Positions 1 through 64,000 of a stretch of 64,000 nucleotides of DNA are shown here, piece by piece. Numbering within the stretch: position 1 is the first letter of the stretch; each line of letters starts with the position of its first letter. This stretch comes from Segetibacter sp. 3557_3 (GTDB lineage: Bacteria; Bacteroidota; Bacteroidia; Chitinophagales; Chitinophagaceae). The stretch spans positions 1 to 64,000 of the forward strand of contig NZ_SMSK01000014.1 of assembly GCF_004354985.1 (NCBI RefSeq), written 5' to 3'. Both the position numbers and the translations under genes were made by a program. Below the pieces are notes generated by a model that was given only the letters and a program-made list of their open reading frames with translations, did no database searches and was not told where the DNA came from.

Positions 1-2
1 TC

Positions 3-80
3 GTTACGCTTCTTCATAAAAATGAAGACAACTATGAGATTCCAAACGATTCTTCAGAAAACACATATTTATTAGATTAA
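3..80 (+). CDS. 3' end of an unidentified CDS (partial)
   Basis: Reading frame 3 is open from the window edge to a TAA at 78-80. It gives a 25-residue acidic, Asn-rich C-terminus ending in ...NTYLLD. The other two plus frames look less protein-like or stop early. A good intrinsic terminator starts 8 bases after the stop, which supports a real gene ending here. The tail is too short to name a family, and most of the gene lies outside the window. Confidence 0.4.
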   Translation, partial: VTLLHKNEDNYEIPNDSSENTYLLD

Positions 81-87
81 TATAACG

Positions 88-122
88 AAAGAGGCTGCCC
101 TTTTGAGACAGCCTCTTTTTTT
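88..122 (+). terminator. Rho-independent terminator of the upstream plus-strand gene
   Basis: A perfect 10-bp stem (AAAGAGGCTG at 88-97 with CAGCCTCTTT at 109-118) encloses an 11-base loop. On the plus strand it runs into a T tract. It lies between the tail of the leftmost plus-strand gene and the convergent ruvB stop at 152. Confidence 0.85.
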
Positions 123-151
123 TATGTCAAATAATGTCAGCCTGATCACCT

Positions 152-1180
152 TTAAAACAGCAAAGTTCCCGGCTTAGCATCAACCTTCTTACCGAGGTGT
201 TCATAAGCTTTAATGGTTACTTCGCGTCCACGCGGGGTGCGTTGTAAAAAACCTTCCTGTATCAGGAAGGGTTCATAAACTTCTTCAAGCGTGCCGGGTT
301 CTTCACCTACTGCTGTTGCAATCGTTGTTAACCCAACGGGACCGCCTTTGAACTTTTGTATTATCGCCAGCAATATGCGATTGTCCATTTCATCAAGTCC
401 ATGCTCATCAACATTAAGGGCCCTCAGGGCATGCTGTGCAATTGCAAGTTCAATTTTACCGTTGCTCAAAACCTGTGCAAAGTCGCGTACCCTGCGCAGT
501 AAGCCATTCGCGATACGCGGAGTGCCACGGCTCCGGCGCGCAATTTCATAGGCTGCTTCGCCGGTGATCTGGGTATTAAGAATAGCAGCACTTCTTTCAA
601 CTATACCTTTAAGTACGTCGGCATTGTAGTATTCGAGTCGCGACTTTATACCAAAGCGCGATAAAAGGGGTGCGGTTAAAAGCCCACTACGGGTTGTGGC
701 ACCAACAAGGGTAAAGGGATTTAGTGTCAGCTGGATGCTCCTTGCATTGGGACCCGTATCGATCATAATGTCGATTCTAAAGTCTTCCATTGCCGCATAC
801 AGGTACTCCTCTACCACTGTGCTCAGCCGGTGTATCTCATCGATAAATAAAACGTCGTTGGTTTCAAGATTGGTAAGCAGTCCTGCAAGGTCACCCGGCT
901 TCTCGATCACAGGGCCGGAGGTTTCCTTGATTTTAACACCCAGTTCGTTTGCTACAATCCGGCTCAAAGTTGTTTTTCCGAGGCCTGGAGGGCCATGAAA
1001 CAATACGTGATCAAGCGCCTCACCACGCTGTTTTGCGGCTTGTATGAAGATTCTCAGGTTTTCGATCAATTGTGGCTGCCCGGCAAATTCTTCTATTTCT
1101 TTTGGCCGGATATTATTTTCGAAATCAGCTTCGCCCGTTTCGGGACCGGCTTTCAAATTATTCAGGTTGGGATTGGCCAT
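152..1180 (-). CDS. ruvB: Holliday junction branch migration helicase RuvB
   Basis: RuvB is the hexameric AAA+ motor that drives RuvA-bound Holliday junctions during recombinational repair, in the cytoplasm. The 342-residue length is typical. The Walker A motif GPPGLGKT is at residues 63-70, Walker B with DEIH is near 114-117, and a GATTR sensor motif is near 160. The C-terminus is the winged-helix DNA-binding region and contains RTPRGR. The ATG at 1180 gives the usual N-terminus (MANPNLNN). It is not next to ruvA or ruvC; ruvC lies about 12 kb away in this window on the other strand. It appears to be a single-gene unit facing a terminator. Confidence 0.97.
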
Positions 1181-1636
1181 AACGTAAAATTAATCAATTG
1201 AACCAGCACTGTTCATGCGGATAAGTGGACACCTACCGATATTTTTTGTCCACTACCGGTCAAATACCTGACAAGTACAATTCTTTGGTAGTTTGCACCT
1301 TTCACCGGGCGGCTGTTACAATATAATCGAAGTTGAAGCAGCTCCCAATCACACGATTGGGATATTTCGGCTTAAGACAATACATTTGATTGAAGCTTTT
1401 AAATGGATCCTGGTAACAGATTGCAATAATTGAAGGTGTAAATGAGTTTAAGTGACGGCAGGCATTGTTGCAGCGAAATATGTTTAGATAACTTTCAGAC
1501 AAAAGAATACGGAACACAAAAGTTTATGAGTGGCCCCGGCGGGCTCGCGAAAACTGGTTGCATAGCTGAATAACCCGGGAGCGCGGGCTCCTTAGTTAGA
1601 AAGGGTAAGTTACCAGTGGACAACTAATTCAATTCT
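1181..1636. other. Intergenic region between ruvB and the thioredoxin-like gene
   Basis: This 456-base region separates divergently transcribed genes. It contains one perfect 8-bp hairpin with loop ACAC (TCCCAATC at 1343-1350 pairing with GATTGGGA at 1355-1362), which is not followed by a T tract. A GC-rich patch lies near 1530-1595. A 71-codon minus-strand open frame (1302-1517) has no recognisable family and sits in leader or promoter DNA, so I do not call it a gene. Promoters for ruvB and the thioredoxin-like gene are expected here, but I cannot place them confidently. Confidence 0.5.
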
Positions 1637-2242
1637 ATGAGAAACATCATCGACCCTCAGCTCGTTGCCAATGGCATGAGCTATTCAGAATACAGAAAGC
1701 TATCAGATGACCTGGTAAACGAGGGTAAAGTTACCGGAACTCAACAGTCGGACGAATTAACCCAATATGCGCGCCTGCACGGTCATCGCATGCAACGCCT
1801 CGATAGTTCTGTCAAACTTTTACCCGAAACCATTTCTGTTCTAAAAAAGATCGAGCTACCACAAACCTGGATGGTGCTTACCGAGAGTTGGTGCGGCGAC
1901 GCAGCGCAAATTGTGCCCATCATCAATGCTTTCACCCGGCAAACCGACAAAATAGAACTGAAGCTGTTTCTCAGAGATGAAAACCTGGTGCTCATGGATC
2001 TTTACCTTACCCATGGCAAAAGCCGGAGTATACCAAAACTCATCGTAGCCAATTCTTTTAACATGGAAGAACTCTTCAATTGGGGACCCAGGCCCGCAGC
2101 CTTGCAGGAGCTAATGAACGTTTGGGTAGCAGAAGAACAACCTTTTGAAGAAATGAAGGGGCAACTGCATTTGTGGTACGCCAAAGATGATGGCGTTTCT
2201 ACGCAAAAAGAACTCACAAAGCTGCTTGCTGCACAGCTCTAG
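1637..2242 (+). CDS. Thioredoxin-family protein with a single-Cys active-site motif
   Basis: The 201-residue protein carries a thioredoxin-like core in its C-terminal two thirds. The segment TESWCGDAAQ (residues 83-91) occupies the active-site position, and SIPK with Pro133 is the probable cis-proline loop. The canonical second cysteine of CxxC is replaced (WCGDAA), so ordinary dithiol oxidoreductase activity is unlikely. It could act by monothiol chemistry or as a binding scaffold. No signal peptide or membrane segment is visible, so it is probably cytoplasmic. The first ~75 residues form a helical extension. Its stop is 17 bases from the stop of the convergent M23 peptidase gene. Confidence 0.8.
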   Translation: MRNIIDPQLVANGMSYSEYRKLSDDLVNEGKVTGTQQSDELTQYARLHGHRMQRLDSSVKLLPETISVLKKIELPQTWMVLTESWCGDAAQIVPIINAFTRQTDKIELKLFLRDENLVLMDLYLTHGKSRSIPKLIVANSFNMEELFNWGPRPAALQELMNVWVAEEQPFEEMKGQLHLWYAKDDGVSTQKELTKLLAAQL

Positions 2243-2259
2243 GTGGCGTACCCATATAT

Positions 2260-2964
2260 TCATCTGCCCGGAATAGCATACTTCATCATGCCCAGTACCA
2301 GGTCGGGATCGGGTGAATTTGCAAGGTACTGATCCTGTTGGAAGCGCCGGCAAACACCAGGATAATCTCCTTGATAACCGTGCATACTTTCAACTAACTG
2401 AAAGTGCAGGTGCGGGGGCCAGACACCATTTTCCTCAGCGTTACCAAAGTGTGCAAATTCCTGTCCCTGGCAAATCTGCCGCCCCTGATTTAAACTATTG
2501 AGATCTTTCAACCCCAGGTGACCATACAGCGTATGAAATTCAACACCCTCAATCTGGTGTTTCAAGATGATTGTTGCCCCATAATCACCAGACTGGTTAT
2601 TAAAAGCAAAGCTGTGAACGATACCGTCCAATGGTGCATATACCGGCGTGTCTACAGCTCCCCATATGTCGATGCCCAGGTGTAACCGCCGTGGCTCCTG
2701 CTCATCGTTGAATATCGGACTTCTGCTGTATACTGTTCGATGTTCATTGTATCCGCCAATGCCATAGGTGTACCCGCCGGATTGTAACAACCGATCCACG
2801 TATTGACTAAAAGCATCATTATCGTTAAGTATTGCGCTGCTAAGCGAACTGTTGTTTGCGGTAAAATCAAGCAACAACAACCTATCCTGTTGCTGTTCAA
2901 ACGGCACGACCCGGCCAAAAGTACCTGCATGTGCAGAGAGTAAGTCTGAAAGCCGGGATGGCAT
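2260..2964 (-). CDS. M23 family metallopeptidase (LytM/peptidoglycan endopeptidase type)
   Basis: The C-terminal half is a peptidase M23 domain with the full zinc site. HLGID supplies His95 and Asp99, HLHF supplies His187, and YGHL with His149 is the accessory catalytic histidine. M23 enzymes cleave peptide cross-links in peptidoglycan. The 234-residue protein has no evident signal peptide or lipobox, which is unusual for a wall hydrolase. It may be exported by another route, act on another peptide substrate, or start elsewhere. The ~90 N-terminal residues match no domain I know. It lies 52 bases downstream of leuS on the same strand. Confidence 0.85.
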   Translation of the reverse strand: MPSRLSDLLSAHAGTFGRVVPFEQQQDRLLLLDFTANNSSLSSAILNDNDAFSQYVDRLLQSGGYTYGIGGYNEHRTVYSRSPIFNDEQEPRRLHLGIDIWGAVDTPVYAPLDGIVHSFAFNNQSGDYGATIILKHQIEGVEFHTLYGHLGLKDLNSLNQGRQICQGQEFAHFGNAEENGVWPPHLHFQLVESMHGYQGDYPGVCRRFQQDQYLANSPDPDLVLGMMKYAIPGR

Positions 2965-3016
2965 ATGCGAATGCTTTAAGTTTTGTCGTATTCGTTAACT
3001 TCAGGACTGTGCAGGG

Positions 3017-5998
3017 CTAAATAACCACGTTGATCATCTTGTTCTTTACGTAAATCACCTTTTTTGGTGCACGTCCCTCAAGCCACTTTTGAATAGTTTC
3101 GTTGGCGGTAATCAATTCCTCAACTTCCTGTTGTGAAGCATCGAGCGATAGTGTGAGGTTGGTACGTACCTTACCGTTGACGCTAACGGGGTATTCTTTA
3201 CTGCTTTCAACCAGGTACTTCTCCTCCACAGGAGGGAATGCCGCATCCAGTATTGAGCGTTGGTCACCTATGCCCCGGAAAGCGTTCAGGGCGTAATACA
3301 GTTCTTCACTAATGTGTGGCGCATAAGGTGTGAGCAAAATAAGCAGCGGCTCAAGCACTTCAACTTTGTGGCAGCGAAGGTCGTTAAGTTCATTTACGCA
3401 AACCATAAATGCACTTACCGCCGTATTAAAACTAAAACGTTCGGTATCGTCAGCAATCTTCTTTATGGTTTTGTGCAACACCTTTAACTCGGCAGGAGTT
3501 GCAGCATCGTTTGTCAAGACGAGTCCCTTTTGTTCATCGATAAATAACTTCCAAAACTTACGCAGGAAACGGTGCACCCCTTCTATTCCTTTTGTGTCCC
3601 AGGGCTTACTTTGTTCTACCGGGCCCAGGAACATTTCGTACATACGAAAAGTATCTGCTCCATACCTGTTGACGATTTCATCGGGGTTTACCACATTGTA
3701 TTTCGACTTCGACATTTTCTCTGTCTCGGCACCGCAGATGTACCTGTCGGCAGCTTCGGGCAAACTTTTGCCGGGTAGTAACACCTGCCCTTCTTCAAGC
3801 ACCAGGATAGCTGACTCATATTCAGGTTTTGATTGCCTGAAAGCCGGTATATCCAGTTCAACACCATCCACCAGCGCAACGTCCACATGGATCGGGTTCA
3901 GATCAACTGTTATTTCGCCCGTATTGGAAGGCAGCTCAAGGTTGAAAGGGCGTAAGTATTCCAGGATCTCACTAGTCTTATCTTTTATGTTGATCAGCGC
4001 TTTATAATGTGAGTGCGATACATAAACCGGGTTGCTGCCAGCCCCCTGTTTAGCTTGCTGCTCCTGGTCGGCGTCTACAGCATTCTGCCGGAAGTTCAAC
4101 CGGTATAACAATCTTGAACTTCCTTGTATCATGCCCTGGTTAACGAGCTTTTTGTAGGGTTCATCAAAACCAATAAAACCAAGGTCGTACAAGGCTTTTG
4201 TCCACATCCGGCTATACAATAAATGGCCAACAGCGTGTTCGGTTCCGCCAATATAAAGGTCAACCTGGCCCCAGTAGTCCGCAACTTTACGGTCTACCAG
4301 CTCAGTTTGATTGTGGGGATCCATGTAGCGGAGAAAGTACCAGGATGAACCGGCGTATCCAGGCATTGTATTCGTTTCGCGGCGACCGCCGCCGGGAGCA
4401 ATTTCCCAGTCGAGCACATTGGCTAATGGTCCTTCACCTTCGGGACCCGGCCCATAGGTATCCAGGTATGGAAGTTCCAGTGGCAGCTCTTTTTCGTCCA
4501 GTGCGTATGCTACCCCGCCTTTGTAAACGATTGGAAATGGTTCACCCCAATAACGCTGGCGGCTAAACCCGGCATCGCGCATCCGGTAGTTGATCTGCCG
4601 TTTACCGATGCCCTGCTCCTCAAGTTTATTGATTACGATGTCAATAGCTTCACGCATGACGATGCCATCGAGAAAACCCGAATTTTGCAGAGTCGCGTCT
4701 TTGGTTGGGTTCGCCTCTTCACCGTTGTAAAAATTACCAATTATATTGGTGATGGGTATGTTGAAATGCTTCGCGAAACTAAAATCTCGCTGATCGCCAC
4801 AGGGTACCGCCATGATCGCACCCGTACCATAACCGGCAAGTACGTATTCACTGATCCACACAGGAATTGCGCGACCATCAAAGGGGTTCGAAACATAAGC
4901 GCCGGTAAAAGCACCGGTTATTTGTTTAACCTCAGCCATCCGCTCACGCTCACTACGGCTTTTTACATAGCCCAGGTATTTCTCAATTTCATTTTTTTGT
5001 GCAGGTGTAGTAATAAACTTCACCAATTCGTGTTCGGGAGCGATCACCATAAAATCCACGCCGAAGATAGTGTCGGGGCGGGTTGTATAAACCTTGATAA
5101 ACCCGTGTTCACCTGCCGTTTCGCCGTTAATTTTAAAATCGATTTCGGCTCCCTGGCTTTTACCGATCCAGTTGCGCTGCATTTCCTTCATCGCATCGCT
5201 GTAATCGACGCGTTCAAGCCCCTGCAACAAACGATCGGCGTATTCGGTAATCCGCAGGTACCATTGCCGCATCTTCTTTTTTACAACAAGGTGCCCACCT
5301 CTCTCACTCACGCCATTAACCACCTCATCATTGGCGAGTACCGTACCCAGTGCCTCGCACCAGTTTACCTCTCCAAAAGCAGAGTATGCAACCCGGTATT
5401 GCATTAAGATCTCCTGCTGTTGCACCTCGTGATAAGACCTCCAATCTTCAGCACTAAATATAGTGTCGCGTGGTCCCCTGACTACTAACTGGCTTCCTTC
5501 CCGTTCAAAGATGTCAACGAGTGTTTGAATGTTTTCAGTCCGGTCGTTATGCCGGTTGTACCAGCTATTAAAAAGTTGTAAAAAGATGTATTGGGTCCAT
5601 TTATAGTAACCCGGATCACTGGTGCGTACTTCGCGGCTCCAGTCGTAGCAAAATCCAATGTTATCGAGTTGTTCGTGGTACCGATGTATGTTTTTTTCGG
5701 TGGTCACAGCCGGGTGCTGACCGGTTTCAATTGCATACTGCTCGGCAGGTAGTCCAAAGCTGTCGAAGCCCATAGGATGGAGCACATTATAACCGTTCAG
5801 CCTTTTAAAACGGCTGTAGATGTCGCTTGCAATATACCCGAGCGGATGACCCACATGCAGGCCAGCACCGCTGGGATAAGGAAACATATCCAGCACATAA
5901 AACTTTGGCTTGCCGCTGTCGTTGCTCACTTTATAAGCACCGGAGTCTCTCCAGAATTGTTGCCACTTCTTTTCTATATGCCTGAAGTCGTATTCCAT
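3017..5998 (-). CDS. leuS: Leucyl-tRNA synthetase
   Basis: LeuRS charges tRNA-Leu and is a class I synthetase. The HIGH-type motif HVGH is at residues 48-51 and KMSKS is near 761-765. Between them lie the CP1 editing domain and, just before KMSKS, a long insertion of roughly 120 residues where many LeuRS enzymes have about 55. The C-terminal anticodon-binding region follows. The frame is open further upstream to 6121, but the ATG at 5998 gives the standard N-terminus (MEYDFRHIEKKW) and a 993-residue protein, which fits Bacteroidota LeuRS. A TACATTTG element on the minus strand at 6209-6216 would give a ~200-base leader. Confidence 0.97.
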   Translation of the reverse strand: MEYDFRHIEKKWQQFWRDSGAYKVSNDSGKPKFYVLDMFPYPSGAGLHVGHPLGYIASDIYSRFKRLNGYNVLHPMGFDSFGLPAEQYAIETGQHPAVTTEKNIHRYHEQLDNIGFCYDWSREVRTSDPGYYKWTQYIFLQLFNSWYNRHNDRTENIQTLVDIFEREGSQLVVRGPRDTIFSAEDWRSYHEVQQQEILMQYRVAYSAFGEVNWCEALGTVLANDEVVNGVSERGGHLVVKKKMRQWYLRITEYADRLLQGLERVDYSDAMKEMQRNWIGKSQGAEIDFKINGETAGEHGFIKVYTTRPDTIFGVDFMVIAPEHELVKFITTPAQKNEIEKYLGYVKSRSERERMAEVKQITGAFTGAYVSNPFDGRAIPVWISEYVLAGYGTGAIMAVPCGDQRDFSFAKHFNIPITNIIGNFYNGEEANPTKDATLQNSGFLDGIVMREAIDIVINKLEEQGIGKRQINYRMRDAGFSRQRYWGEPFPIVYKGGVAYALDEKELPLELPYLDTYGPGPEGEGPLANVLDWEIAPGGGRRETNTMPGYAGSSWYFLRYMDPHNQTELVDRKVADYWGQVDLYIGGTEHAVGHLLYSRMWTKALYDLGFIGFDEPYKKLVNQGMIQGSSRLLYRLNFRQNAVDADQEQQAKQGAGSNPVYVSHSHYKALINIKDKTSEILEYLRPFNLELPSNTGEITVDLNPIHVDVALVDGVELDIPAFRQSKPEYESAILVLEEGQVLLPGKSLPEAADRYICGAETEKMSKSKYNVVNPDEIVNRYGADTFRMYEMFLGPVEQSKPWDTKGIEGVHRFLRKFWKLFIDEQKGLVLTNDAATPAELKVLHKTIKKIADDTERFSFNTAVSAFMVCVNELNDLRCHKVEVLEPLLILLTPYAPHISEELYYALNAFRGIGDQRSILDAAFPPVEEKYLVESSKEYPVSVNGKVRTNLTLSLDASQQEVEELITANETIQKWLEGRAPKKVIYVKNKMINVVI

Positions 5999-6208
5999 AA
6001 TTTCGGTTCTTTTAATCCCAGATTGTTTGCTGCACTTGATGCGGTGTGCTGTGGTGAGTTCGTAAGACCTGCAATTGATGCGTTGATCAACTATGCTGAA
6101 CAAGGATGTGGTTGCACCCAAAAAGATGTGAAAACACTAACAAATCTTTAACCCGATAGCAGCAGCAATTGGATAATTTAGTTTTTCAAACAATCGTTAA
6201 GAGTGTTG

Positions 6209-6216
6209 CAAATGTA
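6209..6216 (-). promoter_or_regulatory. Putative -7 element (TAnnTTTG) for leuS
   Basis: On the minus strand this reads TACATTTG, a perfect match to the Bacteroidota -7 consensus TAnnTTTG. It lies 211 bases upstream of the leuS ATG and mirrors the element used for ftsX. No clear TTG -33 box is found at the usual spacing. Confidence 0.5.
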
Positions 6217-6237
6217 AGGTTTTAGACCCCAAAACGC

Positions 6238-6245
6238 TACATTTG
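6238..6245 (+). promoter_or_regulatory. Putative -7 element (TAnnTTTG) for ftsX
   Basis: TACATTTG matches TAnnTTTG exactly and sits 26 bases upstream of the ftsX ATG. Together with the leuS element it forms a perfect 10-bp inverted repeat (6207-6216 with 6238-6247) separated by 21 bases. Confidence 0.55.
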
Positions 6246-6271
6246 CACGCATTGTAAAAACCCTATTCAGC

Positions 6272-7150
6272 ATGGCGCAATTCGGAAAAGCATCCAGCAA
6301 ACGCAGCAAACCCAGCTACATCTACAGTATTGTTGGGGTGGCCCTGGTCCTGTTTATCATGGGCATTCTTGGTTGGATCTTTTTAAATTTCAAGTCGATG
6401 GGAAACTCCTTTAAAGAGGATATCCGTATCAGCGCTTATTTGAAAACTGAGAATAAAGACACGATAAACCTTATTCAACAATATCTTTCGGCACAGCCAT
6501 ATGCCAAGAACGTTGAGTACATCAATAAGGACGCGGCAAAGAACATCTGGAGCAAAGATGGCAGCAGCGACGACTGGGCGAAGATACTTGATCACAATCC
6601 TCTTCCTGAAAGCATAGACTTTTACGCCAAAGCCGACTACGTTAACAAAGACAGCCTGGATAAAATCATGACGAATATCATGGCGGCTTATGGAAATAAC
6701 ATTGACGAGCTTCAGTATCCCCGGATGCTGGTGAATAACTTAAATGAAAGGGCCTCCAGGCTTGGGTTGATTTTCCTGGTGGTCGCGGTTATTTTAATTG
6801 CCATTGTAATTGTAAGTATCGACAATACCATACGCCTTGCCATGTTTAGCAACCGGTTTTTGATTAAGACCATGCAAATGGTTGGCGCTACCCGCGGCTT
6901 CATTGCCCGCCCAATGAACATCAGGGCAGTAATCAACGGCCTGATTAGTGCCGGTATTGCAATCCTGCTGCTTTTCATCCTGATACAATGGGCCGAAGGG
7001 CAATTTCCACAATTGGGTACCATCAGGGATACCCGGCTGACCATAATACTTTTTGGTGGAATGATACTCACCGGTGTTGGCATCTCGCTGTTTAGTACAA
7101 ACAGGAGTGTAATCAAGTACCTGAAGATGAGCCTCGACGACCTTTATTAA
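6272..7150 (+). CDS. ftsX: Cell division ABC-type permease FtsX
   Basis: FtsX is the membrane partner of the ATPase FtsE and relays ATP hydrolysis to periplasmic peptidoglycan hydrolases at the septum. The 292-residue protein has one N-terminal membrane segment near residues 20-42, a periplasmic domain of about 130 residues, then three membrane segments near 170-190, 220-245 and 258-280. This is the standard FtsX topology. ftsE is not adjacent, so the partner must be encoded elsewhere. ftsX heads a plus-strand group with a DUF3098 gene and uppP, an arrangement consistent with a cell-envelope role. Confidence 0.93.
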   Translation: MAQFGKASSKRSKPSYIYSIVGVALVLFIMGILGWIFLNFKSMGNSFKEDIRISAYLKTENKDTINLIQQYLSAQPYAKNVEYINKDAAKNIWSKDGSSDDWAKILDHNPLPESIDFYAKADYVNKDSLDKIMTNIMAAYGNNIDELQYPRMLVNNLNERASRLGLIFLVVAVILIAIVIVSIDNTIRLAMFSNRFLIKTMQMVGATRGFIARPMNIRAVINGLISAGIAILLLFILIQWAEGQFPQLGTIRDTRLTIILFGGMILTGVGISLFSTNRSVIKYLKMSLDDLY

Positions 7151-7216
7151 CCCTGGGCGCTGCGGCTAAGCAGCAAGCACCGGAATTATGTATATTGCAC
7201 CTCTTAAAATTTGAAC

Positions 7217-7516
7217 ATGGTTGAGAAAAAAGTGGTTGTTCCCAGAACTGCCCAGGTTAAAGATCCACTAGCAAAACAGCCTTTACGCACACCTTTGTTT
7301 TACAGGGACAATTATATTTGGATGGGGATTGGCGCGGCTGTAATTGCCCTTGGAATGTTGTTGATGTCGGGCGGAAAAAATCCCGACGTTAACCAATTTG
7401 ACTATAACCTTGTTTACAGCACCCGGCGTATTACAATTGCTCCTATCCTGATCCTCGCCGGACTTTTGATTGAAATTTATGCGATTTTCAAAAAACCAAA
7501 AGTTCATCAACAATAA
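7217..7516 (+). CDS. DUF3098 family membrane protein
   Basis: The 99-residue protein has two membrane segments, near residues 34-52 and 75-92, with a short loop containing NYIWMGIG at the start of the first. It matches the DUF3098 type of small Bacteroidota proteins that sit between ftsX and uppP. The frame also allows a TTG start at 7211, but the ATG at 7217 is the better choice. Function is unknown; the context points to the cell envelope. It is followed by an intrinsic terminator. Confidence 0.85.
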   Translation: MVEKKVVVPRTAQVKDPLAKQPLRTPLFYRDNYIWMGIGAAVIALGMLLMSGGKNPDVNQFDYNLVYSTRRITIAPILILAGLLIEIYAIFKKPKVHQQ

Positions 7517-7537
7517 ATAATGGTTTCAATAAGTTTT

Positions 7538-7565
7538 GGCGGTGAAATTTCATCGCCTTTTTTTT
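7538..7565 (+). terminator. Terminator after the DUF3098 gene
   Basis: An 8-bp stem (GGCGGTGA at 7538-7545 with TCATCGCC at 7550-7557, one G-T pair) is followed directly by eight T residues. It lies 26 bases before the uppP ATG, so it may attenuate read-through into uppP. Confidence 0.75.
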
Positions 7566-7590
7566 ACTTCCAAACCTAACTGCTTTCGGA

Positions 7591-8391
7591 ATGAGCACTG
7601 TTGAGAGTATTATTATTGCCATAGTTGAAGGACTTACCGAGTTTCTTCCGATTTCTTCTACCGGCCACATGATCATTGCCGAGCGTTTACTCAGGCTTCC
7701 GAAAGAGGACACCTTTATCCAACTTTTTACGGTAGCTATTCAGCTGGGAGCTATACTTAGCGTGGTGGTACTCTACTGGCGTAAATTCTTTGATTTTTCA
7801 AAATGGCAGTTTTACCTGAAGCTGGTTGTTGCTGTTTTACCTGCACTTGCAATTGGTTTCGTGCTCTCCGATAAAATAGATGAGCTGCTGGACAGCCCGC
7901 TGACAGTAGCAATCACTATGTTGCTGGGTGGAATAGTGTTATTGTTTATTGATCGTGCATTTAAGAACCCGGTGGTCGAACATGAAAAGGATATCACCTA
8001 CACTAAGGCACTGGTAATCGGGTTATGGCAGTGTGTCGCCATGGTACCTGGTGTTAGCCGGAGTGCTGCTTCTATTATCGGGGGTATGCAACAAAGTCTG
8101 ACACGCAAGCTTGCGGCGGAATTCTCTTTCTTTCTTGCTGTGCCTACTATGGCAGCAGCAACGGGCTATAAATTGCTGAAAACTTACAAAGAACATCCTG
8201 AAGTACTTTCAAATACACAGAACCTTGGGATGCTCGCAATAGGGAACGTGGTTGCCTTTGTGGTAGCTATGCTCGCCATCAAGTTTTTTATCGGCTACCT
8301 GCAGAAGTATGGCTTTAAGTTATTTGGATGGTACAGGATCATTGGTGGCGCGATACTGCTGGCGATGATTTCTTCGGGCTATATCTCCTGA
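7591..8391 (+). CDS. uppP: Undecaprenyl-diphosphatase UppP (BacA)
   Basis: This integral membrane enzyme dephosphorylates undecaprenyl diphosphate to recycle the lipid carrier for peptidoglycan and other wall polymers. It also confers bacitracin resistance when overexpressed. The catalytic motifs are clear: EGLTEFLP at residues 13-20 followed by ISSTGH at 21-26, and PGVSRS at 153-158. The 266-residue length and about eight membrane segments fit the family. It works with the mur and fts genes of the dcw cluster in this window. Confidence 0.97.
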   Translation: MSTVESIIIAIVEGLTEFLPISSTGHMIIAERLLRLPKEDTFIQLFTVAIQLGAILSVVVLYWRKFFDFSKWQFYLKLVVAVLPALAIGFVLSDKIDELLDSPLTVAITMLLGGIVLLFIDRAFKNPVVEHEKDITYTKALVIGLWQCVAMVPGVSRSAASIIGGMQQSLTRKLAAEFSFFLAVPTMAAATGYKLLKTYKEHPEVLSNTQNLGMLAIGNVVAFVVAMLAIKFFIGYLQKYGFKLFGWYRIIGGAILLAMISSGYIS

Positions 8392-8493
8392 TTGTTTTTG
8401 CACAAACCCGTTGATTATAAGGGCAGCGTGTGTCGGCACGCTTTGGTATAATCCTGAGCATTATGCTATCTTTAAAATACCAAAAGCCAGCTA

Positions 8494-9981
8494 ATGCAAA
8501 CTGCATCAAAGAAAGTCATTAACTCATGGGCAATGTACGACTGGGCAAACTCAGTTTACAACCTGGTGATCACAACAACTTTTTTCCCGATTTACTTTAC
8601 AGCAGTTACCAAAAAGGAATTTGGAAGCAACATGATCCCTTTTCTTGGGAGAAGTTTTGTTAATTCATCCCTTTACGACTATACCCTTGCCGTAGCGTAT
8701 TTGCTGATTGCCGTATCGTATCCCATCCTGACCTCGATAGCTGACACCAGGGGCAACAAGAAAAACTTTATGCGATTCTTTTGCTACATGGGTTCCCTTG
8801 GCTGCACATTGCTTTTCTTCTTCAACGGATCAAATCTCTGGTTTGGCATTTTATGTTTTATGCTGGCCTGTATGGGTTATGTAGGAAGTATTGTATTCTA
8901 CAATGCTTACCTGCCAGAGCTAGCGGCCCCACAAGACCAGGACAGGATAAGCGCCAAAGGTTTCTCCTATGGTTATGTAGGCAGCGTGCTGATGCAAATT
9001 ATCGGTTTTGCCCTTGTAGTTACAATGACCGACAATCCACTGCTCGCGATACGCATCACCTTTTTAATTGTTGGTTTATGGTGGGCGGGGTTTGCCCAGA
9101 TCACATTTGCCGGACTGCCGAAAGTTGACCGGATTAAAGCACCTGGAAAAAATGTGTTCAAAAGTGGCTTTGAGGAAGTAAAAAAAGTTTACGACGAGAT
9201 CAAGACCATGCCTGTACTTAAGCGATTCCTGCGGGGATTCTTCTTTTACAGCATGGGAGTGCAAACCGTTATGTTAGCAGCAACGCTCTTTGGAAGTAAG
9301 CTGTTAGGGCTCGAGGATACCAAACTTATTATTACAGTAGTGATCATTCAACTGGTTGCAATTGCTGGCGCTATTATCATGAGCCGTTTATCCGCACGCC
9401 ATGGCAACATAAAGGTTTTGATGGGGGTTGTAATCTTCTGGATTGTTATCTGTGTTGCCGCCTACCAAACAGCAACCCTGGCAGAACCCCTAAGAGCGTA
9501 TCATGAGCAGATAGATGTATTAAAAAATCACAGAGCCGACCTGATCGAAGCTAAAGCAGCTGGCTACGAAACCCGGTTGGCCGGGGTAGACGCCGAACTT
9601 GCCCGGGTTTCCGAAGAGCTCTCGCCTAAACAAATGCCGGTTGAATATGGCTTTTATGGATTGGCAGTTGCGGTAGGACTTGTAATGGGTGGGATTCAAT
9701 CGCTAAGCCGGTCGACTTATTCGAAGTTGATGCCAGAAACAAAAGACACGGCTTCGTATTTTAGTTATTATGACCTGACGGAAAAAATAGCCATAGTAAT
9801 CGGCATGTTCAGCTTTGGATATATAGAGGAGCTCACCGGAAGTATGAAGCATTCTGTACTCTCGCTGATTATCTTTTTTATCATAGGCCTTGGTTGGCTT
9901 CTATCGGCTCTGCTAAAGCAAAAACGGGAGCTGGCATTTGTTCCGGTAGTAAGTGAAAACAGGTTGGAAGTAAAGAAATAA
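8494..9981 (+). CDS. MFS transporter, Atg22/UMF1-like
   Basis: The 495-residue protein has about 12 hydrophobic segments and opens with the MYDWANSVYN segment characteristic of the Atg22/UMF1 branch of the major facilitator superfamily. The substrate is unknown; fungal Atg22 exports amino acids from the vacuole. A hydrophilic, probably coiled-coil loop of about 50 residues near positions 330-385 separates later membrane segments and is richer in Glu, Ala and Leu than the rest. TATCTTTA about 25 bases upstream resembles a -7 element. The gene stands alone. Confidence 0.88.
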   Translation: MQTASKKVINSWAMYDWANSVYNLVITTTFFPIYFTAVTKKEFGSNMIPFLGRSFVNSSLYDYTLAVAYLLIAVSYPILTSIADTRGNKKNFMRFFCYMGSLGCTLLFFFNGSNLWFGILCFMLACMGYVGSIVFYNAYLPELAAPQDQDRISAKGFSYGYVGSVLMQIIGFALVVTMTDNPLLAIRITFLIVGLWWAGFAQITFAGLPKVDRIKAPGKNVFKSGFEEVKKVYDEIKTMPVLKRFLRGFFFYSMGVQTVMLAATLFGSKLLGLEDTKLIITVVIIQLVAIAGAIIMSRLSARHGNIKVLMGVVIFWIVICVAAYQTATLAEPLRAYHEQIDVLKNHRADLIEAKAAGYETRLAGVDAELARVSEELSPKQMPVEYGFYGLAVAVGLVMGGIQSLSRSTYSKLMPETKDTASYFSYYDLTEKIAIVIGMFSFGYIEELTGSMKHSVLSLIIFFIIGLGWLLSALLKQKRELAFVPVVSENRLEVKK

Positions 9982-10102
9982 GAACCTTGCAATACCAAAG
10001 GTACAAGTGCTGTCCTGACGGCATATCTCTTAGCTTAAGGCAAGTATCCTGGAAGTGCAAGTACTGCTTCAGTTTGATTTGATAAAGTTTATTGCTGAAT
10101 AG

Positions 10103-10170
10103 CGCTACTTCAGTACAAGAGTGCGACGCAAGGATGCCTCATTAAAGGACTGCCGCCGGGTCCACAAGAA
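10103..10170 (+). repeat. Dispersed short repeat, copy A
   Basis: This segment contains AGTACAAGAGTGCGAC, close to AGTACAAGTGTGCGAC at 27281, then CAAGGAT (10129-10135), 23 bases, and GGTCC (10159-10163). Copies at 19446 and 27321 have the same 23-base spacing. It lies directly upstream of the hydrolase gene. Confidence 0.6.
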
Positions 10171-10204
10171 TCGACAGGGCGGGTTTAAATTCAATAGCTT
10201 TTAT

Positions 10205-11053
10205 ATGAAGTTGTATTCGGTTAATGCAGGGTATTTCAAGCTCGATGGTGGGGCAATGTTTGGCGTGGTTCCGAAGAGTATCTGGAACAAGATTAACCCG
10301 GCAGACGACAACAATATGTGTAGTTGGGCACTTCGATGCCTGCTGATTGAAGATGGAGACCAATTGATTTTGGTTGATAATGGCATGGGAGACAAACAGG
10401 ACCCGCGCTTTTTTTCGCACTATTACTTGCATGGCGAAGATACCCTTGACCGCTCCCTGGCGACTCATGGCTTTGAACGGGGCGACATCACGGATGTCCT
10501 ATTGACCCATCTTCACTTTGACCATTGCGGAGGCAGTATTGTTCGCCAGGGCGACAAGCTGGTACCAGCATTTGCGAATGCTACTTACTGGAGCAACGAA
10601 AAACACTGGAAATGGGCAACGGAACCAAATGACCGGGAGAAAGCATCGTTTTTAAAAGAAAACATATTACCAATAGCAGAAAGCGGACGATTGAAATTTA
10701 TTGCAGACGACAGCATGCTTTCGCCGTTTGAAATTAACAGGAACATCCTTTTCAGGTTTGCTAACGGCCATACAGAATCGATGATGCTGCCTCAAATCAA
10801 TTATAAAGATCGTACGATTGTTTATATGACCGACCTGCTACCATCTACCGGGCACATTCCGCTTCCATACGTAATGGCTTACGATATGTTTCCACTGACG
10901 ACCCTCAAGGAAAAGAAGGCTTTTTTAGAAGAAGCCCTGGAGCAGGATTATGTATTGTTTTTTGAACATGACCCCCAGGTTGAATGCTGCACGCTACAAC
11001 AAACGGAGAAGGGGATCAGGGTGAAAGAAACCTTCACCTTAGCAGATTTGTAA
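10205..11053 (+). CDS. Metallo-beta-lactamase-fold hydrolase
   Basis: The 282-residue protein carries the zinc-binding signature HLHFDH (His102, His104, Asp106, His107 from the chosen start), followed by GHTESM, which supplies a further histidine, and FEHDP near the C-terminus. It resembles the quorum-quenching lactonase and MBL-fold hydrolase group, but the substrate cannot be read from sequence. The frame is open back to 10121, but that extension is basic, unlike the family, and covers a dispersed repeat, so the ATG at 10205 (MKLYSVNAGYF) is preferred. No signal peptide is seen. Confidence 0.88.
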   Translation: MKLYSVNAGYFKLDGGAMFGVVPKSIWNKINPADDNNMCSWALRCLLIEDGDQLILVDNGMGDKQDPRFFSHYYLHGEDTLDRSLATHGFERGDITDVLLTHLHFDHCGGSIVRQGDKLVPAFANATYWSNEKHWKWATEPNDREKASFLKENILPIAESGRLKFIADDSMLSPFEINRNILFRFANGHTESMMLPQINYKDRTIVYMTDLLPSTGHIPLPYVMAYDMFPLTTLKEKKAFLEEALEQDYVLFFEHDPQVECCTLQQTEKGIRVKETFTLADL

Positions 11054-11072
11054 ACATGTTTTTTTACAGGCT

Positions 11073-11864
11073 CTACCTGAAGTTGACCATCGAAGAAAGT
11101 GGATAACGAAGGTTCCTGTACCCCATCATATCTACCTTGACGGACCCAACGGTAATCGGACTTTCGATACGCAACGGTACATGGTTGGCGTCGTCGCTTA
11201 CCCAAACGGTCATCCTTTCTCCACCTTCGAACATGGTTCCTTTTACCAGCAGGGGCTTAAACTTGATGGTCCGGAACTTTCCGTATTTGGTTTTAATTAC
11301 CTCTTTGCCGAGGTAGCGTATATGAAGGTTATAAACTTCGTTATCGAGAAATAAGTTGAAAGGAATTTTATCGCCGGTATGATAACGGTTGAAGTCGATG
11401 TTGCGGGCATAATACAAAATGCTTAACACATCCTGGATGCAATTGGGTACTTTAAAGATGCCATTGGTAGTAATGGCGGTATTTGCCCCCTGGTTAAAGG
11501 TTACGTTCTCGTATTTTTTGTAGCCACCTTCATCGACGTTCCTGATGAATTTAAATGGTTGCAGGGTTGCGGTATCAAAATAACTTTCGTAACGGTCGCG
11601 TACCTTAAAGATCCAATCGTATTTCGCGTTTGTTTTACCATCGCCTACAACGTGGTACACCGGTTTATTATTCAGGCGTTCGAGGTAAGTTGTAAAAGAT
11701 ACGTTTCCCGCATTAACAAACAGACCGACTACTGAATAGAAGACAACGTAGTTTATCTGTTCGCCTGGGTCGAAGCACCTGTTACGAATGCCACAAAAGT
11801 CATCCCCGGCGTTCAGCCTTATCGTTGTCAGGAACAGCAGTAAAATCAGTGCTAGCTTTTTCAC
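11073..11864 (-). CDS. DUF3108 domain-containing secreted protein
   Basis: The 263-residue protein begins with a signal peptide (hydrophobic segment at residues 3-19, probable cleavage after NA). The rest is a beta-rich DUF3108 domain with FDPGEQINYVV and, near the end, the WVSDD...P segment typical of the family. DUF3108 proteins are periplasmic or outer-membrane-facing and poorly characterised. The start overlaps the end of the flippase-like gene by 65 bases, so the two are probably translated from one mRNA. No lipobox is present. Confidence 0.85.
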   Translation of the reverse strand: MKKLALILLLFLTTIRLNAGDDFCGIRNRCFDPGEQINYVVFYSVVGLFVNAGNVSFTTYLERLNNKPVYHVVGDGKTNAKYDWIFKVRDRYESYFDTATLQPFKFIRNVDEGGYKKYENVTFNQGANTAITTNGIFKVPNCIQDVLSILYYARNIDFNRYHTGDKIPFNLFLDNEVYNLHIRYLGKEVIKTKYGKFRTIKFKPLLVKGTMFEGGERMTVWVSDDANHVPLRIESPITVGSVKVDMMGYRNLRYPLSSMVNFR

Positions 11865-12873
11865 TCTTTTTTCTAAATAATTTAATTCCGAGAATTAACA
11901 AACTTCCGGCCAGGGCGGGAACCACTAAGTTAATTAACCAAATCCCTGTAGCTGTAAGTACAATCCCTAAAGTGTTGTTACTAAATAAGCCAAAAAGTAA
12001 TATACTAACCTTTCCACGAAGTCCCAATTCGGCAAGTGCAATGGTGGGAACAATTGCCATTACAAAAAACATAACGGTTGTAAGCCACCAAACGTGCATA
12101 AAGTCGATATCAACATCGAAGACGTTTAGCAGTAATGCGTATTGAAAGATAAAGACGCAATACCTGCACAACGAATAAATCAACACTTTTGTTAGTTCGC
12201 GCCATTCAAAATCTTCTAGCTTCTGAATGAAATAAGAGTACCGTTCAACAAAGGGTATCTTTTCCATTAATTTGATGATCCAACTGAGCTTGTAGTACAA
12301 CAACAACAGCCCTGCGGAAATTACAAAGGCACCGTAGATAACTGCATCAAACCAAAATGACGATAAACCATTTGTGGTGTTTAGTGTGCTGGCAAGTAGT
12401 TCATGCCTAAGTACCAGCAAGCCAAAAAAACCAAATAAGAAGGTAATAATCATCTGGCTGATACTACCAACGAGGGTTAGCGAAATTGCTCTTAACCTGT
12501 TTCCTTCATTGATGTAAAGTACCCTTCCGAAATATTCGCCTACCCTGTTAGGTGTATTTAACGCAAACGATACACCCGAAAGAACGGCTTTGAACGACCT
12601 CCAGAAACTTAGCCGCTGAATGTGTTCTACGAGCACCTGCCACTTAGCAGCTTCCAATCCCCAGTTCAATAACATAAGTATTACAACTACAATTATCCTC
12701 CAGGCTTCAGGGCCATAAAAAGAACCCTTGATTGCCTGCCACGATTGCTCCCAGTTTTCCTGGTTGGAAATGTGATTGTAAATAGAATATGATAGCCAGA
12801 CAAAAAGAACAGGACCAAGAAAATAATTGAGAAATATTTTTAAGCGCTTCTGCAGAAATTCAATTTTGCGCAA
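11800..12873 (-). CDS. Lysylphosphatidylglycerol synthetase TM-region / flippase-like family protein
   Basis: The 357-residue integral membrane protein has about eight hydrophobic segments. It resembles the LPG_synthase_TM (UPF0104, AglD-like) family, with NRVGEYFGR near residues 110-120 and the late segment ALAELGLRGK. These proteins are thought to flip or handle lipid-linked intermediates; the substrate here is unknown. No ATG or GTG exists between the in-frame upstream stop at 12913-12915 and the conserved N-terminus, so initiation is most likely at TTG 12873. Its 3' end overlaps the DUF3108 gene by 65 bases. Confidence 0.82.
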   Translation of the reverse strand: MRKIEFLQKRLKIFLNYFLGPVLFVWLSYSIYNHISNQENWEQSWQAIKGSFYGPEAWRIIVVVILMLLNWGLEAAKWQVLVEHIQRLSFWRSFKAVLSGVSFALNTPNRVGEYFGRVLYINEGNRLRAISLTLVGSISQMIITFLFGFFGLLVLRHELLASTLNTTNGLSSFWFDAVIYGAFVISAGLLLLYYKLSWIIKLMEKIPFVERYSYFIQKLEDFEWRELTKVLIYSLCRYCVFIFQYALLLNVFDVDIDFMHVWWLTTVMFFVMAIVPTIALAELGLRGKVSILLFGLFSNNTLGIVLTATGIWLINLVVPALAGSLLILGIKLFRKKSEKASTDFTAVPDNDKAERRG

Positions 12874-12946
12874 ACCTACACAAAAACCCCTGAAGCTTAT
12901 AAAATCCCCCTGTTATGCGCCGGAGATGGACTATTTTCACGGCAAT

Positions 12947-13507
12947 ATGAATAAGCCAGTGAACATTATATTGGGTATCGATCCTGGCACGATCGTGATG
13001 GGATATGCTATCATACATGCTTCGTCGAACCCTACAATGATCACCATGGATGTGCTTAAACTTTCAGGCAAAAAAGACGCATATGAGCGACTACAGCTTA
13101 TTCATGAAAAGGTTGCCACCCTCATCAGGCTACATCGGCCAAATACGTTTGCCATCGAAGCGCCTTTCTTTGGCAAAAATGTGCAAAGCATGCTTAAGCT
13201 GGGAAGGGCACAAGGCGTTGCAATTGCTGCGGCGATGCAAGCAGGCCTACCGATTGCGGAGTATTCACCTAAAAAAGTTAAGCAATCTATTACGGGTAAT
13301 GGTAATGCCGATAAAGAGCAGGTTTGGAAAATGCTCCAGCAAGTACTGACACTCGAAGAGAAACCGCAATATTTCGATGCTACGGATGCGCTCGCCGTTG
13401 CACTCTGCCACCATTACCAATCAAATTCGGTATTGGGTAAGTTGACAAAAGGCCTGAAGGGATGGGAAGAATTCCTTGCAAAAAACCCCGCCCGGGTAAA
13501 AAAGTAG
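12947..13507 (+). CDS. ruvC: Holliday junction resolvase RuvC
   Basis: RuvC is the endonuclease that cuts Holliday junctions after RuvAB migration. The acidic catalytic residues are visible in the 186-residue product: Asp12 in GIDPGT, Glu71 in AIEAPF, and Asp144 and Asp147 in DATDAL. The frame is open back to 12827, but that part overlaps the start of the divergent flippase-like gene. Two ATGs fit, 12926 (MDYFHGN) and 12947 (MNKPVNIILG), and the second gives the standard family N-terminus. The C-terminal ~25 residues are basic. Confidence 0.95.
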   Translation: MNKPVNIILGIDPGTIVMGYAIIHASSNPTMITMDVLKLSGKKDAYERLQLIHEKVATLIRLHRPNTFAIEAPFFGKNVQSMLKLGRAQGVAIAAAMQAGLPIAEYSPKKVKQSITGNGNADKEQVWKMLQQVLTLEEKPQYFDATDALAVALCHHYQSNSVLGKLTKGLKGWEEFLAKNPARVKK

Positions 13508-13551
13508 AATGTCTGTTGCTGAATTAACACCGCTGCACATACCCCGATCTA

Positions 13552-13944
13552 CTACGATAAACCTGCAATAATAGCTTGCTGAATTTCTTTAAATTCTTCA
13601 GGGGAAAACGACAGCTTCCTGGCCGTGAGATCCATGTCTTGCGTACGGTTCATAGGTATAAGGTGCACGTGCGCATGCGGAACTTCGAGACCCACTGTAA
13701 TAATACTCACGCGGTTGCAGTGGAAATTTCGCTCGATTGACTTTGCTATAGGTCGTGCAAAAACAAGTAGGTCGGCCAGGTATTCGTCGGGAACATCAAA
13801 AAGCTTATCAACCTCAATTTTTGGGATTACCAGTGTATGTCCTTTTTTTACAGGGGCGATATCGAGAAACGCGAAAAAGCGGTCGTTTTCTGCAATCTTA
13901 TAGGAGGGCACCTGGCCTGCAATAATCTTTGAAAAAATTGTCAT
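13552..13944 (-). CDS. HIT family nucleotide hydrolase/transferase
   Basis: The 130-residue protein is a histidine-triad protein with the motif HAHVHL (His90, His92, His94). It opens with TIFSKIIAGQVPSYKI, typical of bacterial HIT proteins that hydrolyse purine nucleoside phosphoramidates and similar nucleotides. The frame extends upstream to 13998, but that extension covers the greA terminator hairpin, so the ATG at 13944 is correct. It lies downstream of greA on the same strand but behind that terminator. Confidence 0.93.
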   Translation of the reverse strand: MTIFSKIIAGQVPSYKIAENDRFFAFLDIAPVKKGHTLVIPKIEVDKLFDVPDEYLADLLVFARPIAKSIERNFHCNRVSIITVGLEVPHAHVHLIPMNRTQDMDLTARKLSFSPEEFKEIQQAIIAGLS

Positions 13945-13983
13945 GGTGTGGTAATTGGGCTGGCAGTTGTGATGTAAACCCAT

Positions 13984-14010
13984 AAAAAAGGCCGGCATAG
14001 GCCGGCCTTA
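13984..14010 (-). terminator. Terminator of greA
   Basis: A perfect 9-bp GC-rich stem (AAGGCCGGC at 13988-13996 with GCCGGCCTT at 14001-14009) with a 4-base loop is followed on the minus strand by a T tract (A run at 13984-13989). It lies 16 bases after the greA stop and separates greA from the HIT gene. Confidence 0.92.
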
Positions 14011-14025
14011 AAGTAGGGATTGTTT

Positions 14026-14499
14026 TTAGATGGTAATATCTACTACCTGGAACTTAAGCAGGCCATTCGGTGCCTGAACTTCGGCGATTTCGCCTTTTTG
14101 CTTTCCAATCAGGCCTTTACCTATGGGCGATGTTGCCGAAATTTTACCGGCCTTAAGATCTGCCTCTTTTTCGCCGACAATCTGGTAGGTGACTGTCTTT
14201 TTTGTAGCTATGTTGGTAATCGTGACTTTGGTAAGCACAGATACTTTGCTGGTATCAATTGTGCTGGTATCCACTATCTTAGAGGTGGCGATAACGCCTT
14301 CAAGTTGTTTGATCTTTGCTTCAAGCATACCTTGTGCTTCTTTTGCCGCATCATACTCCGCATTCTCTTTAAGGTCACCCTTTTCCCGCGCTTCGGCAAT
14401 TGCTTTAGAAGCCGCCGGTCTTTCCACACTTTTCAAAAGATGAAGCTCTTCCTTCATTCTTTCGAATGTCTCCTGGGTTACATAATTGGTCTCACTCAT
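14026..14499 (-). CDS. greA: Transcription elongation factor GreA
   Basis: GreA binds the RNA polymerase secondary channel and stimulates cleavage of backtracked transcripts. The 157-residue product has the N-terminal coiled coil (residues 10-75, with ERMKEELHLL and the acidic tip around DLKENAEYDAAKE) and the C-terminal FKBP-like domain ending in ISATSPIGKGLIGK. The upstream-extended frame to 14589 adds a non-conserved Cys-rich stretch, so the ATG at 14499 (MSETNYVT) is chosen. A strong terminator follows. Confidence 0.96.
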   Translation of the reverse strand: MSETNYVTQETFERMKEELHLLKSVERPAASKAIAEAREKGDLKENAEYDAAKEAQGMLEAKIKQLEGVIATSKIVDTSTIDTSKVSVLTKVTITNIATKKTVTYQIVGEKEADLKAGKISATSPIGKGLIGKQKGEIAEVQAPNGLLKFQVVDITI

Positions 14500-14720
14500 T
14501 TTCTTTTGTTTTGAAGAGGTAAAAAAAATACAACGCCACATGTAAATGCAGCGTTGCAGTGAACAAAAGTAAGAAAATGAAAAGATCAATCACAGTTTTT
14601 TGTATGGCAAAAATGTTTGTTTTGCGGGGTTCCTGCGAGCCAAAAGAACCCCCGGCTTTTAACAATTAAAACGCAGTAAATGGCGTAATATTCGTTGTTT
14701 GAGTATATAAATCAACCCTA

Positions 14721-15242
14721 ATGTATTCAGCATATTCTCCTCAGCCAGACTTGCCGGCAACGGTGTCCATCGGGATTAAAGACATCGGCCCCTATTACTG
14801 GGTAGGGCAATGTTTAAATGGTATACATTATTACGCCGGACAAACATTCAAGTCCACGGCTACCGGTAGGTTAAAGAGAATTAAACTGTTTCCTTCCATC
14901 GTTTACGGCGACTCAAAAGCGCATCTTGGGGTTTACGAGTTTGATACGAACAACCACACCTGGAAGGAGAAAAAGGCGGGATGCGATGCAACCATCACCA
15001 AGCAGATGGAAGGGCAGTGGGCCAGCTTTGAACTACCTGAGTTTAATGTACGGCAGGGTCAAACCTATGCCTTTCGCCTGAATTGTGAAGGCAAAGGCAT
15101 GCTTGCCATTGCTGAATGCCCATGGTCGCAAATGAACCCTTATCCTGATGGGGAAGAATGGATCGGATCGTCGCTGCAAACAGAGGGATATTTTCACAAA
15201 GATTTTGACCTTGCCTTTGAGGCGCAGATTGAGGCAAGCTAA
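14721..15242 (+). CDS. Hypothetical protein, probable beta-sandwich
   Basis: I do not recognise a named family. The 173-residue protein has no signal peptide or membrane segment. It is rich in aromatic and beta-forming residues, and the pattern of short strands (QTFKSTATGRLKRIKLF, HLGVYEF, GQTYAFRLN) looks like a jelly-roll or carbohydrate-binding-like sandwich. The central part resembles the fold seen in cell-surface choice-of-anchor or DUF4082-type modules, but this is weak. It is isolated between greA (divergent) and a convergent dehydrogenase gene. Confidence 0.65.
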   Translation: MYSAYSPQPDLPATVSIGIKDIGPYYWVGQCLNGIHYYAGQTFKSTATGRLKRIKLFPSIVYGDSKAHLGVYEFDTNNHTWKEKKAGCDATITKQMEGQWASFELPEFNVRQGQTYAFRLNCEGKGMLAIAECPWSQMNPYPDGEEWIGSSLQTEGYFHKDFDLAFEAQIEAS

Positions 15243-15276
15243 ATGCCTGCGCTTAAGCTATACATCAATAGACGAT

Positions 15277-16203
15277 TTACCTGATCGATAATTTGTCCAA
15301 CAACACAGCAGCCATCTTATAAAATGCTTCATGGGTATATCCTGCAATGTGTGGGGTAATGATCACATCAGGATGTTGAAACAAACGTCGCATTTGTTCC
15401 TTTTCCCGTTCGTCAAAAGCAGAAGGCCGTTCGTTTTCCAAAACATCAAGTGCCGCTCCCTTAATATGTCCACTATCCAGTGCTGCAATAAGTGCATCTG
15501 TATTGGTCACTTTACCACGGCAGGTACTCATATAGTAAGGCTGACGTGAAAGTGCGGCGAAGAAAGCTTCATCAGCAAGGTGTAATGTTTCTTCTGTCAG
15601 GGGCAGGTGCATGCTGATCACGTCGGCGTACCTGCAAACCTGTTCGAGGTTAGCTTCCCGCACATAGCTGTTCGAAAAGCTGTGTTTATATTTATCGTAA
15701 GCAAGTATTGTAACACCAAATGGCTGCAGCAGTTTTGCAAACGAACTGCCGGTATTGCCATAGCCTATAATTCCGACCGTTTTACCCGAGAGCTCAGTAC
15801 CGCGGTTTTCATCCCTGAGCCACTTGCCTGTTACAACTTCGTTGTGGCTGGTAACAATACGGTTCATCAGGGCGAGTAACATCCCCAGTGCTTGTTCCGC
15901 AACGGCATTCCGGTTGCCTTCAGGACTACTGACACATTTTATACCCCTAATTTCAGCATAGGGAACATCAATCTTCTCCATCCCACTGCCAAGGCGGCCA
16001 ATCCATTTTAAACGGCTTGCTTGTTCGATTAAAGGTTTATCAATTGATATCCGTGTTGTTACCACGAGCCCAACAGCATCGCCAATCGACGAATACAACT
16101 GCTCATAGTTGATGTCGGGCCTGTAGTCAACCTCGTAGCCGTTCCGGCTGAGGGTTTCCATCAAGTGTTCGTGTGTTCTTGCAGTGATAATTACCTTATC
16201 CAT
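15277..16203 (-). CDS. D-2-hydroxyacid dehydrogenase (NAD-dependent)
   Basis: The 308-residue protein has the two-domain fold of the D-isomer 2-hydroxyacid dehydrogenases. The N-terminal catalytic part contains [10 protein letters not shown] and [13 protein letters not shown]. The central Rossmann motif is GIIGYGNTG, near residue 145, and the C-terminal motif TPHIAGYT supplies the catalytic histidine. The nearest relatives are phosphoglycerate dehydrogenase-like enzymes, but it lacks the ACT domain of SerA, so the substrate is open. The start at 16203 ([10 protein letters not shown]) is chosen over an upstream open extension to 16284. Confidence 0.88.
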
Positions 16204-16365
16204 TATTGATTTGTATCGCGGAAGTTTGTTTTTACACCCTGCATGATCAAGCCCTGTTTGATGTGGTCCTGATATCCGAGGCAATTTGAAGTGATATCAA
16301 TTTTACGCTTTATAAGTAGTGCTGGTCAACCGGCGCAACCTTACATAAGCGCACCTGAAATCTGG

Positions 16366-17121
16366 TTACCGCATTTTAAAAGTGAGCGCAGCAAAATCAC
16401 CGACCGTTAGCACCTCTGCCCGTTTATTAAAAAAGGCATCTTCCAGCACCTCTGGTTCAAACAGCGACCTGATAGCGTTGCGCAAAGTTTTCCGACGTTG
16501 ATTAAAGGCTGTTTTTACCAGCAGGTTGAACTGCCGTTCACTACTCATAGCAGGTACATCGTCCCTTCGAGTCAACCGGATCACCCCACTCATTACTTTT
16601 GGAGGTGGGTTAAAAGACTCCGGCGGCACATCAAACAGGTAATCAACATTATAGTATGCCTGTATCAATACACTTAGCACGCCATAAACTTTACTGCCCG
16701 ATTTTGACGCTGCACGCTCAGCAACTTCTTTCTGAAACATGCCAATCACAACCGGGACCTGCTCCTTCCAGTCCAATATCTTAAATAAAATCTGGGTAGA
16801 AATATTGTAAGGAAAGTTACCAACTACCGTAAATGCCCCTTCAAAAGGAGGCTCCATCTGCAGGAAGTCTTCATTGATCAGCTTGCCCCGGATAGAAGGA
16901 TACGCCTGGTCAAGAAATTGAACTTTCTCGCGGTCCAGCTCGACAGCCCTGAAGTCAACGTTCGGAATATGCAAAAGGTACTTCGTTAGTGCACCCCCAC
17001 CCGGCCCAACTTCAACCAGCTGGGTAAAAGTATCCTGTTGCAGTTCGTCGACAATTCTTTTACAAATTGCTTCATCCTTTAAAAAGTGCTGACCTAACGA
17101 TTTTTTGAGGGTGTACTGCAT
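16366..17121 (-). CDS. rsmA: 16S rRNA dimethyladenosine transferase RsmA (KsgA)
   Basis: RsmA dimethylates two adjacent adenines in helix 45 of 16S rRNA late in small-subunit assembly. The 251-residue protein opens with KKSLGQHFLKD and has the SAM-binding motif VEVGPGGGALT and the catalytic motif NFPYNIST, with the C-terminal helical domain after PPPKVMSGVIR. All are diagnostic. It is divergent from pdxA, 83 bases away. In many bacteria rsmA and pdxA are neighbours in the same direction; here they share an intergenic region instead. Confidence 0.97.
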   Translation of the reverse strand: MQYTLKKSLGQHFLKDEAICKRIVDELQQDTFTQLVEVGPGGGALTKYLLHIPNVDFRAVELDREKVQFLDQAYPSIRGKLINEDFLQMEPPFEGAFTVVGNFPYNISTQILFKILDWKEQVPVVIGMFQKEVAERAASKSGSKVYGVLSVLIQAYYNVDYLFDVPPESFNPPPKVMSGVIRLTRRDDVPAMSSERQFNLLVKTAFNQRRKTLRNAIRSLFEPEVLEDAFFNKRAEVLTVGDFAALTFKMR

Positions 17122-17177
17122 GCGTTGTCAAAAGTAAGCGATTGCAGCAAATACACTCTGGCTCAGTCATTATTCTG

Positions 17178-17185
17178 TATTTTTG
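17178..17185 (+). promoter_or_regulatory. Putative -7 element (TAnnTTTG) for pdxA
   Basis: TATTTTTG fits TAnnTTTG exactly and lies 19 bases before the pdxA ATG. I see no matching -33 TTG at the expected distance. Confidence 0.4.
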
Positions 17186-17204
17186 AGTTCTTCAATAGTA
17201 CAAC

Positions 17205-18293
17205 ATGACAAATGAACTGCAAAAGCCGGTTATCGGTTTCAGTTGTGGCGACATCAACGGAATTGGCCTGGAACTGATCATAAAAGCTTTAAGCGATAAC
17301 AGGATATTGGAATTTTGCACACCCGTTATATTTGGAAATGCGAAAGCGATCAACTTCTATCGTAAGTCCCTCGGCGATATCAGCCTGAATTTTGCGGCAG
17401 TGAAAGAACTCAACCGCCTGAACCCAAAGCAAACCAACCTATTTTCATGCTGGGAAGAAGAGGTACAGATTACGCCCGGGGTTTTAAATAGTGTAGGTGG
17501 TAAATACGCTTACAAATCGCTTGAGGCGGCAGTGGACGCATTAAAGCAAAATCTCGTGCATGGGCTTGTTACCGCGCCTATTCATAAAAACAATATCCAG
17601 TCAGAGGAGTTCAATTACAGCGGCCATACACCTTACCTGAAGGCCATGTTCGAGTCGCCTGATGTATTGATGTTTATGGTTGCGAGCAATATGCGTGTTG
17701 GCGTGGTAACGGAACATTTACCAATCAGCGAAGTAGCACAACATATTACCAAAGAAAACATCTTAAGTAAGCTTAAGATCATGAACACCAGCCTGATCAG
17801 GGATTTTGGGATCGATAAACCCAAAATTGCAGTGTTGGGTCTAAACCCGCATGCAGGCGATGAGGGTTTGATTGGGAAAGAAGAAGAACAGATAATCAAA
17901 CCAGCAGTTAAAGACGCGAGAAACAGCAACATACTTGCATTTGGCCCCTATAGTGCGGATGCCTTTTTCGCAAGGGGTCATCATGAAAAGTTTGATGCGG
18001 TACTGGCGATGTACCACGACCAGGGACTGATACCGTTTAAGTCGCTTGCGCACGGTGAAGGGGTAAACTATACGGCCGGTTTGCCCGCTGTTCGTACAAG
18101 TCCTGATCACGGTACGGCTTTCGACATCGCAGGTAAAGGTGTTGCGCTTGAAGCTTCACTGATCGCCGCAACTTTTGAGTGTATAGAAATCATCCGGAAA
18201 CGTGCAGTTTATGCCGAGAACAATAAAAACCCGTTAAAGAAGATAAGTGCCCGGGTATTCGCCAATGCCGTTGATGAAAGCATAGAAGAGTAG
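17205..18293 (+). CDS. pdxA: 4-hydroxythreonine-4-phosphate dehydrogenase PdxA
   Basis: PdxA oxidises 4-phosphohydroxy-L-threonine in the DXP-dependent branch of pyridoxal phosphate synthesis. The 362-residue protein shows the family's opening SCGDINGIGLE, the metal-binding histidine segments (SGHTPYL, LNPHAGDEG, MYHDQGLIPFK) and the C-terminal RTSPDHGTAFDIAGKG. The length is slightly above the usual ~330 because of a longer N-terminal region and a basic tail. No other pyridoxine gene is adjacent. Confidence 0.96.
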   Translation: MTNELQKPVIGFSCGDINGIGLELIIKALSDNRILEFCTPVIFGNAKAINFYRKSLGDISLNFAAVKELNRLNPKQTNLFSCWEEEVQITPGVLNSVGGKYAYKSLEAAVDALKQNLVHGLVTAPIHKNNIQSEEFNYSGHTPYLKAMFESPDVLMFMVASNMRVGVVTEHLPISEVAQHITKENILSKLKIMNTSLIRDFGIDKPKIAVLGLNPHAGDEGLIGKEEEQIIKPAVKDARNSNILAFGPYSADAFFARGHHEKFDAVLAMYHDQGLIPFKSLAHGEGVNYTAGLPAVRTSPDHGTAFDIAGKGVALEASLIAATFECIEIIRKRAVYAENNKNPLKKISARVFANAVDESIEE

Positions 18294-18486
18294 TACTTCT
18301 TCCGGGTACCCTAATAGTACGGCTGTTGGAAGTCACAGGTGACATTTATGTAAGCATTGTTACTCGCGCACTCAACTTGTTACGGGCACCCGCACCTTGA
18401 TAACAGGAAAGCTTTACTTAAGCTCGTGCAATCTATTGTTGTCTATCCATGTTCAAACCCTGCTACCGGCAACTCCGCCAACGCTT

Positions 18487-19356
18487 ATGATACAAATATC
18501 AAACGAAAACCTGCTGGTGCAGGTATCGCCGAAAGGTGCCGAATTGCAAAGTATTGCTAATAAGGAAACCGGATTAGAATACCTGTGGAGTGGCGACCCG
18601 GCATTTTGGCCCAAGAAAAGCCCTGTCCTTTTTCCTATTGTTGGAGGACTGAAAAACAATACTTACACCTTTAATGATAAGTCCTACAACCTGGGTCGCC
18701 ACGGCTTCGCCCGTGATATGGCGTTCACCGTTACTGCTCAGTCATCCGGCCAGGTAACGTTCACGTTGGAAAGTAATGAACAAAGCCGTTTGGTTTACCC
18801 CTTCGAGTTTCGTTTTTCAATAACGTATACCATCATCGACAATGCGGTACAGGTTACCTACCTGGTGGAAAATAAGGTAACTGGTAATATGTATTTTTCA
18901 GTTGGCGCTCATCCCGCTTTTCGGGTTCCTTTAGTTGACGGCACGAGCTATGAAGATTATTATCTGCAGTTTGAAAAAGTAGAAAATGCAGGCAGGTTCC
19001 CGCTTTCACCCGAGGGACTAATCGAACTTACTGCTGAGCCTTATTTGAGCTCCACAAACCAGCTTCCGCTTAAGAAGTCGCTGTTCGAAAAAGATGCACT
19101 TGTTTTCAAAAACCTGCAATCAAATAGCATAACTATTTGTACCAGCAAAGCCGAACATGGCGTCAGGCTTTCTTATGAAGACTTCCCGTATATGGGTATC
19201 TGGGCAGCAAAGGGGGCAGACTTCGTATGTATCGAGCCTTGGTGCGGTATCGCCGATAGTGTAAATGCATCCAGAAAACTCGAGGAGAAAGAAGGGATCA
19301 ACACACTCGCAAGTGGACAAACGTTTACCAGGAGCTATACAATAAACACCTGGTAA
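18487..19356 (+). CDS. Aldose 1-epimerase family protein (mutarotase-like)
   Basis: The 289-residue beta-rich protein belongs to the aldose 1-epimerase / galactose mutarotase-like superfamily. It carries RHGFARDMAF, the conserved SVGAHPAFRVP segment with the catalytic histidine, and FVCIEPWCGIAD near the end. These match the YeaD/LACX-like branch, which acts on sugars or hexose phosphates; the substrate is not known. The ATG at 18487 (MIQISNENLLVQV) is preferred to 18397, because the extra 30 residues are not conserved in the fold. Confidence 0.88.
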   Translation: MIQISNENLLVQVSPKGAELQSIANKETGLEYLWSGDPAFWPKKSPVLFPIVGGLKNNTYTFNDKSYNLGRHGFARDMAFTVTAQSSGQVTFTLESNEQSRLVYPFEFRFSITYTIIDNAVQVTYLVENKVTGNMYFSVGAHPAFRVPLVDGTSYEDYYLQFEKVENAGRFPLSPEGLIELTAEPYLSSTNQLPLKKSLFEKDALVFKNLQSNSITICTSKAEHGVRLSYEDFPYMGIWAAKGADFVCIEPWCGIADSVNASRKLEEKEGINTLASGQTFTRSYTINTW

Positions 19357-19441
19357 TTCGCAAAGGCCAGGCGGTTCTCATATTGTTAATGCGACATCGT
19401 TTAGTTAAGGCCATTGCTTGACTCGCTAAGTGATGGTATAT

Positions 19442-19490
19442 AGTACAACGATATACAATTCAAAGACTGCAGCTTGGTCCAAAACAATTG
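19442..19490 (+). repeat. Dispersed short repeat, copy C
   Basis: AGTACAACGAT, then 23 bases including CAAAGACTGC, then GGTCCAAAAC. The spacing CAACGAT (19446) to GGTCC (19476) equals that of copies at 10129 and 27321. It lies in the gap between the convergent epimerase-like and LolA-like genes. Confidence 0.6.
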
Positions 19491-19530
19491 ATTAATCAAA
19501 CGAGATTAATGGTTATCTCAACAATGGTTA

Positions 19531-20217
19531 CTATAGAAATTCCTTATCGGAAACCCCTTTGTTTATCGTATACGCGGTATAGTTAATTTCTATCCTGCCC
19601 TTTTTATTCTTCAACTTATCCGCTGCCGGTTTTTCACCGGTTTCATATTCAAGGGTAATTCCTTTTGGAACTTTATAGTCTTTGGTGTTAAACGAAAATA
19701 CCACCTTATCCGGCAGGCCATATTCAGCATATTTTCCGTAGCTCATCTCCATGTCGTAAGTTCCGTTTTCCCGGGTGGTGGTGCTGGCCTTTCTGATCAG
19801 GAGATTAGCTTCATCGATATAAAGCGTGGTTAAAACAACGTCGCTGTTTTCAGCAGAGGGCAACAGTTTTATCACTTTTACCGTGGTACCATTTATTTGA
19901 CTCTCCCCTGCACTAAATGCTGTATACGACTCACTGGTAAGCAGGCTGCTCATGTTAACAGAAACACCACCCCTTGGCAAGATAGATATACCACCATCCC
20001 GCTTCAACTTGAATTTGTTCGGCTTTTTAAAAAAGATCTTCACCTTGCCCGCAGGCGCCTTAATAAAAGCAACATCAGTTTTCATCCTACCTTCCGCCAC
20101 ATAGTCGTTTACCCTGTCTAATCGTGTCTTAACCTTTTTTACCAGCCCGGTTACATCCTGAGCAGAAGATATTAGAGAGATAAGTACAAATCCTATAAAA
20201 ATCACTAATGGTTTCAT
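19531..20217 (-). CDS. LolA-like outer-membrane lipoprotein carrier protein
   Basis: The 228-residue protein starts with a signal peptide (hydrophobic residues 4-18, ending SSAQ). It has the LolA/LolB-type beta-barrel-like fold, with KVKIFFKKPNKFKLK and the LLIRKASTT segment. LolA-type proteins carry lipoproteins across the periplasm. Related Bacteroidota proteins with the DUF4292 or outer-membrane-carrier annotation also fit, so the exact role is inferred. It lies 37 bases downstream of an ABC exporter permease on the same strand, which may place it in that transcript. Confidence 0.75.
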   Translation of the reverse strand: MKPLVIFIGFVLISLISSAQDVTGLVKKVKTRLDRVNDYVAEGRMKTDVAFIKAPAGKVKIFFKKPNKFKLKRDGGISILPRGGVSVNMSSLLTSESYTAFSAGESQINGTTVKVIKLLPSAENSDVVLTTLYIDEANLLIRKASTTTRENGTYDMEMSYGKYAEYGLPDKVVFSFNTKDYKVPKGITLEYETGEKPAADKLKNKKGRIEINYTAYTINKGVSDKEFL

Positions 20218-20254
20218 GTGTTCTTTTCAGTTCTAAAAACAATTTAATAAAAGG

Positions 20255-21130
20255 TTAGCTCAGCACGTCTTTCTTCCTGAACACGAGTATTGACGCAGTC
20301 AGGAATCCAATGATGTGCAACACCAGTATACCTGCAGCCTGCATTACCTTACCAAGGTTCTGAACGGTGCCTGCAATAGCCTCGTTGTCGGCATTTACTT
20401 TAACATCAAAAAAGCCTTTCCACCCTATCATATGCGTTGTAAAAAGGTAGGGCTTTATGGCGTTGAAAATGGGAATATCGAGTGTACTCAAAATGGTAAA
20501 AACAACTATCACACTCATTGTTGCTACGATAGGACCAATTGAATTTTCTGCGAACATCGAAAGTAAAAAGCCGAGCGATGCAACGGTAATCATCGCTATA
20601 GCCGCAAAGCCAAAAGCAGCAATATAACGCCACATAATATCATTGCTTTTCAGTTGCACAATGTAGTCCGACTTCAGGTTGAGCATATCGCCACTGCCAA
20701 AAACCAGCAATGAAACAAACAATGCAAGTATTGCCATCCACAGCAGCAGTAGCAACGTGTAAATGGTTGCTGCAAGAAACTTTGCAAAAACCACTTCTGT
20801 ACGACTGATGGGTTTTGTAAGCAGTAACCGCAACGTACCCATGTTTGCTTCGCCCGAAATAAGATCGCCAGCAATCAATGAGATGAGCAATGGAACGTGA
20901 ACCAACAATAATTGCAGGATGATAAAGCATACCAGGTATGCGTTTAGAATATTGCCTTCAATATCAAAACTCATCGACAGGTCGCGTAACATGAATTCCA
21001 TATAAGCAGTACCGTCGAGCTTGAGCCCAAACTGGATGATACCCACAAGGGCTGTTATCGCTGCAAAGCTGATGTACGTTCGGGGGCGTTTAAATATCTT
21101 AAACAGTTCAATTTGTAAAAGCTTCCACAT
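20255..21130 (-). CDS. ABC-2 type transporter permease
   Basis: The 291-residue membrane protein has about six membrane segments, with a first segment near 18-36 and a large block of segments between 60 and 285. It includes GDLISGEANMGTLRLLLTKP, the typical cytoplasmic coupling segment of ABC-2 permeases. It pairs with the ATPase gene, overlapping its 3' end by 23 bases. The pair is a small exporter of unknown substrate; the closest well-known pattern is multidrug or gliding-type (GldF/NatB-like) export. Confidence 0.88.
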   Translation of the reverse strand: MWKLLQIELFKIFKRPRTYISFAAITALVGIIQFGLKLDGTAYMEFMLRDLSMSFDIEGNILNAYLVCFIILQLLLVHVPLLISLIAGDLISGEANMGTLRLLLTKPISRTEVVFAKFLAATIYTLLLLLWMAILALFVSLLVFGSGDMLNLKSDYIVQLKSNDIMWRYIAAFGFAAIAMITVASLGFLLSMFAENSIGPIVATMSVIVVFTILSTLDIPIFNAIKPYLFTTHMIGWKGFFDVKVNADNEAIAGTVQNLGKVMQAAGILVLHIIGFLTASILVFRKKDVLS

Positions 21131-22046
21131 GTTGTTTTCCGGTAGTTACCTGTAAAAAATAATCTTCTAATGAGTGGCGTGGCTGTAGCGATATTACAGG
21201 CACCTGCATGGCAGCAAGCGATTGATGAAACAGGGGTATTTGCTTCCGATCCATTTTAAGTACAATCAACTTTGAGCGCGTTGGCTGTAACAATCCATTC
21301 CATTCACTTGCCTGTAATTGTGCAAGTGCTTTATCGTTGTCCAAGGTCTCTAACTCCACAACGGTCTGTGCAGGATCAAACAACTCGGCAGAGCTACCCT
21401 CAACCATCTTTTTGCCACGATCAATAATAAGCAGCCGGTTTGCAACCAACTCAATTTCGCTGAGCAGGTGCGACGAAACAACAACCGTTTTGTTTCGCTG
21501 CCGGCTAAGTTGTAATATCAGGTTTCGAATGTCAGCTATTCCCTGCGGGTCGAGGCCATTGGTTGGTTCATCCAAGATAATCAGCTTTGGGTCGTGCACC
21601 AGTGCGATCGCAACACCCAGGCGCTGTTTCATGCCTTGCGAAAACGTCTTCACCTTGCTGTGTGCCCGATCAGCGAGTCCCACTAGTTCAAGTTCCTCCA
21701 TCAGTTTGGCTTCACTTAGCCGGCCTATACCACTTATTTTGGCAAAAAGCCGCACGTTCTCCAATGCAGTAAGGTATTTGTAAACGTCCGGCTTTTCAAT
21801 TACTGCTCCAACCTGCCGCAGAATCTCGCGTCGGTGCGACTGAAGATCCATTCCGAATATTTTAACGCTTCCACCGGTAGGCTCAATCAGGGTAAGCAAC
21901 ATCCTTATGGTGGTTGACTTTCCTGCGCCATTTTGACCCAGGAAACCATATACATCACCTTCGTTAACCGTAAATGACAACTGATCGACTGCAGTAATTT
22001 CCCGGAACTTTTTTGAGAGATTTTGAACCTCAATTATTGGGGGCAT
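21108..22046 (-). CDS. ABC transporter ATP-binding protein
   Basis: The 312-residue nucleotide-binding subunit has Walker A GQNGAGKST near residues 38-46, the signature FSQGMKQRLG, Walker B LIILDEPTNGLD and the switch SSHLLSE. The C-terminal ~90 residues are the accessory domain seen in NatA/GldA/DrrA-type ATPases. Its stop overlaps the start of the permease gene, so the two are translationally coupled. Confidence 0.93.
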   Translation of the reverse strand: MPPIIEVQNLSKKFREITAVDQLSFTVNEGDVYGFLGQNGAGKSTTIRMLLTLIEPTGGSVKIFGMDLQSHRREILRQVGAVIEKPDVYKYLTALENVRLFAKISGIGRLSEAKLMEELELVGLADRAHSKVKTFSQGMKQRLGVAIALVHDPKLIILDEPTNGLDPQGIADIRNLILQLSRQRNKTVVVSSHLLSEIELVANRLLIIDRGKKMVEGSSAELFDPAQTVVELETLDNDKALAQLQASEWNGLLQPTRSKLIVLKMDRKQIPLFHQSLAAMQVPVISLQPRHSLEDYFLQVTTGKQHVEAFTN

Positions 22047-22172
22047 GGATAGATAACAATATTGGACGAAGGTAGTTCAATGTGATTGCCGAATAAATAA
22101 AGGCAATGGAATGCTACGTTAAAACCCTTGCTTGATTACGCACATATCCTTAACTTAATACCCGGTTTAACA

Positions 22173-22245
22173 GCGGCAATAGCTCAGTTGGTAGAGCATT
22201 AGCTTCCCAAGCTAAGGGTCGAGGGTTCGAATCCCTTTTGCCGCT
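22173..22245 (+). tRNA. tRNA-Gly (anticodon CCC)
   Basis: The cloverleaf is complete. The acceptor stem GCGGCAA/TTGCCGC pairs perfectly, the D arm is GCTC/GAGC, and the anticodon stem TTAGC/GCTAA encloses the loop TTCCCAA with CCC at positions 34-36. The T arm is GAGGG/CCCTT around TTCGAAT, followed by discriminator T. CCA is not encoded. CCC reads GGG glycine codons. Confidence 0.97.
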
Positions 22246-22485
22246 CTAAATTTTTACAACGATCATCACCAGCAATTATCTTTTGTTTAACTATTTTTTT
22301 TTGGAGACTAGCATTGGATCCTTGTTTAGGCTCCGGTTGTGTCACTCCCTTGTACATTGGGTAATGCTATTGGGCAGTTCAGACCCTTGCTTATAAACAA
22401 GAGAACATCAATCGAAAACACTTTGGGCCACCCCGTAACAATCGCTGCTTAAGCTATGTTCCTTATTTTTACGTAAACAACAATT

Positions 22486-23436
22486 ATGAGGTCTTTTGTA
22501 GAGCTGGTGTTTTTGCTGATTGGTGTCAGCAGTTTTGCCCAACCTTTTCCAGACAGCGAAAAAGACGGCCGGTACATAACCGTTAACGGTGCAAAACTCT
22601 GGGTCGTTACGGTGGGTAAGGGCGACCCGATGATCCTCGTGCCCGGCGGCCCTGGAGGCGTGCACCTCGGGCTACGCCGGTTCGATACCCTGGCTAAAAA
22701 TCACCAGCTCATATACTTTGATGGTTTTGGCAGAGGCAAGTCTGACACCGCAAAGCAGCTAAGCGAATACACCCTTGAACGCGATATAGAAGATATTGAA
22801 GGATTACGCGTAGCGCTTCGTTTCGATAAGATCAACCTGCTCGGACATTCGTATGGCGGACTGGTAGCACAAGGCTATGCCATCAAATATCCATCAAGGG
22901 TAAAACACCTTGTGCTTGCAAATACGTTTCACAGTTTTTTAATGTGGCAGAAGAACGACGACAACAGCAACCATGAAATCAGGACGAACTATCCCGAGGT
23001 ATGGGACTCGCTAATGAAAATACGGGAAAGAGGTTATGTGTCAGCCGACCAGTTACACCAGGATATTTATGGCCTGGTACCATATGGATTTCTCTATGCC
23101 TACAATCCCGAACACTTCAAAGTAAGAGGAGCAAAACCCTACCCGAACCGAATGAACACAAGACTGTACTACCAAATGGTTGGCAGGGATGGCGACTTTA
23201 TCGTAGGGAATGATATCGGCAATTTTGATTTTCGTAAACAGCTGGCATCACTTAAAATGCCGGTATTGATTTATGGGGGACGATACGACCGGGTTGCAGT
23301 GCCAGAGATGATGGTAAAGTATAAAACCTATTGCCCGCAGGCACAGTTCGTCATGTTTGAACAATCGGGCCACAACCCCCACGTGGAGGAACCTGGCAAG
23401 CTGTTTCCACTGTTACAATCTTTCCTGAAACAGTAG
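22486..23436 (+). CDS. Secreted alpha/beta hydrolase (proline iminopeptidase-like)
   Basis: The 316-residue protein has a signal peptide (residues 1-18, ending SSFAQ), so it is periplasmic or secreted. The alpha/beta-hydrolase motifs are the oxyanion segment GGPGG (54-58), the nucleophile elbow GHSYGG with Ser122, an acidic residue in GGRYDR near 265 and the catalytic histidine in QSGHNPH near 297. GGPGG plus this order suggests the S33 prolyl aminopeptidase subgroup, but other hydrolases share it. Confidence 0.88.
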   Translation: MRSFVELVFLLIGVSSFAQPFPDSEKDGRYITVNGAKLWVVTVGKGDPMILVPGGPGGVHLGLRRFDTLAKNHQLIYFDGFGRGKSDTAKQLSEYTLERDIEDIEGLRVALRFDKINLLGHSYGGLVAQGYAIKYPSRVKHLVLANTFHSFLMWQKNDDNSNHEIRTNYPEVWDSLMKIRERGYVSADQLHQDIYGLVPYGFLYAYNPEHFKVRGAKPYPNRMNTRLYYQMVGRDGDFIVGNDIGNFDFRKQLASLKMPVLIYGGRYDRVAVPEMMVKYKTYCPQAQFVMFEQSGHNPHVEEPGKLFPLLQSFLKQ

Positions 23437-23483
23437 CGGCCAACTAACAAGTCACGAACGCTAATTCAAAAAGATTAGTAGCC

Positions 23484-23771
23484 TTATACCCCGGGAACCA
23501 CGATCATTTGTGTAGTTGCATTTCGCTGGCGTATTTCACGGGCTCTTGCATATTCGGGCGAGTTCCACCATGCTTTTGCTGCGGCTACATCCGGGAACTC
23601 GAGCACCACTACCCTTCCCGGTGCTTCGTTGCCCTCCAGCACTTCAGCTTGTCCGCCCCTGACAATAAACTTACCGTTAAAGGGTAGCAGCGAAGCTGGA
23701 GTTAACTTTTTGTAATCCTCATATCCTTCAGGATTATGGATGTTTACATTCACGATTACGTATGCTGGCAC
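23484..23771 (-). CDS. DUF1330 domain-containing protein
   Basis: The 95-residue protein matches DUF1330 (dimeric alpha-beta barrel type): PAYVIVNVNIHNPEGYEDY at the start, GNEAPGRVVVLEF in the middle and AKAWWNSPEY towards the end. Function is unknown. The start codon is GTG at 23771. It is followed upstream, on the same strand, by the acetyltransferase gene, 40 bases away. Confidence 0.88.
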   Translation of the reverse strand: MPAYVIVNVNIHNPEGYEDYKKLTPASLLPFNGKFIVRGGQAEVLEGNEAPGRVVVLEFPDVAAAKAWWNSPEYARAREIRQRNATTQMIVVPGV

Positions 23772-23811
23772 AAGTTGATGTTTAGATGAGCTTTTGGATT
23801 GCTAAATTGGG

Positions 23812-24375
23812 TTAGTAATCACGGGGGTCTGATTGCAAAAGAGCATAAATCTCAGAGTCGATGAAACGCCCGTTGAAATAGAAGTCTTCACGAAAGTAGG
23901 CTTCTTTAACAAAACCGGCCTTCAACAGTAGTTTTCTTGAAGCTTCATTTCCCGGGTTGATGTTTGCAATCATACTATGAAAGCCAAATTGATTAAAACC
24001 CACCCCAATGATCTTTTGTAAGGCTTCAGTAGCAAGCCCTTTGTTCCAGAATTCAGGCATGAGCATATAACCCAGTTCCGCCCTGGCGTTCTGTTTGTCT
24101 ATCTGGTGAAAAGCAATCGTGCCGATCAGGCGGGGGTCTTCCTTCAGCGCTATTGCCCACACAATTGCGGTGTTCCGTGCTATGCCATCCTCAATCGTTT
24201 GAATATACGCATGCACATCATTCAAATCCTTTGGTGAATACCGATCGAGGTACCGCATCGCCTCATCATTTGTTCGAAGCAAGAAGAGCCTTTCATCATC
24301 TCCAGGCAGTATGCCACGCAGGTGCAGGCGATGGGTGGTCAACTCCGGAAAGGGACTAAAGTTCAGGTTGAGCAT
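23812..24375 (-). CDS. GNAT family N-acetyltransferase (RimJ/RimL type)
   Basis: The 187-residue protein is a RimJ/RimL-like GNAT: TTHRLHLRGILPGD at the start, AELGYMLMPEFWNKGLATEAL for the acetyl-CoA pyrophosphate loop and NEASRKLLLKAGF for the C-terminal helix. These enzymes acetylate protein N-termini, antibiotics or small amines; the substrate here is unknown. The ATG at 24375 fits the family better than the ATG at 24426, whose extra 17 residues overlap the upstream frameshifted gene. The start lies 79 bases downstream of the repaired end of that gene. Confidence 0.85.
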   Translation of the reverse strand: MLNLNFSPFPELTTHRLHLRGILPGDDERLFLLRTNDEAMRYLDRYSPKDLNDVHAYIQTIEDGIARNTAIVWAIALKEDPRLIGTIAFHQIDKQNARAELGYMLMPEFWNKGLATEALQKIIGVGFNQFGFHSMIANINPGNEASRKLLLKAGFVKEAYFREDFYFNGRFIDSEIYALLQSDPRDY

Positions 24376-24453
24376 GATGGCAAATAAGGGTAAATATAAA
24401 GAACGTTGCACAATTCCGCTCGCCATTGCCGTGTTGCATAACCCGCTACTGAT

Positions 24454-24932
24454 TTAGTTTGGCGCCACTTCAAAATCTCCTGACTGCACCGGACCAGTAC
24501 CATAGGCAATCCGATCCCCTTTGTTATCAATGATCGTAAAGCCAACCACATCAGGTGTGCCTTGTTGGGCCCAGCTTTGTTATTGGCGATCATCAACCAA
24601 TACTTGAAGCCTTTTGCATGTGTTGCAGTTTGTCCGTCGTACTTGCAACGACCTGTAAGATAAATCGTGGGGTTATGCTTGCCATAGCTGTTGATCAGTT
24701 CAATAGATGTTGCGGTGAAAATGCCGTTCTGACCATCGGTGAGGTCCGCCCTGATCGTCAGGTTTGTTAACACAGGATAGTCGTTAACTGCCGGATCAAA
24801 AGCAACATCGATTCTAACGTCAAATTTACCTGTCGGCGCCGGTGAACCCGTGCGGCTCTGAATAAATATGGTGCCACCGCCTTTTGCGTGGGACCTGGAT
24901 GATACATGCATAGCCGGGATACTTGTGTACAT
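24454..24932 (-). pseudogene. Unknown gene with an apparent -1 frameshift near 24560
   Basis: From the ATG at 24932 the first ~124 residues read as a beta-rich protein (KFDVRIDVAFDP, LTNLTIRADLTDG, KGFKYWLMIANN). After GPNK, at 24561-24563, that frame turns into an unlikely sequence and runs on to 24363, into the acetyltransferase gene. One extra C in the CC at 24560-24561 (a G on the coding strand) would continue into a coherent tail (GTPDVVGFTIIDNKG ... SGDFEVAPN) ending at TAA 24454, for a protein of about 159 residues. This is either a real frameshift or a single-base sequence error. The family is not recognised and no signal peptide is seen. Confidence 0.65.
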
Positions 24933-25239
24933 TGTATTAATTTTTTGCGTTTAATAATACATGCAAGTTTGCTCCGGTTACAAGCCGGTACAAGGGTATA
25001 ACTACGCAAAATGTTTAGCGGCTTTCCGCAGGTAGGAAGGAAGTCCTTATCGTGTAATCTGATAATCCATAGGGTTACCCGGCATGCGTCAGCAAGCAGC
25101 TTGTATAAAGGCTATGGGATAAACAACACCAAGGAAATTTTGACATAAAAAAATCCCCCCGGCAAACCGGGGGGACAACAACTAAAAACACATAAAAGGA
25201 AAAACTGTCTGGCTAACACCGGGCCCTACAGTTCATAAG
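24933..25239. other. Intergenic region between ftsZ and the frameshifted gene
   Basis: This 307-base gap contains the ftsZ terminator at 25147-25175. The remainder is probably the promoter region of the minus-strand gene starting at 24932. I see no ORF or repeat in it. Confidence 0.5.
25147..25175 (-). terminator. Terminator at the end of the dcw cluster (after ftsZ)
   Basis: A perfect 9-bp stem (TCCCCCCGG at 25154-25162 with CCGGGGGGA at 25167-25175) with loop CAAA is followed on the minus strand by seven T residues. It lies 65 bases after the ftsZ stop and closes the 17.6-kb division cluster. Confidence 0.93.
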
Positions 25240-27102
25240 CTAATCGGGTTTTTTTCCATCAAGAAAGGTGTTGATGGAATTGATTTCCGACTTATTATTT
25301 TCATCCGTTTTAACGGTGTACTTACTGTAAAAATTCTCTACCGATGTAAGTGTACTGCCAAACATCTCCATGTTACGGCGAATGTAAGCTGGCACAGCTT
25401 CAAACTCACTATTAGGATCAGCAGCATTCATGTTAAACGACAGGTTACGCAACTTTTGAATACGCTCCGCTGCCCTGCGCTTTTGGTCATCAGCTTCATC
25501 GGTGGCCGGCTGCTCTTCAGGAGCTTGCGGCTGAACCATAACTGCCGGCTTCGCTTCTTCAACCGGCGGCTCGTCTTTCAACACCAGGGTTAACTCCAAT
25601 TCGGGAGCATCAGCTGGTGGCGGAGGCGGCACCTCCCTAAAGTTATTTACCGGCTCAGTTGAGGAAGCCGAAGTATAAATGTTTGATGGCTTTGAAAGAA
25701 ATCCCGTACCCGGACGAACAGGTTGCTGCTCATTCCGGCGCTGGTTGCCTTCCCTGTTTTCTTCTGCAGTCACCACCTTAATCTTTTGAACGGGCGGTGG
25801 CGCTGGTGCAGGCTCATCGGTTTCGGGTCTGAGCTCAAGGCGCATACCCATCTCGCTTTCGGGCTGGGTTTCTTCCCTTGCAGGTTGCTCAGAAGGCATT
25901 TGCAAAGTCATGCGCTCTTCACCAGCTTGTGCAGGCGTTGCCGGGGCTGCAGGCTGCGAAGCAAAAGGTTGTGCAGGTGAGTCTTCACTCAGCCTTGGTG
26001 CAAACGGGTCCTTTTCAACAGCAGGAGCGGTTGCCTTGCTATATAATTTTTTCTCTTCATCCTGTACCCCAAGTGTCATTACGATCTTTTCTTCACGCTT
26101 AACCTCTTTTACGACCAGCGGCTCACGAAAAGGATCTTTACCTTCAAAACCGGTAGCGATGATGGTAACGCCGATTTTAGTACCAAGGGTTTCATCGAAG
26201 CCGATGCCTTTTATTACGTCGGTATCTTCACCGGCTTCCTGGCGCAGGTAACTCATAATGGTATCTTCTTCATCCATTGTGATTTCATGTTCACCTTCCG
26301 ATGAAGTGATGTTTACAAGGATCCATTTTGCACCCCTGATCTCGCTGTCGTTCAACAATGGAGAGTTTACCGCATCTTCAATCGCACGTTGCGCGCGATC
26401 TTCACCTTCTGCAACTGCACTGCCCAATATGGCAACACCACCATTGCGCATTACGGTGCAAACGTCTGCAAAGTCAACATTAATCTGGCCATTGCTTGTA
26501 ATTACATCGGTTATACATTTAGATGCAGTCGCAAGAATGTTATCCGCTTTGCTAAAAGCCTCGCGCACTTTCAAATTGCCATATTGGTGGCGAAGTTTAT
26601 CGTTTGAAATCACCAGTAAGGTGTCTACATTTTCCCTGAGTTGTTGTATTCCTGCTTCCGCATGACGCATCCGTTTTGGCCCTTCATTACTAAAAGGTGT
26701 TGTAACAATACCAACGGTAAGTATACCCAGGTCTTTACAAATTTTAGAAATGATTGGCGCCCCACCGGTACCGGTACCACCACCCATGCCCGCAGTGATA
26801 AACGCCATTTTTGTATTCACTTCGAGTATACGCTTAATTTCTTCCAGGCTCTCTTCTGTTGCTTGCTTACCGATCTCGGGATTTGCTCCCGCTCCAAGAC
26901 CTTGCGTAAGGTGCGGCCCGAGTTGTATTTTGTTGGTCACCTTACTGTTTGCCAACGCCTGCGCATCGGTGTTACAAATGATGAAATCAACACTGTCTAT
27001 ATTTTGGAGGAACATGTGGTTTACGGCATTGCCACCGCCACCACCAACGCCTATCACCTTAAGGATAGACGACTTCTGCTTAGGCAGATCAAAATGTATC
27101 AT
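25240..27102 (-). CDS. ftsZ: Cell division GTPase FtsZ with a long C-terminal linker
   Basis: FtsZ is the tubulin-like GTPase that forms the division ring. The GTP-binding loop GGGTGTG is at residues 107-113 and the globular domain ends near 335. At 620 residues it is much longer than the usual 380-450. Residues ~340-545 form a Pro/Glu/Ala-rich disordered linker. The FtsA-binding C-terminal peptide is probably EAVPAYIRR near 568-576, and it is unusually followed by a 44-residue Asn/Ser-rich tail. The gene is separated from ftsA by a 1.08-kb gap that holds a repeat array. Confidence 0.97.
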   Translation of the reverse strand: MIHFDLPKQKSSILKVIGVGGGGGNAVNHMFLQNIDSVDFIICNTDAQALANSKVTNKIQLGPHLTQGLGAGANPEIGKQATEESLEEIKRILEVNTKMAFITAGMGGGTGTGGAPIISKICKDLGILTVGIVTTPFSNEGPKRMRHAEAGIQQLRENVDTLLVISNDKLRHQYGNLKVREAFSKADNILATASKCITDVITSNGQINVDFADVCTVMRNGGVAILGSAVAEGEDRAQRAIEDAVNSPLLNDSEIRGAKWILVNITSSEGEHEITMDEEDTIMSYLRQEAGEDTDVIKGIGFDETLGTKIGVTIIATGFEGKDPFREPLVVKEVKREEKIVMTLGVQDEEKKLYSKATAPAVEKDPFAPRLSEDSPAQPFASQPAAPATPAQAGEERMTLQMPSEQPAREETQPESEMGMRLELRPETDEPAPAPPPVQKIKVVTAEENREGNQRRNEQQPVRPGTGFLSKPSNIYTSASSTEPVNNFREVPPPPPADAPELELTLVLKDEPPVEEAKPAVMVQPQAPEEQPATDEADDQKRRAAERIQKLRNLSFNMNAADPNSEFEAVPAYIRRNMEMFGSTLTSVENFYSKYTVKTDENNKSEINSINTFLDGKKPD

Positions 27103-27149
27103 AATCTGAATTTAAAGTGGGTGTATGTGTTTGTTGTTGTTTGTGTTTC

Positions 27150-27177
27150 AAAGTCAAAATTCAAAAGTGAAAATTCA
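27150..27177. repeat. 14-bp direct duplication upstream of ftsZ
   Basis: AAAGTCAAAATTCA (27150-27163) is immediately followed by AAAGTGAAAATTCA (27164-27177), differing in one base. It lies 48-75 bases upstream of the ftsZ ATG, in the probable leader. Confidence 0.7.
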
Positions 27178-27178
27178 A

Positions 27179-27213
27179 CTGAAAGCCACACCAAAAATGG
27201 TTTGGTGCTTCAG
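27179..27213 (-). promoter_or_regulatory. Hairpin in the ftsZ leader
   Basis: CACCAAA (27089+100 to 27195) pairs with TTTGGTG (27201-27207) around a 5-base loop. Flanking CTGAA and TTCAG extend the stem with a small bulge. On the minus strand it is followed by TTGAATTTTCAC, too weak for a clear terminator, so it may be an mRNA-stability or processing element. Confidence 0.45.
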
Positions 27214-27274
27214 ATGAATTCATCTTTTTTGCTTGCCGAGCAAACCCCGTTACATTGTACGTCGACGAGTTGAA

Positions 27275-27360
27275 CGCTGTAGTACAAGTGTGCGACCGCC
27301 AGCAAGTTGGGGGCACGGCGCAACGATGTTCCAAAGAGTTACCGCAGTTGGGTCCAAAAA
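27275..27360 (+). repeat. Dispersed short repeat, copy B
   Basis: It contains AGTACAAGTGTGCGAC (27281-27296), then CAACGAT (27321-27327), 23 bases, and GGTCC (27351-27355), the same architecture as copy A at 10103. An extra ~20 bases sit between the two parts relative to copy A. Confidence 0.6.
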
Positions 27361-27427
27361 AATCTTCAACTAAACAGGGCTAAAGGCGTAGTGCTAACCC
27401 GCTAGTCTTCAATCCAGATGCGCCATC

Positions 27428-28175
27428 TTCTCTGCGGTTCTTCCGCAATCCGCCAATCCGCAATTCGCTAATCACCCTCTGCTCCTCCCCTTCTCTGCGG
27501 TTCTCCAATCCGCAATCCGCCTATCCACAATTCGGTAATTCTCCCCTCTGCGCAACCTCTTTTTCTCCCCTTCTCTGCGGTGTGTATCCATCCGCAATCC
27601 GCCAATCCGCAATCCGCTAATTGTCACCCTCTGCACAACCTCTGCTTCTCCCCTTCTCTGCGGTTCTCCAATCCGTAATCCGCTAATCCGCACTTCGCTA
27701 ATCACGTCCTCTCCGCGCCAACGTCTGCTCCTCCCGCCTCAGCAGTTCTCTAATCCCCAATCCACTAATCCGTAATTCGCTATTCACCCTCTGCGCAACC
27801 TCTGCTTCTCCCCTTCTCTGCGGTTCTCCAATCCGTAATCCGCTAATCCGCACTTCGCTAATCACCTCCCCTCCGCGCCAACCTCTGCTCCTCCCGTGTC
27901 AGCAGTTCTCTAATCCCCAATCCACTAATCCGTAATTCGCTATTCACCCTCTGCGCAATCTCTGCTCCTCCCCTTCTCTGCGGTTCTCCAATCCGTCATC
28001 CACTAATCCGTAATTCGCTAATCACCCTCTGCGCAACCTCTCTTTCTCCCCTTCTCTGCGGTTCTCCAATCCGTCATCCGCCAATCCGTAATTCGCTAAT
28101 CACCTTCTGCGCAACCTCTCTTTCTCCCCTTCTCTGCGGTTCTCCAATCCGTCATCCGCCAATCCGTAATTCGCT
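27428..28175. repeat. Degenerate ~80-bp tandem repeat array between ftsA and ftsZ
   Basis: The landmark TTCTCTGCGG, or its variant with CAGCAG, recurs at about 27428, 27491, 27571, 27654, 27737, 27814, 27896, 27974, 28052 and 28130. Spacing is mostly 77-83 bases. Each unit has a pyrimidine-rich half (CTCTGCGCAACCTCTGCTTC and similar) and a half built from AATCCGC/AATTCGC heptamer-like words. The last three units at the ftsA side are the most regular. Unlike CRISPR, there are no unique spacers. The array fills most of the 1,079-base ftsA-ftsZ gap and ends 6 bases from the ftsA stop. Confidence 0.92.
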
Positions 28176-28181
28176 ATTCGA

Positions 28182-29549
28182 TTACCTCAGGTCCTGGTCG
28201 CCTTCTTCCTTAAACAATTCAAGCAGGTTATTCTTAAACTTGTCCCAGAACTTTATTCCTTTTCTTGCTTTGGTATTGATCTTTTCTTCTACAAACTCAA
28301 CAGCCTTTGGCTCCACCGTTTCTTTTACAAGTTGCCCCGGAACTTCAACACGATTGAACGTTTTTTGAAATTCTTTATGCTTGTGCTCATAGTCGCTGCA
28401 TCCCTTTAAGATGAGCCCGATACAAGTGCTGTACATTGGCTTGTTCAACTCGTCGATGTGGTTCGGAGCAAGGTGTGCATTTGGATAACCGATGCGCGCA
28501 TAAAGCCCGGTTGAAAACTCTGTTAGTTGGATCAGGTGTTTAAGCTGAGAACCCCCACCGGTAAGTATGATGCCCCCGTTCAACACCCTGCTATCTAGGC
28601 CTACCTGCTTCAGGTGATACGTTACAAAGTCAAGTATCTCGCCCATTCTCGCTTGTATGATGTTCGCAAGATTTTTTACACTGATCTCTTTTGCAGGCAT
28701 TCCGTTCATACCCGGAATGGTAATAAAGGCATTTGCTTTTGCCTCATCAGCGAGTGCACTTCCAAATTGCACTTTCATGGCTTCGGCTTGTTGCTTCAAT
28801 ACACCAAGGCCAGTCTTGATATCGTTGGTAATGTTTTCACCACCAAATGGAATTACAGCAGTGTGCTTTAAGATGCCTTCGTAAAACACGGCAAGGTCAC
28901 TGGTACCACCGCCAATGTCAAGGATTGCAACACCTGCTTCCATATCCAGTTCATGCATTACCGCCGAAGCTGAAGCGAGGGGTTGCAGCACGAGATCTTT
29001 TGTTTTCAACCCGCTCTTATCCACCGCCCGGTTGATGTTGCGGATGGCGTTTCGATCGCCTGTTATAATGTGAAAGTTAGCGCCGACTTTAACCCCGTTG
29101 TAACCGATGGGGTTACTAATGTTCTGAATATTATCGACAGTAAATTCCTGTGGAATAACATCGATGATCTGGTCACCTGCAGGTATAAATGTTTTCCGTT
29201 GGTTTTCTATGAGCATCTCAATTTCCAGCTGCGATATTTCGTTTTCGGAGTCCTGGCGAACAATGTCTCCACGCGTTTGAAGACTTTTTATATGGTGACC
29301 GGCAATACCCACATACACCTCGCTGATTTCAAGATCGGGGTTGCTTTCATAACAGTTTTTAAGGGCCATATGAATGGCGTTGATGGTCTGCTCGATATTG
29401 AGTACCTGGCCGTGTTGTACCCCGGTACTGTTGGCCTTACCGAAACCCAAAATCTCCAACTTACCAAACTCGTTTTTTCGACCGGCAATGGCAGCAATTT
29501 TGGTAGTACCAATGTCCAGGCCTACAATGATTGGTAATTCGTTGCTCAT
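28182..29549 (-). CDS. ftsA: Cell division protein FtsA
   Basis: FtsA is the actin-like ATPase that tethers FtsZ to the membrane. The 455-residue protein has the nucleotide-binding motif VGLDIGTTKI near residue 9, GHHIKSLQT in the 1C domain and the phosphate-2 motif AILDIGGGTSDLAV near 210, followed by ILTGGGSQL. The C-terminus continues past the actin fold into about 60 charged residues that end in a region with WDKFKNNLLELFKEE, a plausible membrane-targeting amphipathic helix. It lies 65 bases downstream of ftsQ. Confidence 0.96.
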   Translation of the reverse strand: MSNELPIIVGLDIGTTKIAAIAGRKNEFGKLEILGFGKANSTGVQHGQVLNIEQTINAIHMALKNCYESNPDLEISEVYVGIAGHHIKSLQTRGDIVRQDSENEISQLEIEMLIENQRKTFIPAGDQIIDVIPQEFTVDNIQNISNPIGYNGVKVGANFHIITGDRNAIRNINRAVDKSGLKTKDLVLQPLASASAVMHELDMEAGVAILDIGGGTSDLAVFYEGILKHTAVIPFGGENITNDIKTGLGVLKQQAEAMKVQFGSALADEAKANAFITIPGMNGMPAKEISVKNLANIIQARMGEILDFVTYHLKQVGLDSRVLNGGIILTGGGSQLKHLIQLTEFSTGLYARIGYPNAHLAPNHIDELNKPMYSTCIGLILKGCSDYEHKHKEFQKTFNRVEVPGQLVKETVEPKAVEFVEEKINTKARKGIKFWDKFKNNLLELFKEEGDQDLR

Positions 29550-29614
29550 ATATGTGCTTTTTTAATTGTTGTTTTTAGTTATGTTTTATCTCCTGCTATG
29601 TTTGTGCTGCGCTG

Positions 29615-30634
29615 CTAATGTTCTTGCTTCGGCATTACTGCCTTTGGTGTTTTGCTGCTGAGATCGCGCTCCCTGCTTGCGGGTTCGCGCTCTTCTTTAT
29701 TATTATTTACCCCTGCCGCTATATCGCTATTGCGGGATGCCTGCTTACCCGGCACAACTCCCGACCTTGTATTTCTTGCAGGCTCCTCCTGCTGCATGTT
29801 CCGGTTATCCTGCATCAAACGCTCATAAGCGGCTTTTGCTTTCACGCTGTCCACCATTGATGAACCTTCACCCTTTCTTGTTGCAACCACCTGCCCATTA
29901 AACTGCACATCAATTTTCGAATACTTCTCAAGGCCCACCTTGGTCCAAACTTCCTGATAGAATGTGTACAGCCGGCTAAACTTCTCTTCATAGTCCTCCG
30001 GCCTTCCGAGTACCACCACATGGCTGCCTATTGTTGGTATCATTTCAAACGTACGGTTTGGGGTTATGTCTACCTGCGCCACCTGCGCATTCCAAAACGC
30101 ATCCTTCCTGATGAACACCGCAAGGTCTTTAATCGCCACCAGCAGTGTACTGTCTACCGGTTTCAGTTTTCTCGCTTCTGTTGGAAAACCTGAAAACATG
30201 GGTACCCGAACAGTCACCTTATCACTTGTTGGCAAACGTTTACAAGCAGTATCCAAGTAGAAGGATGAACCTGATTTCGTAAATACCCGGGCTACGGGTT
30301 CACGCTCTTCCACCAGCACGTTCAATACCTCATCACTATCAAAGAACAACTCTGCGTTCAGGATCCAACTGTCGTTTTCAATTCGGTTTTCGAGTACCAG
30401 CAGGTTGATATCATTTTTATTTTTTCCTTGCAGTTTCCCGTTTGCATTGAGCAACCTTGTCACCTCTTTTTCGTCGATGAAGAAGTTGCTGCTGCTGCCA
30501 CTGAGTTCTACCTTAACCCCGGTGCAAATGTTTGCGTTCTTTTTTGTTACCGCAGCAATCATTAATACCAGTCCGGCAAGCGTCAGCAGCACCCAGCCCC
30601 CCATATGCAATCTTTTTTTCCACAGCTGGTTCAT
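29615..30634 (-). CDS. ftsQ: Cell division protein FtsQ (DivIB-like)
   Basis: The position between murC and ftsA and the topology identify it: a short cytoplasmic N-terminus, one membrane segment at residues ~12-29, then a periplasmic POTRA-like and beta domain (residues ~45-240). FtsQ links early and late divisome proteins. The 339-residue protein has an extra C-terminal region of about 65 residues rich in Glu, Arg, Asn and Ser (from NMQQEEPARN to the end). It is low-complexity and probably disordered. Sequence conservation in FtsQ is low, so context carries much of the call. Confidence 0.9.
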   Translation of the reverse strand: MNQLWKKRLHMGGWVLLTLAGLVLMIAAVTKKNANICTGVKVELSGSSSNFFIDEKEVTRLLNANGKLQGKNKNDINLLVLENRIENDSWILNAELFFDSDEVLNVLVEEREPVARVFTKSGSSFYLDTACKRLPTSDKVTVRVPMFSGFPTEARKLKPVDSTLLVAIKDLAVFIRKDAFWNAQVAQVDITPNRTFEMIPTIGSHVVVLGRPEDYEEKFSRLYTFYQEVWTKVGLEKYSKIDVQFNGQVVATRKGEGSSMVDSVKAKAAYERLMQDNRNMQQEEPARNTRSGVVPGKQASRNSDIAAGVNNNKEEREPASRERDLSSKTPKAVMPKQEH

Positions 30635-30645
30635 AGCATTACGGT

Positions 30646-31995
30646 TTACAGCATTGCTTTAATTGGTTGCACCAGTGCATCAATATCGCCTGCACCTGCT
30701 GTTACCAGCAAATGGGGTTTGTTTGCCTTAATCCAATCCTGCAAGGCTGCCTTGTTTAATACCTGCCGGCTTTCATTTTTCATACTCTGTAAAATCAACT
30801 CGCTGGTAACCCCTTCAACAGGTTGTTCCCTCGCGGGGTAAATGGGCAGTAAGATTACCTCGTCTGCCATATCCAGGCTTTGTGCAAATTCAACCGCAAG
30901 GTCTTTCGTGCGACTAAACAGGTGCGGTTGAAATACGAGCACCATCGGTTGCTGATAAAGGCTTTTTACACCAGTTATCAACGCCTTCAATTCCTCGGGA
31001 TGGTGTGCGTAATCGTCGATAAACACCCGGCCACTTTCTTTGATGATGAATTCAAACCTGCGCTTTACGCCCTCGAAACTTTTAACTGCTGCGCGTATCT
31101 TCTCATCGCGGATGTTAAGCCTTTTCGCTATGGTGATTGCAGGAATAATATTCTCTACGTTGTGCAATCCTCCCATCTGCAATACAATATTATTGAGGTG
31201 CCAGTCGTTACTGATAACATCAAAAACGTAAGCGCCATCCAGAACCTTTACCTTTTCGGCATAAACGGTCGCACCGGCATGGTTAAGCGAATAAGTAAGG
31301 TGTTCAGCCGCCTGAAAAGCTTCCGCTTTATTCAATCCATGTTTACTGATCAGGCAACCTCCGGGCTTCAGTTTTCCCGCAAACTCAACAAACGCTTTTT
31401 CAACTTCTTCAGGGGTACCATAAATATCGAGGTGGTCGGGATCCGTTGCACTGATCACGGCGATATCGGGAACCAATTTCAGAAAAGACCGGTCATATTC
31501 ATCTGCCTCAAGCACACATACATTCCGCGCATTGCTCCAGAAATTGGTTTGGTAGTTTGTAGATATCCCGCCGAGAAAAGCATTACAGCCATATCCTGAA
31601 TGACGAAGAACATGTGCGATCATGGTTGAGATCGTTGTTTTACCATGAGTGCCTGCCACGCAGATATTAAAAGAACTCTCGGTAATAATCTGCAATACGT
31701 CGCTACGTTTTACCACCTTATAACCATGTTCCCAGTAATACATTAATTCAGCATGGTGAGCAGGCACTGCAGGTGTATAAACAACCAGGTCTACTTCCTT
31801 TGGTATAAGTTCAACGTCCTCTGTAAAATGAATACTTGCGCCTTCAGCAACCAATGCATCAGTCAGGGGTGTTTGCGTACGGTCGTAACCGCTTACCACT
31901 GCCCCAAGGGAAAGAAAATATCGTGCAATTGCACTCATACCAATGCCACCAATCCCAATGAAGTAGAGGCGTTGTATCGTTTTAATTGCAGTCAT
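30646..31995 (-). CDS. murC: UDP-N-acetylmuramate--L-alanine ligase MurC
   Basis: MurC adds L-alanine to UDP-MurNAc in the cytoplasm. The 449-residue ligase has the N-terminal Rossmann motif IGIGGIGMSAIA (13-24), the ATP-binding GTHGKT (115-120), EADEYDRSF near 178 and DDYAHHPEE near 310. These are diagnostic. It is spaced 14 bases from murG and 11 bases from ftsQ, consistent with one transcript. Confidence 0.97.
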   Translation of the reverse strand: MTAIKTIQRLYFIGIGGIGMSAIARYFLSLGAVVSGYDRTQTPLTDALVAEGASIHFTEDVELIPKEVDLVVYTPAVPAHHAELMYYWEHGYKVVKRSDVLQIITESSFNICVAGTHGKTTISTMIAHVLRHSGYGCNAFLGGISTNYQTNFWSNARNVCVLEADEYDRSFLKLVPDIAVISATDPDHLDIYGTPEEVEKAFVEFAGKLKPGGCLISKHGLNKAEAFQAAEHLTYSLNHAGATVYAEKVKVLDGAYVFDVISNDWHLNNIVLQMGGLHNVENIIPAITIAKRLNIRDEKIRAAVKSFEGVKRRFEFIIKESGRVFIDDYAHHPEELKALITGVKSLYQQPMVLVFQPHLFSRTKDLAVEFAQSLDMADEVILLPIYPAREQPVEGVTSELILQSMKNESRQVLNKAALQDWIKANKPHLLVTAGAGDIDALVQPIKAML

Positions 31996-32009
31996 TCTTT
32001 ATTCAACTT

Positions 32010-33182
32010 TTAATTCGAGTTACGTTCTTTTGTAGTGTTTGCAGCCAGGTTTGATAACACCTGTGTTGCTACCACTTCGTCGGCATTTGTAATAGCAAGC
32101 CTCGCAATGTTCTCCTTGAGCTCCTGTTGAAGCACCTTGTTTTTTGCAAGGGCGATCAGTTGAGGAACAAGCTTTTCTTTTACCTCCTTGTCGGCAATAA
32201 CCAGCGCTGCATTTCGATCCGCCAGGTGTTTGGCATTTACGGTCTGATGATCTTCGGCCGCAAAGGGATACGGAACAAAAATGACCGGCTTACTAACCAC
32301 GCATAGTTCCGCAACGGCCATAGCGCCCGCACGTGAGATTACCAGGTCGGCAGCAGCATATGCCGTTTCCATACCGGTGATAAATTCACTGGTATAAACA
32401 TTATGATAGCCTGTTGACATCGTTCTGTACACCTCGGCATTTGTTTTACCGGTTTGCCACATCAACTGAAGGTCGGCGTCGGCCAACTGACGCAGGCTGC
32501 TACCAATTGCGTCATTAATACTTTTGGCACCCAGACTTCCACCCACGATCAACACTGTAGTTTTGTTGGTGTCTAGCCCAAAAGACTGTATCGCATCGTG
32601 CCTGCTTACACTTAGTTCAGTTATACTTTTTCGTACAGGGTTACCCGTAATGGTAAGCCTGGCAGCAGGAAAAAACTTTTCCATACCATCACTCGCCACA
32701 AAAACCCGGGTTGCCAGCCTACCCAGCATAATGTTGCTTTTTCCCGCAAACGAATTGCTCTCATGAATAAAAGTGGGCACACCTTTAAACTGTGCTTGTT
32801 TCAAAACCGGAAAACTGGAGTAACCACCTACGCCAATTACTGCATGAGGTTTAAACGCTTTAAATATTTGCCTCACCTGCCAAAAACTTTTTAAAAGCTT
32901 GAAAGGAAGACTGATATTTTTTATCAAAGAGCTTCGGTTGAAGCCGGCAATATCCAGCCCTTCTATCGGGTAGCCTGCCAGCGGAACCTTTTCCATTTCC
33001 ATTTTTCCTTTTGCACCAACAAACAAAATGGTTATCCCCGGGCGTTGTTTTTTCAATGCATTTGCAATTGCAATTGCCGGAAAAATATGTCCGCCTGTAC
33101 CACCACCAGCTATTATGATCCGTAGCTCCGCCTCTGGGTCACCGGTGCTGTTTACCATACTACGTTGATCATTTTCCTGCAT
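32010..33182 (-). CDS. murG: UDP-GlcNAc--undecaprenyl-PP-MurNAc-pentapeptide GlcNAc transferase MurG
   Basis: MurG makes lipid II from lipid I at the inner face of the membrane. The 390-residue protein has the family loop GGGTGGH (residues 26-32), IGVGGYSSFP, the second glycine-rich motif VGGSLGAKSIND and the donor-site segment ISRAGAMAVAEL. The start at 33182 adds about 18 residues before the conserved core; ATG 33158 is an alternative. Confidence 0.97.
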   Translation of the reverse strand: MQENDQRSMVNSTGDPEAELRIIIAGGGTGGHIFPAIAIANALKKQRPGITILFVGAKGKMEMEKVPLAGYPIEGLDIAGFNRSSLIKNISLPFKLLKSFWQVRQIFKAFKPHAVIGVGGYSSFPVLKQAQFKGVPTFIHESNSFAGKSNIMLGRLATRVFVASDGMEKFFPAARLTITGNPVRKSITELSVSRHDAIQSFGLDTNKTTVLIVGGSLGAKSINDAIGSSLRQLADADLQLMWQTGKTNAEVYRTMSTGYHNVYTSEFITGMETAYAAADLVISRAGAMAVAELCVVSKPVIFVPYPFAAEDHQTVNAKHLADRNAALVIADKEVKEKLVPQLIALAKNKVLQQELKENIARLAITNADEVVATQVLSNLAANTTKERNSN

Positions 33183-33255
33183 CCTCTTTTTATGTTTTAC
33201 CGCATGTTTTTATATGCCCAAATTGTTGTTCTAAACTCCGGGATCTTACGATCAC

Positions 33256-34566
33256 CTAAGCGATTGCCGGCGTTTCCTCCCCGTCTTCTTTCTTACCCTC
33301 GTCCTCCTGAGCAATAGCAACCGGCGACTCAAGTTTCTCAACGTTACTTGCAACACTTAAAATGATACCAATGGCGGCACATGTGAACAAAAAGGAACTG
33401 CCTCCCATACTTACCAACGGTAACGTTACCCCTGTTACAGGAACAAGATTAACCGTAACAGCCATATTAGCCATTGCCTGGATTACCAGGGTAAAACTTA
33501 AACCCATTGCCAGGAATGCACCAAATGCAAAAGGGCACCGCCTGAAAATACTGATACATCGCAAGAGGAAAACGAGGTAAATAAATATTATCACCCCTCC
33601 TCCCATCAGGCCATATTCTTCAATAATGATGGCATATATGAAATCTGAATAAGGATGCGGCAGAAAGTTTCTTTGCTGGCTGTTCCCTGGTCCCATTCCA
33701 AATACCCCACCTTTTGCAATCGCAATCTTCGACTGTTGCACCTGGTAAGGTGTTTCATCTTCTTTTGCATAGATAAAGTCCTGTACGCGTTTGATCCAGG
33801 TGCCTACGCGTCCAACTGATTTCACCTGCTCTGCTACACCGGTATTTCTGCCGTCCATCGTATCGGCCTTATCGGTATAGGTAGCCACCGCAACCAGCAC
33901 CAGTACCAGCAATGGTATCATTGCAATACCGATGGTTGCCAAAATGTGTTTTGTATTTACCCTTCCGATAAACATCAGGATAAGACTTGTAGCGCCGACC
34001 AACAATGCCGTAGAAAGGTTAGCCGGGGCGATCAATGCACAAATGATCCCCACCGGAACAATGAGGGGAACAAATCCTTTTCTAAAATCTTTGATCACAT
34101 CCTGGGTACGGCTAAGCTGGCGTGCCAGGTACATAAACAGGGCAAGCTTTGCAAGGTCACTGGTCTGTATCGTCATCCTGATTACCGGTAGCATGATCCA
34201 GCGACTGCCTTCGTTGATACGCGCACCAAAGAAAAACGTGAATATGAGTAGCGGTATGGATGCAAGAAACAGGTATAAGGCGATACGTGAATACAGGGTA
34301 TAATTAATCCGGTGTGCGAAATAGATGACAATGATACCGGTAACAATAAAGGCAAACTGCTTGAAAAGATATACTTCGTTGTTGCCCTTATACATCTTGT
34401 ACGCAAGTGATCCGGTTGCGCTATAAACCACCAGCAACGATGTTACCGCGAGCAGTATTACAATGCCCCAGATGTAGCGATCACCTTTGGTACGCTTAAG
34501 CAAACCGCTGCCAAAGGTTTCCATGGCAGGCATGTCTGAAAATTTTATGTCTTTAAGATCACTCAT
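33256..34566 (-). CDS. ftsW: Lipid II polymerase FtsW (SEDS family)
   Basis: The 436-residue protein has about ten membrane segments and the SEDS signatures, such as PHPYSDFIYAIIIEEYG and the loop MGGSSFLF near the end. FtsW is the septal peptidoglycan glycosyltransferase and works with the PBP encoded upstream as FtsI. The N-terminal ~35 residues and the acidic C-terminal ~25 residues are cytoplasmic tails. Its place between murD and murG is the standard dcw order. Confidence 0.96.
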   Translation of the reverse strand: MSDLKDIKFSDMPAMETFGSGLLKRTKGDRYIWGIVILLAVTSLLVVYSATGSLAYKMYKGNNEVYLFKQFAFIVTGIIVIYFAHRINYTLYSRIALYLFLASIPLLIFTFFFGARINEGSRWIMLPVIRMTIQTSDLAKLALFMYLARQLSRTQDVIKDFRKGFVPLIVPVGIICALIAPANLSTALLVGATSLILMFIGRVNTKHILATIGIAMIPLLVLVLVAVATYTDKADTMDGRNTGVAEQVKSVGRVGTWIKRVQDFIYAKEDETPYQVQQSKIAIAKGGVFGMGPGNSQQRNFLPHPYSDFIYAIIIEEYGLMGGGVIIFIYLVFLLRCISIFRRCPFAFGAFLAMGLSFTLVIQAMANMAVTVNLVPVTGVTLPLVSMGGSSFLFTCAAIGIILSVASNVEKLESPVAIAQEDEGKKEDGEETPAIA

Positions 34567-34580
34567 GAATACACATCTAT

Positions 34581-35981
34581 TTATAACTCACGCACAGCTG
34601 CTTTAAACTTCTGTCCACGGTCCTCATAATTTTTAAACAGGTCGAAGCTTGAACAAGCAGGGCTAAGCAACACTGCCTCACCTTTTTCAGCCAGCCTGAA
34701 TGCACTCTTAACCGCATCGGTGGCATTATCGGTATCAATGATTGTTGGTACCACATCTTTAAAGGCCTGGTGAATTTTTTTATTATCAAGACCCAGGCAA
34801 ACGATTGCTTTTACCTTTTCCCTGACCAGTTGTTCGATCAGCGAATAATCATTACCCTTATCAATACCACCGAGTATCAGAACAGTACGCTTATTCAAAC
34901 TTTCCAAGGCGTACCATGTGCTGTTCACATTGGTCGCTTTGCTGTCATTGATGAATTCAACCCCCCTGACCGTTGCTACGTGTTCAGAGCGATGTTCCAG
35001 GCTCTCAAAAGTTTTTACTGCCTCTCTTATTTTCTCCTTCCTTATGCCCAGTATATAGGCGGCGATCCCGGCGGCCATGGTATTGTGTTGATTGTGTTTC
35101 CCCTTCAAAGCAAAATCATAGATGCTCATGCTTACACGCTCTTCTTTAATTCTTAGCATCATCTGATCCGCTTTGATGTAGCCTCCTTTTTTTACTTCCT
35201 GTTTCATGCTAAATGGCAGTTGGGTTGATATTATTTTACGATATTGAATTTGCTCCATGATCACCTCATCGTCCAGGTTATAGATGAAATAATCACCCGG
35301 GCCCTGGTTCTGAATTATCCTGAACTTGCTGTTGATATAATTTTCAAACTTGTAATCATAGCGGTCTAGATGATCTTCCGTTATATTGAGCAACACGGCT
35401 ACATCTGCTGAAAAATCGACGATATCGTCTAATTGGAAAGAACTAATCTCTGCTACATAATACTGCTTTGGGTCTTCGGCAACTTGCTTTGCAAAAGAGT
35501 AACCAATGTTCCCTACCAATGCGCAATCAAATCCTGCAGTTTTAAACATATGGTAGGTTAATGCAGTTGTGGTGCTTTTACCATTGCTTCCCGTTATTGC
35601 GATGATCTTGCTTTCTCCCTTAAACCGGTAAGCCAACTCTATCTCACTAATTACCGGGATCCCATTTTCACGTACTAACTGTATCAGCTCATTTTTGTCA
35701 GGTATTCCAGGGCTTTTTACAATCTCACTTGCGCTAAGAATTCGTTCTGTATTGTGACCACCTTCTTCAAATGCAATGTTGTGATTGATGAGTTCAGCCT
35801 TGTACTTTTCCGCTATTATCCCCTTATCGCTAACAAACACCTCATAGCCTTTTAGCTTACCCAGGAGAGCGGCCCCAATTCCACTTTCTCCACCACCGAG
35901 TATCACCAATTGATGCCTGGGATCAATTGAAGAGGTACTGCAGGTATTAGCGCTGTTGTCCATTTGGTTGATTATTGCCAT
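34581..35981 (-). CDS. murD: UDP-N-acetylmuramoyl-L-alanine--D-glutamate ligase MurD
   Basis: MurD adds D-glutamate to UDP-MurNAc-L-Ala. The 466-residue protein has a Rossmann start (VILGGGESGIGAA), the ATP motif GSNGKST near residue 135, EISSFQLD, NITEDHLDRYD and the C-terminal LLSPACSSFDLF. The start ATG 35981 gives a slightly extended N-terminus (MAIINQMDNS); ATG 35963 is the alternative. It is 14 bases from ftsW and 24 from mraY. Confidence 0.97.
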   Translation of the reverse strand: MAIINQMDNSANTCSTSSIDPRHQLVILGGGESGIGAALLGKLKGYEVFVSDKGIIAEKYKAELINHNIAFEEGGHNTERILSASEIVKSPGIPDKNELIQLVRENGIPVISEIELAYRFKGESKIIAITGSNGKSTTTALTYHMFKTAGFDCALVGNIGYSFAKQVAEDPKQYYVAEISSFQLDDIVDFSADVAVLLNITEDHLDRYDYKFENYINSKFRIIQNQGPGDYFIYNLDDEVIMEQIQYRKIISTQLPFSMKQEVKKGGYIKADQMMLRIKEERVSMSIYDFALKGKHNQHNTMAAGIAAYILGIRKEKIREAVKTFESLEHRSEHVATVRGVEFINDSKATNVNSTWYALESLNKRTVLILGGIDKGNDYSLIEQLVREKVKAIVCLGLDNKKIHQAFKDVVPTIIDTDNATDAVKSAFRLAEKGEAVLLSPACSSFDLFKNYEDRGQKFKAAVREL

Positions 35982-36005
35982 TGTTTTTGATGCCCGACGT
36001 TGGTA

Positions 36006-37304
36006 TTACCTGATCTTTAAACTCATGATGGAAAAGACAACACATAGGATGGTCACGATCCAGAAACGCACAGCAATTTTACTCTCATGGTATCCTTTTT
36101 TCTGATAGTGATGATGCAGTGGACTCATCTTGAAGATTCGCCTGCCTTCACCATATTTGCGCTTGGTGTATTTAAAATAGCTCACCTGTAAAATCACACT
36201 TACCAACTCTATCAGGAACACAAAACAGATGATCGGTATCAACAATTCCTTTCTAACAATTATTGCAAGCGCGGCAATGATGCCTCCTATTGCTAAACTA
36301 CCGGTGTCGCCCATGAATACCTGCGCTGGAAAAGCGTTGTACCATAGGAAGCCTACACATGCACCAATAAATGCCGCAATAAAAACACTTAGCTCATCAA
36401 GATTCGGGATGAACATAATGTTGAGGTATTCCGCCATACGCAGGTTGCCACTCACGTAAGCAAAAATGCCAAGGCATATCCCAATTACAGCAGATACACC
36501 TGTCGCCAGGCCATCAAGCCCATCGGTGATATTCGACCCATTTGAAACCGCGGTGATGATAAATGTCACAATCAATATGAAAAGAACCCATGTATACTGC
36601 CGCAATCCTTCGGGCAACAGTTTACTATAATTGAACTCGTGATTTTTTACAAAAGGGATGGTTGTAATGGGGGTTTGTACGGTAACAAACCGGTGCACCT
36701 TGCCATTCAGAACCCGTGTTACTTCGTCTTTCTTACGCTCTCCCGGGCGAATGGCCTCCGATGATTTTTGTGATATGATTTCGCGCTCAACGGTTACACT
36801 CGGACTGAAGTACAGGGTTGCTCCGACAATAATCCCAAGCCCCACCTGTCCAAGAATCTTAAACATACCCGCCAGCCCATCAGCGTCGGTCTTTTTATAA
36901 TTGATCCCTTTTTCCTTTGCAATTTTTTTGGCTTTCAACTTCAGGTAATCATCTATAAAACCTATGATACCCATCCATACCGTACTTAGCAACATCAAAC
37001 GCACATAAGTTTTTTCGAGGTTGGCAAAGAGCAACGTGGGGATGATAATAGCAAGCAAAATGATGATACCGCCCATAGTTGGCGTACCCTTCTTTTCCTG
37101 TTCACCCTGCAAACCCAGGTCGCGCACGGTTTCTCCAATCTGCTTTTTGCGCAGGTAGTTGATCAATCGCTTACCGTATACTGTAGTTATAAACAGCGAC
37201 AGAAAAATCGCGAGCAACACACGGAAGCTGATGAACTGTAATAACCCGCTACCGGGAAATTTTAGCCCTTCTCTGGTCATCCATTCATAAAGGTGGTACA
37301 GCAT
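36006..37304 (-). CDS. mraY: Phospho-N-acetylmuramoyl-pentapeptide transferase MraY
   Basis: MraY attaches phospho-MurNAc-pentapeptide to undecaprenyl phosphate, making lipid I. The 432-residue integral membrane protein has about ten segments, the conserved [27 protein letters not shown] and [12 protein letters not shown] motifs, and the C-terminal SPLHHHY. It is about 70 residues longer than the E. coli enzyme, with an extra ~70-residue soluble loop near residues 160-235 ([15 protein letters not shown]), a common feature of Bacteroidota MraY. Confidence 0.97.
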
Positions 37305-37360
37305 AATATCTTTGGCACATAGACGACGGTCTATGTTTATCTATTCTTTGGTTCACCCAA

Positions 37361-38824
37361 TCACTTTTCCAACTCTTCAAACACTTGTTTCAAAATCTCC
37401 TTATCGTCAAAGGGTTGTTTTACTCCTTTGATCTCCTGGTACTTTTCGTGCCCTTTGCCGGCAATCAGTATTATGTCTTCCGGTTGCGCGAGACTAATCG
37501 CTTTTCTGATGGCCTCACGCCGATCTACTATTGAAATGGACTTTCGTCTTGCTGCGCTTCCGAGTGTTGTTTGCATATCCGTCAGTATCTCCTGCGGATC
37601 TTCACTTCTTGGATTATCGCTGGTGAAGATCACCTTGTCGCTGTACTCGCAGGCAACCTCGCCCATCACAGGTCTTTTCGTGGTGTCCCTGTCGCCGCCG
37701 CAGCCAACAACCGTAATGACCTGTTCGTATCCTTTCCGAAGTTTTTTAATGGTTTGCAGTACATTTTGCAAAGCATCGGGAGTATGTGCATAATCGACGA
37801 TACCGATTATCTTACCCGGACTTATGATATAATCAAATCGGCCCTCTGCGCCGGTTAAAATGCTTAGTGTTGTCAATACCTCTTCGCCGTTTTCTCCCAT
37901 ACAAATCGCTGCACCATACACTGCCAGTAAATTGTAAGCATTGAACTCCCCGATCAACCTAAGGTGAACCTCCCTGTCGTTAACCGTCATGACCAAACCA
38001 GTAAGGCTATTCTCAAGAATCTTCCCCTTAAACTCGGCCATCGCTTTCAGACTATAATAAAATCTTTTTGCAGCTGTATTCTGCAACATCACGGTACCAC
38101 GCTTATCGTCGAGGTTAGAGATAGCAAACGCAGAGGAGGAGAGTTCATCGAAAAACCGCTTCTTTACTTTGATGTACTCATCAAACGTTTTGTGATAGTC
38201 CAGGTGATCATGTGTAATATTTGTGAACAGGCCACCGACAAACTGCAGTGCAGTAGTTCGATGCTGGTGAATGGCGTGGCTGCTCACTTCCATAAATACG
38301 TGCGAACATCCTGCTTCCAGCATTTGGTTTAACAGCGCATTCAAACTCACCGCGTCTGGGGTGGTATGGGTAGAAGGCAGCACCTTATTACCCAACTGAT
38401 TTTGCACCGTGCTGATCAATCCACAATTATATCCCAGCCTTGTAAAAAGTTTGAACAATAACGTTGCTACTGTTGTTTTTCCATTTGTTCCGGTTACCCC
38501 AATTAGTTTCAAGCGGCTGGAGGGAAGACCATAAAAATTATGGGCTATATGCGCCACCGCTTCATTGGAGTTGCTTACCTGTAGATAAGTTACACCTTCA
38601 ATGATGTTAGCAGGCACGTCTTCACATACCACAGCCACTGCACCTGATTGTATCGATTGCGCAATAAACGCATGACCATCACTCAGCGCTCCTTTGATAG
38701 CGATGAACAACGCTCCGGGTTTGATTTTCCGACTATCGATCTGTACGTCCAGCACATCAAGGTTTGTAGAACCCTGAACAGACTGCAACCGCACATGGTA
38801 TAGTATGTCCTGTAGTTTTGCCAT
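37361..38824 (-). CDS. murE: UDP-MurNAc-L-Ala-D-Glu--diaminopimelate ligase MurE
   Basis: MurE adds the third residue of the stem peptide. The 487-residue protein has GTNGKTT (112-118), the carbamylated-lysine region and the DNPRSEDP motif, which in characterised MurE enzymes selects meso-diaminopimelate over lysine. The wall is therefore predicted to be of the mDAP type. It lies between ftsI and mraY with gaps of 30 and 56 bases. Confidence 0.97.
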   Translation of the reverse strand: MAKLQDILYHVRLQSVQGSTNLDVLDVQIDSRKIKPGALFIAIKGALSDGHAFIAQSIQSGAVAVVCEDVPANIIEGVTYLQVSNSNEAVAHIAHNFYGLPSSRLKLIGVTGTNGKTTVATLLFKLFTRLGYNCGLISTVQNQLGNKVLPSTHTTPDAVSLNALLNQMLEAGCSHVFMEVSSHAIHQHRTTALQFVGGLFTNITHDHLDYHKTFDEYIKVKKRFFDELSSSAFAISNLDDKRGTVMLQNTAAKRFYYSLKAMAEFKGKILENSLTGLVMTVNDREVHLRLIGEFNAYNLLAVYGAAICMGENGEEVLTTLSILTGAEGRFDYIISPGKIIGIVDYAHTPDALQNVLQTIKKLRKGYEQVITVVGCGGDRDTTKRPVMGEVACEYSDKVIFTSDNPRSEDPQEILTDMQTTLGSAARRKSISIVDRREAIRKAISLAQPEDIILIAGKGHEKYQEIKGVKQPFDDKEILKQVFEELEK

Positions 38825-38854
38825 TTAAAACTGCTACCTGTAACAGCAGCATCG

Positions 38855-40963
38855 TTAGTTTAACTGTACACTAATAATTTGACCTTTTGCGATTGCGCGA
38901 CCAGGTGCTACCGATTGTTCAACCACTTTCCCCCTGCCCGTAACGCTTACTTTCATACCCAGGTTTTCACATAGGTAAACCACGTCTTTAAGACCCATTC
39001 CATGCAAGGCAGGCATTTGTTTCATCGAGATTGACGCAGGGGCAATCACACTTGCATTCCCCTGCTTTACCATGCGGCTATAATTTCCTTTTCCTTCTCC
39101 TTCTTTGGTATCCAGCTTCAATGCTGTTACAACCTTTTTAATGTCCTTTGTGTACCCGGCATAAGCATAATTTGCACTGTCCATCTTTTTTAAGGCTGCA
39201 TAGGGCAATGCCGGATTTTGATGAGCAATCTTTAGTGAAAAAAGCTGATCGGCAATTTCCTTGAACACCGGCCCGGCAACTGCTGCACCGTAAAACTTAA
39301 GGGCACGCGGCTTATTCTTAATCGTAACAATAATGCTGTATTCGGGACGATCAGCCGGAAAGTAGCCTGCGAAAGAAGATTGGTAAATGCGGTCGATATA
39401 GCCCCGCTTACCGTTAGCTACCAGCGCTGTTCCTGTCTTTCCCGCGATCTTGTAATTCCTGTTTTCAAGTGCCTTACCTGTTCCATTGGTCATTACTCCC
39501 TCAAGACAAGCCTGAAGCGCCTTCAGCGTTTGTTTACTGCAGATTTGCGGGTTAACTGCAACTGGTTCAAATGTTTTTATGGCGCTGCCATCTTCCCTGA
39601 TTTCGTTTACCAGGTAGGGCCGAAGCATCACCCCGTTGTTCGCCACAGCGTTGTAGAGCGACAATACCTGCAGGGGACTAACCATAAGGTTATAACCGAA
39701 CCCCATCCAGGGCAGGGTTGTGCGCGACCAGCTCCTGTTGCCCGGACGATAAATGCGCGGACCAATCTCGCCGTTGATGTCGATACCTGTAAGCGTATCT
39801 AAACGCAGCTTGCTCAGGTGTGAAAGAAATTGTTTTGGTGATGCACCATAGTGCATCCATGCGAGCTTTGCCATCCCCACGTTACTGCTATGCTCAAAAG
39901 CCTGCTTTAGTGTTACCTTATTTAGCCCGTGTTTTTCGCTGTCGTATACAACCTGGCCAAAAATTTTCCATTCGCCGCCATGCAGGTCAACCTGGGTGTT
40001 TAGGGTAGCTTTCTTATCTTCCAGAACGGCGAGCATGGTGGCGAGCTTAAACGTACTGCCGGGTTCTGAAGGTGTAATTGCATAATTATAGTCTTCCCAA
40101 TACTTGCCTGTTTTGTCGCGACCGAGATTAGCGATTGCCTTGATCTTCCCGGTTTTCACTTCCATCACAATGGCACATCCATGCTCCGCCTCATTACCTT
40201 CCATCATCTTCATCAACGCGTTTTCAGTAACGTCCTGGATGTTCACATCCAAGGTGGTTACAACATCTTTACCATTTTGTGGTTCTATCTCGAGATCATC
40301 TACCGGTACGCTTGCTCCGCCCGATATGTACCTGACCAAACGTTTACCAGTTACACCGCGCAAATAATGGTTGTAAGTAAGTTCCAACCCTACTTTGTTG
40401 CTATCTCTCAACAGTCCTATGGTACGGGATGCAAGCAACTTATAAGGGTTTAACCGTATTGTTTTCGTATCTGCTACAAAGCCGCTTTTGTTTCTTCCCA
40501 GCCTGACCAGCGGAAACGTTCTGAGCTGCTGGTATTGCTTAAACGATACCTTACGTTTAAGTAAAAAATAGCGGTCCTTTTCCCGGTAACCCTGTTGCAA
40601 CATTTTCCGGTAGGTGGATGCAGTTTGATCCTGGAAGAGCTTAGACAGGCAAATGCTTAAAGAGTCCACATTCTCGCGGAAACGCTTACCATTTTTTTCC
40701 CGTAGACCATCAGCAACAAAGTCGATGTATATATCGAATTGTGGTATACTGGTGCTGAGCATACTTCCGTCCTCGCTGTATATCGTACCACGCTCAGCAT
40801 CGAGTTCAACAATTTTCTGGTGAAGACTATCGCTCATACCACGCCAGTAATCACCCTGTACCTGTTGTATATAAAACGCCTTTCCCAGTATTAACATACC
40901 TACGACAGCCATTATAATGAAACCCAGGTTCACTCTCCACAGTATGTCTTTTTTTACCTCCAC
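38855..40963 (-). CDS. ftsI: Septal penicillin-binding protein FtsI (PBP3-like) with PASTA domain
   Basis: This is the class B PBP transpeptidase of the divisome. The 702-residue protein has an N-terminal membrane anchor (residues ~12-30), a pedestal/dimerisation domain (50-230) and the transpeptidase domain with the active-site motif STFK (Ser303, Lys306), SSN (359-361) and KTG near residue 500. The final ~65 residues form a PASTA domain (GLKDVVYLCENLGMKV). The start codon is GTG at 40963. It is 7 bases downstream of the FtsL-like gene. Confidence 0.96.
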   Translation of the reverse strand: MEVKKDILWRVNLGFIIMAVVGMLILGKAFYIQQVQGDYWRGMSDSLHQKIVELDAERGTIYSEDGSMLSTSIPQFDIYIDFVADGLREKNGKRFRENVDSLSICLSKLFQDQTASTYRKMLQQGYREKDRYFLLKRKVSFKQYQQLRTFPLVRLGRNKSGFVADTKTIRLNPYKLLASRTIGLLRDSNKVGLELTYNHYLRGVTGKRLVRYISGGASVPVDDLEIEPQNGKDVVTTLDVNIQDVTENALMKMMEGNEAEHGCAIVMEVKTGKIKAIANLGRDKTGKYWEDYNYAITPSEPGSTFKLATMLAVLEDKKATLNTQVDLHGGEWKIFGQVVYDSEKHGLNKVTLKQAFEHSSNVGMAKLAWMHYGASPKQFLSHLSKLRLDTLTGIDINGEIGPRIYRPGNRSWSRTTLPWMGFGYNLMVSPLQVLSLYNAVANNGVMLRPYLVNEIREDGSAIKTFEPVAVNPQICSKQTLKALQACLEGVMTNGTGKALENRNYKIAGKTGTALVANGKRGYIDRIYQSSFAGYFPADRPEYSIIVTIKNKPRALKFYGAAVAGPVFKEIADQLFSLKIAHQNPALPYAALKKMDSANYAYAGYTKDIKKVVTALKLDTKEGEGKGNYSRMVKQGNASVIAPASISMKQMPALHGMGLKDVVYLCENLGMKVSVTGRGKVVEQSVAPGRAIAKGQIISVQLN

Positions 40964-40970
40964 CGTAGCA

Positions 40971-41321
40971 TTAGTTTTCTTTACTGCTTACTGATTTGAT
41001 CCTGACCGGTGGCAAGCTGTCCATTGTTAATCCAAGCGGTTCAGCTGCTTTAACAATTTCAGTTTCTTTGCTCCTGAACATCATCTCACTTTTTACTGTT
41101 TTATATTCGTACTGCAGGTCTTTTAACTGGCGTGCAGTGTCGTTTATCTTCCTGATCCGGTTGTCGGCCATATGCCCGTTTGCGATGTACAACACCGCTA
41201 ACACCGACAGGAAGATGAAAAAACTAATGTTCTTTAATATCCAGCGGTAATTGAAGAACTGCCGTATACTCCTTTTTCCAAGACCTGTCTTTCGCTTTGG
41301 TATTTCCTCTTCAGTGTTCAT
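40971..41321 (-). CDS. ftsL: FtsL-like cell division membrane protein
   Basis: The 116-residue protein has a basic cytoplasmic N-terminus (~30 residues), one membrane segment at ~31-49 and a periplasmic coiled coil (residues ~55-95) with heptad-like leucines. This is the FtsL topology. Sequence similarity in this family is low; the position between rsmH and ftsI supports the call. It would form part of the FtsQLB complex; no FtsB is visible in this cluster. Confidence 0.85.
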   Translation of the reverse strand: MNTEEEIPKRKTGLGKRSIRQFFNYRWILKNISFFIFLSVLAVLYIANGHMADNRIRKINDTARQLKDLQYEYKTVKSEMMFRSKETEIVKAAEPLGLTMDSLPPVRIKSVSSKEN

Positions 41322-41398
41322 GCGCGCATTGCATCAGTTGTAATTAAATTGACCGATTGGAGCCGGGTAAACTAACTCCTCCTGCAGGCTCGTGCTGC

Positions 41399-42349
41399 TC
41401 AAATCTTTTCCGCAACCCTCAACTTTGCACTCCTGCTCCTTGGATTGCTCCCGGTTTCGGCATTGGTAGCTGCAATCGGCTTTTTTGTTATAATCTTTAG
41501 TTGATTGTTGTCGTCCTGCTGTAGCAAAGGATTTTCCTCAACTTCATTGAAAGTGCCTTTTCTAAAAAAGTTCTTTACGATCCGGTCCTCCAGTGAGTGA
41601 AACGTAATGATCGCAACCCTGCCGCCGGTGGATAATACTCCCGGCACTTGCTCCAGCAGTTCTTTAAGCGAGCCCATTTCATCGTTTACTTCTATCCTGA
41701 GCGCCTGAAAAACCTGGGCGAAGTATTTATTTGGATTTCCTTTTACCACCGGGCTCAACATCGTTTTAAAGTGTGCAATTGTGGTAAGCGGTGACTGACC
41801 TCGGTGATCAACAATATGCTTCGCCAGCGTTTTAGAATTGGTCACCTCGCCGTATTGCTCAAACAATTTGTGCAACTGCTGCTCGCTAAACTTTTTAACC
41901 ACCTGCGCTGCCGTAACTTCCTGGCGTTGATCCATGCGCATGTCGAGCGGACCGTCGAAACGCGTAGAAAATCCACGGTCACCCACATCAAACTGAAAGC
42001 TGCTTACTCCCAGATCCGCAAGGATCCCATCAACCAATCCGATCCTGTTTAGCTTCAAAAAGCGCTGCAAATGACGAAAGTTGTTTGGCACAAAAATGAT
42101 CCGCTCGTCGTCAGGCAGGTTCTGCTGTGCATCCGCATCCTGGTCGAATGCGACTAACTTGCCCGATGGCCCCAGCGCCTGCAGGATTGCCCTGCTGTGT
42201 CCGCCACCGCCAAACGTGCAATCCACGTAAATTCCATCCGGTTTAATCATCAGCGCATCGATACTCTCTTTTAATAACACGGGCACATGGTAATCGCCCT
42301 GTTTACCGGATGCACTTCCTGACCCCGGATTATTTTCGGCGGCTGACAT
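41399..42349 (-). CDS. rsmH: 16S rRNA (cytosine1402-N4)-methyltransferase RsmH (MraW)
   Basis: RsmH methylates N4 of C1402 in 16S rRNA, in the ribosomal P site. The 316-residue protein has the N-terminal YHVPVLLKES, the SAM motif DCTFGGGGHSRAIL near residue 43, ADLGVSSFQFD and the C-terminal GRVAIITFHSLEDRIVK. Its ATG overlaps the mraZ stop by one base (TAATG), so translation is probably coupled. The N-terminal ~18 residues are a low-complexity extension. Confidence 0.97.
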   Translation of the reverse strand: MSAAENNPGSGSASGKQGDYHVPVLLKESIDALMIKPDGIYVDCTFGGGGHSRAILQALGPSGKLVAFDQDADAQQNLPDDERIIFVPNNFRHLQRFLKLNRIGLVDGILADLGVSSFQFDVGDRGFSTRFDGPLDMRMDQRQEVTAAQVVKKFSEQQLHKLFEQYGEVTNSKTLAKHIVDHRGQSPLTTIAHFKTMLSPVVKGNPNKYFAQVFQALRIEVNDEMGSLKELLEQVPGVLSTGGRVAIITFHSLEDRIVKNFFRKGTFNEVEENPLLQQDDNNQLKIITKKPIAATNAETGSNPRSRSAKLRVAEKI

Positions 42350-42816
42350 TAAACCCTCCAGTTTTCAGGTGAGCCATCTGCCATCACGTCTTTCGCGAGA
42401 ATGCTAAAGGCCTCTGGTGAAAAATCTTCAAAGAGCTTTTTATACTTATCTGCATCCCAGATTTCTATCTTATCTAATGCAGCCACCAAAATGATGTCTT
42501 TGCTGAGACCAGCAAATTCTTTGAGCGTGGCCGGCAACAACATCCTACCTGCTGTGTCGAGCTCTACTTCCGTGGCGCCGCCCAAAAACTGCCTTCTGAA
42601 TTCTCTTACCTTTGGATCAAAGTCGTTGAGCTGGCTAATCTTAGCAATAAGAGGCTCCCAGCTTTTTTGAGGATAGAGGGTGAGGCACTTTTCGAAACCG
42701 CGGCTGATGACGAATCTGTTCTCCCCTTCCGGCAACTGCTTTTTAAAGCCGGCCGGCAAAAGGAAGCGACCTTTGGAGTCGATTGTAGCTTCATATTCGC
42801 CGAGGAAGTGTGTCAT
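42349..42816 (-). CDS. mraZ: Transcriptional regulator MraZ
   Basis: MraZ is an AbrB-fold ring-forming DNA-binding protein that represses its own dcw operon in the species tested. The 155-residue protein has the two DXXXR-type repeats (DSKGRFLLPA near residue 13 and DTAGRMLLPA near 90) that bind DNA. The first dcw gene, it is preceded by phased MraZ boxes at 42850-42875. Length and order are normal for the family. Confidence 0.97.
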   Translation of the reverse strand: MTHFLGEYEATIDSKGRFLLPAGFKKQLPEGENRFVISRGFEKCLTLYPQKSWEPLIAKISQLNDFDPKVREFRRQFLGGATEVELDTAGRMLLPATLKEFAGLSKDIILVAALDKIEIWDADKYKKLFEDFSPEAFSILAKDVMADGSPENWRV

Positions 42817-42849
42817 TTATGTAAATGAGCCTAAAAACCCATTATTCTA

Positions 42850-42875
42850 CACAAAATAACACTTTTTCCCACTTT
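42850..42875 (-). promoter_or_regulatory. MraZ operator: three direct boxes at 10-bp spacing
   Basis: On the minus strand AAAGTG (42870-42875), AAAGTG (42860-42865) and TTTGTG (42850-42855) occur every 10 bases. Known MraZ operators are direct repeats of AAAGTG or TGGG words at helical-turn spacing. The boxes lie 34-59 bases upstream of the mraZ ATG, suitable for autorepression. Confidence 0.8.
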
Positions 42876-42876
42876 T

Positions 42877-42897
42877 GATGCAAATGAAATTTGCATC
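42877..42897. promoter_or_regulatory. Perfect 9-bp palindrome next to the MraZ boxes
   Basis: GATGCAAAT (42877-42885) and ATTTGCATC (42889-42897) form a perfect inverted repeat with spacer GAA. On the minus strand the second half contains TTCATTTG, one mismatch from TAnnTTTG, which would place transcription start near the MraZ boxes. Confidence 0.65.
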
Positions 42898-42900
42898 TTT

Positions 42901-43000
42901 TTATCCACAGGTACCATTATGCCCAAACCTGTGCTGACATTGCGTTTGATGGAATTTACGTGCACATTTTAGTGGATAGCTTGTGAATAGGTGTGGATAA
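42901..43000. promoter_or_regulatory. Cluster of DnaA-box-like 9-mers
   Basis: TTATCCACA (42901-42909) is a perfect DnaA box. On the opposite strand TGTGGATAA (42992-43000) is also perfect, and TGTGAATAG (42982-42990) and AGTGGATAG (42971-42979) each match seven of nine positions. The last three are in one orientation at 11- and 10-base intervals. DnaA binding is an inference. Confidence 0.65.
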
Positions 43001-43234
43001 ACCTAAAATAGTGTGCAAAGACGCTCTAAGTAATTCATTTTCAACATCTTTTAAAAGAGAACCATTTGCACAATAACGGGCTAAATTGGTTGGTGTTGCT
43101 GTGAACGGAAGTTTGACGGGATTTAACGATGATCGAAAAGTCGAAACCGTATTATTCTAAAACCCATTACACTTTAGATTTATTTTAGCTGCGTAGGCAG
43201 TTAAATGCGCTTCGAACCTTTTACCAAACGCGTT

Positions 43235-43242
43235 TAACTTTG
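43235..43242 (+). promoter_or_regulatory. Putative -7 element (TAnnTTTG) for queA
   Basis: TAACTTTG fits the consensus exactly and ends 10 bases before the queA ATG. If used, the mRNA would have almost no leader. The nearest TTG at -33 spacing is missing, so confidence is moderate. Confidence 0.45.
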
Positions 43243-43252
43243 AGCCTCACGT

Positions 43253-44491
43253 ATGACGCACCCGAAAGAACTCCAGATTAAAGACTTTACTTACCACCTG
43301 CCGGATGAACGGATTGCCAGGTTTCCACTCGAAAATAGGGACGCCAGCAAGTTGCTGGTATATCAGCACGATCAAATTGAGTCCAGTACTTATGCTTCGC
43401 TGACTGAGTTTCTCCCTTCAGGAAGCATGCTTGTGTTTAACGACAGCCGGGTTGTACAGGCGCGGCTCCTTTTTCAGAAACAAACGGGTGCGTTAATTGA
43501 GGTGTTCTGCCTCGAACCTGCCGACGAATACCCAAACATAAGCACCGCAATGGCAGAAGTGGGCGTTGTGCGATGGAAATGCCTGATCGGTGGTGCAAGT
43601 AAATGGAAACACGGTCTCGTACTTGAAAAGGAACTCCAGGTAACACATACGAGCATTCTTTTGCGGGCTTCAATTGCGGAGCGTTTACCAGATTGCTTTG
43701 TTGTTGCATTTGAATGGGAACCTAAAGACCTTAGCTTCTCACAAATTCTTGAAGTTGCCGGTTCAATGCCTTTACCACCTTACCTGCACAGGCCCGTGGA
43801 AACATCGGATCGCGAGCGCTACCAAACCATCTACGCCAAACATGAAGGCTCCGTGGCTGCTCCCACCGCCGGCCTACATTTTACGGAAGCCATTTTCGAC
43901 TCACTTGAGCAAAAAGGGATCAGCCGCGAATTTGTTACCCTACATGTGAGTGCAGGAACTTTCAAGCCTGTAAGTGCTTCCCGGATTGCCGACCATCTTA
44001 TGCATGCGGAATTCATTGATGTAGATCGGGACACCATCACGAAGATTATTGATCGCGTGGTTGAGGGTGTTATTGCGGTTGGTACAACTTCGCTCAGAAC
44101 ACTGGAAAGTTTGTACTGGATCGGGGTTAAACTGGGTTCTGGTTTCGCCGACCCTGAAGCATTGGCCGTGGCACAATGGGACCCTTATGAGCTACACAGT
44201 GATGTTCCCGCGAAAGAGAGCCTGCAAAGAGTGGTGGACTGGATGGAGCGGAAAAATGTGAAAAGGCTTATTACAAAAACGAGCATCCTTATTGCTCCCG
44301 GTTACAAACTGCGGGTCGCAAAAGCATTAATTACCAACTTTCATCAGCCTCAATCTACCCTGCTGCTGCTTATTGCTGCCATCACCGGAGAGCGTTGGAA
44401 ACATTTGTATAACTATGCGTTCGAGAATGACTTCCGGTTCTTGAGCTATGGCGACGGTTGCCTGCTATACCCAACGGAAACCCTAGGGTGA
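43253..44491 (+). CDS. queA: S-adenosylmethionine:tRNA ribosyltransferase-isomerase QueA
   Basis: QueA converts the 7-aminomethyl-7-deazaguanine at wobble position 34 of tRNAs for Asp, Asn, His and Tyr to epoxyqueuosine, using SAM as ribosyl donor. The 412-residue protein has the family's FTYHLPDERIARFPLENRDASKLL start, the GSMLVFNDSRVVQARL segment, EGSVAAPTAGLHFTEAI and LITNFHQPQSTLLLLIAA. It is somewhat longer than the usual ~350-370. Other queuosine genes are not in this window. Confidence 0.95.
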   Translation: MTHPKELQIKDFTYHLPDERIARFPLENRDASKLLVYQHDQIESSTYASLTEFLPSGSMLVFNDSRVVQARLLFQKQTGALIEVFCLEPADEYPNISTAMAEVGVVRWKCLIGGASKWKHGLVLEKELQVTHTSILLRASIAERLPDCFVVAFEWEPKDLSFSQILEVAGSMPLPPYLHRPVETSDRERYQTIYAKHEGSVAAPTAGLHFTEAIFDSLEQKGISREFVTLHVSAGTFKPVSASRIADHLMHAEFIDVDRDTITKIIDRVVEGVIAVGTTSLRTLESLYWIGVKLGSGFADPEALAVAQWDPYELHSDVPAKESLQRVVDWMERKNVKRLITKTSILIAPGYKLRVAKALITNFHQPQSTLLLLIAAITGERWKHLYNYAFENDFRFLSYGDGCLLYPTETLG

Positions 44492-44561
44492 ATAAGCTTG
44501 TGTATAGAAAAGCGGCGGGTGACGGAAGCTAAAGCAGAACATTGGTTTGCCATTGAACTGA

Positions 44562-44584
44562 GCCCGTCCGAATGCCCGTCCGAA
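44562..44584 (+). repeat. GC-rich direct repeat after queA
   Basis: GCCCGTCCGAA at 44562-44572 recurs at 44574-44584. Just downstream, CCGGGCGG occurs twice near 44594 and 44608. The base composition differs from the neighbouring genes. It precedes a dispersed repeat copy at 44617. Confidence 0.55.
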
Positions 44585-44616
44585 CGGCGTCATCCGGGCG
44601 GGGCCAGCCGGGCGGA

Positions 44617-44660
44617 CGTAGCAACGATGTCGCCCAAAGTGATCCAACTGGTCACCAAAA
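44617..44660 (+). repeat. Dispersed short repeat, copy D (diverged)
   Basis: GTAGCAACGAT (CAACGAT at 44622-44628), CCCAAAGTGATCC and GGTC (44650-44653) followed by an A-rich end align with copy B at 27321, with 21 rather than 23 bases between the anchors. It ends against the histidine kinase stop codon. Confidence 0.45.
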
Positions 44661-44662
44661 AA

Positions 44663-45997
44663 TTATTCTGCGTATGGAACTTCTATGGTGAAACAACTTC
44701 CTTTACCAAGTGTACTGTCGACTTTTATTCTTCCTTTATGCACGTCGATAACGGTTTTTACATAGCTCATGCCGAGCCCAAAACCTTTTACATTATGAAC
44801 GTTACCGGTATGTGCCCGGTAAAATTTTTCAAACACGCGTTTTACGGTTTCTTTGTTCATACCAATGCCATTGTCCTCGATTCTTATAACGAGCATTTTT
44901 GACGTATCCGAAGTGCAGATCCTCAAGACAAGGTTTTCGCGTGAATACTTTATGGCATTATCAATCAGGTTTGAAATCAGGTTTGTAAAGTGTCCTTCAT
45001 CTGCTTCAATAACGTCGTTTACTGCATTGAGCTGGAGATCTACCTGGCCTTGCTTATCCTGTAATTGTAGTTGATGGTTGTTGAGGGCCTTGTGCACCAG
45101 GTCGTGCGCATGCACCTTTTGCATATTTAACTTCAGCTCCTGTTTGTCGAGCAGCGCAGCCTGCAGGATGGTCTCGACATGTTTGTTCATCCGCTTGTTT
45201 TCTTCCTTAATAATGTTGTTGAAGTAGGTTCGTTTTTCTACATCCTGAACCACTTTTTCGTTTTTCAACGCATCAACGGCAAGCGATATGGTAGCAAGGG
45301 GTGTTTTAAATTCATGCGTCATATTATTAATGAAATCGGTTTTGATTTCACTCAACTTTTTCTGTCGCAACAGCGTATGTACAGTAAGGGCGAAGGCCGC
45401 AATAATGATGAGCGTAAAAGAGAGTGCAACAACAATCATCCATTGCAGCGATTCCCATACCTGGGTCTTAAAATCCGGAACGATTACGAACAGGTGTTCA
45501 AACGGAACGAGGCCTTCCATGACTGAACCCGACTCCGGATTAATGGCAAAGATTTTGGTTTTATTATGTGCAGAATCTTCGAATTCGTTGATGAAGTTCC
45601 TGGATTGCATTTCCACATTATAGGAGTTGGAATTGGATGTGATTGCAAATTCGAATTTCACATCTTTCAGGCCCTTTTCTTCAAAGGCTTTTTGAAGCTT
45701 CTCATTGATTTCGAAGTAAGCATAATGCTGGGCGATGGTTGACCTGCCCATTCCAAGCGCAAAATCATCGGGCGGAACTAAACCGATCTTTGAATTGTTT
45801 GGAAGTTTAAAGGATGGTGCGATGGAAGCTTTAGCGCTGAGTTCATTTGCAACCATGGTTCCGGCCTCTTCGACCTTTGAAATCAGTTGCCCCTGCCGGA
45901 GCTCGATCATGTCTTTAAACCAACTGACCTGGAGCATGATGATGCCCAACAGGGATAAAGAAATCAGTATGACAATGATGGGGAAAATTCTCTTCAT
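44663..45997 (-). CDS. Sensor histidine kinase
   Basis: The 444-residue two-component kinase has an N-terminal membrane segment (residues ~4-24), a periplasmic sensor region of about 160 residues with no recognised fold, a second membrane segment (~186-209), the HisKA dimerisation domain with phospho-acceptor His228 (THEFKTPLATI) and the HATPase domain with the N box (NLIDNAIKYS), DNGIGM and GFGLGMSYV. No response regulator is adjacent; the gene is convergent to queA and divergent from the YqgE gene. Signal and partner are unknown. Confidence 0.93.
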   Translation of the reverse strand: MKRIFPIIVILISLSLLGIIMLQVSWFKDMIELRQGQLISKVEEAGTMVANELSAKASIAPSFKLPNNSKIGLVPPDDFALGMGRSTIAQHYAYFEINEKLQKAFEEKGLKDVKFEFAITSNSNSYNVEMQSRNFINEFEDSAHNKTKIFAINPESGSVMEGLVPFEHLFVIVPDFKTQVWESLQWMIVVALSFTLIIIAAFALTVHTLLRQKKLSEIKTDFINNMTHEFKTPLATISLAVDALKNEKVVQDVEKRTYFNNIIKEENKRMNKHVETILQAALLDKQELKLNMQKVHAHDLVHKALNNHQLQLQDKQGQVDLQLNAVNDVIEADEGHFTNLISNLIDNAIKYSRENLVLRICTSDTSKMLVIRIEDNGIGMNKETVKRVFEKFYRAHTGNVHNVKGFGLGMSYVKTVIDVHKGRIKVDSTLGKGSCFTIEVPYAE

Positions 45998-46121
45998 CGG
46001 GTTACAAATATAGAGGCATTGCTTAGTGTTTCACCGATCTTCCTGCTTTTTAACGGAGCATTTGCAGCGGGTATTCAGAATTTTATTATGTATAAAAAAC
46101 AATTCGTCTTAATTTTCATTT

Positions 46122-46673
46122 ATGGACAATATAGCATCCGGGGACATTCTGATATCAGACCCCTTTCTTAAGGATCCAAACTTTATGCGCTCGGTGGTCG
46201 TAATCTGTGAACACCAGCCACAGGGTAGCTTTGGCTTTGTACTGAATAAAAAGTACGAGCAAGGCCTCGGTGATTTAATCGCCGACATACCCGATACTAA
46301 CTTTCCTGTTTATTATGGCGGGCCGGTTCAATTGGATACGGTGCATTTCTTACACCGGCTACCCGGGTTGATTACAGGAGGTTTTGAAATAGCTGACGGA
46401 ATTTTCTGGGGTGGGGATTTCGAAGAAGTTACCGAATTGCTTAAAGAAGGTAAGGTTAACCGTAACGATATTCGCTTTTTTATTGGTTACAGCGGGTGGA
46501 GCGAGGGGCAACTTGAAGAAGAGATGAAAACCAAAAGCTGGATTACCAGTAAAGCCACTGAAGAACTTATATTTTCACCTGATGTGAACAACACCTGGAA
46601 AGTAGCACTTAAACAACTTGGTGGGGAATACCAGCAAATGGTAAATTATCCTATTGATCCCCAACTTAATTAA
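46122..46673 (+). CDS. YqgE/AlgH family protein
   Basis: The 183-residue protein matches the UPF0301 family: GDILISDPFLKDPNFMRSVVVI at the start, GSFGFVLNK, FPVYYGGPVQLD and RFFIGYSGWSEGQLE. The family is widespread and its role is unresolved, with suggested links to alginate regulation and RNA polymerase in some species. No signal peptide is present. It stands alone; the next gene is convergent. Confidence 0.93.
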   Translation: MDNIASGDILISDPFLKDPNFMRSVVVICEHQPQGSFGFVLNKKYEQGLGDLIADIPDTNFPVYYGGPVQLDTVHFLHRLPGLITGGFEIADGIFWGGDFEEVTELLKEGKVNRNDIRFFIGYSGWSEGQLEEEMKTKSWITSKATEELIFSPDVNNTWKVALKQLGGEYQQMVNYPIDPQLN

Positions 46674-46743
46674 GTTAGCATTGAGTGGGTCAAAGCAAAG
46701 GTGCATCAACTCACACGGTGTTTTGGACAAACTTCTCTCAAAA

Positions 46744-46774
46744 GCAAGCGCTCTACCCGCAGGTAGAGCGCTCA
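46744..46774 (-). terminator. Terminator hairpin between convergent genes
   Basis: An 11-bp perfect stem (AGCGCTCTACC at 46748-46758 with GGTAGAGCGCT at 46763-46773) with loop CGCA. On the minus strand it is followed by GCTTGCTTTT, a modest T run, so it probably ends the outer-membrane barrel transcript; it may act both ways. Confidence 0.65.
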
Positions 46775-46825
46775 ACTTAAAAACACACATTTTTAAAACT
46801 CCATTACAGTTGTCCTATCCCGCGC

Positions 46826-47455
46826 CTATTTAAGCGGGAAAATTACACCTGCGTTTACGCCAACATTGTTAAGGCTGGTAAGACCATTTTTGGTGTATGG
46901 GGTCATACTATAGCTTGCACCAAGTTGAATGCTGGTGCTTTTACTTTTATTAACCGGGATGAACACCCCCGCCCCTGCATTAGCTGTAAAGGCAGTATTT
47001 GGCTTGCCATCGGAAAACTTACCAAGGTATTGGCGGTAGTTAACAATGTTCAGGCCGGCGCCAACACTAACGTAGGGTTGAACTGCTGCTTCCGAGCCAC
47101 CTAATGGCAAGTACGTACCGTTGATGGTTACGGGCATTACCTCAAGCGTATTGCTAAGCACAGCAGAAACAGTCTGGTTATCTTCAAGTTTGTAAACCTG
47201 GCGACCATACTTCTGGTAGTAGGATTGATAGCCCACACCCAATCCCAGGCTTACTTTCGGATTAAACCAATAACCAATTTCACCAAATGCGCCCCTAAAC
47301 GATGTGTTGGTGATGTAATCGTTTTTCAGGCTACCGACCGGCATAGCGGCGTTATAATTAAGTTTCATGGTAACCCTGCCAGGTGCCTGCGCTACAGCAA
47401 AATTCACCGCAGTAGCAAAAACAACCAACAGACCTATAATTCGGATTGTCTTCAT
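46826..47455 (-). CDS. Outer-membrane beta-barrel protein
   Basis: The 209-residue protein has a signal peptide (residues 1-22, ending VAQ), then alternating beta strands with aromatic ends (GYWFNPKVSLGLGVGYQ) and a final strand ending in FPLK. This fits the OMP_b-brl / OmpW-like eight-strand family common in Bacteroidota. It is probably transcribed with the upstream lipoprotein gene, whose stop is 17 bases away. No enzymatic residues are evident; the role could be porin or adhesin-like. Confidence 0.82.
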   Translation of the reverse strand: MKTIRIIGLLVVFATAVNFAVAQAPGRVTMKLNYNAAMPVGSLKNDYITNTSFRGAFGEIGYWFNPKVSLGLGVGYQSYYQKYGRQVYKLEDNQTVSAVLSNTLEVMPVTINGTYLPLGGSEAAVQPYVSVGAGLNIVNYRQYLGKFSDGKPNTAFTANAGAGVFIPVNKSKSTSIQLGASYSMTPYTKNGLTSLNNVGVNAGVIFPLK

Positions 47456-47472
47456 AATCTTGTTCGTTTAAC

Positions 47473-48105
47473 TTATAAGGTTTTTAAGTAAGGAGATTGA
47501 TCAAAAATGGTTTTCACCTGCTCGCCGGCCGTGCTGCTGTTAAATATTCCTGAACCACGAATCAGGCCGGTAAAAATAACGTTGATCCGGTTTGAGGAAC
47601 GGGCATTTTTAAGGTCCAGCAAGTCAATGGTAAGTGCTCCCTCGGTTACAGAATAACTTGCGTAGCTATACGGTGAATAGTAGCCGAAACCACCGTAGCC
47701 ATAATAGAAAGGATCGTAAAAATTACCATAGTAGTCGTAGTAATCGTTATAGCGCACAACCCCGGCGCTGGTGTTGTAGATCCTGCTTACGTTTACCGCA
47801 AGATCAGGATTAGAGGTACGGCTTACCTGGGTAAAGCCGCGTGCCTGCAGGTTTTGTTTTACGGCGTTCACAAAAGCCAGGTCGGTAGCGTTTGATTGTT
47901 TTGACCCCTGGCCATTATTAATTACCGCAACAGTGTCGGAAATACTAAAGGTTTTATATGCGCTGAATTGCGCTGTTGAATCATAGTTGGTAATATAAAT
48001 CCTCGACTCCTCTTCTGTCAGGTTGGCCAACGGGTCCTTGGAACAACTGACCAACGCAATCATCATGCTTAGCGCTGTGGTCACAATTGCAAATTTGCTT
48101 CTCAT
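47473..48105 (-). CDS. DUF4136 domain lipoprotein
   Basis: The 210-residue protein has a lipoprotein signal peptide with lipobox LVSC, so it is anchored by its cysteine. The rest resembles DUF4136, with FSAYKTFSISDT at the start of the domain and KTIFDQSPY at its end. A Tyr/Gly-rich stretch (YNDYYDYYGNFYDPFYYG) lies in the middle. Function is unknown. The ATG at 48105 is chosen over 48138, since the extra 11 residues precede the signal peptide. Confidence 0.85.
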   Translation of the reverse strand: MRSKFAIVTTALSMMIALVSCSKDPLANLTEEESRIYITNYDSTAQFSAYKTFSISDTVAVINNGQGSKQSNATDLAFVNAVKQNLQARGFTQVSRTSNPDLAVNVSRIYNTSAGVVRYNDYYDYYGNFYDPFYYGYGGFGYYSPYSYASYSVTEGALTIDLLDLKNARSSNRINVIFTGLIRGSGIFNSSTAGEQVKTIFDQSPYLKTL

Positions 48106-48347
48106 AGTTCTCTTCTTTATGTTTAATTGATGGTACACGATACTTACGCAAAACAGGTGCCTGCATACGTTGACAAAATCTTAAAACCGGCCTGGAAAAA
48201 ACCAGGTGAGATACAGCCTGAACAAGGGTTTCGCTAAATGCCTGTTTTTGAAAGCATAGCCAACTACAGCTGAAAAATTGGGGTTTGAATTAAACCTCTA
48301 ATACGTGGCAATCGCAGGGTTTTAGGCGTAAGCTAAAGGCTTGAAAA

Positions 48348-48378
48348 CAAAAAACCCCGGAGCATTACTGCCCGGGGT
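48348..48378 (-). terminator. Terminator of the atpDC operon
   Basis: Stem ACCCCGG (48354-48360) with CCGGGGT (48372-48378), an 11-base loop, followed on the minus strand by a T tract (A run at 48349-48354). It lies 21 bases after the atpC stop. Confidence 0.85.
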
Positions 48379-48399
48379 CGTAAAAACGTATAAATATTA

Positions 48400-48651
48400 C
48401 TACAATGCTACAGCGCCTTCTACAAGTACGGTTGCTTTGTTATTGATTACTTCAACAAAGCCGCCTTGTATAGTATAGTTAGATGAACTCGTTTTGCTGT
48501 TCAGCACCTTCAAGTTACCCTTTGTGAGTGCACTTACAATTGGCGCGTGCCTGTCGAGCACTTCAAATAAACCATCAATTCCTGGTAACTGCACACCGTA
48601 AACTTCACCGCTGTAAAGCTTCTTTTCAGGAGTAAGAATTTCTAAAGTCAT
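48400..48651 (-). CDS. atpC: F1Fo ATP synthase epsilon subunit, short form
   Basis: The 83-residue protein covers only the N-terminal beta-sandwich domain of epsilon (LTPEKKLYSGEV, LPGIDGLFEVLDRHAPIVSAL, GGFVEVINNKATVLVE). The C-terminal helical hairpin that inhibits ATP hydrolysis in many bacteria is absent, as is common in Bacteroidota. It follows atpD by 41 bases; the rest of the ATP synthase genes are elsewhere. Confidence 0.95.
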   Translation of the reverse strand: MTLEILTPEKKLYSGEVYGVQLPGIDGLFEVLDRHAPIVSALTKGNLKVLNSKTSSSNYTIQGGFVEVINNKATVLVEGAVAL

Positions 48652-48692
48652 AATTGTACTTAGATGTTAGCTAGTTTGATTTGTACAGCTGA

Positions 48693-50276
<1,584 letters not shown>

Positions 50277-50489
50277 TCAGCCCCTTTTGGTCACGATCAT
50301 GGGGAAAAAGTTGGTCACCGGTTGGGCATTAAGGTGTTTTTTTTTGGAGCCGGCATACGGGCAGAGATGGAGCTGCCGTTGCCACGCTCGCTTGTACGGT
50401 AAAGCCCTATTGAACAAAACCGCGGGTGCAACATCCCTCTTAAACAGGTGCAGTTCTGCCACAATCATATTCCTTAGTACCTTGCGACC

Positions 50490-51137
50490 ATGATCATCAA
50501 AACGGCCGAATACCTTATTTCCAGCCCGGATATTTCAAACTGCCCCGCCGCAGACCGACCTGAATATGCGTTTATCGGTAGAAGTAATGTTGGAAAGTCG
50601 TCGCTGATTAACAGTATTTGCAACAACCAGAAGCTGGCGAAAACGTCAGGCTCCCCGGGCAAGACACAAATGATCAACCACTTTACCATTGAGAGCCTTC
50701 CCGACAAACACGCCCCACATACAAAGCCAGACCCCTGGTATATAGTTGACCTGCCGGGTTACGGCTTTGCAAAAGTTTCCATTACCAACAGGCGCCGCTG
50801 GGAGCAGATGATTGAAAACTACTTACGCAAACGAGAAAACCTCGTGAACGTCTTTATATTAATCGACAGCCGTCATGAGCCCCAAAAAATTGATCTCGAT
50901 TTTGTAAATATGCTGGGAAAATGGAACACACCTTTTTCGCTGGTATTTACAAAAGCTGATAAAGAAAACCAACGAACCGTGGCGGCAAATGTAAAAGCCT
51001 TTCTTGCCGCCATGCGGGCAACATGGCAATTCCTGCCACAGAACTTCGTAACCAGTGCCGTCAAAAACATGGGCAGGGATAAGATCCTGGGGTTTATTGA
51101 AACGTGTAATAGTGAATGGAAGGAAGGAGGGAAGTAA
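50490..51137 (+). CDS. engB: Ribosome biogenesis GTPase EngB (YihA/YsxC)
   Basis: EngB is a small Ras-like GTPase needed for large ribosomal subunit assembly. The 215-residue protein has the P loop GRSNVGKS (30-37), the switch region GSPGKTQMINHF, the G3 motif VDLPGYGFA and the G4 motif TKADK. The usual bacterial length is ~200. Its 3' end runs directly into a repeat region. Confidence 0.96.
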   Translation: MIIKTAEYLISSPDISNCPAADRPEYAFIGRSNVGKSSLINSICNNQKLAKTSGSPGKTQMINHFTIESLPDKHAPHTKPDPWYIVDLPGYGFAKVSITNRRRWEQMIENYLRKRENLVNVFILIDSRHEPQKIDLDFVNMLGKWNTPFSLVFTKADKENQRTVAANVKAFLAAMRATWQFLPQNFVTSAVKNMGRDKILGFIETCNSEWKEGGK

Positions 51138-51577
51138 TTTTTGGGTATTGGGTTTTGAGGTATTGGGTATTAAGGTATGGGGTTCGCGCCGGCGCAGGTG
51201 TTGTCACCTGGGATGGGAGTATTTTTAGATCTTGGGTATTGAGGTATTGGGTTCGCGCCGGCGCAGGTGTTGTCACTTGCGAAAGGGGAAAGTAGTTCTT
51301 GGGTATTGGGTAATAAGGTATTAGGTATTGAGGTATAGGGGTTCCCGCCGTCGCAGGTGTCGTCACCTCCGACTTGAGTAAGCAGGAGTAGTGTAGCGGT
51401 GCCCTCGCAGGTGTTGTCACCTGCGATTAGACATAAGCAGGAATGATGTCGGCCTCCGCAATTGTTCCGCCGGCGCAGGTGTTGTCACCTGCAATTGAAT
51501 CCCGGAACCGCAAAAGCAGCAGACCGCATCGAAGCGGTAGGGCTTTTCTGCAAACAACTGCGAAGCTGGTTTACAAG
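51138..51577. other. Repeat-rich intergenic region after engB
   Basis: 440 bases with GGTATTGGGTATTGAGG-type short direct repeats interleaved with five palindromic hairpin units, listed separately. The open frame across it on the minus strand (51094-51420) encodes only the repeats, so it is not a gene. Confidence 0.8.
51194..51492. repeat. Five REP-like palindromic units GCAGGTG-TTGT-CACCTGC
   Basis: Units at 51194-51211, 51263-51280, 51353-51370, 51407-51424 and 51475-51492. Two are perfect 7-bp stems with loop TTGT; the others carry one or two changes (loop TCGT in the third). They are usually preceded by CGCCGGC or a relative. Spacing is 54-90 bases. The form resembles bacterial REP elements, though no RAYT transposase gene is in the window. 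Confidence 0.88.
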
Positions 51578-52051
51578 CTAGTTTACCACCTTATTGGCGC
51601 AGCTGCTGCTTGCAAAGGCTTCTGGTTTGGCTTTGAAGGCGAAACCCATCCCCAGGATGTATCCCATAGCTTCCCTTAGTGCATCGTTGCTTTTAAATTG
51701 TGGGTTGGTATTAATGTCCGCATGTACTTCCATGTCCACATCATAGGTGGTAAACAGGTTACAGAGTTCATAGGCAATCTCTATGCTCTTAGCCACTTCC
51801 ACCAGCATTCTTTCTTTAATGGTATACTGCTGGCGGCTCTTTTCATTATGGATGTACATAAAACCGCCATGGCCCTCGCGCAAAAACACGATCACCGTTG
51901 CAAACTCCGTTTCGTGTCCCTTTACCTGGCTATCGGTACCAATACAAACTTTTAGCTTAAAACCTCTTGCGGTCTCCCGTTTGATAGCTGACTCTACAGC
52001 ATTAATGATTGGAAGGTCAATTGGCTCGCCACTGAATTTTCTCCAAAGCAT
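51578..52051 (-). CDS. RNase H-like DUF458 (YkuK-type) protein
   Basis: The 157-residue protein matches the DUF458 family, which has a ribonuclease H-like fold: CIGTDSQVKGHETEFATVIVFL with the acidic Asp-Ser pair, an ERMLVEVAKSIEIAYEL helix and the DVDMEVHADINTNP segment, then the GYILGMGFAFKAKPEAFASSS end. Bacillus YkuK is the best-known relative; the function is unknown. It carries no signal peptide. The neighbours do not suggest a role. Confidence 0.87.
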   Translation of the reverse strand: MLWRKFSGEPIDLPIINAVESAIKRETARGFKLKVCIGTDSQVKGHETEFATVIVFLREGHGGFMYIHNEKSRQQYTIKERMLVEVAKSIEIAYELCNLFTTYDVDMEVHADINTNPQFKSNDALREAMGYILGMGFAFKAKPEAFASSSCANKVVN

Positions 52052-52339
52052 ATAAAAATGGGTTTTTGTAATTTACCCATAAAACCGTAAGTCAACAAAA
52101 ATTGGTGTTAAGTATTTATTAACCGCTGTGGACAGCGATTGCTTGAAGTGAATGCAGCGAAAACCAATACCAGTCGGGGATTTAGCCGAGAATACATAGA
52201 CATGCCTGCAACCCGCTCCTGTATATCAAACTAAAAATTCATGAGCGTCCTTTTATGGCCAGACGTTACTGCTGCATTTTTAATAATGAAAGGATACAGG
52301 TGATTAGTGCTCAACGCATCGATCGTATTTGCACAAGCG

Positions 52340-52702
52340 TCAGTATTGGCCCGTGCTGAGCATTACAAGGGTACAAGCTTCCATCGTTTGTATACCTTTT
52401 TGTTTAGCAAGTTTATATAACTCGTCATTTTCCGTACCCGGATTGAAGATGATACGTTTGGGTGAAAGTGAAAGTATGTAGTCGTAATATTCCCGTTGGT
52501 TTGCAGGGTTAAGGTAAAGTGTAACGGTATCAATGTCTGCCTGATCGGGCTGGCCCTTTATAATCTCAACAGTTCCGATGGTGCCCGGACGGCGCCCGAT
52601 GGCTACTACAGCATGTTGGTGCGCGAGTAATTTTCTGACAGCCATATTGCTGTATCGTCCCGGATTTTCCGATGCACCCAGTACCATGGTCTTTTTCATC
52701 AT
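52340..52702 (-). CDS. CoA-binding domain protein
   Basis: The 120-residue protein is a single Rossmann CoA-binding domain (MVLGASENPGRYSN at the start, RIIFNPGTEN in the middle, EACTLVMLSTGQY at the end), like the YccU/YbaK-type CoA-binding proteins. The fold binds CoA or NAD-like ligands. The specific role is not known. It is followed by the epimerase gene upstream on the same strand, 76 bases away. Confidence 0.88.
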   Translation of the reverse strand: MMKKTMVLGASENPGRYSNMAVRKLLAHQHAVVAIGRRPGTIGTVEIIKGQPDQADIDTVTLYLNPANQREYYDYILSLSPKRIIFNPGTENDELYKLAKQKGIQTMEACTLVMLSTGQY

Positions 52703-52778
52703 GGAATAATTTAGTGTAAAAAACTACAACAATTAAACCACCAAATGAATGTAGGTAAGTGTTAAGCCGGCCGGACTG

Positions 52779-53762
52779 CTAAAAAAGGTGGTATTGTTTT
52801 CGGCAAGATTGACTTACGATTTGTTTAAAAGCTGCAGAGAGTTCATTGAATTTAAAATGGTAACCTGCTTGTAAAAGCCTGGTTGGCACCACCCACCTAC
52901 TCTTTAGCAGCAACTCCGTTTCTGTTCCGATCAATACTGCCCCTATTTTCAGCATCCATTCGAAAGCCGGCAGCCCAATTGCGTGGCCGGTAACTTGCCG
53001 CAATGTTTTCATAAATGTGGCATTGCTTACGGGCTTTGGCGAACAAACATTATAGACTCCATCGAGCTGTGGGTTCCCGGTCAGAAATTCAATTACTCCT
53101 GCTACGTCTTCTATATGTACCCAACTGTACATTTGTTTGCCTGAGCCCTGCCTTCCACCAAGGCCCCATTTCAGAAGATTAAAGTAGGGTATCATTACAC
53201 CCCCGGGTCCAAGCGTTACGGCAATTCGAAGTGCAACTTTGCGTGTACCATTGGTGACCTGTTCAAAAAAGGTGGCTTCCCATTGCTTGCATACCTGAAC
53301 GCTAAAGTCGTTTTCAATTTCACCGCTTGCTTCGTCCTGTGGGCGGTCGTTTGCATGTCGGTATATTGTTGCCGACGCAGCATTTATCCATAATGCAGGC
53401 GGCCTTTTGCATCCGCGAATTGCCTCACCAATTGCCAGGGTAGACCTGATCCTGCTTTCAAGTATGGCTTCGCGGTTGGCGCTGGTGTACCTGCAGTTCA
53501 CTGATTTTCCACAAAGATTAATTACCAGCTCGCTTCCATCAATCTCATCTGCCCACCCGCCCTGGCTTTCTCCATCCCACTTCACCGTTCTGATATTCTG
53601 CCTGGATGCTTGTTGCTGAGCACCCTGTTTATAACCATTATTTACTGCGTTCGTCTTTGCCCGACTAAGCACAACTACCTCAAAGTTTTTGGCAAAGTGT
53701 TCAGCAAGGTACCTGCCGATAAAGCCGGAACCACCAGCTATGATCACCCGTTTATTGTTCAT
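52779..53762 (-). CDS. TIGR01777 family NAD(P)-dependent epimerase-like protein
   Basis: The 327-residue protein is an SDR-type protein of the TIGR01777 (YfcH/SulA-like) group. It has the Rossmann motif IAGGSGFIGRYLA, NLCGKSVNCRYT, the TLGPGGVMIPYFN and the WVHIEDVAG segments, and ends in the DUF1731 region with TELLLKSRWVVPTRLL. The biological substrate is unknown. The upstream TTG at 53777 is possible, but the ATG at 53762 (MNNKRVII) gives the family N-terminus. Confidence 0.9.
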   Translation of the reverse strand: MNNKRVIIAGGSGFIGRYLAEHFAKNFEVVVLSRAKTNAVNNGYKQGAQQQASRQNIRTVKWDGESQGGWADEIDGSELVINLCGKSVNCRYTSANREAILESRIRSTLAIGEAIRGCKRPPALWINAASATIYRHANDRPQDEASGEIENDFSVQVCKQWEATFFEQVTNGTRKVALRIAVTLGPGGVMIPYFNLLKWGLGGRQGSGKQMYSWVHIEDVAGVIEFLTGNPQLDGVYNVCSPKPVSNATFMKTLRQVTGHAIGLPAFEWMLKIGAVLIGTETELLLKSRWVVPTRLLQAGYHFKFNELSAAFKQIVSQSCRKQYHLF

Positions 53763-53919
53763 GATATAAGTTTTCAATTATGGGAATGCTATCGCCCGCA
53801 TCGGATGTTTCCAGGCAAACCCGGTGCAATCCGAACGGAAGGGTTTTATCAACGATACCTCGCCCAATTAAAGCTTCAGTAGTTAATCAAAACGTAAATG
53901 CAGAAAAAAATTTTGTGAC

Positions 53920-54279
53920 TCAGATCAGGTCAAGTGGCCTGATCATATACCTGTATGTTTCCTTGTAACAAATAACCGTGTAGAACAATGACAAAACCGG
54001 TACAACAATCAAGAGCACCGAAGTAAAATGGGGTTGTGATGGTAAGAGAAACATTGACACAATAAGCAAAATCAGGGCGGTTCTATGATAATAAAACCGG
54101 GGCATTGATTTACCGGTATAACAGCCTTTTACTTCATGGTAAATCATTCCAGAAACCTGCCATCCCGCCAATACCGTATAGCCAGTAAGGAGCAGGTCAG
54201 GATGAAAAATAAATATGATCCAAATAGCCGTTAACATTCCAACCTGGACCCACCAATCGATTTGTTTGATGCGTTTCAT
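53920..54279 (-). CDS. Small hypothetical membrane protein
   Basis: The 119-residue protein has about four hydrophobic segments (near residues 12-30, 33-46, 66-80 and 84-103) and a basic cytoplasmic start. I do not recognise a family. It lies 49 bases downstream of the GbsR-like regulator gene on the same strand, so it may be co-regulated with it. Confidence 0.65.
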   Translation of the reverse strand: MKRIKQIDWWVQVGMLTAIWIIFIFHPDLLLTGYTVLAGWQVSGMIYHEVKGCYTGKSMPRFYYHRTALILLIVSMFLLPSQPHFTSVLLIVVPVLSLFYTVICYKETYRYMIRPLDLI

Positions 54280-54328
54280 AAAGTGCTATTGATAATACTT
54301 GAGCAATGGTATTTAGTTGTTCTTATCA

Positions 54329-54835
54329 CTATTTCATCAGCTTAAGAAAACTTCCCCAAAACCAATTCTCTTCTGCCTTGATCATTGTATTCAACGTGCT
54401 TTGCGCCTGGTTGCTGAATTTTTGAAGGTTGGCCACAGTTGTTGTGAAGGCTACCATTTCCGGGTCAGCCGGATCTCCATCAACCTGGCTTAGTTGAGTA
54501 AGTACATCAGTCAGCGGATCAAGCTCACGTTTTTTTCTTTGGTACATGATCCTTGTTGCCACTTTCCAGATGTCCTTTTCGGCGGTGAAATACTCTTTGC
54601 GTTCGCCGGCAACAATAACCTTGGAAACGAGGTTCCAGTCAATGAGTTCCCGAACATTCATATTGCTGTTTCCACGGCTAATGCTGAGTTGCTCCATAAT
54701 GTCCTCTGTCGTCAACGGTACAGCAGATACAAGTAGGAGGGCATGTACCTGCGCCATGGTTCTATTAATGCCCCACTGGCTTCCCAAAATGCCCCAGCTT
54801 TGAATGAACTGTGCTTTAGCCTCGGATAGTTTCAT
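54329..54835 (-). CDS. GbsR/MarR family transcriptional regulator
   Basis: The 168-residue regulator has the GbsR-type winged-helix core: SQWGINRTMAQVHALLLVSAVPLTTEDIMEQLSISRGNSNMNVREL, followed by a helical region. GbsR-like proteins in Bacillus control glycine betaine synthesis, but many relatives regulate other genes. The start is ATG 54835 (MKLSEAKAQF); 54841 is an alternative. A perfect 9-bp inverted repeat, the probable operator, lies 25 bases upstream, suggesting autoregulation together with the downstream membrane protein. Confidence 0.88.
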   Translation of the reverse strand: MKLSEAKAQFIQSWGILGSQWGINRTMAQVHALLLVSAVPLTTEDIMEQLSISRGNSNMNVRELIDWNLVSKVIVAGERKEYFTAEKDIWKVATRIMYQRKKRELDPLTDVLTQLSQVDGDPADPEMVAFTTTVANLQKFSNQAQSTLNTMIKAEENWFWGSFLKLMK

Positions 54836-54859
54836 ACTCATATATAGAAATGTTTTCTG

Positions 54860-54883
54860 AACTTTCAATAACATTTGAAAGTT
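54860..54883. promoter_or_regulatory. Inverted repeat, probable operator of the GbsR-like regulator
   Basis: AACTTTCAA (54860-54868) and TTGAAAGTT (54875-54883) form a perfect 9-bp palindrome with a 6-base spacer, 25 bases upstream of the regulator ATG at 54835. The half-site spacing of 15 bases fits a dimeric winged-helix protein. Confidence 0.7.
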
Positions 54884-55297
54884 TATTGTCATTAATCAGG
54901 ATATTACAAGCAGAGGATACATCATTTGACAACCTTGTAGAATGTTATGTACTCTGTTGTTAAACAAACTGGGGAGGATTCGTCCCAACACCGGAAGGAA
55001 ACAATGTGAGCGACCTAAAGTAACACTCGTAAAGGTCCCGAGGTTTGTTAATGTGGACGCTTCGAATGCCCACATCATCCTCCCCTCTGTTTAACCTCCC
55101 GCCTTAAGCAGGGTTGGTGATCTTAATCAAGCATTTAGGGTCGTTGTTATAAGCAAGATCCTAGATGATTAACCCCTCCCTCAGGCAATATTAAACATGA
55201 TCAGCTTACCCGGGGTAAGAACCCCTTTAACAAAGTCTTTGAATATGCAGAGGTCTTTTGGTACGCTGTTGGCCTAACAGGTATAAAATGTATTACT
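54884..55297. other. Intergenic region before the PorT-like gene
   Basis: About 410 bases with no supported ORF. A perfect 7-bp inverted repeat around one G (CTTACCC-G-GGGTAAG at 55205-55219) is present near its right end, upstream of the barrel gene. The stretch near 54985-55040 bears faint similarity to the dispersed repeat family, too weak to call. Confidence 0.5.
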
Positions 55298-56002
55298 ATG
55301 AAGAAAATTTTTCTAAGCCTTAGTTTAGTTTGTGCAGTTGCACTAAGTACTACTGCGCAGGTGAAGCGCTCAGCTAATCCGGGTGGATTAATTATCAAAG
55401 GTGGCGTGAACCTCGCAAATGTTACCAACAGCAGCAATGGTGGTGTAGATGATGCCAATACATTGACTAGTTTTCATGCTGGAGTAGTAGCAGATCTGGC
55501 ATTATCAGAAGGATTATCGTTACAGCCAGGACTATTGGTTACCGGTAAAGGAACAAAATCAAGTGTTGGTTCCAGCAATGACAGGAACTACTGGCAGGCT
55601 ACCTCAAACCCAATTTACCTTGAACTACCGGTAAACGTTGTCGGCAAGATACCCCTGGGTAACAAGAGCCTTTTCGTTGGTGCAGGACCTTATGCCGCAA
55701 TGGGCATAGCAGGTAAAAACAAAACCGAGGGTAAAATACTTGGGGTTGGTTTTAGCAGGGATTCAGACATCAGTTTCAGTGATGACGATCCTACGACTTC
55801 GTACGAGGAAAATGCAGGTTTTGGTAAGCTAAAGCGTTTCGACTACGGTCTTAATGTTCTCGGTGGTCTTGATCTTGGTAAGGTAATCATTGGCGCAAAC
55901 TATGGTTATGGTTTTGCAAAGCTTAACTCAGGTGCAAGCGATCGTGCAAATGACCGGAACAAAAATCGTGTTTTAAGCTTTTCATTAGGTCTTAAATTAT
56001 AA
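55298..56002 (+). CDS. PorT-like outer-membrane beta-barrel protein
   Basis: The 234-residue protein has a signal peptide (residues 1-21, ending TTAQ) and beta strands typical of the OMP_b-brl_2 / PorT family: GLIIKGGVNLANVTN, FHAGVVADLALSEGLSLQPGLLVTGKG, a KLKRFDYGLNVLGGLDLGKV strand and a final VLSFSLGLKL. PorT-like barrels occur widely in Bacteroidota; some take part in type IX secretion, but many are of unknown function. A terminator follows. Confidence 0.85.
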   Translation: MKKIFLSLSLVCAVALSTTAQVKRSANPGGLIIKGGVNLANVTNSSNGGVDDANTLTSFHAGVVADLALSEGLSLQPGLLVTGKGTKSSVGSSNDRNYWQATSNPIYLELPVNVVGKIPLGNKSLFVGAGPYAAMGIAGKNKTEGKILGVGFSRDSDISFSDDDPTTSYEENAGFGKLKRFDYGLNVLGGLDLGKVIIGANYGYGFAKLNSGASDRANDRNKNRVLSFSLGLKL

Positions 56003-56048
56003 CGCTCTTTCGAAATTCTTCAGCAAGTTTCGTGAAGAAAAAACTAAG

Positions 56049-56079
56049 CGCAGGCACCTGAAAAGGCCTGCGTTTTTCG
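56049..56079 (+). terminator. Terminator of the PorT-like gene
   Basis: Stem CGCAGGC (56049-56055) with GCCTGCG (56066-56072), a 10-base loop and five T residues directly after. It lies 47 bases past the stop. Confidence 0.8.
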
Positions 56080-56177
56080 TTTCTTGACCCCGACACATAA
56101 ACATGTGATTCTGCGTTTCCGCATTTGACGTACTCAAAAGTTTCATTTGCTTTGTATCAAGAAAAACGAAAAAAAAC

Positions 56178-56822
56178 ATGAAACGCTTATTCGCAGCAAT
56201 TATAACGCTGACACTCGCAAAATCATCATCTGCTCAATTTGAAGCAAGCAAACAGGTGTTCAATTCACCAGTGTTAAAGACTGAAATTCAAAAACACAAA
56301 GTTGTAGCTATCCTGCCTTTTAATGCAACCGTTAGCTATAAAAGGTTGCCGAAGAATTTTGATGCGGCAGCAAACAAAACCGAAGAACAAAGTATGTCGG
56401 TAAACATGCAAAGTGGAATGTATACCTACCTGCTTCGCAAGGCAAAAGATTTTACAGTAACCTTCCAGGATGTTGAAAGAACCAATGCACTTCTTAAGCA
56501 AAAAGGCATTTACGACAAGTTTAATGAGTTAACACAGGACTCAGTTTGTAAAGTCCTGGGTGTAGATGCTGTTATCAAGTCGAGCTATGCATATGCCAAA
56601 ACAGGCAGTGAGGGAGGAGCAATCGCCAAAACCATTTTACTTGGTGCAGGCACCGGTAAGGTTGGAAGTGGAGCCCTGACCATGCAAATCAACAATGGCA
56701 AAGACGGTGAAATGCTATGGCGCTTTTACAAAGAAATGGATGAAGATGTGACCAGCTCAGCAAACGCCGTAATGGAACGCATGATGCGTAAAGTGGCCCG
56801 TAATTTCCCTTACGAAAAATAG
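56178..56822 (+). CDS. Secreted hypothetical protein, possibly CsgG/LpoB-like
   Basis: The 214-residue protein begins with a signal peptide (residues 1-19, ending SSAQ). The region VVAILPFNATVSYKRLP, followed by FTVTFQDVERTNALLKQKGI and CKVLGVDAVIKSSY, resembles the CsgG/TolB-N/LpoB alpha-beta fold, in which short periplasmic domains read conserved strand-helix motifs such as LPF and a late LGVDAV. No lipobox is present. Function is unknown. It has its own terminator. Confidence 0.7.
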   Translation: MKRLFAAIITLTLAKSSSAQFEASKQVFNSPVLKTEIQKHKVVAILPFNATVSYKRLPKNFDAAANKTEEQSMSVNMQSGMYTYLLRKAKDFTVTFQDVERTNALLKQKGIYDKFNELTQDSVCKVLGVDAVIKSSYAYAKTGSEGGAIAKTILLGAGTGKVGSGALTMQINNGKDGEMLWRFYKEMDEDVTSSANAVMERMMRKVARNFPYEK

Positions 56823-56846
56823 TCCCTCATCAAACCTCTTAAGAAC

Positions 56847-56878
56847 GGACCGTCATCGAAAATGACGGTCCTTTTTAT
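56847..56878 (+). terminator. Terminator of the secreted protein gene
   Basis: Perfect 10-bp stem (GGACCGTCAT at 56847-56856 with ATGACGGTCC at 56862-56871), 5-base loop, then TTTTTATT. It begins 24 bases after the stop. Confidence 0.92.
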
Positions 56879-56964
56879 TGTACAAATACGGTTGCGTTTA
56901 GACAGGTCTCACCTGCATGTCCGCTACTGCTTGTTGGCTAATCGCAGTGGTTCGCTGGTATAAA

Positions 56965-56993
56965 CAAAAAAAAGGCGGGTAAAATACCCGCCT
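56965..56993 (-). terminator. Terminator of the PDH E2 gene
   Basis: Perfect 9-bp stem (AGGCGGGTA at 56973-56981 with TACCCGCCT at 56985-56993), 3-base loop, and a T run on the minus strand (A run from 56966). It is 21 bases after the E2 stop. Confidence 0.92.
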
Positions 56994-57014
56994 CTATCAT
57001 TAATTTATTTGTTG

Positions 57015-58736
57015 TTAGATCAGCATTCTTAACGGTTCTTCAAGCAAGCTCTTGACCGTTTGCAGGAATGCAGCTCCTGATGCGCCGTCTACAACCCTAT
57101 GGTCGCAGCTAAGCGTAACTTTCATAACGTTACCTGGTACCACCTGGCCGTTTTTAACAACAGGCACCTGTGAGATACCGCCGATCGCAAGAATACATGC
57201 ATCAGGTGGATTGATAATAGCAGTGAATTCATCTATTCCAAACATACCCAGATTACTGATGGTAAATGTGCTGCCTTCCCAATCTGATGGTTGTAGTTTT
57301 TTGTCTTTGGCGCGCTGTGCATAATCTTTTACTTCGGCTGCTATCTGGCTTAATCCTTTCGTATCGGCAAACCTGATAACGGGCACGAGAAGACCTTCAT
57401 CAACAGCGACCGCAACCCCGATATTTACGTGGTGGTTATACCTGATCTTATCGCCCAACCAACTACTATTTACTTTTGGATGTTGTTTTAATGCAACGGC
57501 TACTGCTTTCAACACCATATCGTTGAAGCTGATTTTTACCTTGGATATCTCATTGAGCTTTGCGCGGTTTGCCACAGCACTATCCATATCGATGCTCATG
57601 GTAAGGTAAAAGTGCGGTGCGGTAAACTTGCTTTCGGCAAGCCTCCTTGCAATGGTTTTGCGCATTTGGGAAACAGGAACTTCATCGAAGCTCACTTGTC
57701 CTGCAGATGCTGCAGCAGCCGCCGGCGCCGGTGTGGCAGCTGGTTTTGCCTCCTGCTGTTTAGGTGCAGGTGCTTCCTGTACAGGTGCTTGCTGTACAGG
57801 TGCAGCAGGCGCTTTGAAGTTAGTAATGTCTTCTTTTGTTATTCGACCATTGTCGCCACTTCCTTTTACATATTTAAGATCAACCCCTTTTTCCTCGGCG
57901 ATTTTCTTTGCTAGTGGAGAGGCGAATATTCGGCCTTCGTTTACCACTGCGGGAGCTGCGGCCTGCTGTGTTTGTTGTACGGGCTGTTCTTTTGGTGTAG
58001 CCTCAGCCGCCGGAGCTTCCTGTTGTGCCGGAGCACTTGTTGTTGCCCCCCCTTTTGCTGCTGCAACAATTTCATCAATATTCAATCCTTCCTGACCAAT
58101 AATACACAGCAGGTCGTTTACCTGGATTTTTTCACCGGGTTGCGCACCCTGGTATAACAGTTTACCATCTTTGTAACTTTCGAGTTCCATGGTGGCCTTA
58201 TCGGTTTCTATCTCCGCAAGTACATCTCCCTTTTTAACATCATCACCAATGTTCTTGTTCCAGCCGGCGATTACGCCTTCCGTCATGGTGTCGCTTAACC
58301 TTGGCATCAGAACCACCTCTTCCATTTTAGAGATATCCACTCCGGAAGATTTGCCGGGAGCCGGTGTAGCTTTTGGTGCTTCCGGTTCAGCAGCTTTTGC
58401 CGGAGCGGCTGACTCCTGTGCAGGTGCAGCCTGCGGTTCGGCAGCAACACCATTACTGCCACCGGAATGTTGAGACACCAGTGCAGATACGTCTTCCCCA
58501 CCCTTTCCTATAATAGCCAGCAAATCGTTTACCTGTAATTTTTGTCCGTCATCAGCACCCCGGTGCAACAACACACCTTCCTGGTAACTCTCAAGTTCCA
58601 TAGTGGCTTTGTCTGTTTCGATCTCCGCCAGAAGGTCGCCCTTCTTCACTGCGTCACCTACTTTTTTATGCCATGCTGCAATAACACCTTCTGTCATCGT
58701 ATCGCTTAGCCGGGGCATTAATATCGCTTCTGCCAT
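57015..58736 (-). CDS. Dihydrolipoamide acetyltransferase (E2) of pyruvate dehydrogenase
   Basis: E2 transfers the acetyl group from E1-bound lipoamide to CoA. The 573-residue protein has two lipoyl domains with the modified lysine in DKATME (Lys43 and Lys180), Ala/Pro-rich linkers, an E3/E1-binding domain near 262-300 (ASPLAKKIAEEKGVDL) and the catalytic domain from ~345 ending with DHRVVDG (His546). The MAEAILMPRLSDTMTEG start is typical. E1 and E3 genes are not adjacent. The A/P/Q/E-rich linkers explain the shadow ORFs on the other strand. Confidence 0.96.
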   Translation of the reverse strand: MAEAILMPRLSDTMTEGVIAAWHKKVGDAVKKGDLLAEIETDKATMELESYQEGVLLHRGADDGQKLQVNDLLAIIGKGGEDVSALVSQHSGGSNGVAAEPQAAPAQESAAPAKAAEPEAPKATPAPGKSSGVDISKMEEVVLMPRLSDTMTEGVIAGWNKNIGDDVKKGDVLAEIETDKATMELESYKDGKLLYQGAQPGEKIQVNDLLCIIGQEGLNIDEIVAAAKGGATTSAPAQQEAPAAEATPKEQPVQQTQQAAAPAVVNEGRIFASPLAKKIAEEKGVDLKYVKGSGDNGRITKEDITNFKAPAAPVQQAPVQEAPAPKQQEAKPAATPAPAAAAASAGQVSFDEVPVSQMRKTIARRLAESKFTAPHFYLTMSIDMDSAVANRAKLNEISKVKISFNDMVLKAVAVALKQHPKVNSSWLGDKIRYNHHVNIGVAVAVDEGLLVPVIRFADTKGLSQIAAEVKDYAQRAKDKKLQPSDWEGSTFTISNLGMFGIDEFTAIINPPDACILAIGGISQVPVVKNGQVVPGNVMKVTLSCDHRVVDGASGAAFLQTVKSLLEEPLRMLI

Positions 58737-58994
58737 ATTTGTTTTTTATGCTTTTTACCGAACGTTTTTAAAGGTAACGGCACGAAATGCCGCAAAAAAT
58801 CAAGGACGTGAAATTACAGTAAAATACCTATTCGCAATATGGAGTTTTTATTTTTTGTTGCTCCTGAAAACCAGCTGAAAACGCGTTAAAAGCCAATGTA
58901 AGCTCGCTGTAAAAAGCAGACTTTTACAGGCAAACCGTTTCGATTCGAGCACATGTGACAGGGGTATAAGAAGATGAAATTTGGTCCGAACACC

Positions 58995-59528
58995 TTATTG
59001 AAGGTCGTTCAAAAGCGTGTTGGATTGTACGCGTTTTTTGCGCATTACAAGTGGGGTGAGTAGTATATAGGCAATGGCGAGTACGATCAGTAAAAACTTA
59101 ATTGCAGCAAACATAAAGGTAGATGCGACTACTTCTTTACTGATGTGCCCGTTCAGTGTGCGAAGCATTAAGATGTTTTCAACCACATCAAAAAACCCGG
59201 CGATGATTACACCCCTGACCATCCAGTTACCAAATCGCCGCCAAAGGCTATCACCCCGTTTTCTGATCAAAAGCAAAGCAGTATGCAACAATAGGGTATA
59301 ACAAATAATGAACAGGAAGTCGATAAGTACGTTATTCAATGCGATCGCCAAAACAGGCAGCCAGGTATTGTAAAGACGGGTGGCATTTTCAACCGTTCCG
59401 GCAAACTCAAGGTCGAGAATACCCATAGGGGTTTGAGGGGTTTTGAGCAAGACGCCCTGGTATTGCATTACCCCGATCATTACGACGGTGAGCACGGCTG
59501 AGATGAAGAGCCTTCTTTTATAGCGCAC
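58995..59528 (-). CDS. Hypothetical membrane protein
   Basis: The 177-residue protein has about four hydrophobic segments (near residues 7-23, 55-88, 105-123 and 138-162). A soluble loop with LDLEFAGTVENATRLYNTW follows the first. I know no matching family. The start is GTG at 59528, since no ATG fits better. It is isolated between E2 and dnaX. Confidence 0.7.
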   Translation of the reverse strand: MRYKRRLFISAVLTVVMIGVMQYQGVLLKTPQTPMGILDLEFAGTVENATRLYNTWLPVLAIALNNVLIDFLFIICYTLLLHTALLLIRKRGDSLWRRFGNWMVRGVIIAGFFDVVENILMLRTLNGHISKEVVASTFMFAAIKFLLIVLAIAYILLTPLVMRKKRVQSNTLLNDLQ

Positions 59529-59723
59529 GTTAGCAGTATACAGTTGTGCTAAAGTTAGCCATCGTTTTAGAGTATTACAACACTTATTCCCCTTTCAGAT
59601 CTAATATGGGCTAATTCGTAAGGGACAGCACTGTGATACAACATGAAGGTCTCAAGTTCATAGATGAATAGACACCAAACATCTAGCAGCCCACATCAAA
59701 AAACCGACGTGATAAAATACCTA

Positions 59724-61580
59724 TTAATAATCCAGCTCCAGCTTCAGCCGGTCTTTTAGTTCTTTTATAAGCGGGTATTGCTCTACAAGTCGCTGGTATT
59801 TCTCGCGGGTATTTAGCGGCGCAGCTGTTTGTGTTGCTGTTGATGGAGCATCCTCCAACTCTATTGTAAACCTGATGCTGTTGTTCTGAAACTTCCGGTG
59901 CAGGAACTCCAATAGGTTCATTTTCTCCTGCTCGATAAACTTCTTTTCTATTGTTGTAGATACCGTTAAGGTGAAGTTTTGAAAGTCTACCACCCGCTGC
60001 CGTGCTATGTTAAAAGCGGTTACATGCGGGTTCTTTGAAGGCTGCCCTTTGAGCAGTTCAGTATATTCCTTTAAAGCATCTTTCAGGCAGCTATCGTCGA
60101 GTGATATACATTCTTTAACCTCTTCAGCTTTTGCATTTCCCTGCTTTTCGCGGAGGCTTTGCAGTAAACTCCTTTTTGCACCCGGCGCTGCTGTTTTGGG
60201 CTGTTTGGGTGCGACAGCAACAGCAGTAGACGAAAATGCTGAATTCCCGAGTGATTCATTAGACGGGTTGAAAACTGGCTCGGGTGCGGTCCTGGTAACA
60301 GCTGGTTGGGGCGGCTGAGCAGGCAGCGGCGGTTCAATATGAAGTTTTGCAGCAGGAAGTGGAGCTGGTGTTTCGGGGGCAAGTATCTGGAGCGATTGCA
60401 GCGGAGTGGCCTTATAAGCTACCGGGCCGCTAACCCGCTTTTTTTTTACCAAAGACGCTGTCTGGTTATCAAACGACAGGTCGATGGCTTGTTGAAGAAA
60501 AGTAAGTTTTATAAGGGTAAGCTCAACATGCAACTTCTTGTTTCTTGCCATTTTATAATTGATCTCAGCCTCGTTTAGAATATTGAGGGCGCCAACCATA
60601 AATGCAGGATGTACCGCTTTGGCAGTTTCAATGTATTTCGATTGCAGACCTTCTACAACATCGAGTAATGCTGCGGCTTTTTCGTTTTTACAAACCAGCA
60701 GGTTGCGGATAAATTCAGCAAATCCACCAAGCACCAGGTCGCCTTCGAAACCCTTACGATTTATCTCATCAAAAAGCAACATTGCAGTGGCCATGTCTTC
60801 GTTCAGCTGTGCTTCTAACAGCTTAAAAAAATAATCATGGTCAAGAATGTTGAGGTGTTCAAGTGTATTCTGGTAGGTAACTTGGCCGTTTGTAAAGCTT
60901 ACTATTTTATCGAGGATGCTGAGCGAGTCGCGCATACAGCCTTCGCTTTTTTGAGCAATAACCTGTAGTGCTGCTTTCTCAGCGTGAATTTCTTCTTTAT
61001 CGGCAATCTCCTGCAGATGCCCAACAGTATCGTTGTTGGTGATTCTTTTAAAATCGAATATCTGGCAACGGCTCAGAATCGTTGGAAGGATCTTGTGTTT
61101 TTCCGTGGTTGCAAGAATAAAAATCGCATAAGGTGGGGGTTCTTCAAGCGTTTTAAGAAAAGCATTGAAAGCGCTTGCGCTTAACATGTGCACCTCATCT
61201 ACAATATACACCTTATACTTGCCCGCCTGTGGCGCAAACCTTACCTGCTCAACCAGTGAACGTATGTCGTCGACGGAATTGTTGCTTGCAGCATCCAGTT
61301 CGTGAATGTTCATGGAGGTTCCCTCGTTGAAGGAAACGCATGAATTACAAACGTTGCAGGCTTCGCCTTCTTTTGTCTGGTTTTCGCAGTTGATTGTTTT
61401 TGCAAGTATACGGGCACAGGTGGTTTTACCTACACCCCGCGGCCCGCAAAACAAGAAGGCATGGGCGAGTTGCTGGTTACGAATAGCATTTTTGAGGGTG
61501 GTAGTAATATGAGCCTGACCAACCACCGTATTGAAATTCTGGGGCCTGTATTTCCTGGCCGAGACGATGAATTTATCCAT
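59724..61580 (-). CDS. dnaX: DNA polymerase III subunits gamma/tau (DnaX)
   Basis: DnaX forms the clamp-loader core and couples the replicative polymerases. The 618-residue protein has the P loop GPRGVGKT (46-53), a zinc module of four cysteines (65, 75, 78, 81), DEVHMLS for Walker B and the sensor TTEKH. The C-terminal third, rich in Pro/Ala, is the tau-specific part. Start is ATG 61580 (MDKFIVSARKYRP); an upstream-extended frame to 61673 is not conserved. There is no obvious slippery A6-G signal to produce gamma by frameshift. Confidence 0.97.
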   Translation of the reverse strand: MDKFIVSARKYRPQNFNTVVGQAHITTTLKNAIRNQQLAHAFLFCGPRGVGKTTCARILAKTINCENQTKEGEACNVCNSCVSFNEGTSMNIHELDAASNNSVDDIRSLVEQVRFAPQAGKYKVYIVDEVHMLSASAFNAFLKTLEEPPPYAIFILATTEKHKILPTILSRCQIFDFKRITNNDTVGHLQEIADKEEIHAEKAALQVIAQKSEGCMRDSLSILDKIVSFTNGQVTYQNTLEHLNILDHDYFFKLLEAQLNEDMATAMLLFDEINRKGFEGDLVLGGFAEFIRNLLVCKNEKAAALLDVVEGLQSKYIETAKAVHPAFMVGALNILNEAEINYKMARNKKLHVELTLIKLTFLQQAIDLSFDNQTASLVKKKRVSGPVAYKATPLQSLQILAPETPAPLPAAKLHIEPPLPAQPPQPAVTRTAPEPVFNPSNESLGNSAFSSTAVAVAPKQPKTAAPGAKRSLLQSLREKQGNAKAEEVKECISLDDSCLKDALKEYTELLKGQPSKNPHVTAFNIARQRVVDFQNFTLTVSTTIEKKFIEQEKMNLLEFLHRKFQNNSIRFTIELEDAPSTATQTAAPLNTREKYQRLVEQYPLIKELKDRLKLELDY

Positions 61581-62003
61581 TTGTACAGCGATCGCCGCTA
61601 AAAAGACAGCAGCGTAGGGCTGCAAAATAACAAACTTTGCACAAGAAGGCAGGGCATGTTTTGCACAATTCAACCGCCCCGGTGTGTGTAGTTCTTCTGC
61701 CTAAATCGCATGCGTGCCGACAGCCAGGCAAAGCCGCCCCGGCGAGCCACAAAGCTCTGAGTCAGGGCAGATTTAGCCATGCTTTTTGGGGATCGGCAAC
61801 ACCGGATGTAGCAATCTGTTGCGCTGCACGTTGCAGCCTGGCTTCAGAATAGGGTCTAATCGCTGACCCAAATAACCCCATTGAACGGCAGCCTGACGAA
61901 TAAAAGCTTAGACGTGAGCCAAACAGACGGGTGCAGAAGATTGAACCCCTGTTAAACGGAGCGTCGCAACCACTGTCGCCCATGGTCATCCCGCCGGCCT
62001 CAA
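61581..62003. other. GC-rich intergenic region with no recognised gene
   Basis: This 423-base region lies between dnaX and the upstream GNAT-like gene, both on the minus strand. It contains a GC-rich block (about 61670-61760) and a 75-codon minus-strand open frame at 61762-61989 with Cys- and Arg-rich, low-confidence sequence. I found no tRNA, tmRNA or RNase P signature. The dnaX promoter is expected in it. Confidence 0.5.
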
Positions 62004-63170
62004 CTAAAGCACCACCTCATGTCGCTGGAAAGGGATGGCTGGATCGAAGATGTAGCGGTAAGTAATCATGCGCCGGCTTTGTGTTCCACCGATTGCCTTA
62101 TAAATGCCCAGCATCCGGGGGTTCCAATCGCCGGCCCAACCCATTTCGATGAGGTCGTATTTGGCTTCTTTTCGAATAACAAGGGTACCTGAGTAGATCA
62201 TGAACGCGTCGATGCCCAGGGCCTGGAACTTGGGGACAATGCCAAAGGCTACCCCATTGATTTTACGCGAAGGTTTAAATTTCTTCAGCCAAAGGAACCA
62301 TAACTTCTGCAGCAATCCGAACCGGCCCTTGAAGTATTTAAAGTACTGGTTGATATCCGGAATGTTGATCCACATGCCTATCGGCTGTTCTTTGTAATAA
62401 GCAAACCAGACGAGGCTCTCATCCATGACCGGCTTCATTTTCTTGAAGATCTTCAAAGCCTGTGCAGCGGAAATTTCTTTGCCGGAATCGTGTTGTGCCC
62501 AGGCGGCATTGTAGATTTCGGAGAAGTCGCTGGCGTATTTTTCGAGTTTATCTTTTTCGATGTGCCTTGCCGCATAATCGGGTTTGGCCGCAAACTTTGC
62601 ATGCCGTTCGGGATACTTTTCGCTGAGTGTGCCGTATACCTGTAAGGTGTAGTAAAACTGGTTGTAGAAATTATTGAAGCCATACGCTTCGAACAACTGC
62701 TCGTAATAGGGCGGATTGAACGAAATGCCATACATAGGTTCTTTGTTGAAACCTTCGACCATGAGACCCCACCATTTGTCGCGTTCGAGAAAGTTAACGG
62801 GTCCATCCATAGCCTGCTTACCTTTTTGTTGGAGCCATTTTTTAGCGGTGTCGAACAACAGGTTTGCGGCGGCCTGGTCGTTTATACAATCGAAAAAACC
62901 GATACATCCGGCCGGGAACGTGTCGCCTTTGTTGGTATATTTTTCAGACGTAAATGCGGCAATACGGCCAATGGTTTTACCCTCATCCGATTGAAGAATC
63001 CAACGGATTGCTTCACCGTGCCTGAAGGCCTTATTTGTTTTTGGATCAAATACGTCCTCAACCTCTTTTGTAATTGGCTGTATGTATTTGGGATTTGCGC
63101 GGTTTAAGCTAACGTTAATCTGTATAAACTCCCTTGCCGTTGAACTATTCCCGACTTCGATCACTTTCAT
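62004..63170 (-). CDS. Large GNAT-superfamily-like protein (YghO-type)
   Basis: The 388-residue protein looks like the YghO-type group of GNAT-superfamily proteins. The middle and C-terminal part holds the acetyltransferase-like segments WFAYYKEQPIGMWINIPDINQ and LGIDAFMIYSGTLVIRKEAKYDLIEMGWAGDWNPRM. The N-terminal region contains a conserved aromatic core (FLERDKWWGLMVEGF). Substrate unknown. ATG 63170 (MKVIEVGNS) is chosen, since the open frame back to 63347 overlaps the transporter gene. It overlaps the transporter's end by 26 bases. Confidence 0.75.
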   Translation of the reverse strand: MKVIEVGNSSTAREFIQINVSLNRANPKYIQPITKEVEDVFDPKTNKAFRHGEAIRWILQSDEGKTIGRIAAFTSEKYTNKGDTFPAGCIGFFDCINDQAAANLLFDTAKKWLQQKGKQAMDGPVNFLERDKWWGLMVEGFNKEPMYGISFNPPYYEQLFEAYGFNNFYNQFYYTLQVYGTLSEKYPERHAKFAAKPDYAARHIEKDKLEKYASDFSEIYNAAWAQHDSGKEISAAQALKIFKKMKPVMDESLVWFAYYKEQPIGMWINIPDINQYFKYFKGRFGLLQKLWFLWLKKFKPSRKINGVAFGIVPKFQALGIDAFMIYSGTLVIRKEAKYDLIEMGWAGDWNPRMLGIYKAIGGTQSRRMITYRYIFDPAIPFQRHEVVL

Positions 63171-64000
63171 GGTAAACTTTTTTCCTTTTTGTTGGCTGAC
63201 CCAGAAATGGGAGGTTAAACCGAACCGGAATTGTTCTTTTGCGCTGCACGGCAGGTTTACCACTCTGGAACTCCAGGTAATATAATTTAAGCAGGATGAT
63301 GAAATACGATATGAGTACCGGACCAAACACAAGACCGGAAATGCCAAAATACTTTATACCCATGATTACACCCAAAACGGTAATAATCGGATGCACATCG
63401 GCCATCTTTTTAGCCAGTACAAAACGAACCACGTTGTCGGTAAGGCCAAGCACGATTAATCCCCAGACCAATAAGAAGGAGCCCTGCCAACTGTGGCCCA
63501 TGGTGAAAAGGTAAACGCTTACCGGCAACCAGACCAATGCAGTACCAATTAGTGGCACAATAGATGAAAATGCGGTAATTACCGCCCAAAAACCGGCTTC
63601 GGGAACTCCTGCAATCAGGTAGCCAATGTAGCCGCAAAGCCCCTGTGCAACCGCAATTGCCGGCACGCCGACTGAATTACTAAAGGTGAGGTTGACCAGC
63701 TCTTTTCCAAACAATTCGATTTTCTCCCGCTTGAAAGGCAGGTAAAAAACGATTGCAGCCTCCATGCGGTTGATGTTGATGAGCATGAAGTAAAGGAAAA
63801 AATACAACATGGTGATGGTACCGAAGAAGTTGAGCCCTTCATTTAGCAATGATGAAATGGCCCCGGTTGCCTTGGCCTTTATGCCTGCAATATTTTCTTC
63901 GGTTAGAACGGCGATGTTGAACTGGTGCTGAATTCTATCCTGCAGGGAATGCAGGCTTTGTACCATGAGGTCGGGATTGGCGAGGTAATATTTACCCTTC
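63145..64000 (-). CDS. AI-2E family transporter (5' end outside window)
   Basis: The C-terminal ~285 residues of a membrane protein of the AI-2E exporter (YdiK/PerM, TqsA) family: about five membrane segments, the GLCGYIGYLIAGVPEAGFWAVITAF segment and SIVPLIGTALVWLPV. These families export autoinducer-2 or ions, with widely varied roles. The frame is open through the window edge (YYLANPDLM upstream of the first ATG at 63966), so the true start is outside. It ends overlapping the next gene. Confidence 0.88.
   Translation of the reverse strand, partial: KGKYYLANPDLMVQSLHSLQDRIQHQFNIAVLTEENIAGIKAKATGAISSLLNEGLNFFGTITMLYFFLYFMLININRMEAAIVFYLPFKREKIELFGKELVNLTFSNSVGVPAIAVAQGLCGYIGYLIAGVPEAGFWAVITAFSSIVPLIGTALVWLPVSVYLFTMGHSWQGSFLLVWGLIVLGLTDNVVRFVLAKKMADVHPIITVLGVIMGIKYFGISGLVFGPVLISYFIILLKLYYLEFQSGKPAVQRKRTIPVRFNLPFLGQPTKRKKVYHESDRSRE

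Follow-up and report, generated by a model that had tools for sequence, protein, structure and literature searches.

The window, a stretch of 64,000 nt from Segetibacter sp. 3557_3 (GCF_004354985.1, contig NZ_SMSK01000014.1, positions 1–64,000 of the forward strand), carries ftsA and ftsZ on its minus strand. The gap of 1,079 nt given for them by the first-pass annotation was confirmed from the gene ends (ftsA ends at 28182, ftsZ starts at 27102). Read along the minus strand, ftsA is followed by a composite tandem array, a second dispersed repeat (R2), a tract of TTTTGAC/TTTTGAA words, a leader containing AACAACAAC, and ftsZ (Table 1).

Table 1. Features of the ftsA-ftsZ region, in positions of the window.
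Feature	Position	Strand	Description	Source
ftsA	28182..29549	-	455 aa	ORF list
Composite tandem array	27427..28182	-	~9.5 units of 78-84 nt, 756 nt	TRF, repeat finding, unit cutting
First full unit as cut	28067..28144	-	M2 module, then M1 words	
Part of array with 160-nt higher-order duplication	27624..28023	-		
R2	27277..27375	-	second dispersed repeat, unrelated to the array	
14-nt-period tract	27150..27178	+	AAAGTCAAAATTCA	TRF
ftsZ leader	27103..27145	-	AACAACAAC stretch resembling leaders of genus relatives	
ftsZ	25240..27102	-	620 aa	ORF list

Over the best segments, ftsZ is 45–85% identical to that of 51 relatives. The C-terminus of ftsA reads DQDLR*, with a stop one codon later than in eight relatives of the genus (DKDL* or DKEM*), and the first clear repeat word, GCGAATT, starts at 28174, 7 nt past this stop. 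The displaced stop, together with a word of the array 7 nt beyond it, is compatible with an array that grew, or was inserted, as far as the stop codon itself. R2 has 22 other matches in the genome of the strain and none in 18 relatives (in several of them, among the 40 first-look candidates that were scored). On the ftsZ strand, the words of the 14-nt-period tract (TTTTGAATTTTGACTTT) match a portion of the right arm that the hairpin between ftsA and ftsZ has at loci L029 and L049. A left arm was not noted for this tract, and no inverted pair in positions 27000–28300 reaches 20 nt; judging from its words, an older hairpin may once have occupied the gap and have since lost its left arm. Elsewhere in the window, GGTATTG-type tracts with a 15-nt period, another heptad-like word of this genome, lie outside genes at 51139–51340.

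Tandem Repeats Finder (TRF), which had been proposed as a check, placed the array at 27476–28179 with a period of 78 nt (8.8 copies), and also with periods of 160 and 238 nt; a second repeat-finding method agreed. Cut at the GAGAACC-type junction, the units start on the minus strand at 28144, 28066, 27988, 27910, 27828, 27750, 27668, 27584, 27505 and 27443, with lengths of 78, 78, 78, 82, 78, 82, 84, 79 and 62 nt and one partial unit. The description of about ten tandem units at intervals of roughly 77–83 bases was thus borne out. Each unit is composed of two modules, for which we coined the names M1 and M2. M2 is a GCAGAG-rich module, and M1 is a series of words, among them GCGAATT, ACGGATT, GCGGATT and GTGGATT, at steps of 7 or 8 nt, seen by TRF as 15-nt periods inside the units. 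The heptad-type M1 words fill only half of each unit.

The units adjoining ftsA had been described as the most alike. Units 1 and 2 do agree at 96%, yet units 3 and 5 are the closest pair of all (97%), and units 4 and 6 agree at 94%. The greater divergence reported on the ftsZ side was found again, units 7–9 being 66–86% alike to the other units. The similarity of units 3 and 5 and of units 4 and 6 shows that the central part of the array underwent a higher-order duplication of 160 nt: here, 27624–27783 and 27784–27943 are 96% alike, and 27709–27863 and 27869–28023 are 94% alike. From the similarity of the units, we infer that the array lengthened by 78 nt at a time and was later subject to the 160-nt duplication, the ftsZ end probably being the oldest.

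Several other identities of the array were considered and rejected. The units are contiguous and 66–97% alike over their whole length with no unique spacers, contrary to a CRISPR array. Stop codons occur in all three minus-strand frames, and the plus strand was checked for ORFs of at least 80 aa, so that a coding array was also discarded. A known structured RNA was set aside on the basis of Rfam, which gave no match at E ≤ 1 for 27000–28300.

The array query matched 84 places in the genome of the strain (6.75 Mb, 35 contigs) and none in 38 relatives, of which nine belong to the same genus. To cover these places, 39 stretches were fetched, which together with the window made 40 stretches and 43 clusters; 39 clusters were usable (both flanking genes present, no gene overlap). 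Genes in the stretches were called with a hexamer-score caller written for this analysis, and its starts may lie too far upstream. Among 10 scanned edge genes, whose stop codon has an array only a few nt away, seven had Pfam matches (PEP carboxylase, amidase, thioredoxin-like, GH2, FtsX/MacB, HlyD-type, IMPDH) and three had none. In relatives, the ftsA-ftsZ gap measures only 27–364 nt (47 of 51 loci measurable), which together with the absence of a match in the 38 relatives indicates a lineage-specific expansion. Both possibilities had been raised in the first-pass annotation, namely a repeat spread over the genome that merely also sits here, and a short gap lacking this DNA in relatives, and both describe what we found. 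Because of the 84 places, the unrelated edge genes and the lack of a match in 38 relatives, the array is not specific to ftsZ: it is a dispersed gene-edge repeat which expanded at this site, and not an ftsZ device.

The arrays have a marked polarity. On the G-rich strand, the gene next to the 5′ end is closer than the one next to the 3′ end in 34/39 arrays, with median distances of 32 and 299 nt. In 16/39 arrays, the 5′ end overlaps a gene or comes within 10 nt of one; the 3′ end does so in 0/39, and random placement of each array in its own gap gave a mean of 1.2 and a maximum of 7 such cases in 10,000 trials. As the row of the window itself was fixed by the query, we also counted without it: the 5′ end is then nearer in 33/38 arrays and within 10 nt in 15/38, and five of the 38 have the opposite polarity. 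Stop codons were counted separately because the called start codons may be too far upstream; with stops only, a distance of up to 10 nt was found for 12/20 arrays at the 5′ end (11/19 without the window) and for 0/25 at the 3′ end. Co-directional flanking genes follow the G strand in 12 cases and oppose it in 17; the remaining pairs are convergent (eight) or divergent (two) (n = 39; raw counts without background). Thus, the direction of transcription does not explain the polarity. Rho avoidance through a C-poor transcript was likewise rejected, given the 12 co-directional cases with the G strand and 17 against it. The orientation at gene edges, as well as the recurrence of repeats in relatives described below, could not be seen from the letters of the window.

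The M2 module is also found elsewhere, in another arrangement. Its pattern is present in 7 of 147 genomes of the family (29 times here and 13 times in G328, a genome of another genus), and GCGGATTGCGGATTG occurs in 6 of 395 genomes of a phylum sample, the own genome included. In G328, the M2 arm starts at most 16 nt from a stop codon, or overlaps it, at 8 of 13 sites (longest-ORF gene calls), and a reverse-complement arm was seen by eye about 40–95 nt further on in 8 of 11 stretches. We counted M2 arms with an inward-pointing partner within 300 nt, allowing up to two substitutions in the pattern, at loci chosen for holding M2. Such partners were present for 16/24 arms in G328, 4/12 in five other genomes and 0/92 in the own genome; the reversed control pattern matched once in G328, once in the other genomes and six times in the own genome. 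A count with up to three substitutions (2/218 in the own genome vs 20/40) was dropped because the reversed control then gives 68 matches in the same own-genome DNA. With 0/92 arms paired, the strain carries only one arm of the hairpin, often in tandem. Also, at two loci of G328 (L207 and L210, on G328:C1), M2 arms occur as inverted pairs separated by only 60 and 94 nt, resembling a miniature inverted-repeat element. An apparent M1 hairpin was noted by eye near the end of an ORF in a distant genome (L113).

Heptad-like repeats are not limited to this family of sequences. In a wider TRF sample of spaced 20-kb pieces (400 kb of the own genome, 620 kb of G003 from the same genus, 400 kb of G013 from the same family), arrays outside genes had a period of 7, 8, 14 or 15 nt in 12/31, 45/68 and 22/28 cases, respectively (79/127 in total), and arrays inside genes in 19/79. 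The words are diverse (TTATGAG, AAAATGT, GTTTGAT, GTACGAA, GGTTGATA and others). When averaged over the sampled intergenic DNA of the own genome, the 7-nt signal is weak (excess of 0.004–0.007 at lags 7, 8, 14 and 15, with an sd of about 0.0016), and our statement on heptads refers to the TRF arrays. Among 92 intergenic heptad-like arrays with two flanking genes, 77 were clearly G/C-skewed, and the 5′ end of the G strand, assigned by G > C, was nearer to a gene in 62 of these (81%). Control segments gave 644/1173 (55%), and 229/339 (68%) within 40 nt of a gene, so that part of this wider polarity signal is background base skew. Other tandem structures were also noted. At loci L122 (10491–11897) and L128 (6676–7600), a CGTCATTGCGA...GAAGCAATCCC element is repeated in tandem, its periods ranging from 21 to 231 nt, and L128 also has a 110-nt tandem repeat at 19166–19571 (3.4 copies) with tRNA-like starts, in which ARAGORN found one tRNA-Asp (19497–19571).

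The ftsA-ftsZ gap itself is a recurrent site of repeats. Of the 31 gaps of at least 60 nt in relatives, nine have a 7- or 8-nt periodicity (z > 3) and 11 fold at z < -2 against dinucleotide shuffles. The genus is represented by eight readable relatives, G003 included (one further genome had no ftsZ match). In five of the eight, the gap has a 7/8-nt periodicity, with GAGTTGT, GGTTAAAGGTGTAAGG, AGTCAGTT, GAGTTAT and AGTCATTC among the words; in six of the eight, it folds at z ≤ -2.9 (mononucleotide shuffles). These features start at most a few nt from the ftsA stop. The gap of L010 reaches only z = -1.9 against dinucleotide shuffles, and those of L012 and L013 have neither periodicity nor fold. 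For comparison, other gaps at seven of these loci were periodic in 3/26 cases (Fisher p = 0.0085, which serves as a guide only because the tests were chosen after the sequences had been seen), and 6 of 24 fold at z ≤ -2.9; the fold alone is therefore not special to the ftsA-ftsZ gap. Within the genus, the gap is thus a place where repeats recur, the position being kept while the words differ. On the other side of ftsZ, just past the gene, L010, L012, L013, L026 and L037 share a hairpin-like ACCGGTTGGTGAACTGGTRTGAG, followed by a T run in four of the five as far as printed, and L011 has a diverged form of it; its 18-nt core is absent from the window at up to three mismatches.

Comparable repeats have been described in other phyla. 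According to the part of the text available for Rehm et al. (2015; PMC4692102), heptameric G-rich repeats occur as GGGAATC in Xanthomonas and GGGGA(C/T)T in Nostoc, and lie nearer to the ORF at their 5′ side whatever its direction (28 vs 160 nt on average in xanthomonads); neither their function nor the cause of the polarity is explained there. The arrays of the strain resemble what is described there: mostly intergenic and dispersed, with similar 7-nt words, unrelated neighbour genes, some inverted pairs, and the same G-strand polarity. The published repeats are few between divergent genes, a situation of two of the 39 arrays here. They share with these repeats the tandem 7-nt words, in M1, and a G strand whose 5′ end, and not its 3′ end, is close to a gene. 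In contrast, the repeats covered in that text consist of simple runs of heptamers, contain G-quadruplex tracts and come preferentially in four units, whereas the array here fuses a second module into a unit of 78–84 nt, with about 10 units and words containing only GG. GGGG is found about once or twice per unit, the words GCGGATT, ACGGATT and GCGAATT have only GG or G, and by reading the sequence we saw no GGG tracts of the G-quadruplex type in the array.

TAACTGA direct repeats are reported by MacGregor (2015; PMC4679880) for Beggiatoaceae, Cyanobacteria and five Bacteroidetes; according to the accessible part of that paper, most of those in its principal genome directly precede a start codon. 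Like the present repeats, they are described as heptameric, mostly intergenic and patchy across phyla, some being long and some overlapping stop codons. They differ by their word and, as far as described there, by the absence of a composite unit, and TAACTGA has no tandem copies in our array. REP elements associated with RAYT, as presented in the available part of PMC3733652, are also short, extragenic and located at gene ends, and some of them supply a stop codon; they form hairpins, unlike the own-genome copies, whose M2 arms are unpaired (0/92), the array also having no inverted pair of at least 20 nt. No link with RAYT was found around the 11 of 25 Y1_Tnp matches inspected. The polarity of heptamers, already published for Xanthomonas and Nostoc, thus extends to Bacteroidota and to a composite 78-nt unit. 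The cyanobacterial STRR repeats of Calothrix are also tandem heptanucleotides; repeats of Calothrix are mentioned in the Xanthomonas study. In literature searches, no paper on the present repeat was among the matches listed, judged by title or beginning of the abstract, subscription papers being mostly outside the coverage; the repeat words, entered as letters, returned only titles on peanut, spinal cord and cavefish, and searches on ftsA, ftsZ and Bacteroidetes gave no title treating the ftsA-ftsZ gap.

Taken together, we consider it probable that the array is a gene-edge repeat which slippage and unequal exchange have enlarged, which selection on ftsA keeps within bounds, and which is largely neutral. 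This explanation is supported by the dispersal of the repeat, its polarity, the unrelated edge genes, the unpaired M2 arms, the 78- and 160-nt steps and the displaced ftsA stop. An M2 arm, the half of a hairpin in another genus, would have been fused to GCGGATT words, and the fused unit would have multiplied in tandem through replication slippage and unequal exchange, in steps of 78 nt and later in a step of 160 nt; these steps are read from the likeness of the units, and not from a strain-level empty site. Such an array could grow to the edge of a gene and not into it, which would leave one of its ends flush with ftsA. For ftsZ, which appears to keep its own leader, the array would most likely be near-neutral spacing DNA. 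The recurrence of periodic gaps in the genus (5/8 vs 3/26) exceeds what is expected from a random, neutral process, and counts against this explanation, as do the five of 38 arrays with opposite polarity and the share of background base skew in the wider polarity sample.

The same recurrence favors a reading which we judge unlikely, if still to be taken seriously: the gap would need an mRNA hairpin or spacer, acting for example on the FtsA:FtsZ ratio or protecting an mRNA end, and rebuilt from whatever words are current, and here the array would have replaced the hairpin and would tune ftsZ. The periodic (5/8) and folding (6/8) genus gaps near the ftsA stop, with their different words, agree with it, as do the fold of the array RNA (z = -5.1 vs 20 dinucleotide shuffles) and the possible orphan right arm at 27150–27178. 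However, L012 and L013 lack both features, L010 is weak against dinucleotide shuffles, a quarter of the other gaps (6/24) fold equally, and the same arrays adjoin unrelated genes in both orientations. Moreover, the array, devoid of inverted pairs of at least 20 nt, has a centroid structure that is mostly unpaired. The leader RNA gives z = -0.2 on folding. It is very unlikely that ftsZ has a separate promoter carried or created by the array, or that the array terminates ftsA transcripts. A scan with a Bacteroidetes-type promoter consensus located one TTTG-N22-CACTTTTG site with one mismatch at 27195–27162, the expectation from mononucleotide-shuffled versions of the gap as a whole being 0.09. 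This site nevertheless belongs to the leader, outside the array, and the array contains no such site at up to two mismatches. Also, no sigma-70-type promoter or terminator-like site was detected in 27000–28300, which is weak evidence with 0.9 and 0.7 expected by chance. The separate ftsZ promoter that had been proposed inside the array was thus not found, and other forms of control by the array, such as uncoupling or buffering of ftsZ, are possible and unsupported.

It appears highly improbable that the repeat is of the REP/REPIN type and was mobilised by a Y1 (RAYT) transposase. The repeat is extragenic, dispersed, near stop codons and in hairpin form in G328, and Y1_Tnp genes exist in six of six genomes searched, with three such genes in the own genome. 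On the other hand, the 11 of 25 Y1_Tnp surroundings inspected (two of three in the own genome) held only 0–5 scattered single repeat words, and after the own Y1_Tnp copy on contig C29 comes another palindrome, GCCCCGCTGGGGC, in 11 or more copies. This last locus (L226, G000:C29, ~359188–359532), with a RAYT-like Y1_Tnp gene followed by 11 GCCCCGCTGGGGC-type palindromes within the stretch fetched, constitutes a REP-like family of its own. Tandem repeats are prone to error in draft assemblies, yet an assembly artefact is barely credible here: all units differ, the array is internal to a contig that measures 69 kb or more, and the same repeat family is present on many other contigs. Finally, we find it decidedly unlikely, although of interest, that a process of the whole family keeps writing species-specific 7–8-nt words as inward-pointing G-rich tracts and hairpins at gene edges, the ftsA-ftsZ hairpin acting by its shape, for example by setting the ftsZ:ftsA message, and the array being a runaway arm. 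Under such a process, the hairpin would work by shape, since the position between ftsA and ftsZ is kept and the word is not.

The same polarity in Xanthomonas, in a Nostoc-type cyanobacterium and in Bacteroidota suggests a general cause and not a quirk of one lineage. This cause could be growth toward the edge of a gene, or the presence of one half of a palindrome. In our opinion, the most interesting point is the repeat behind ftsA in related species, which is variable in its words and kept in its position. Should the word-variable hairpins that follow ftsA prove functional, this would mean selection on position and shape without conservation of sequence, beside an essential gene. If true, ordinary conservation scans would miss such selection.
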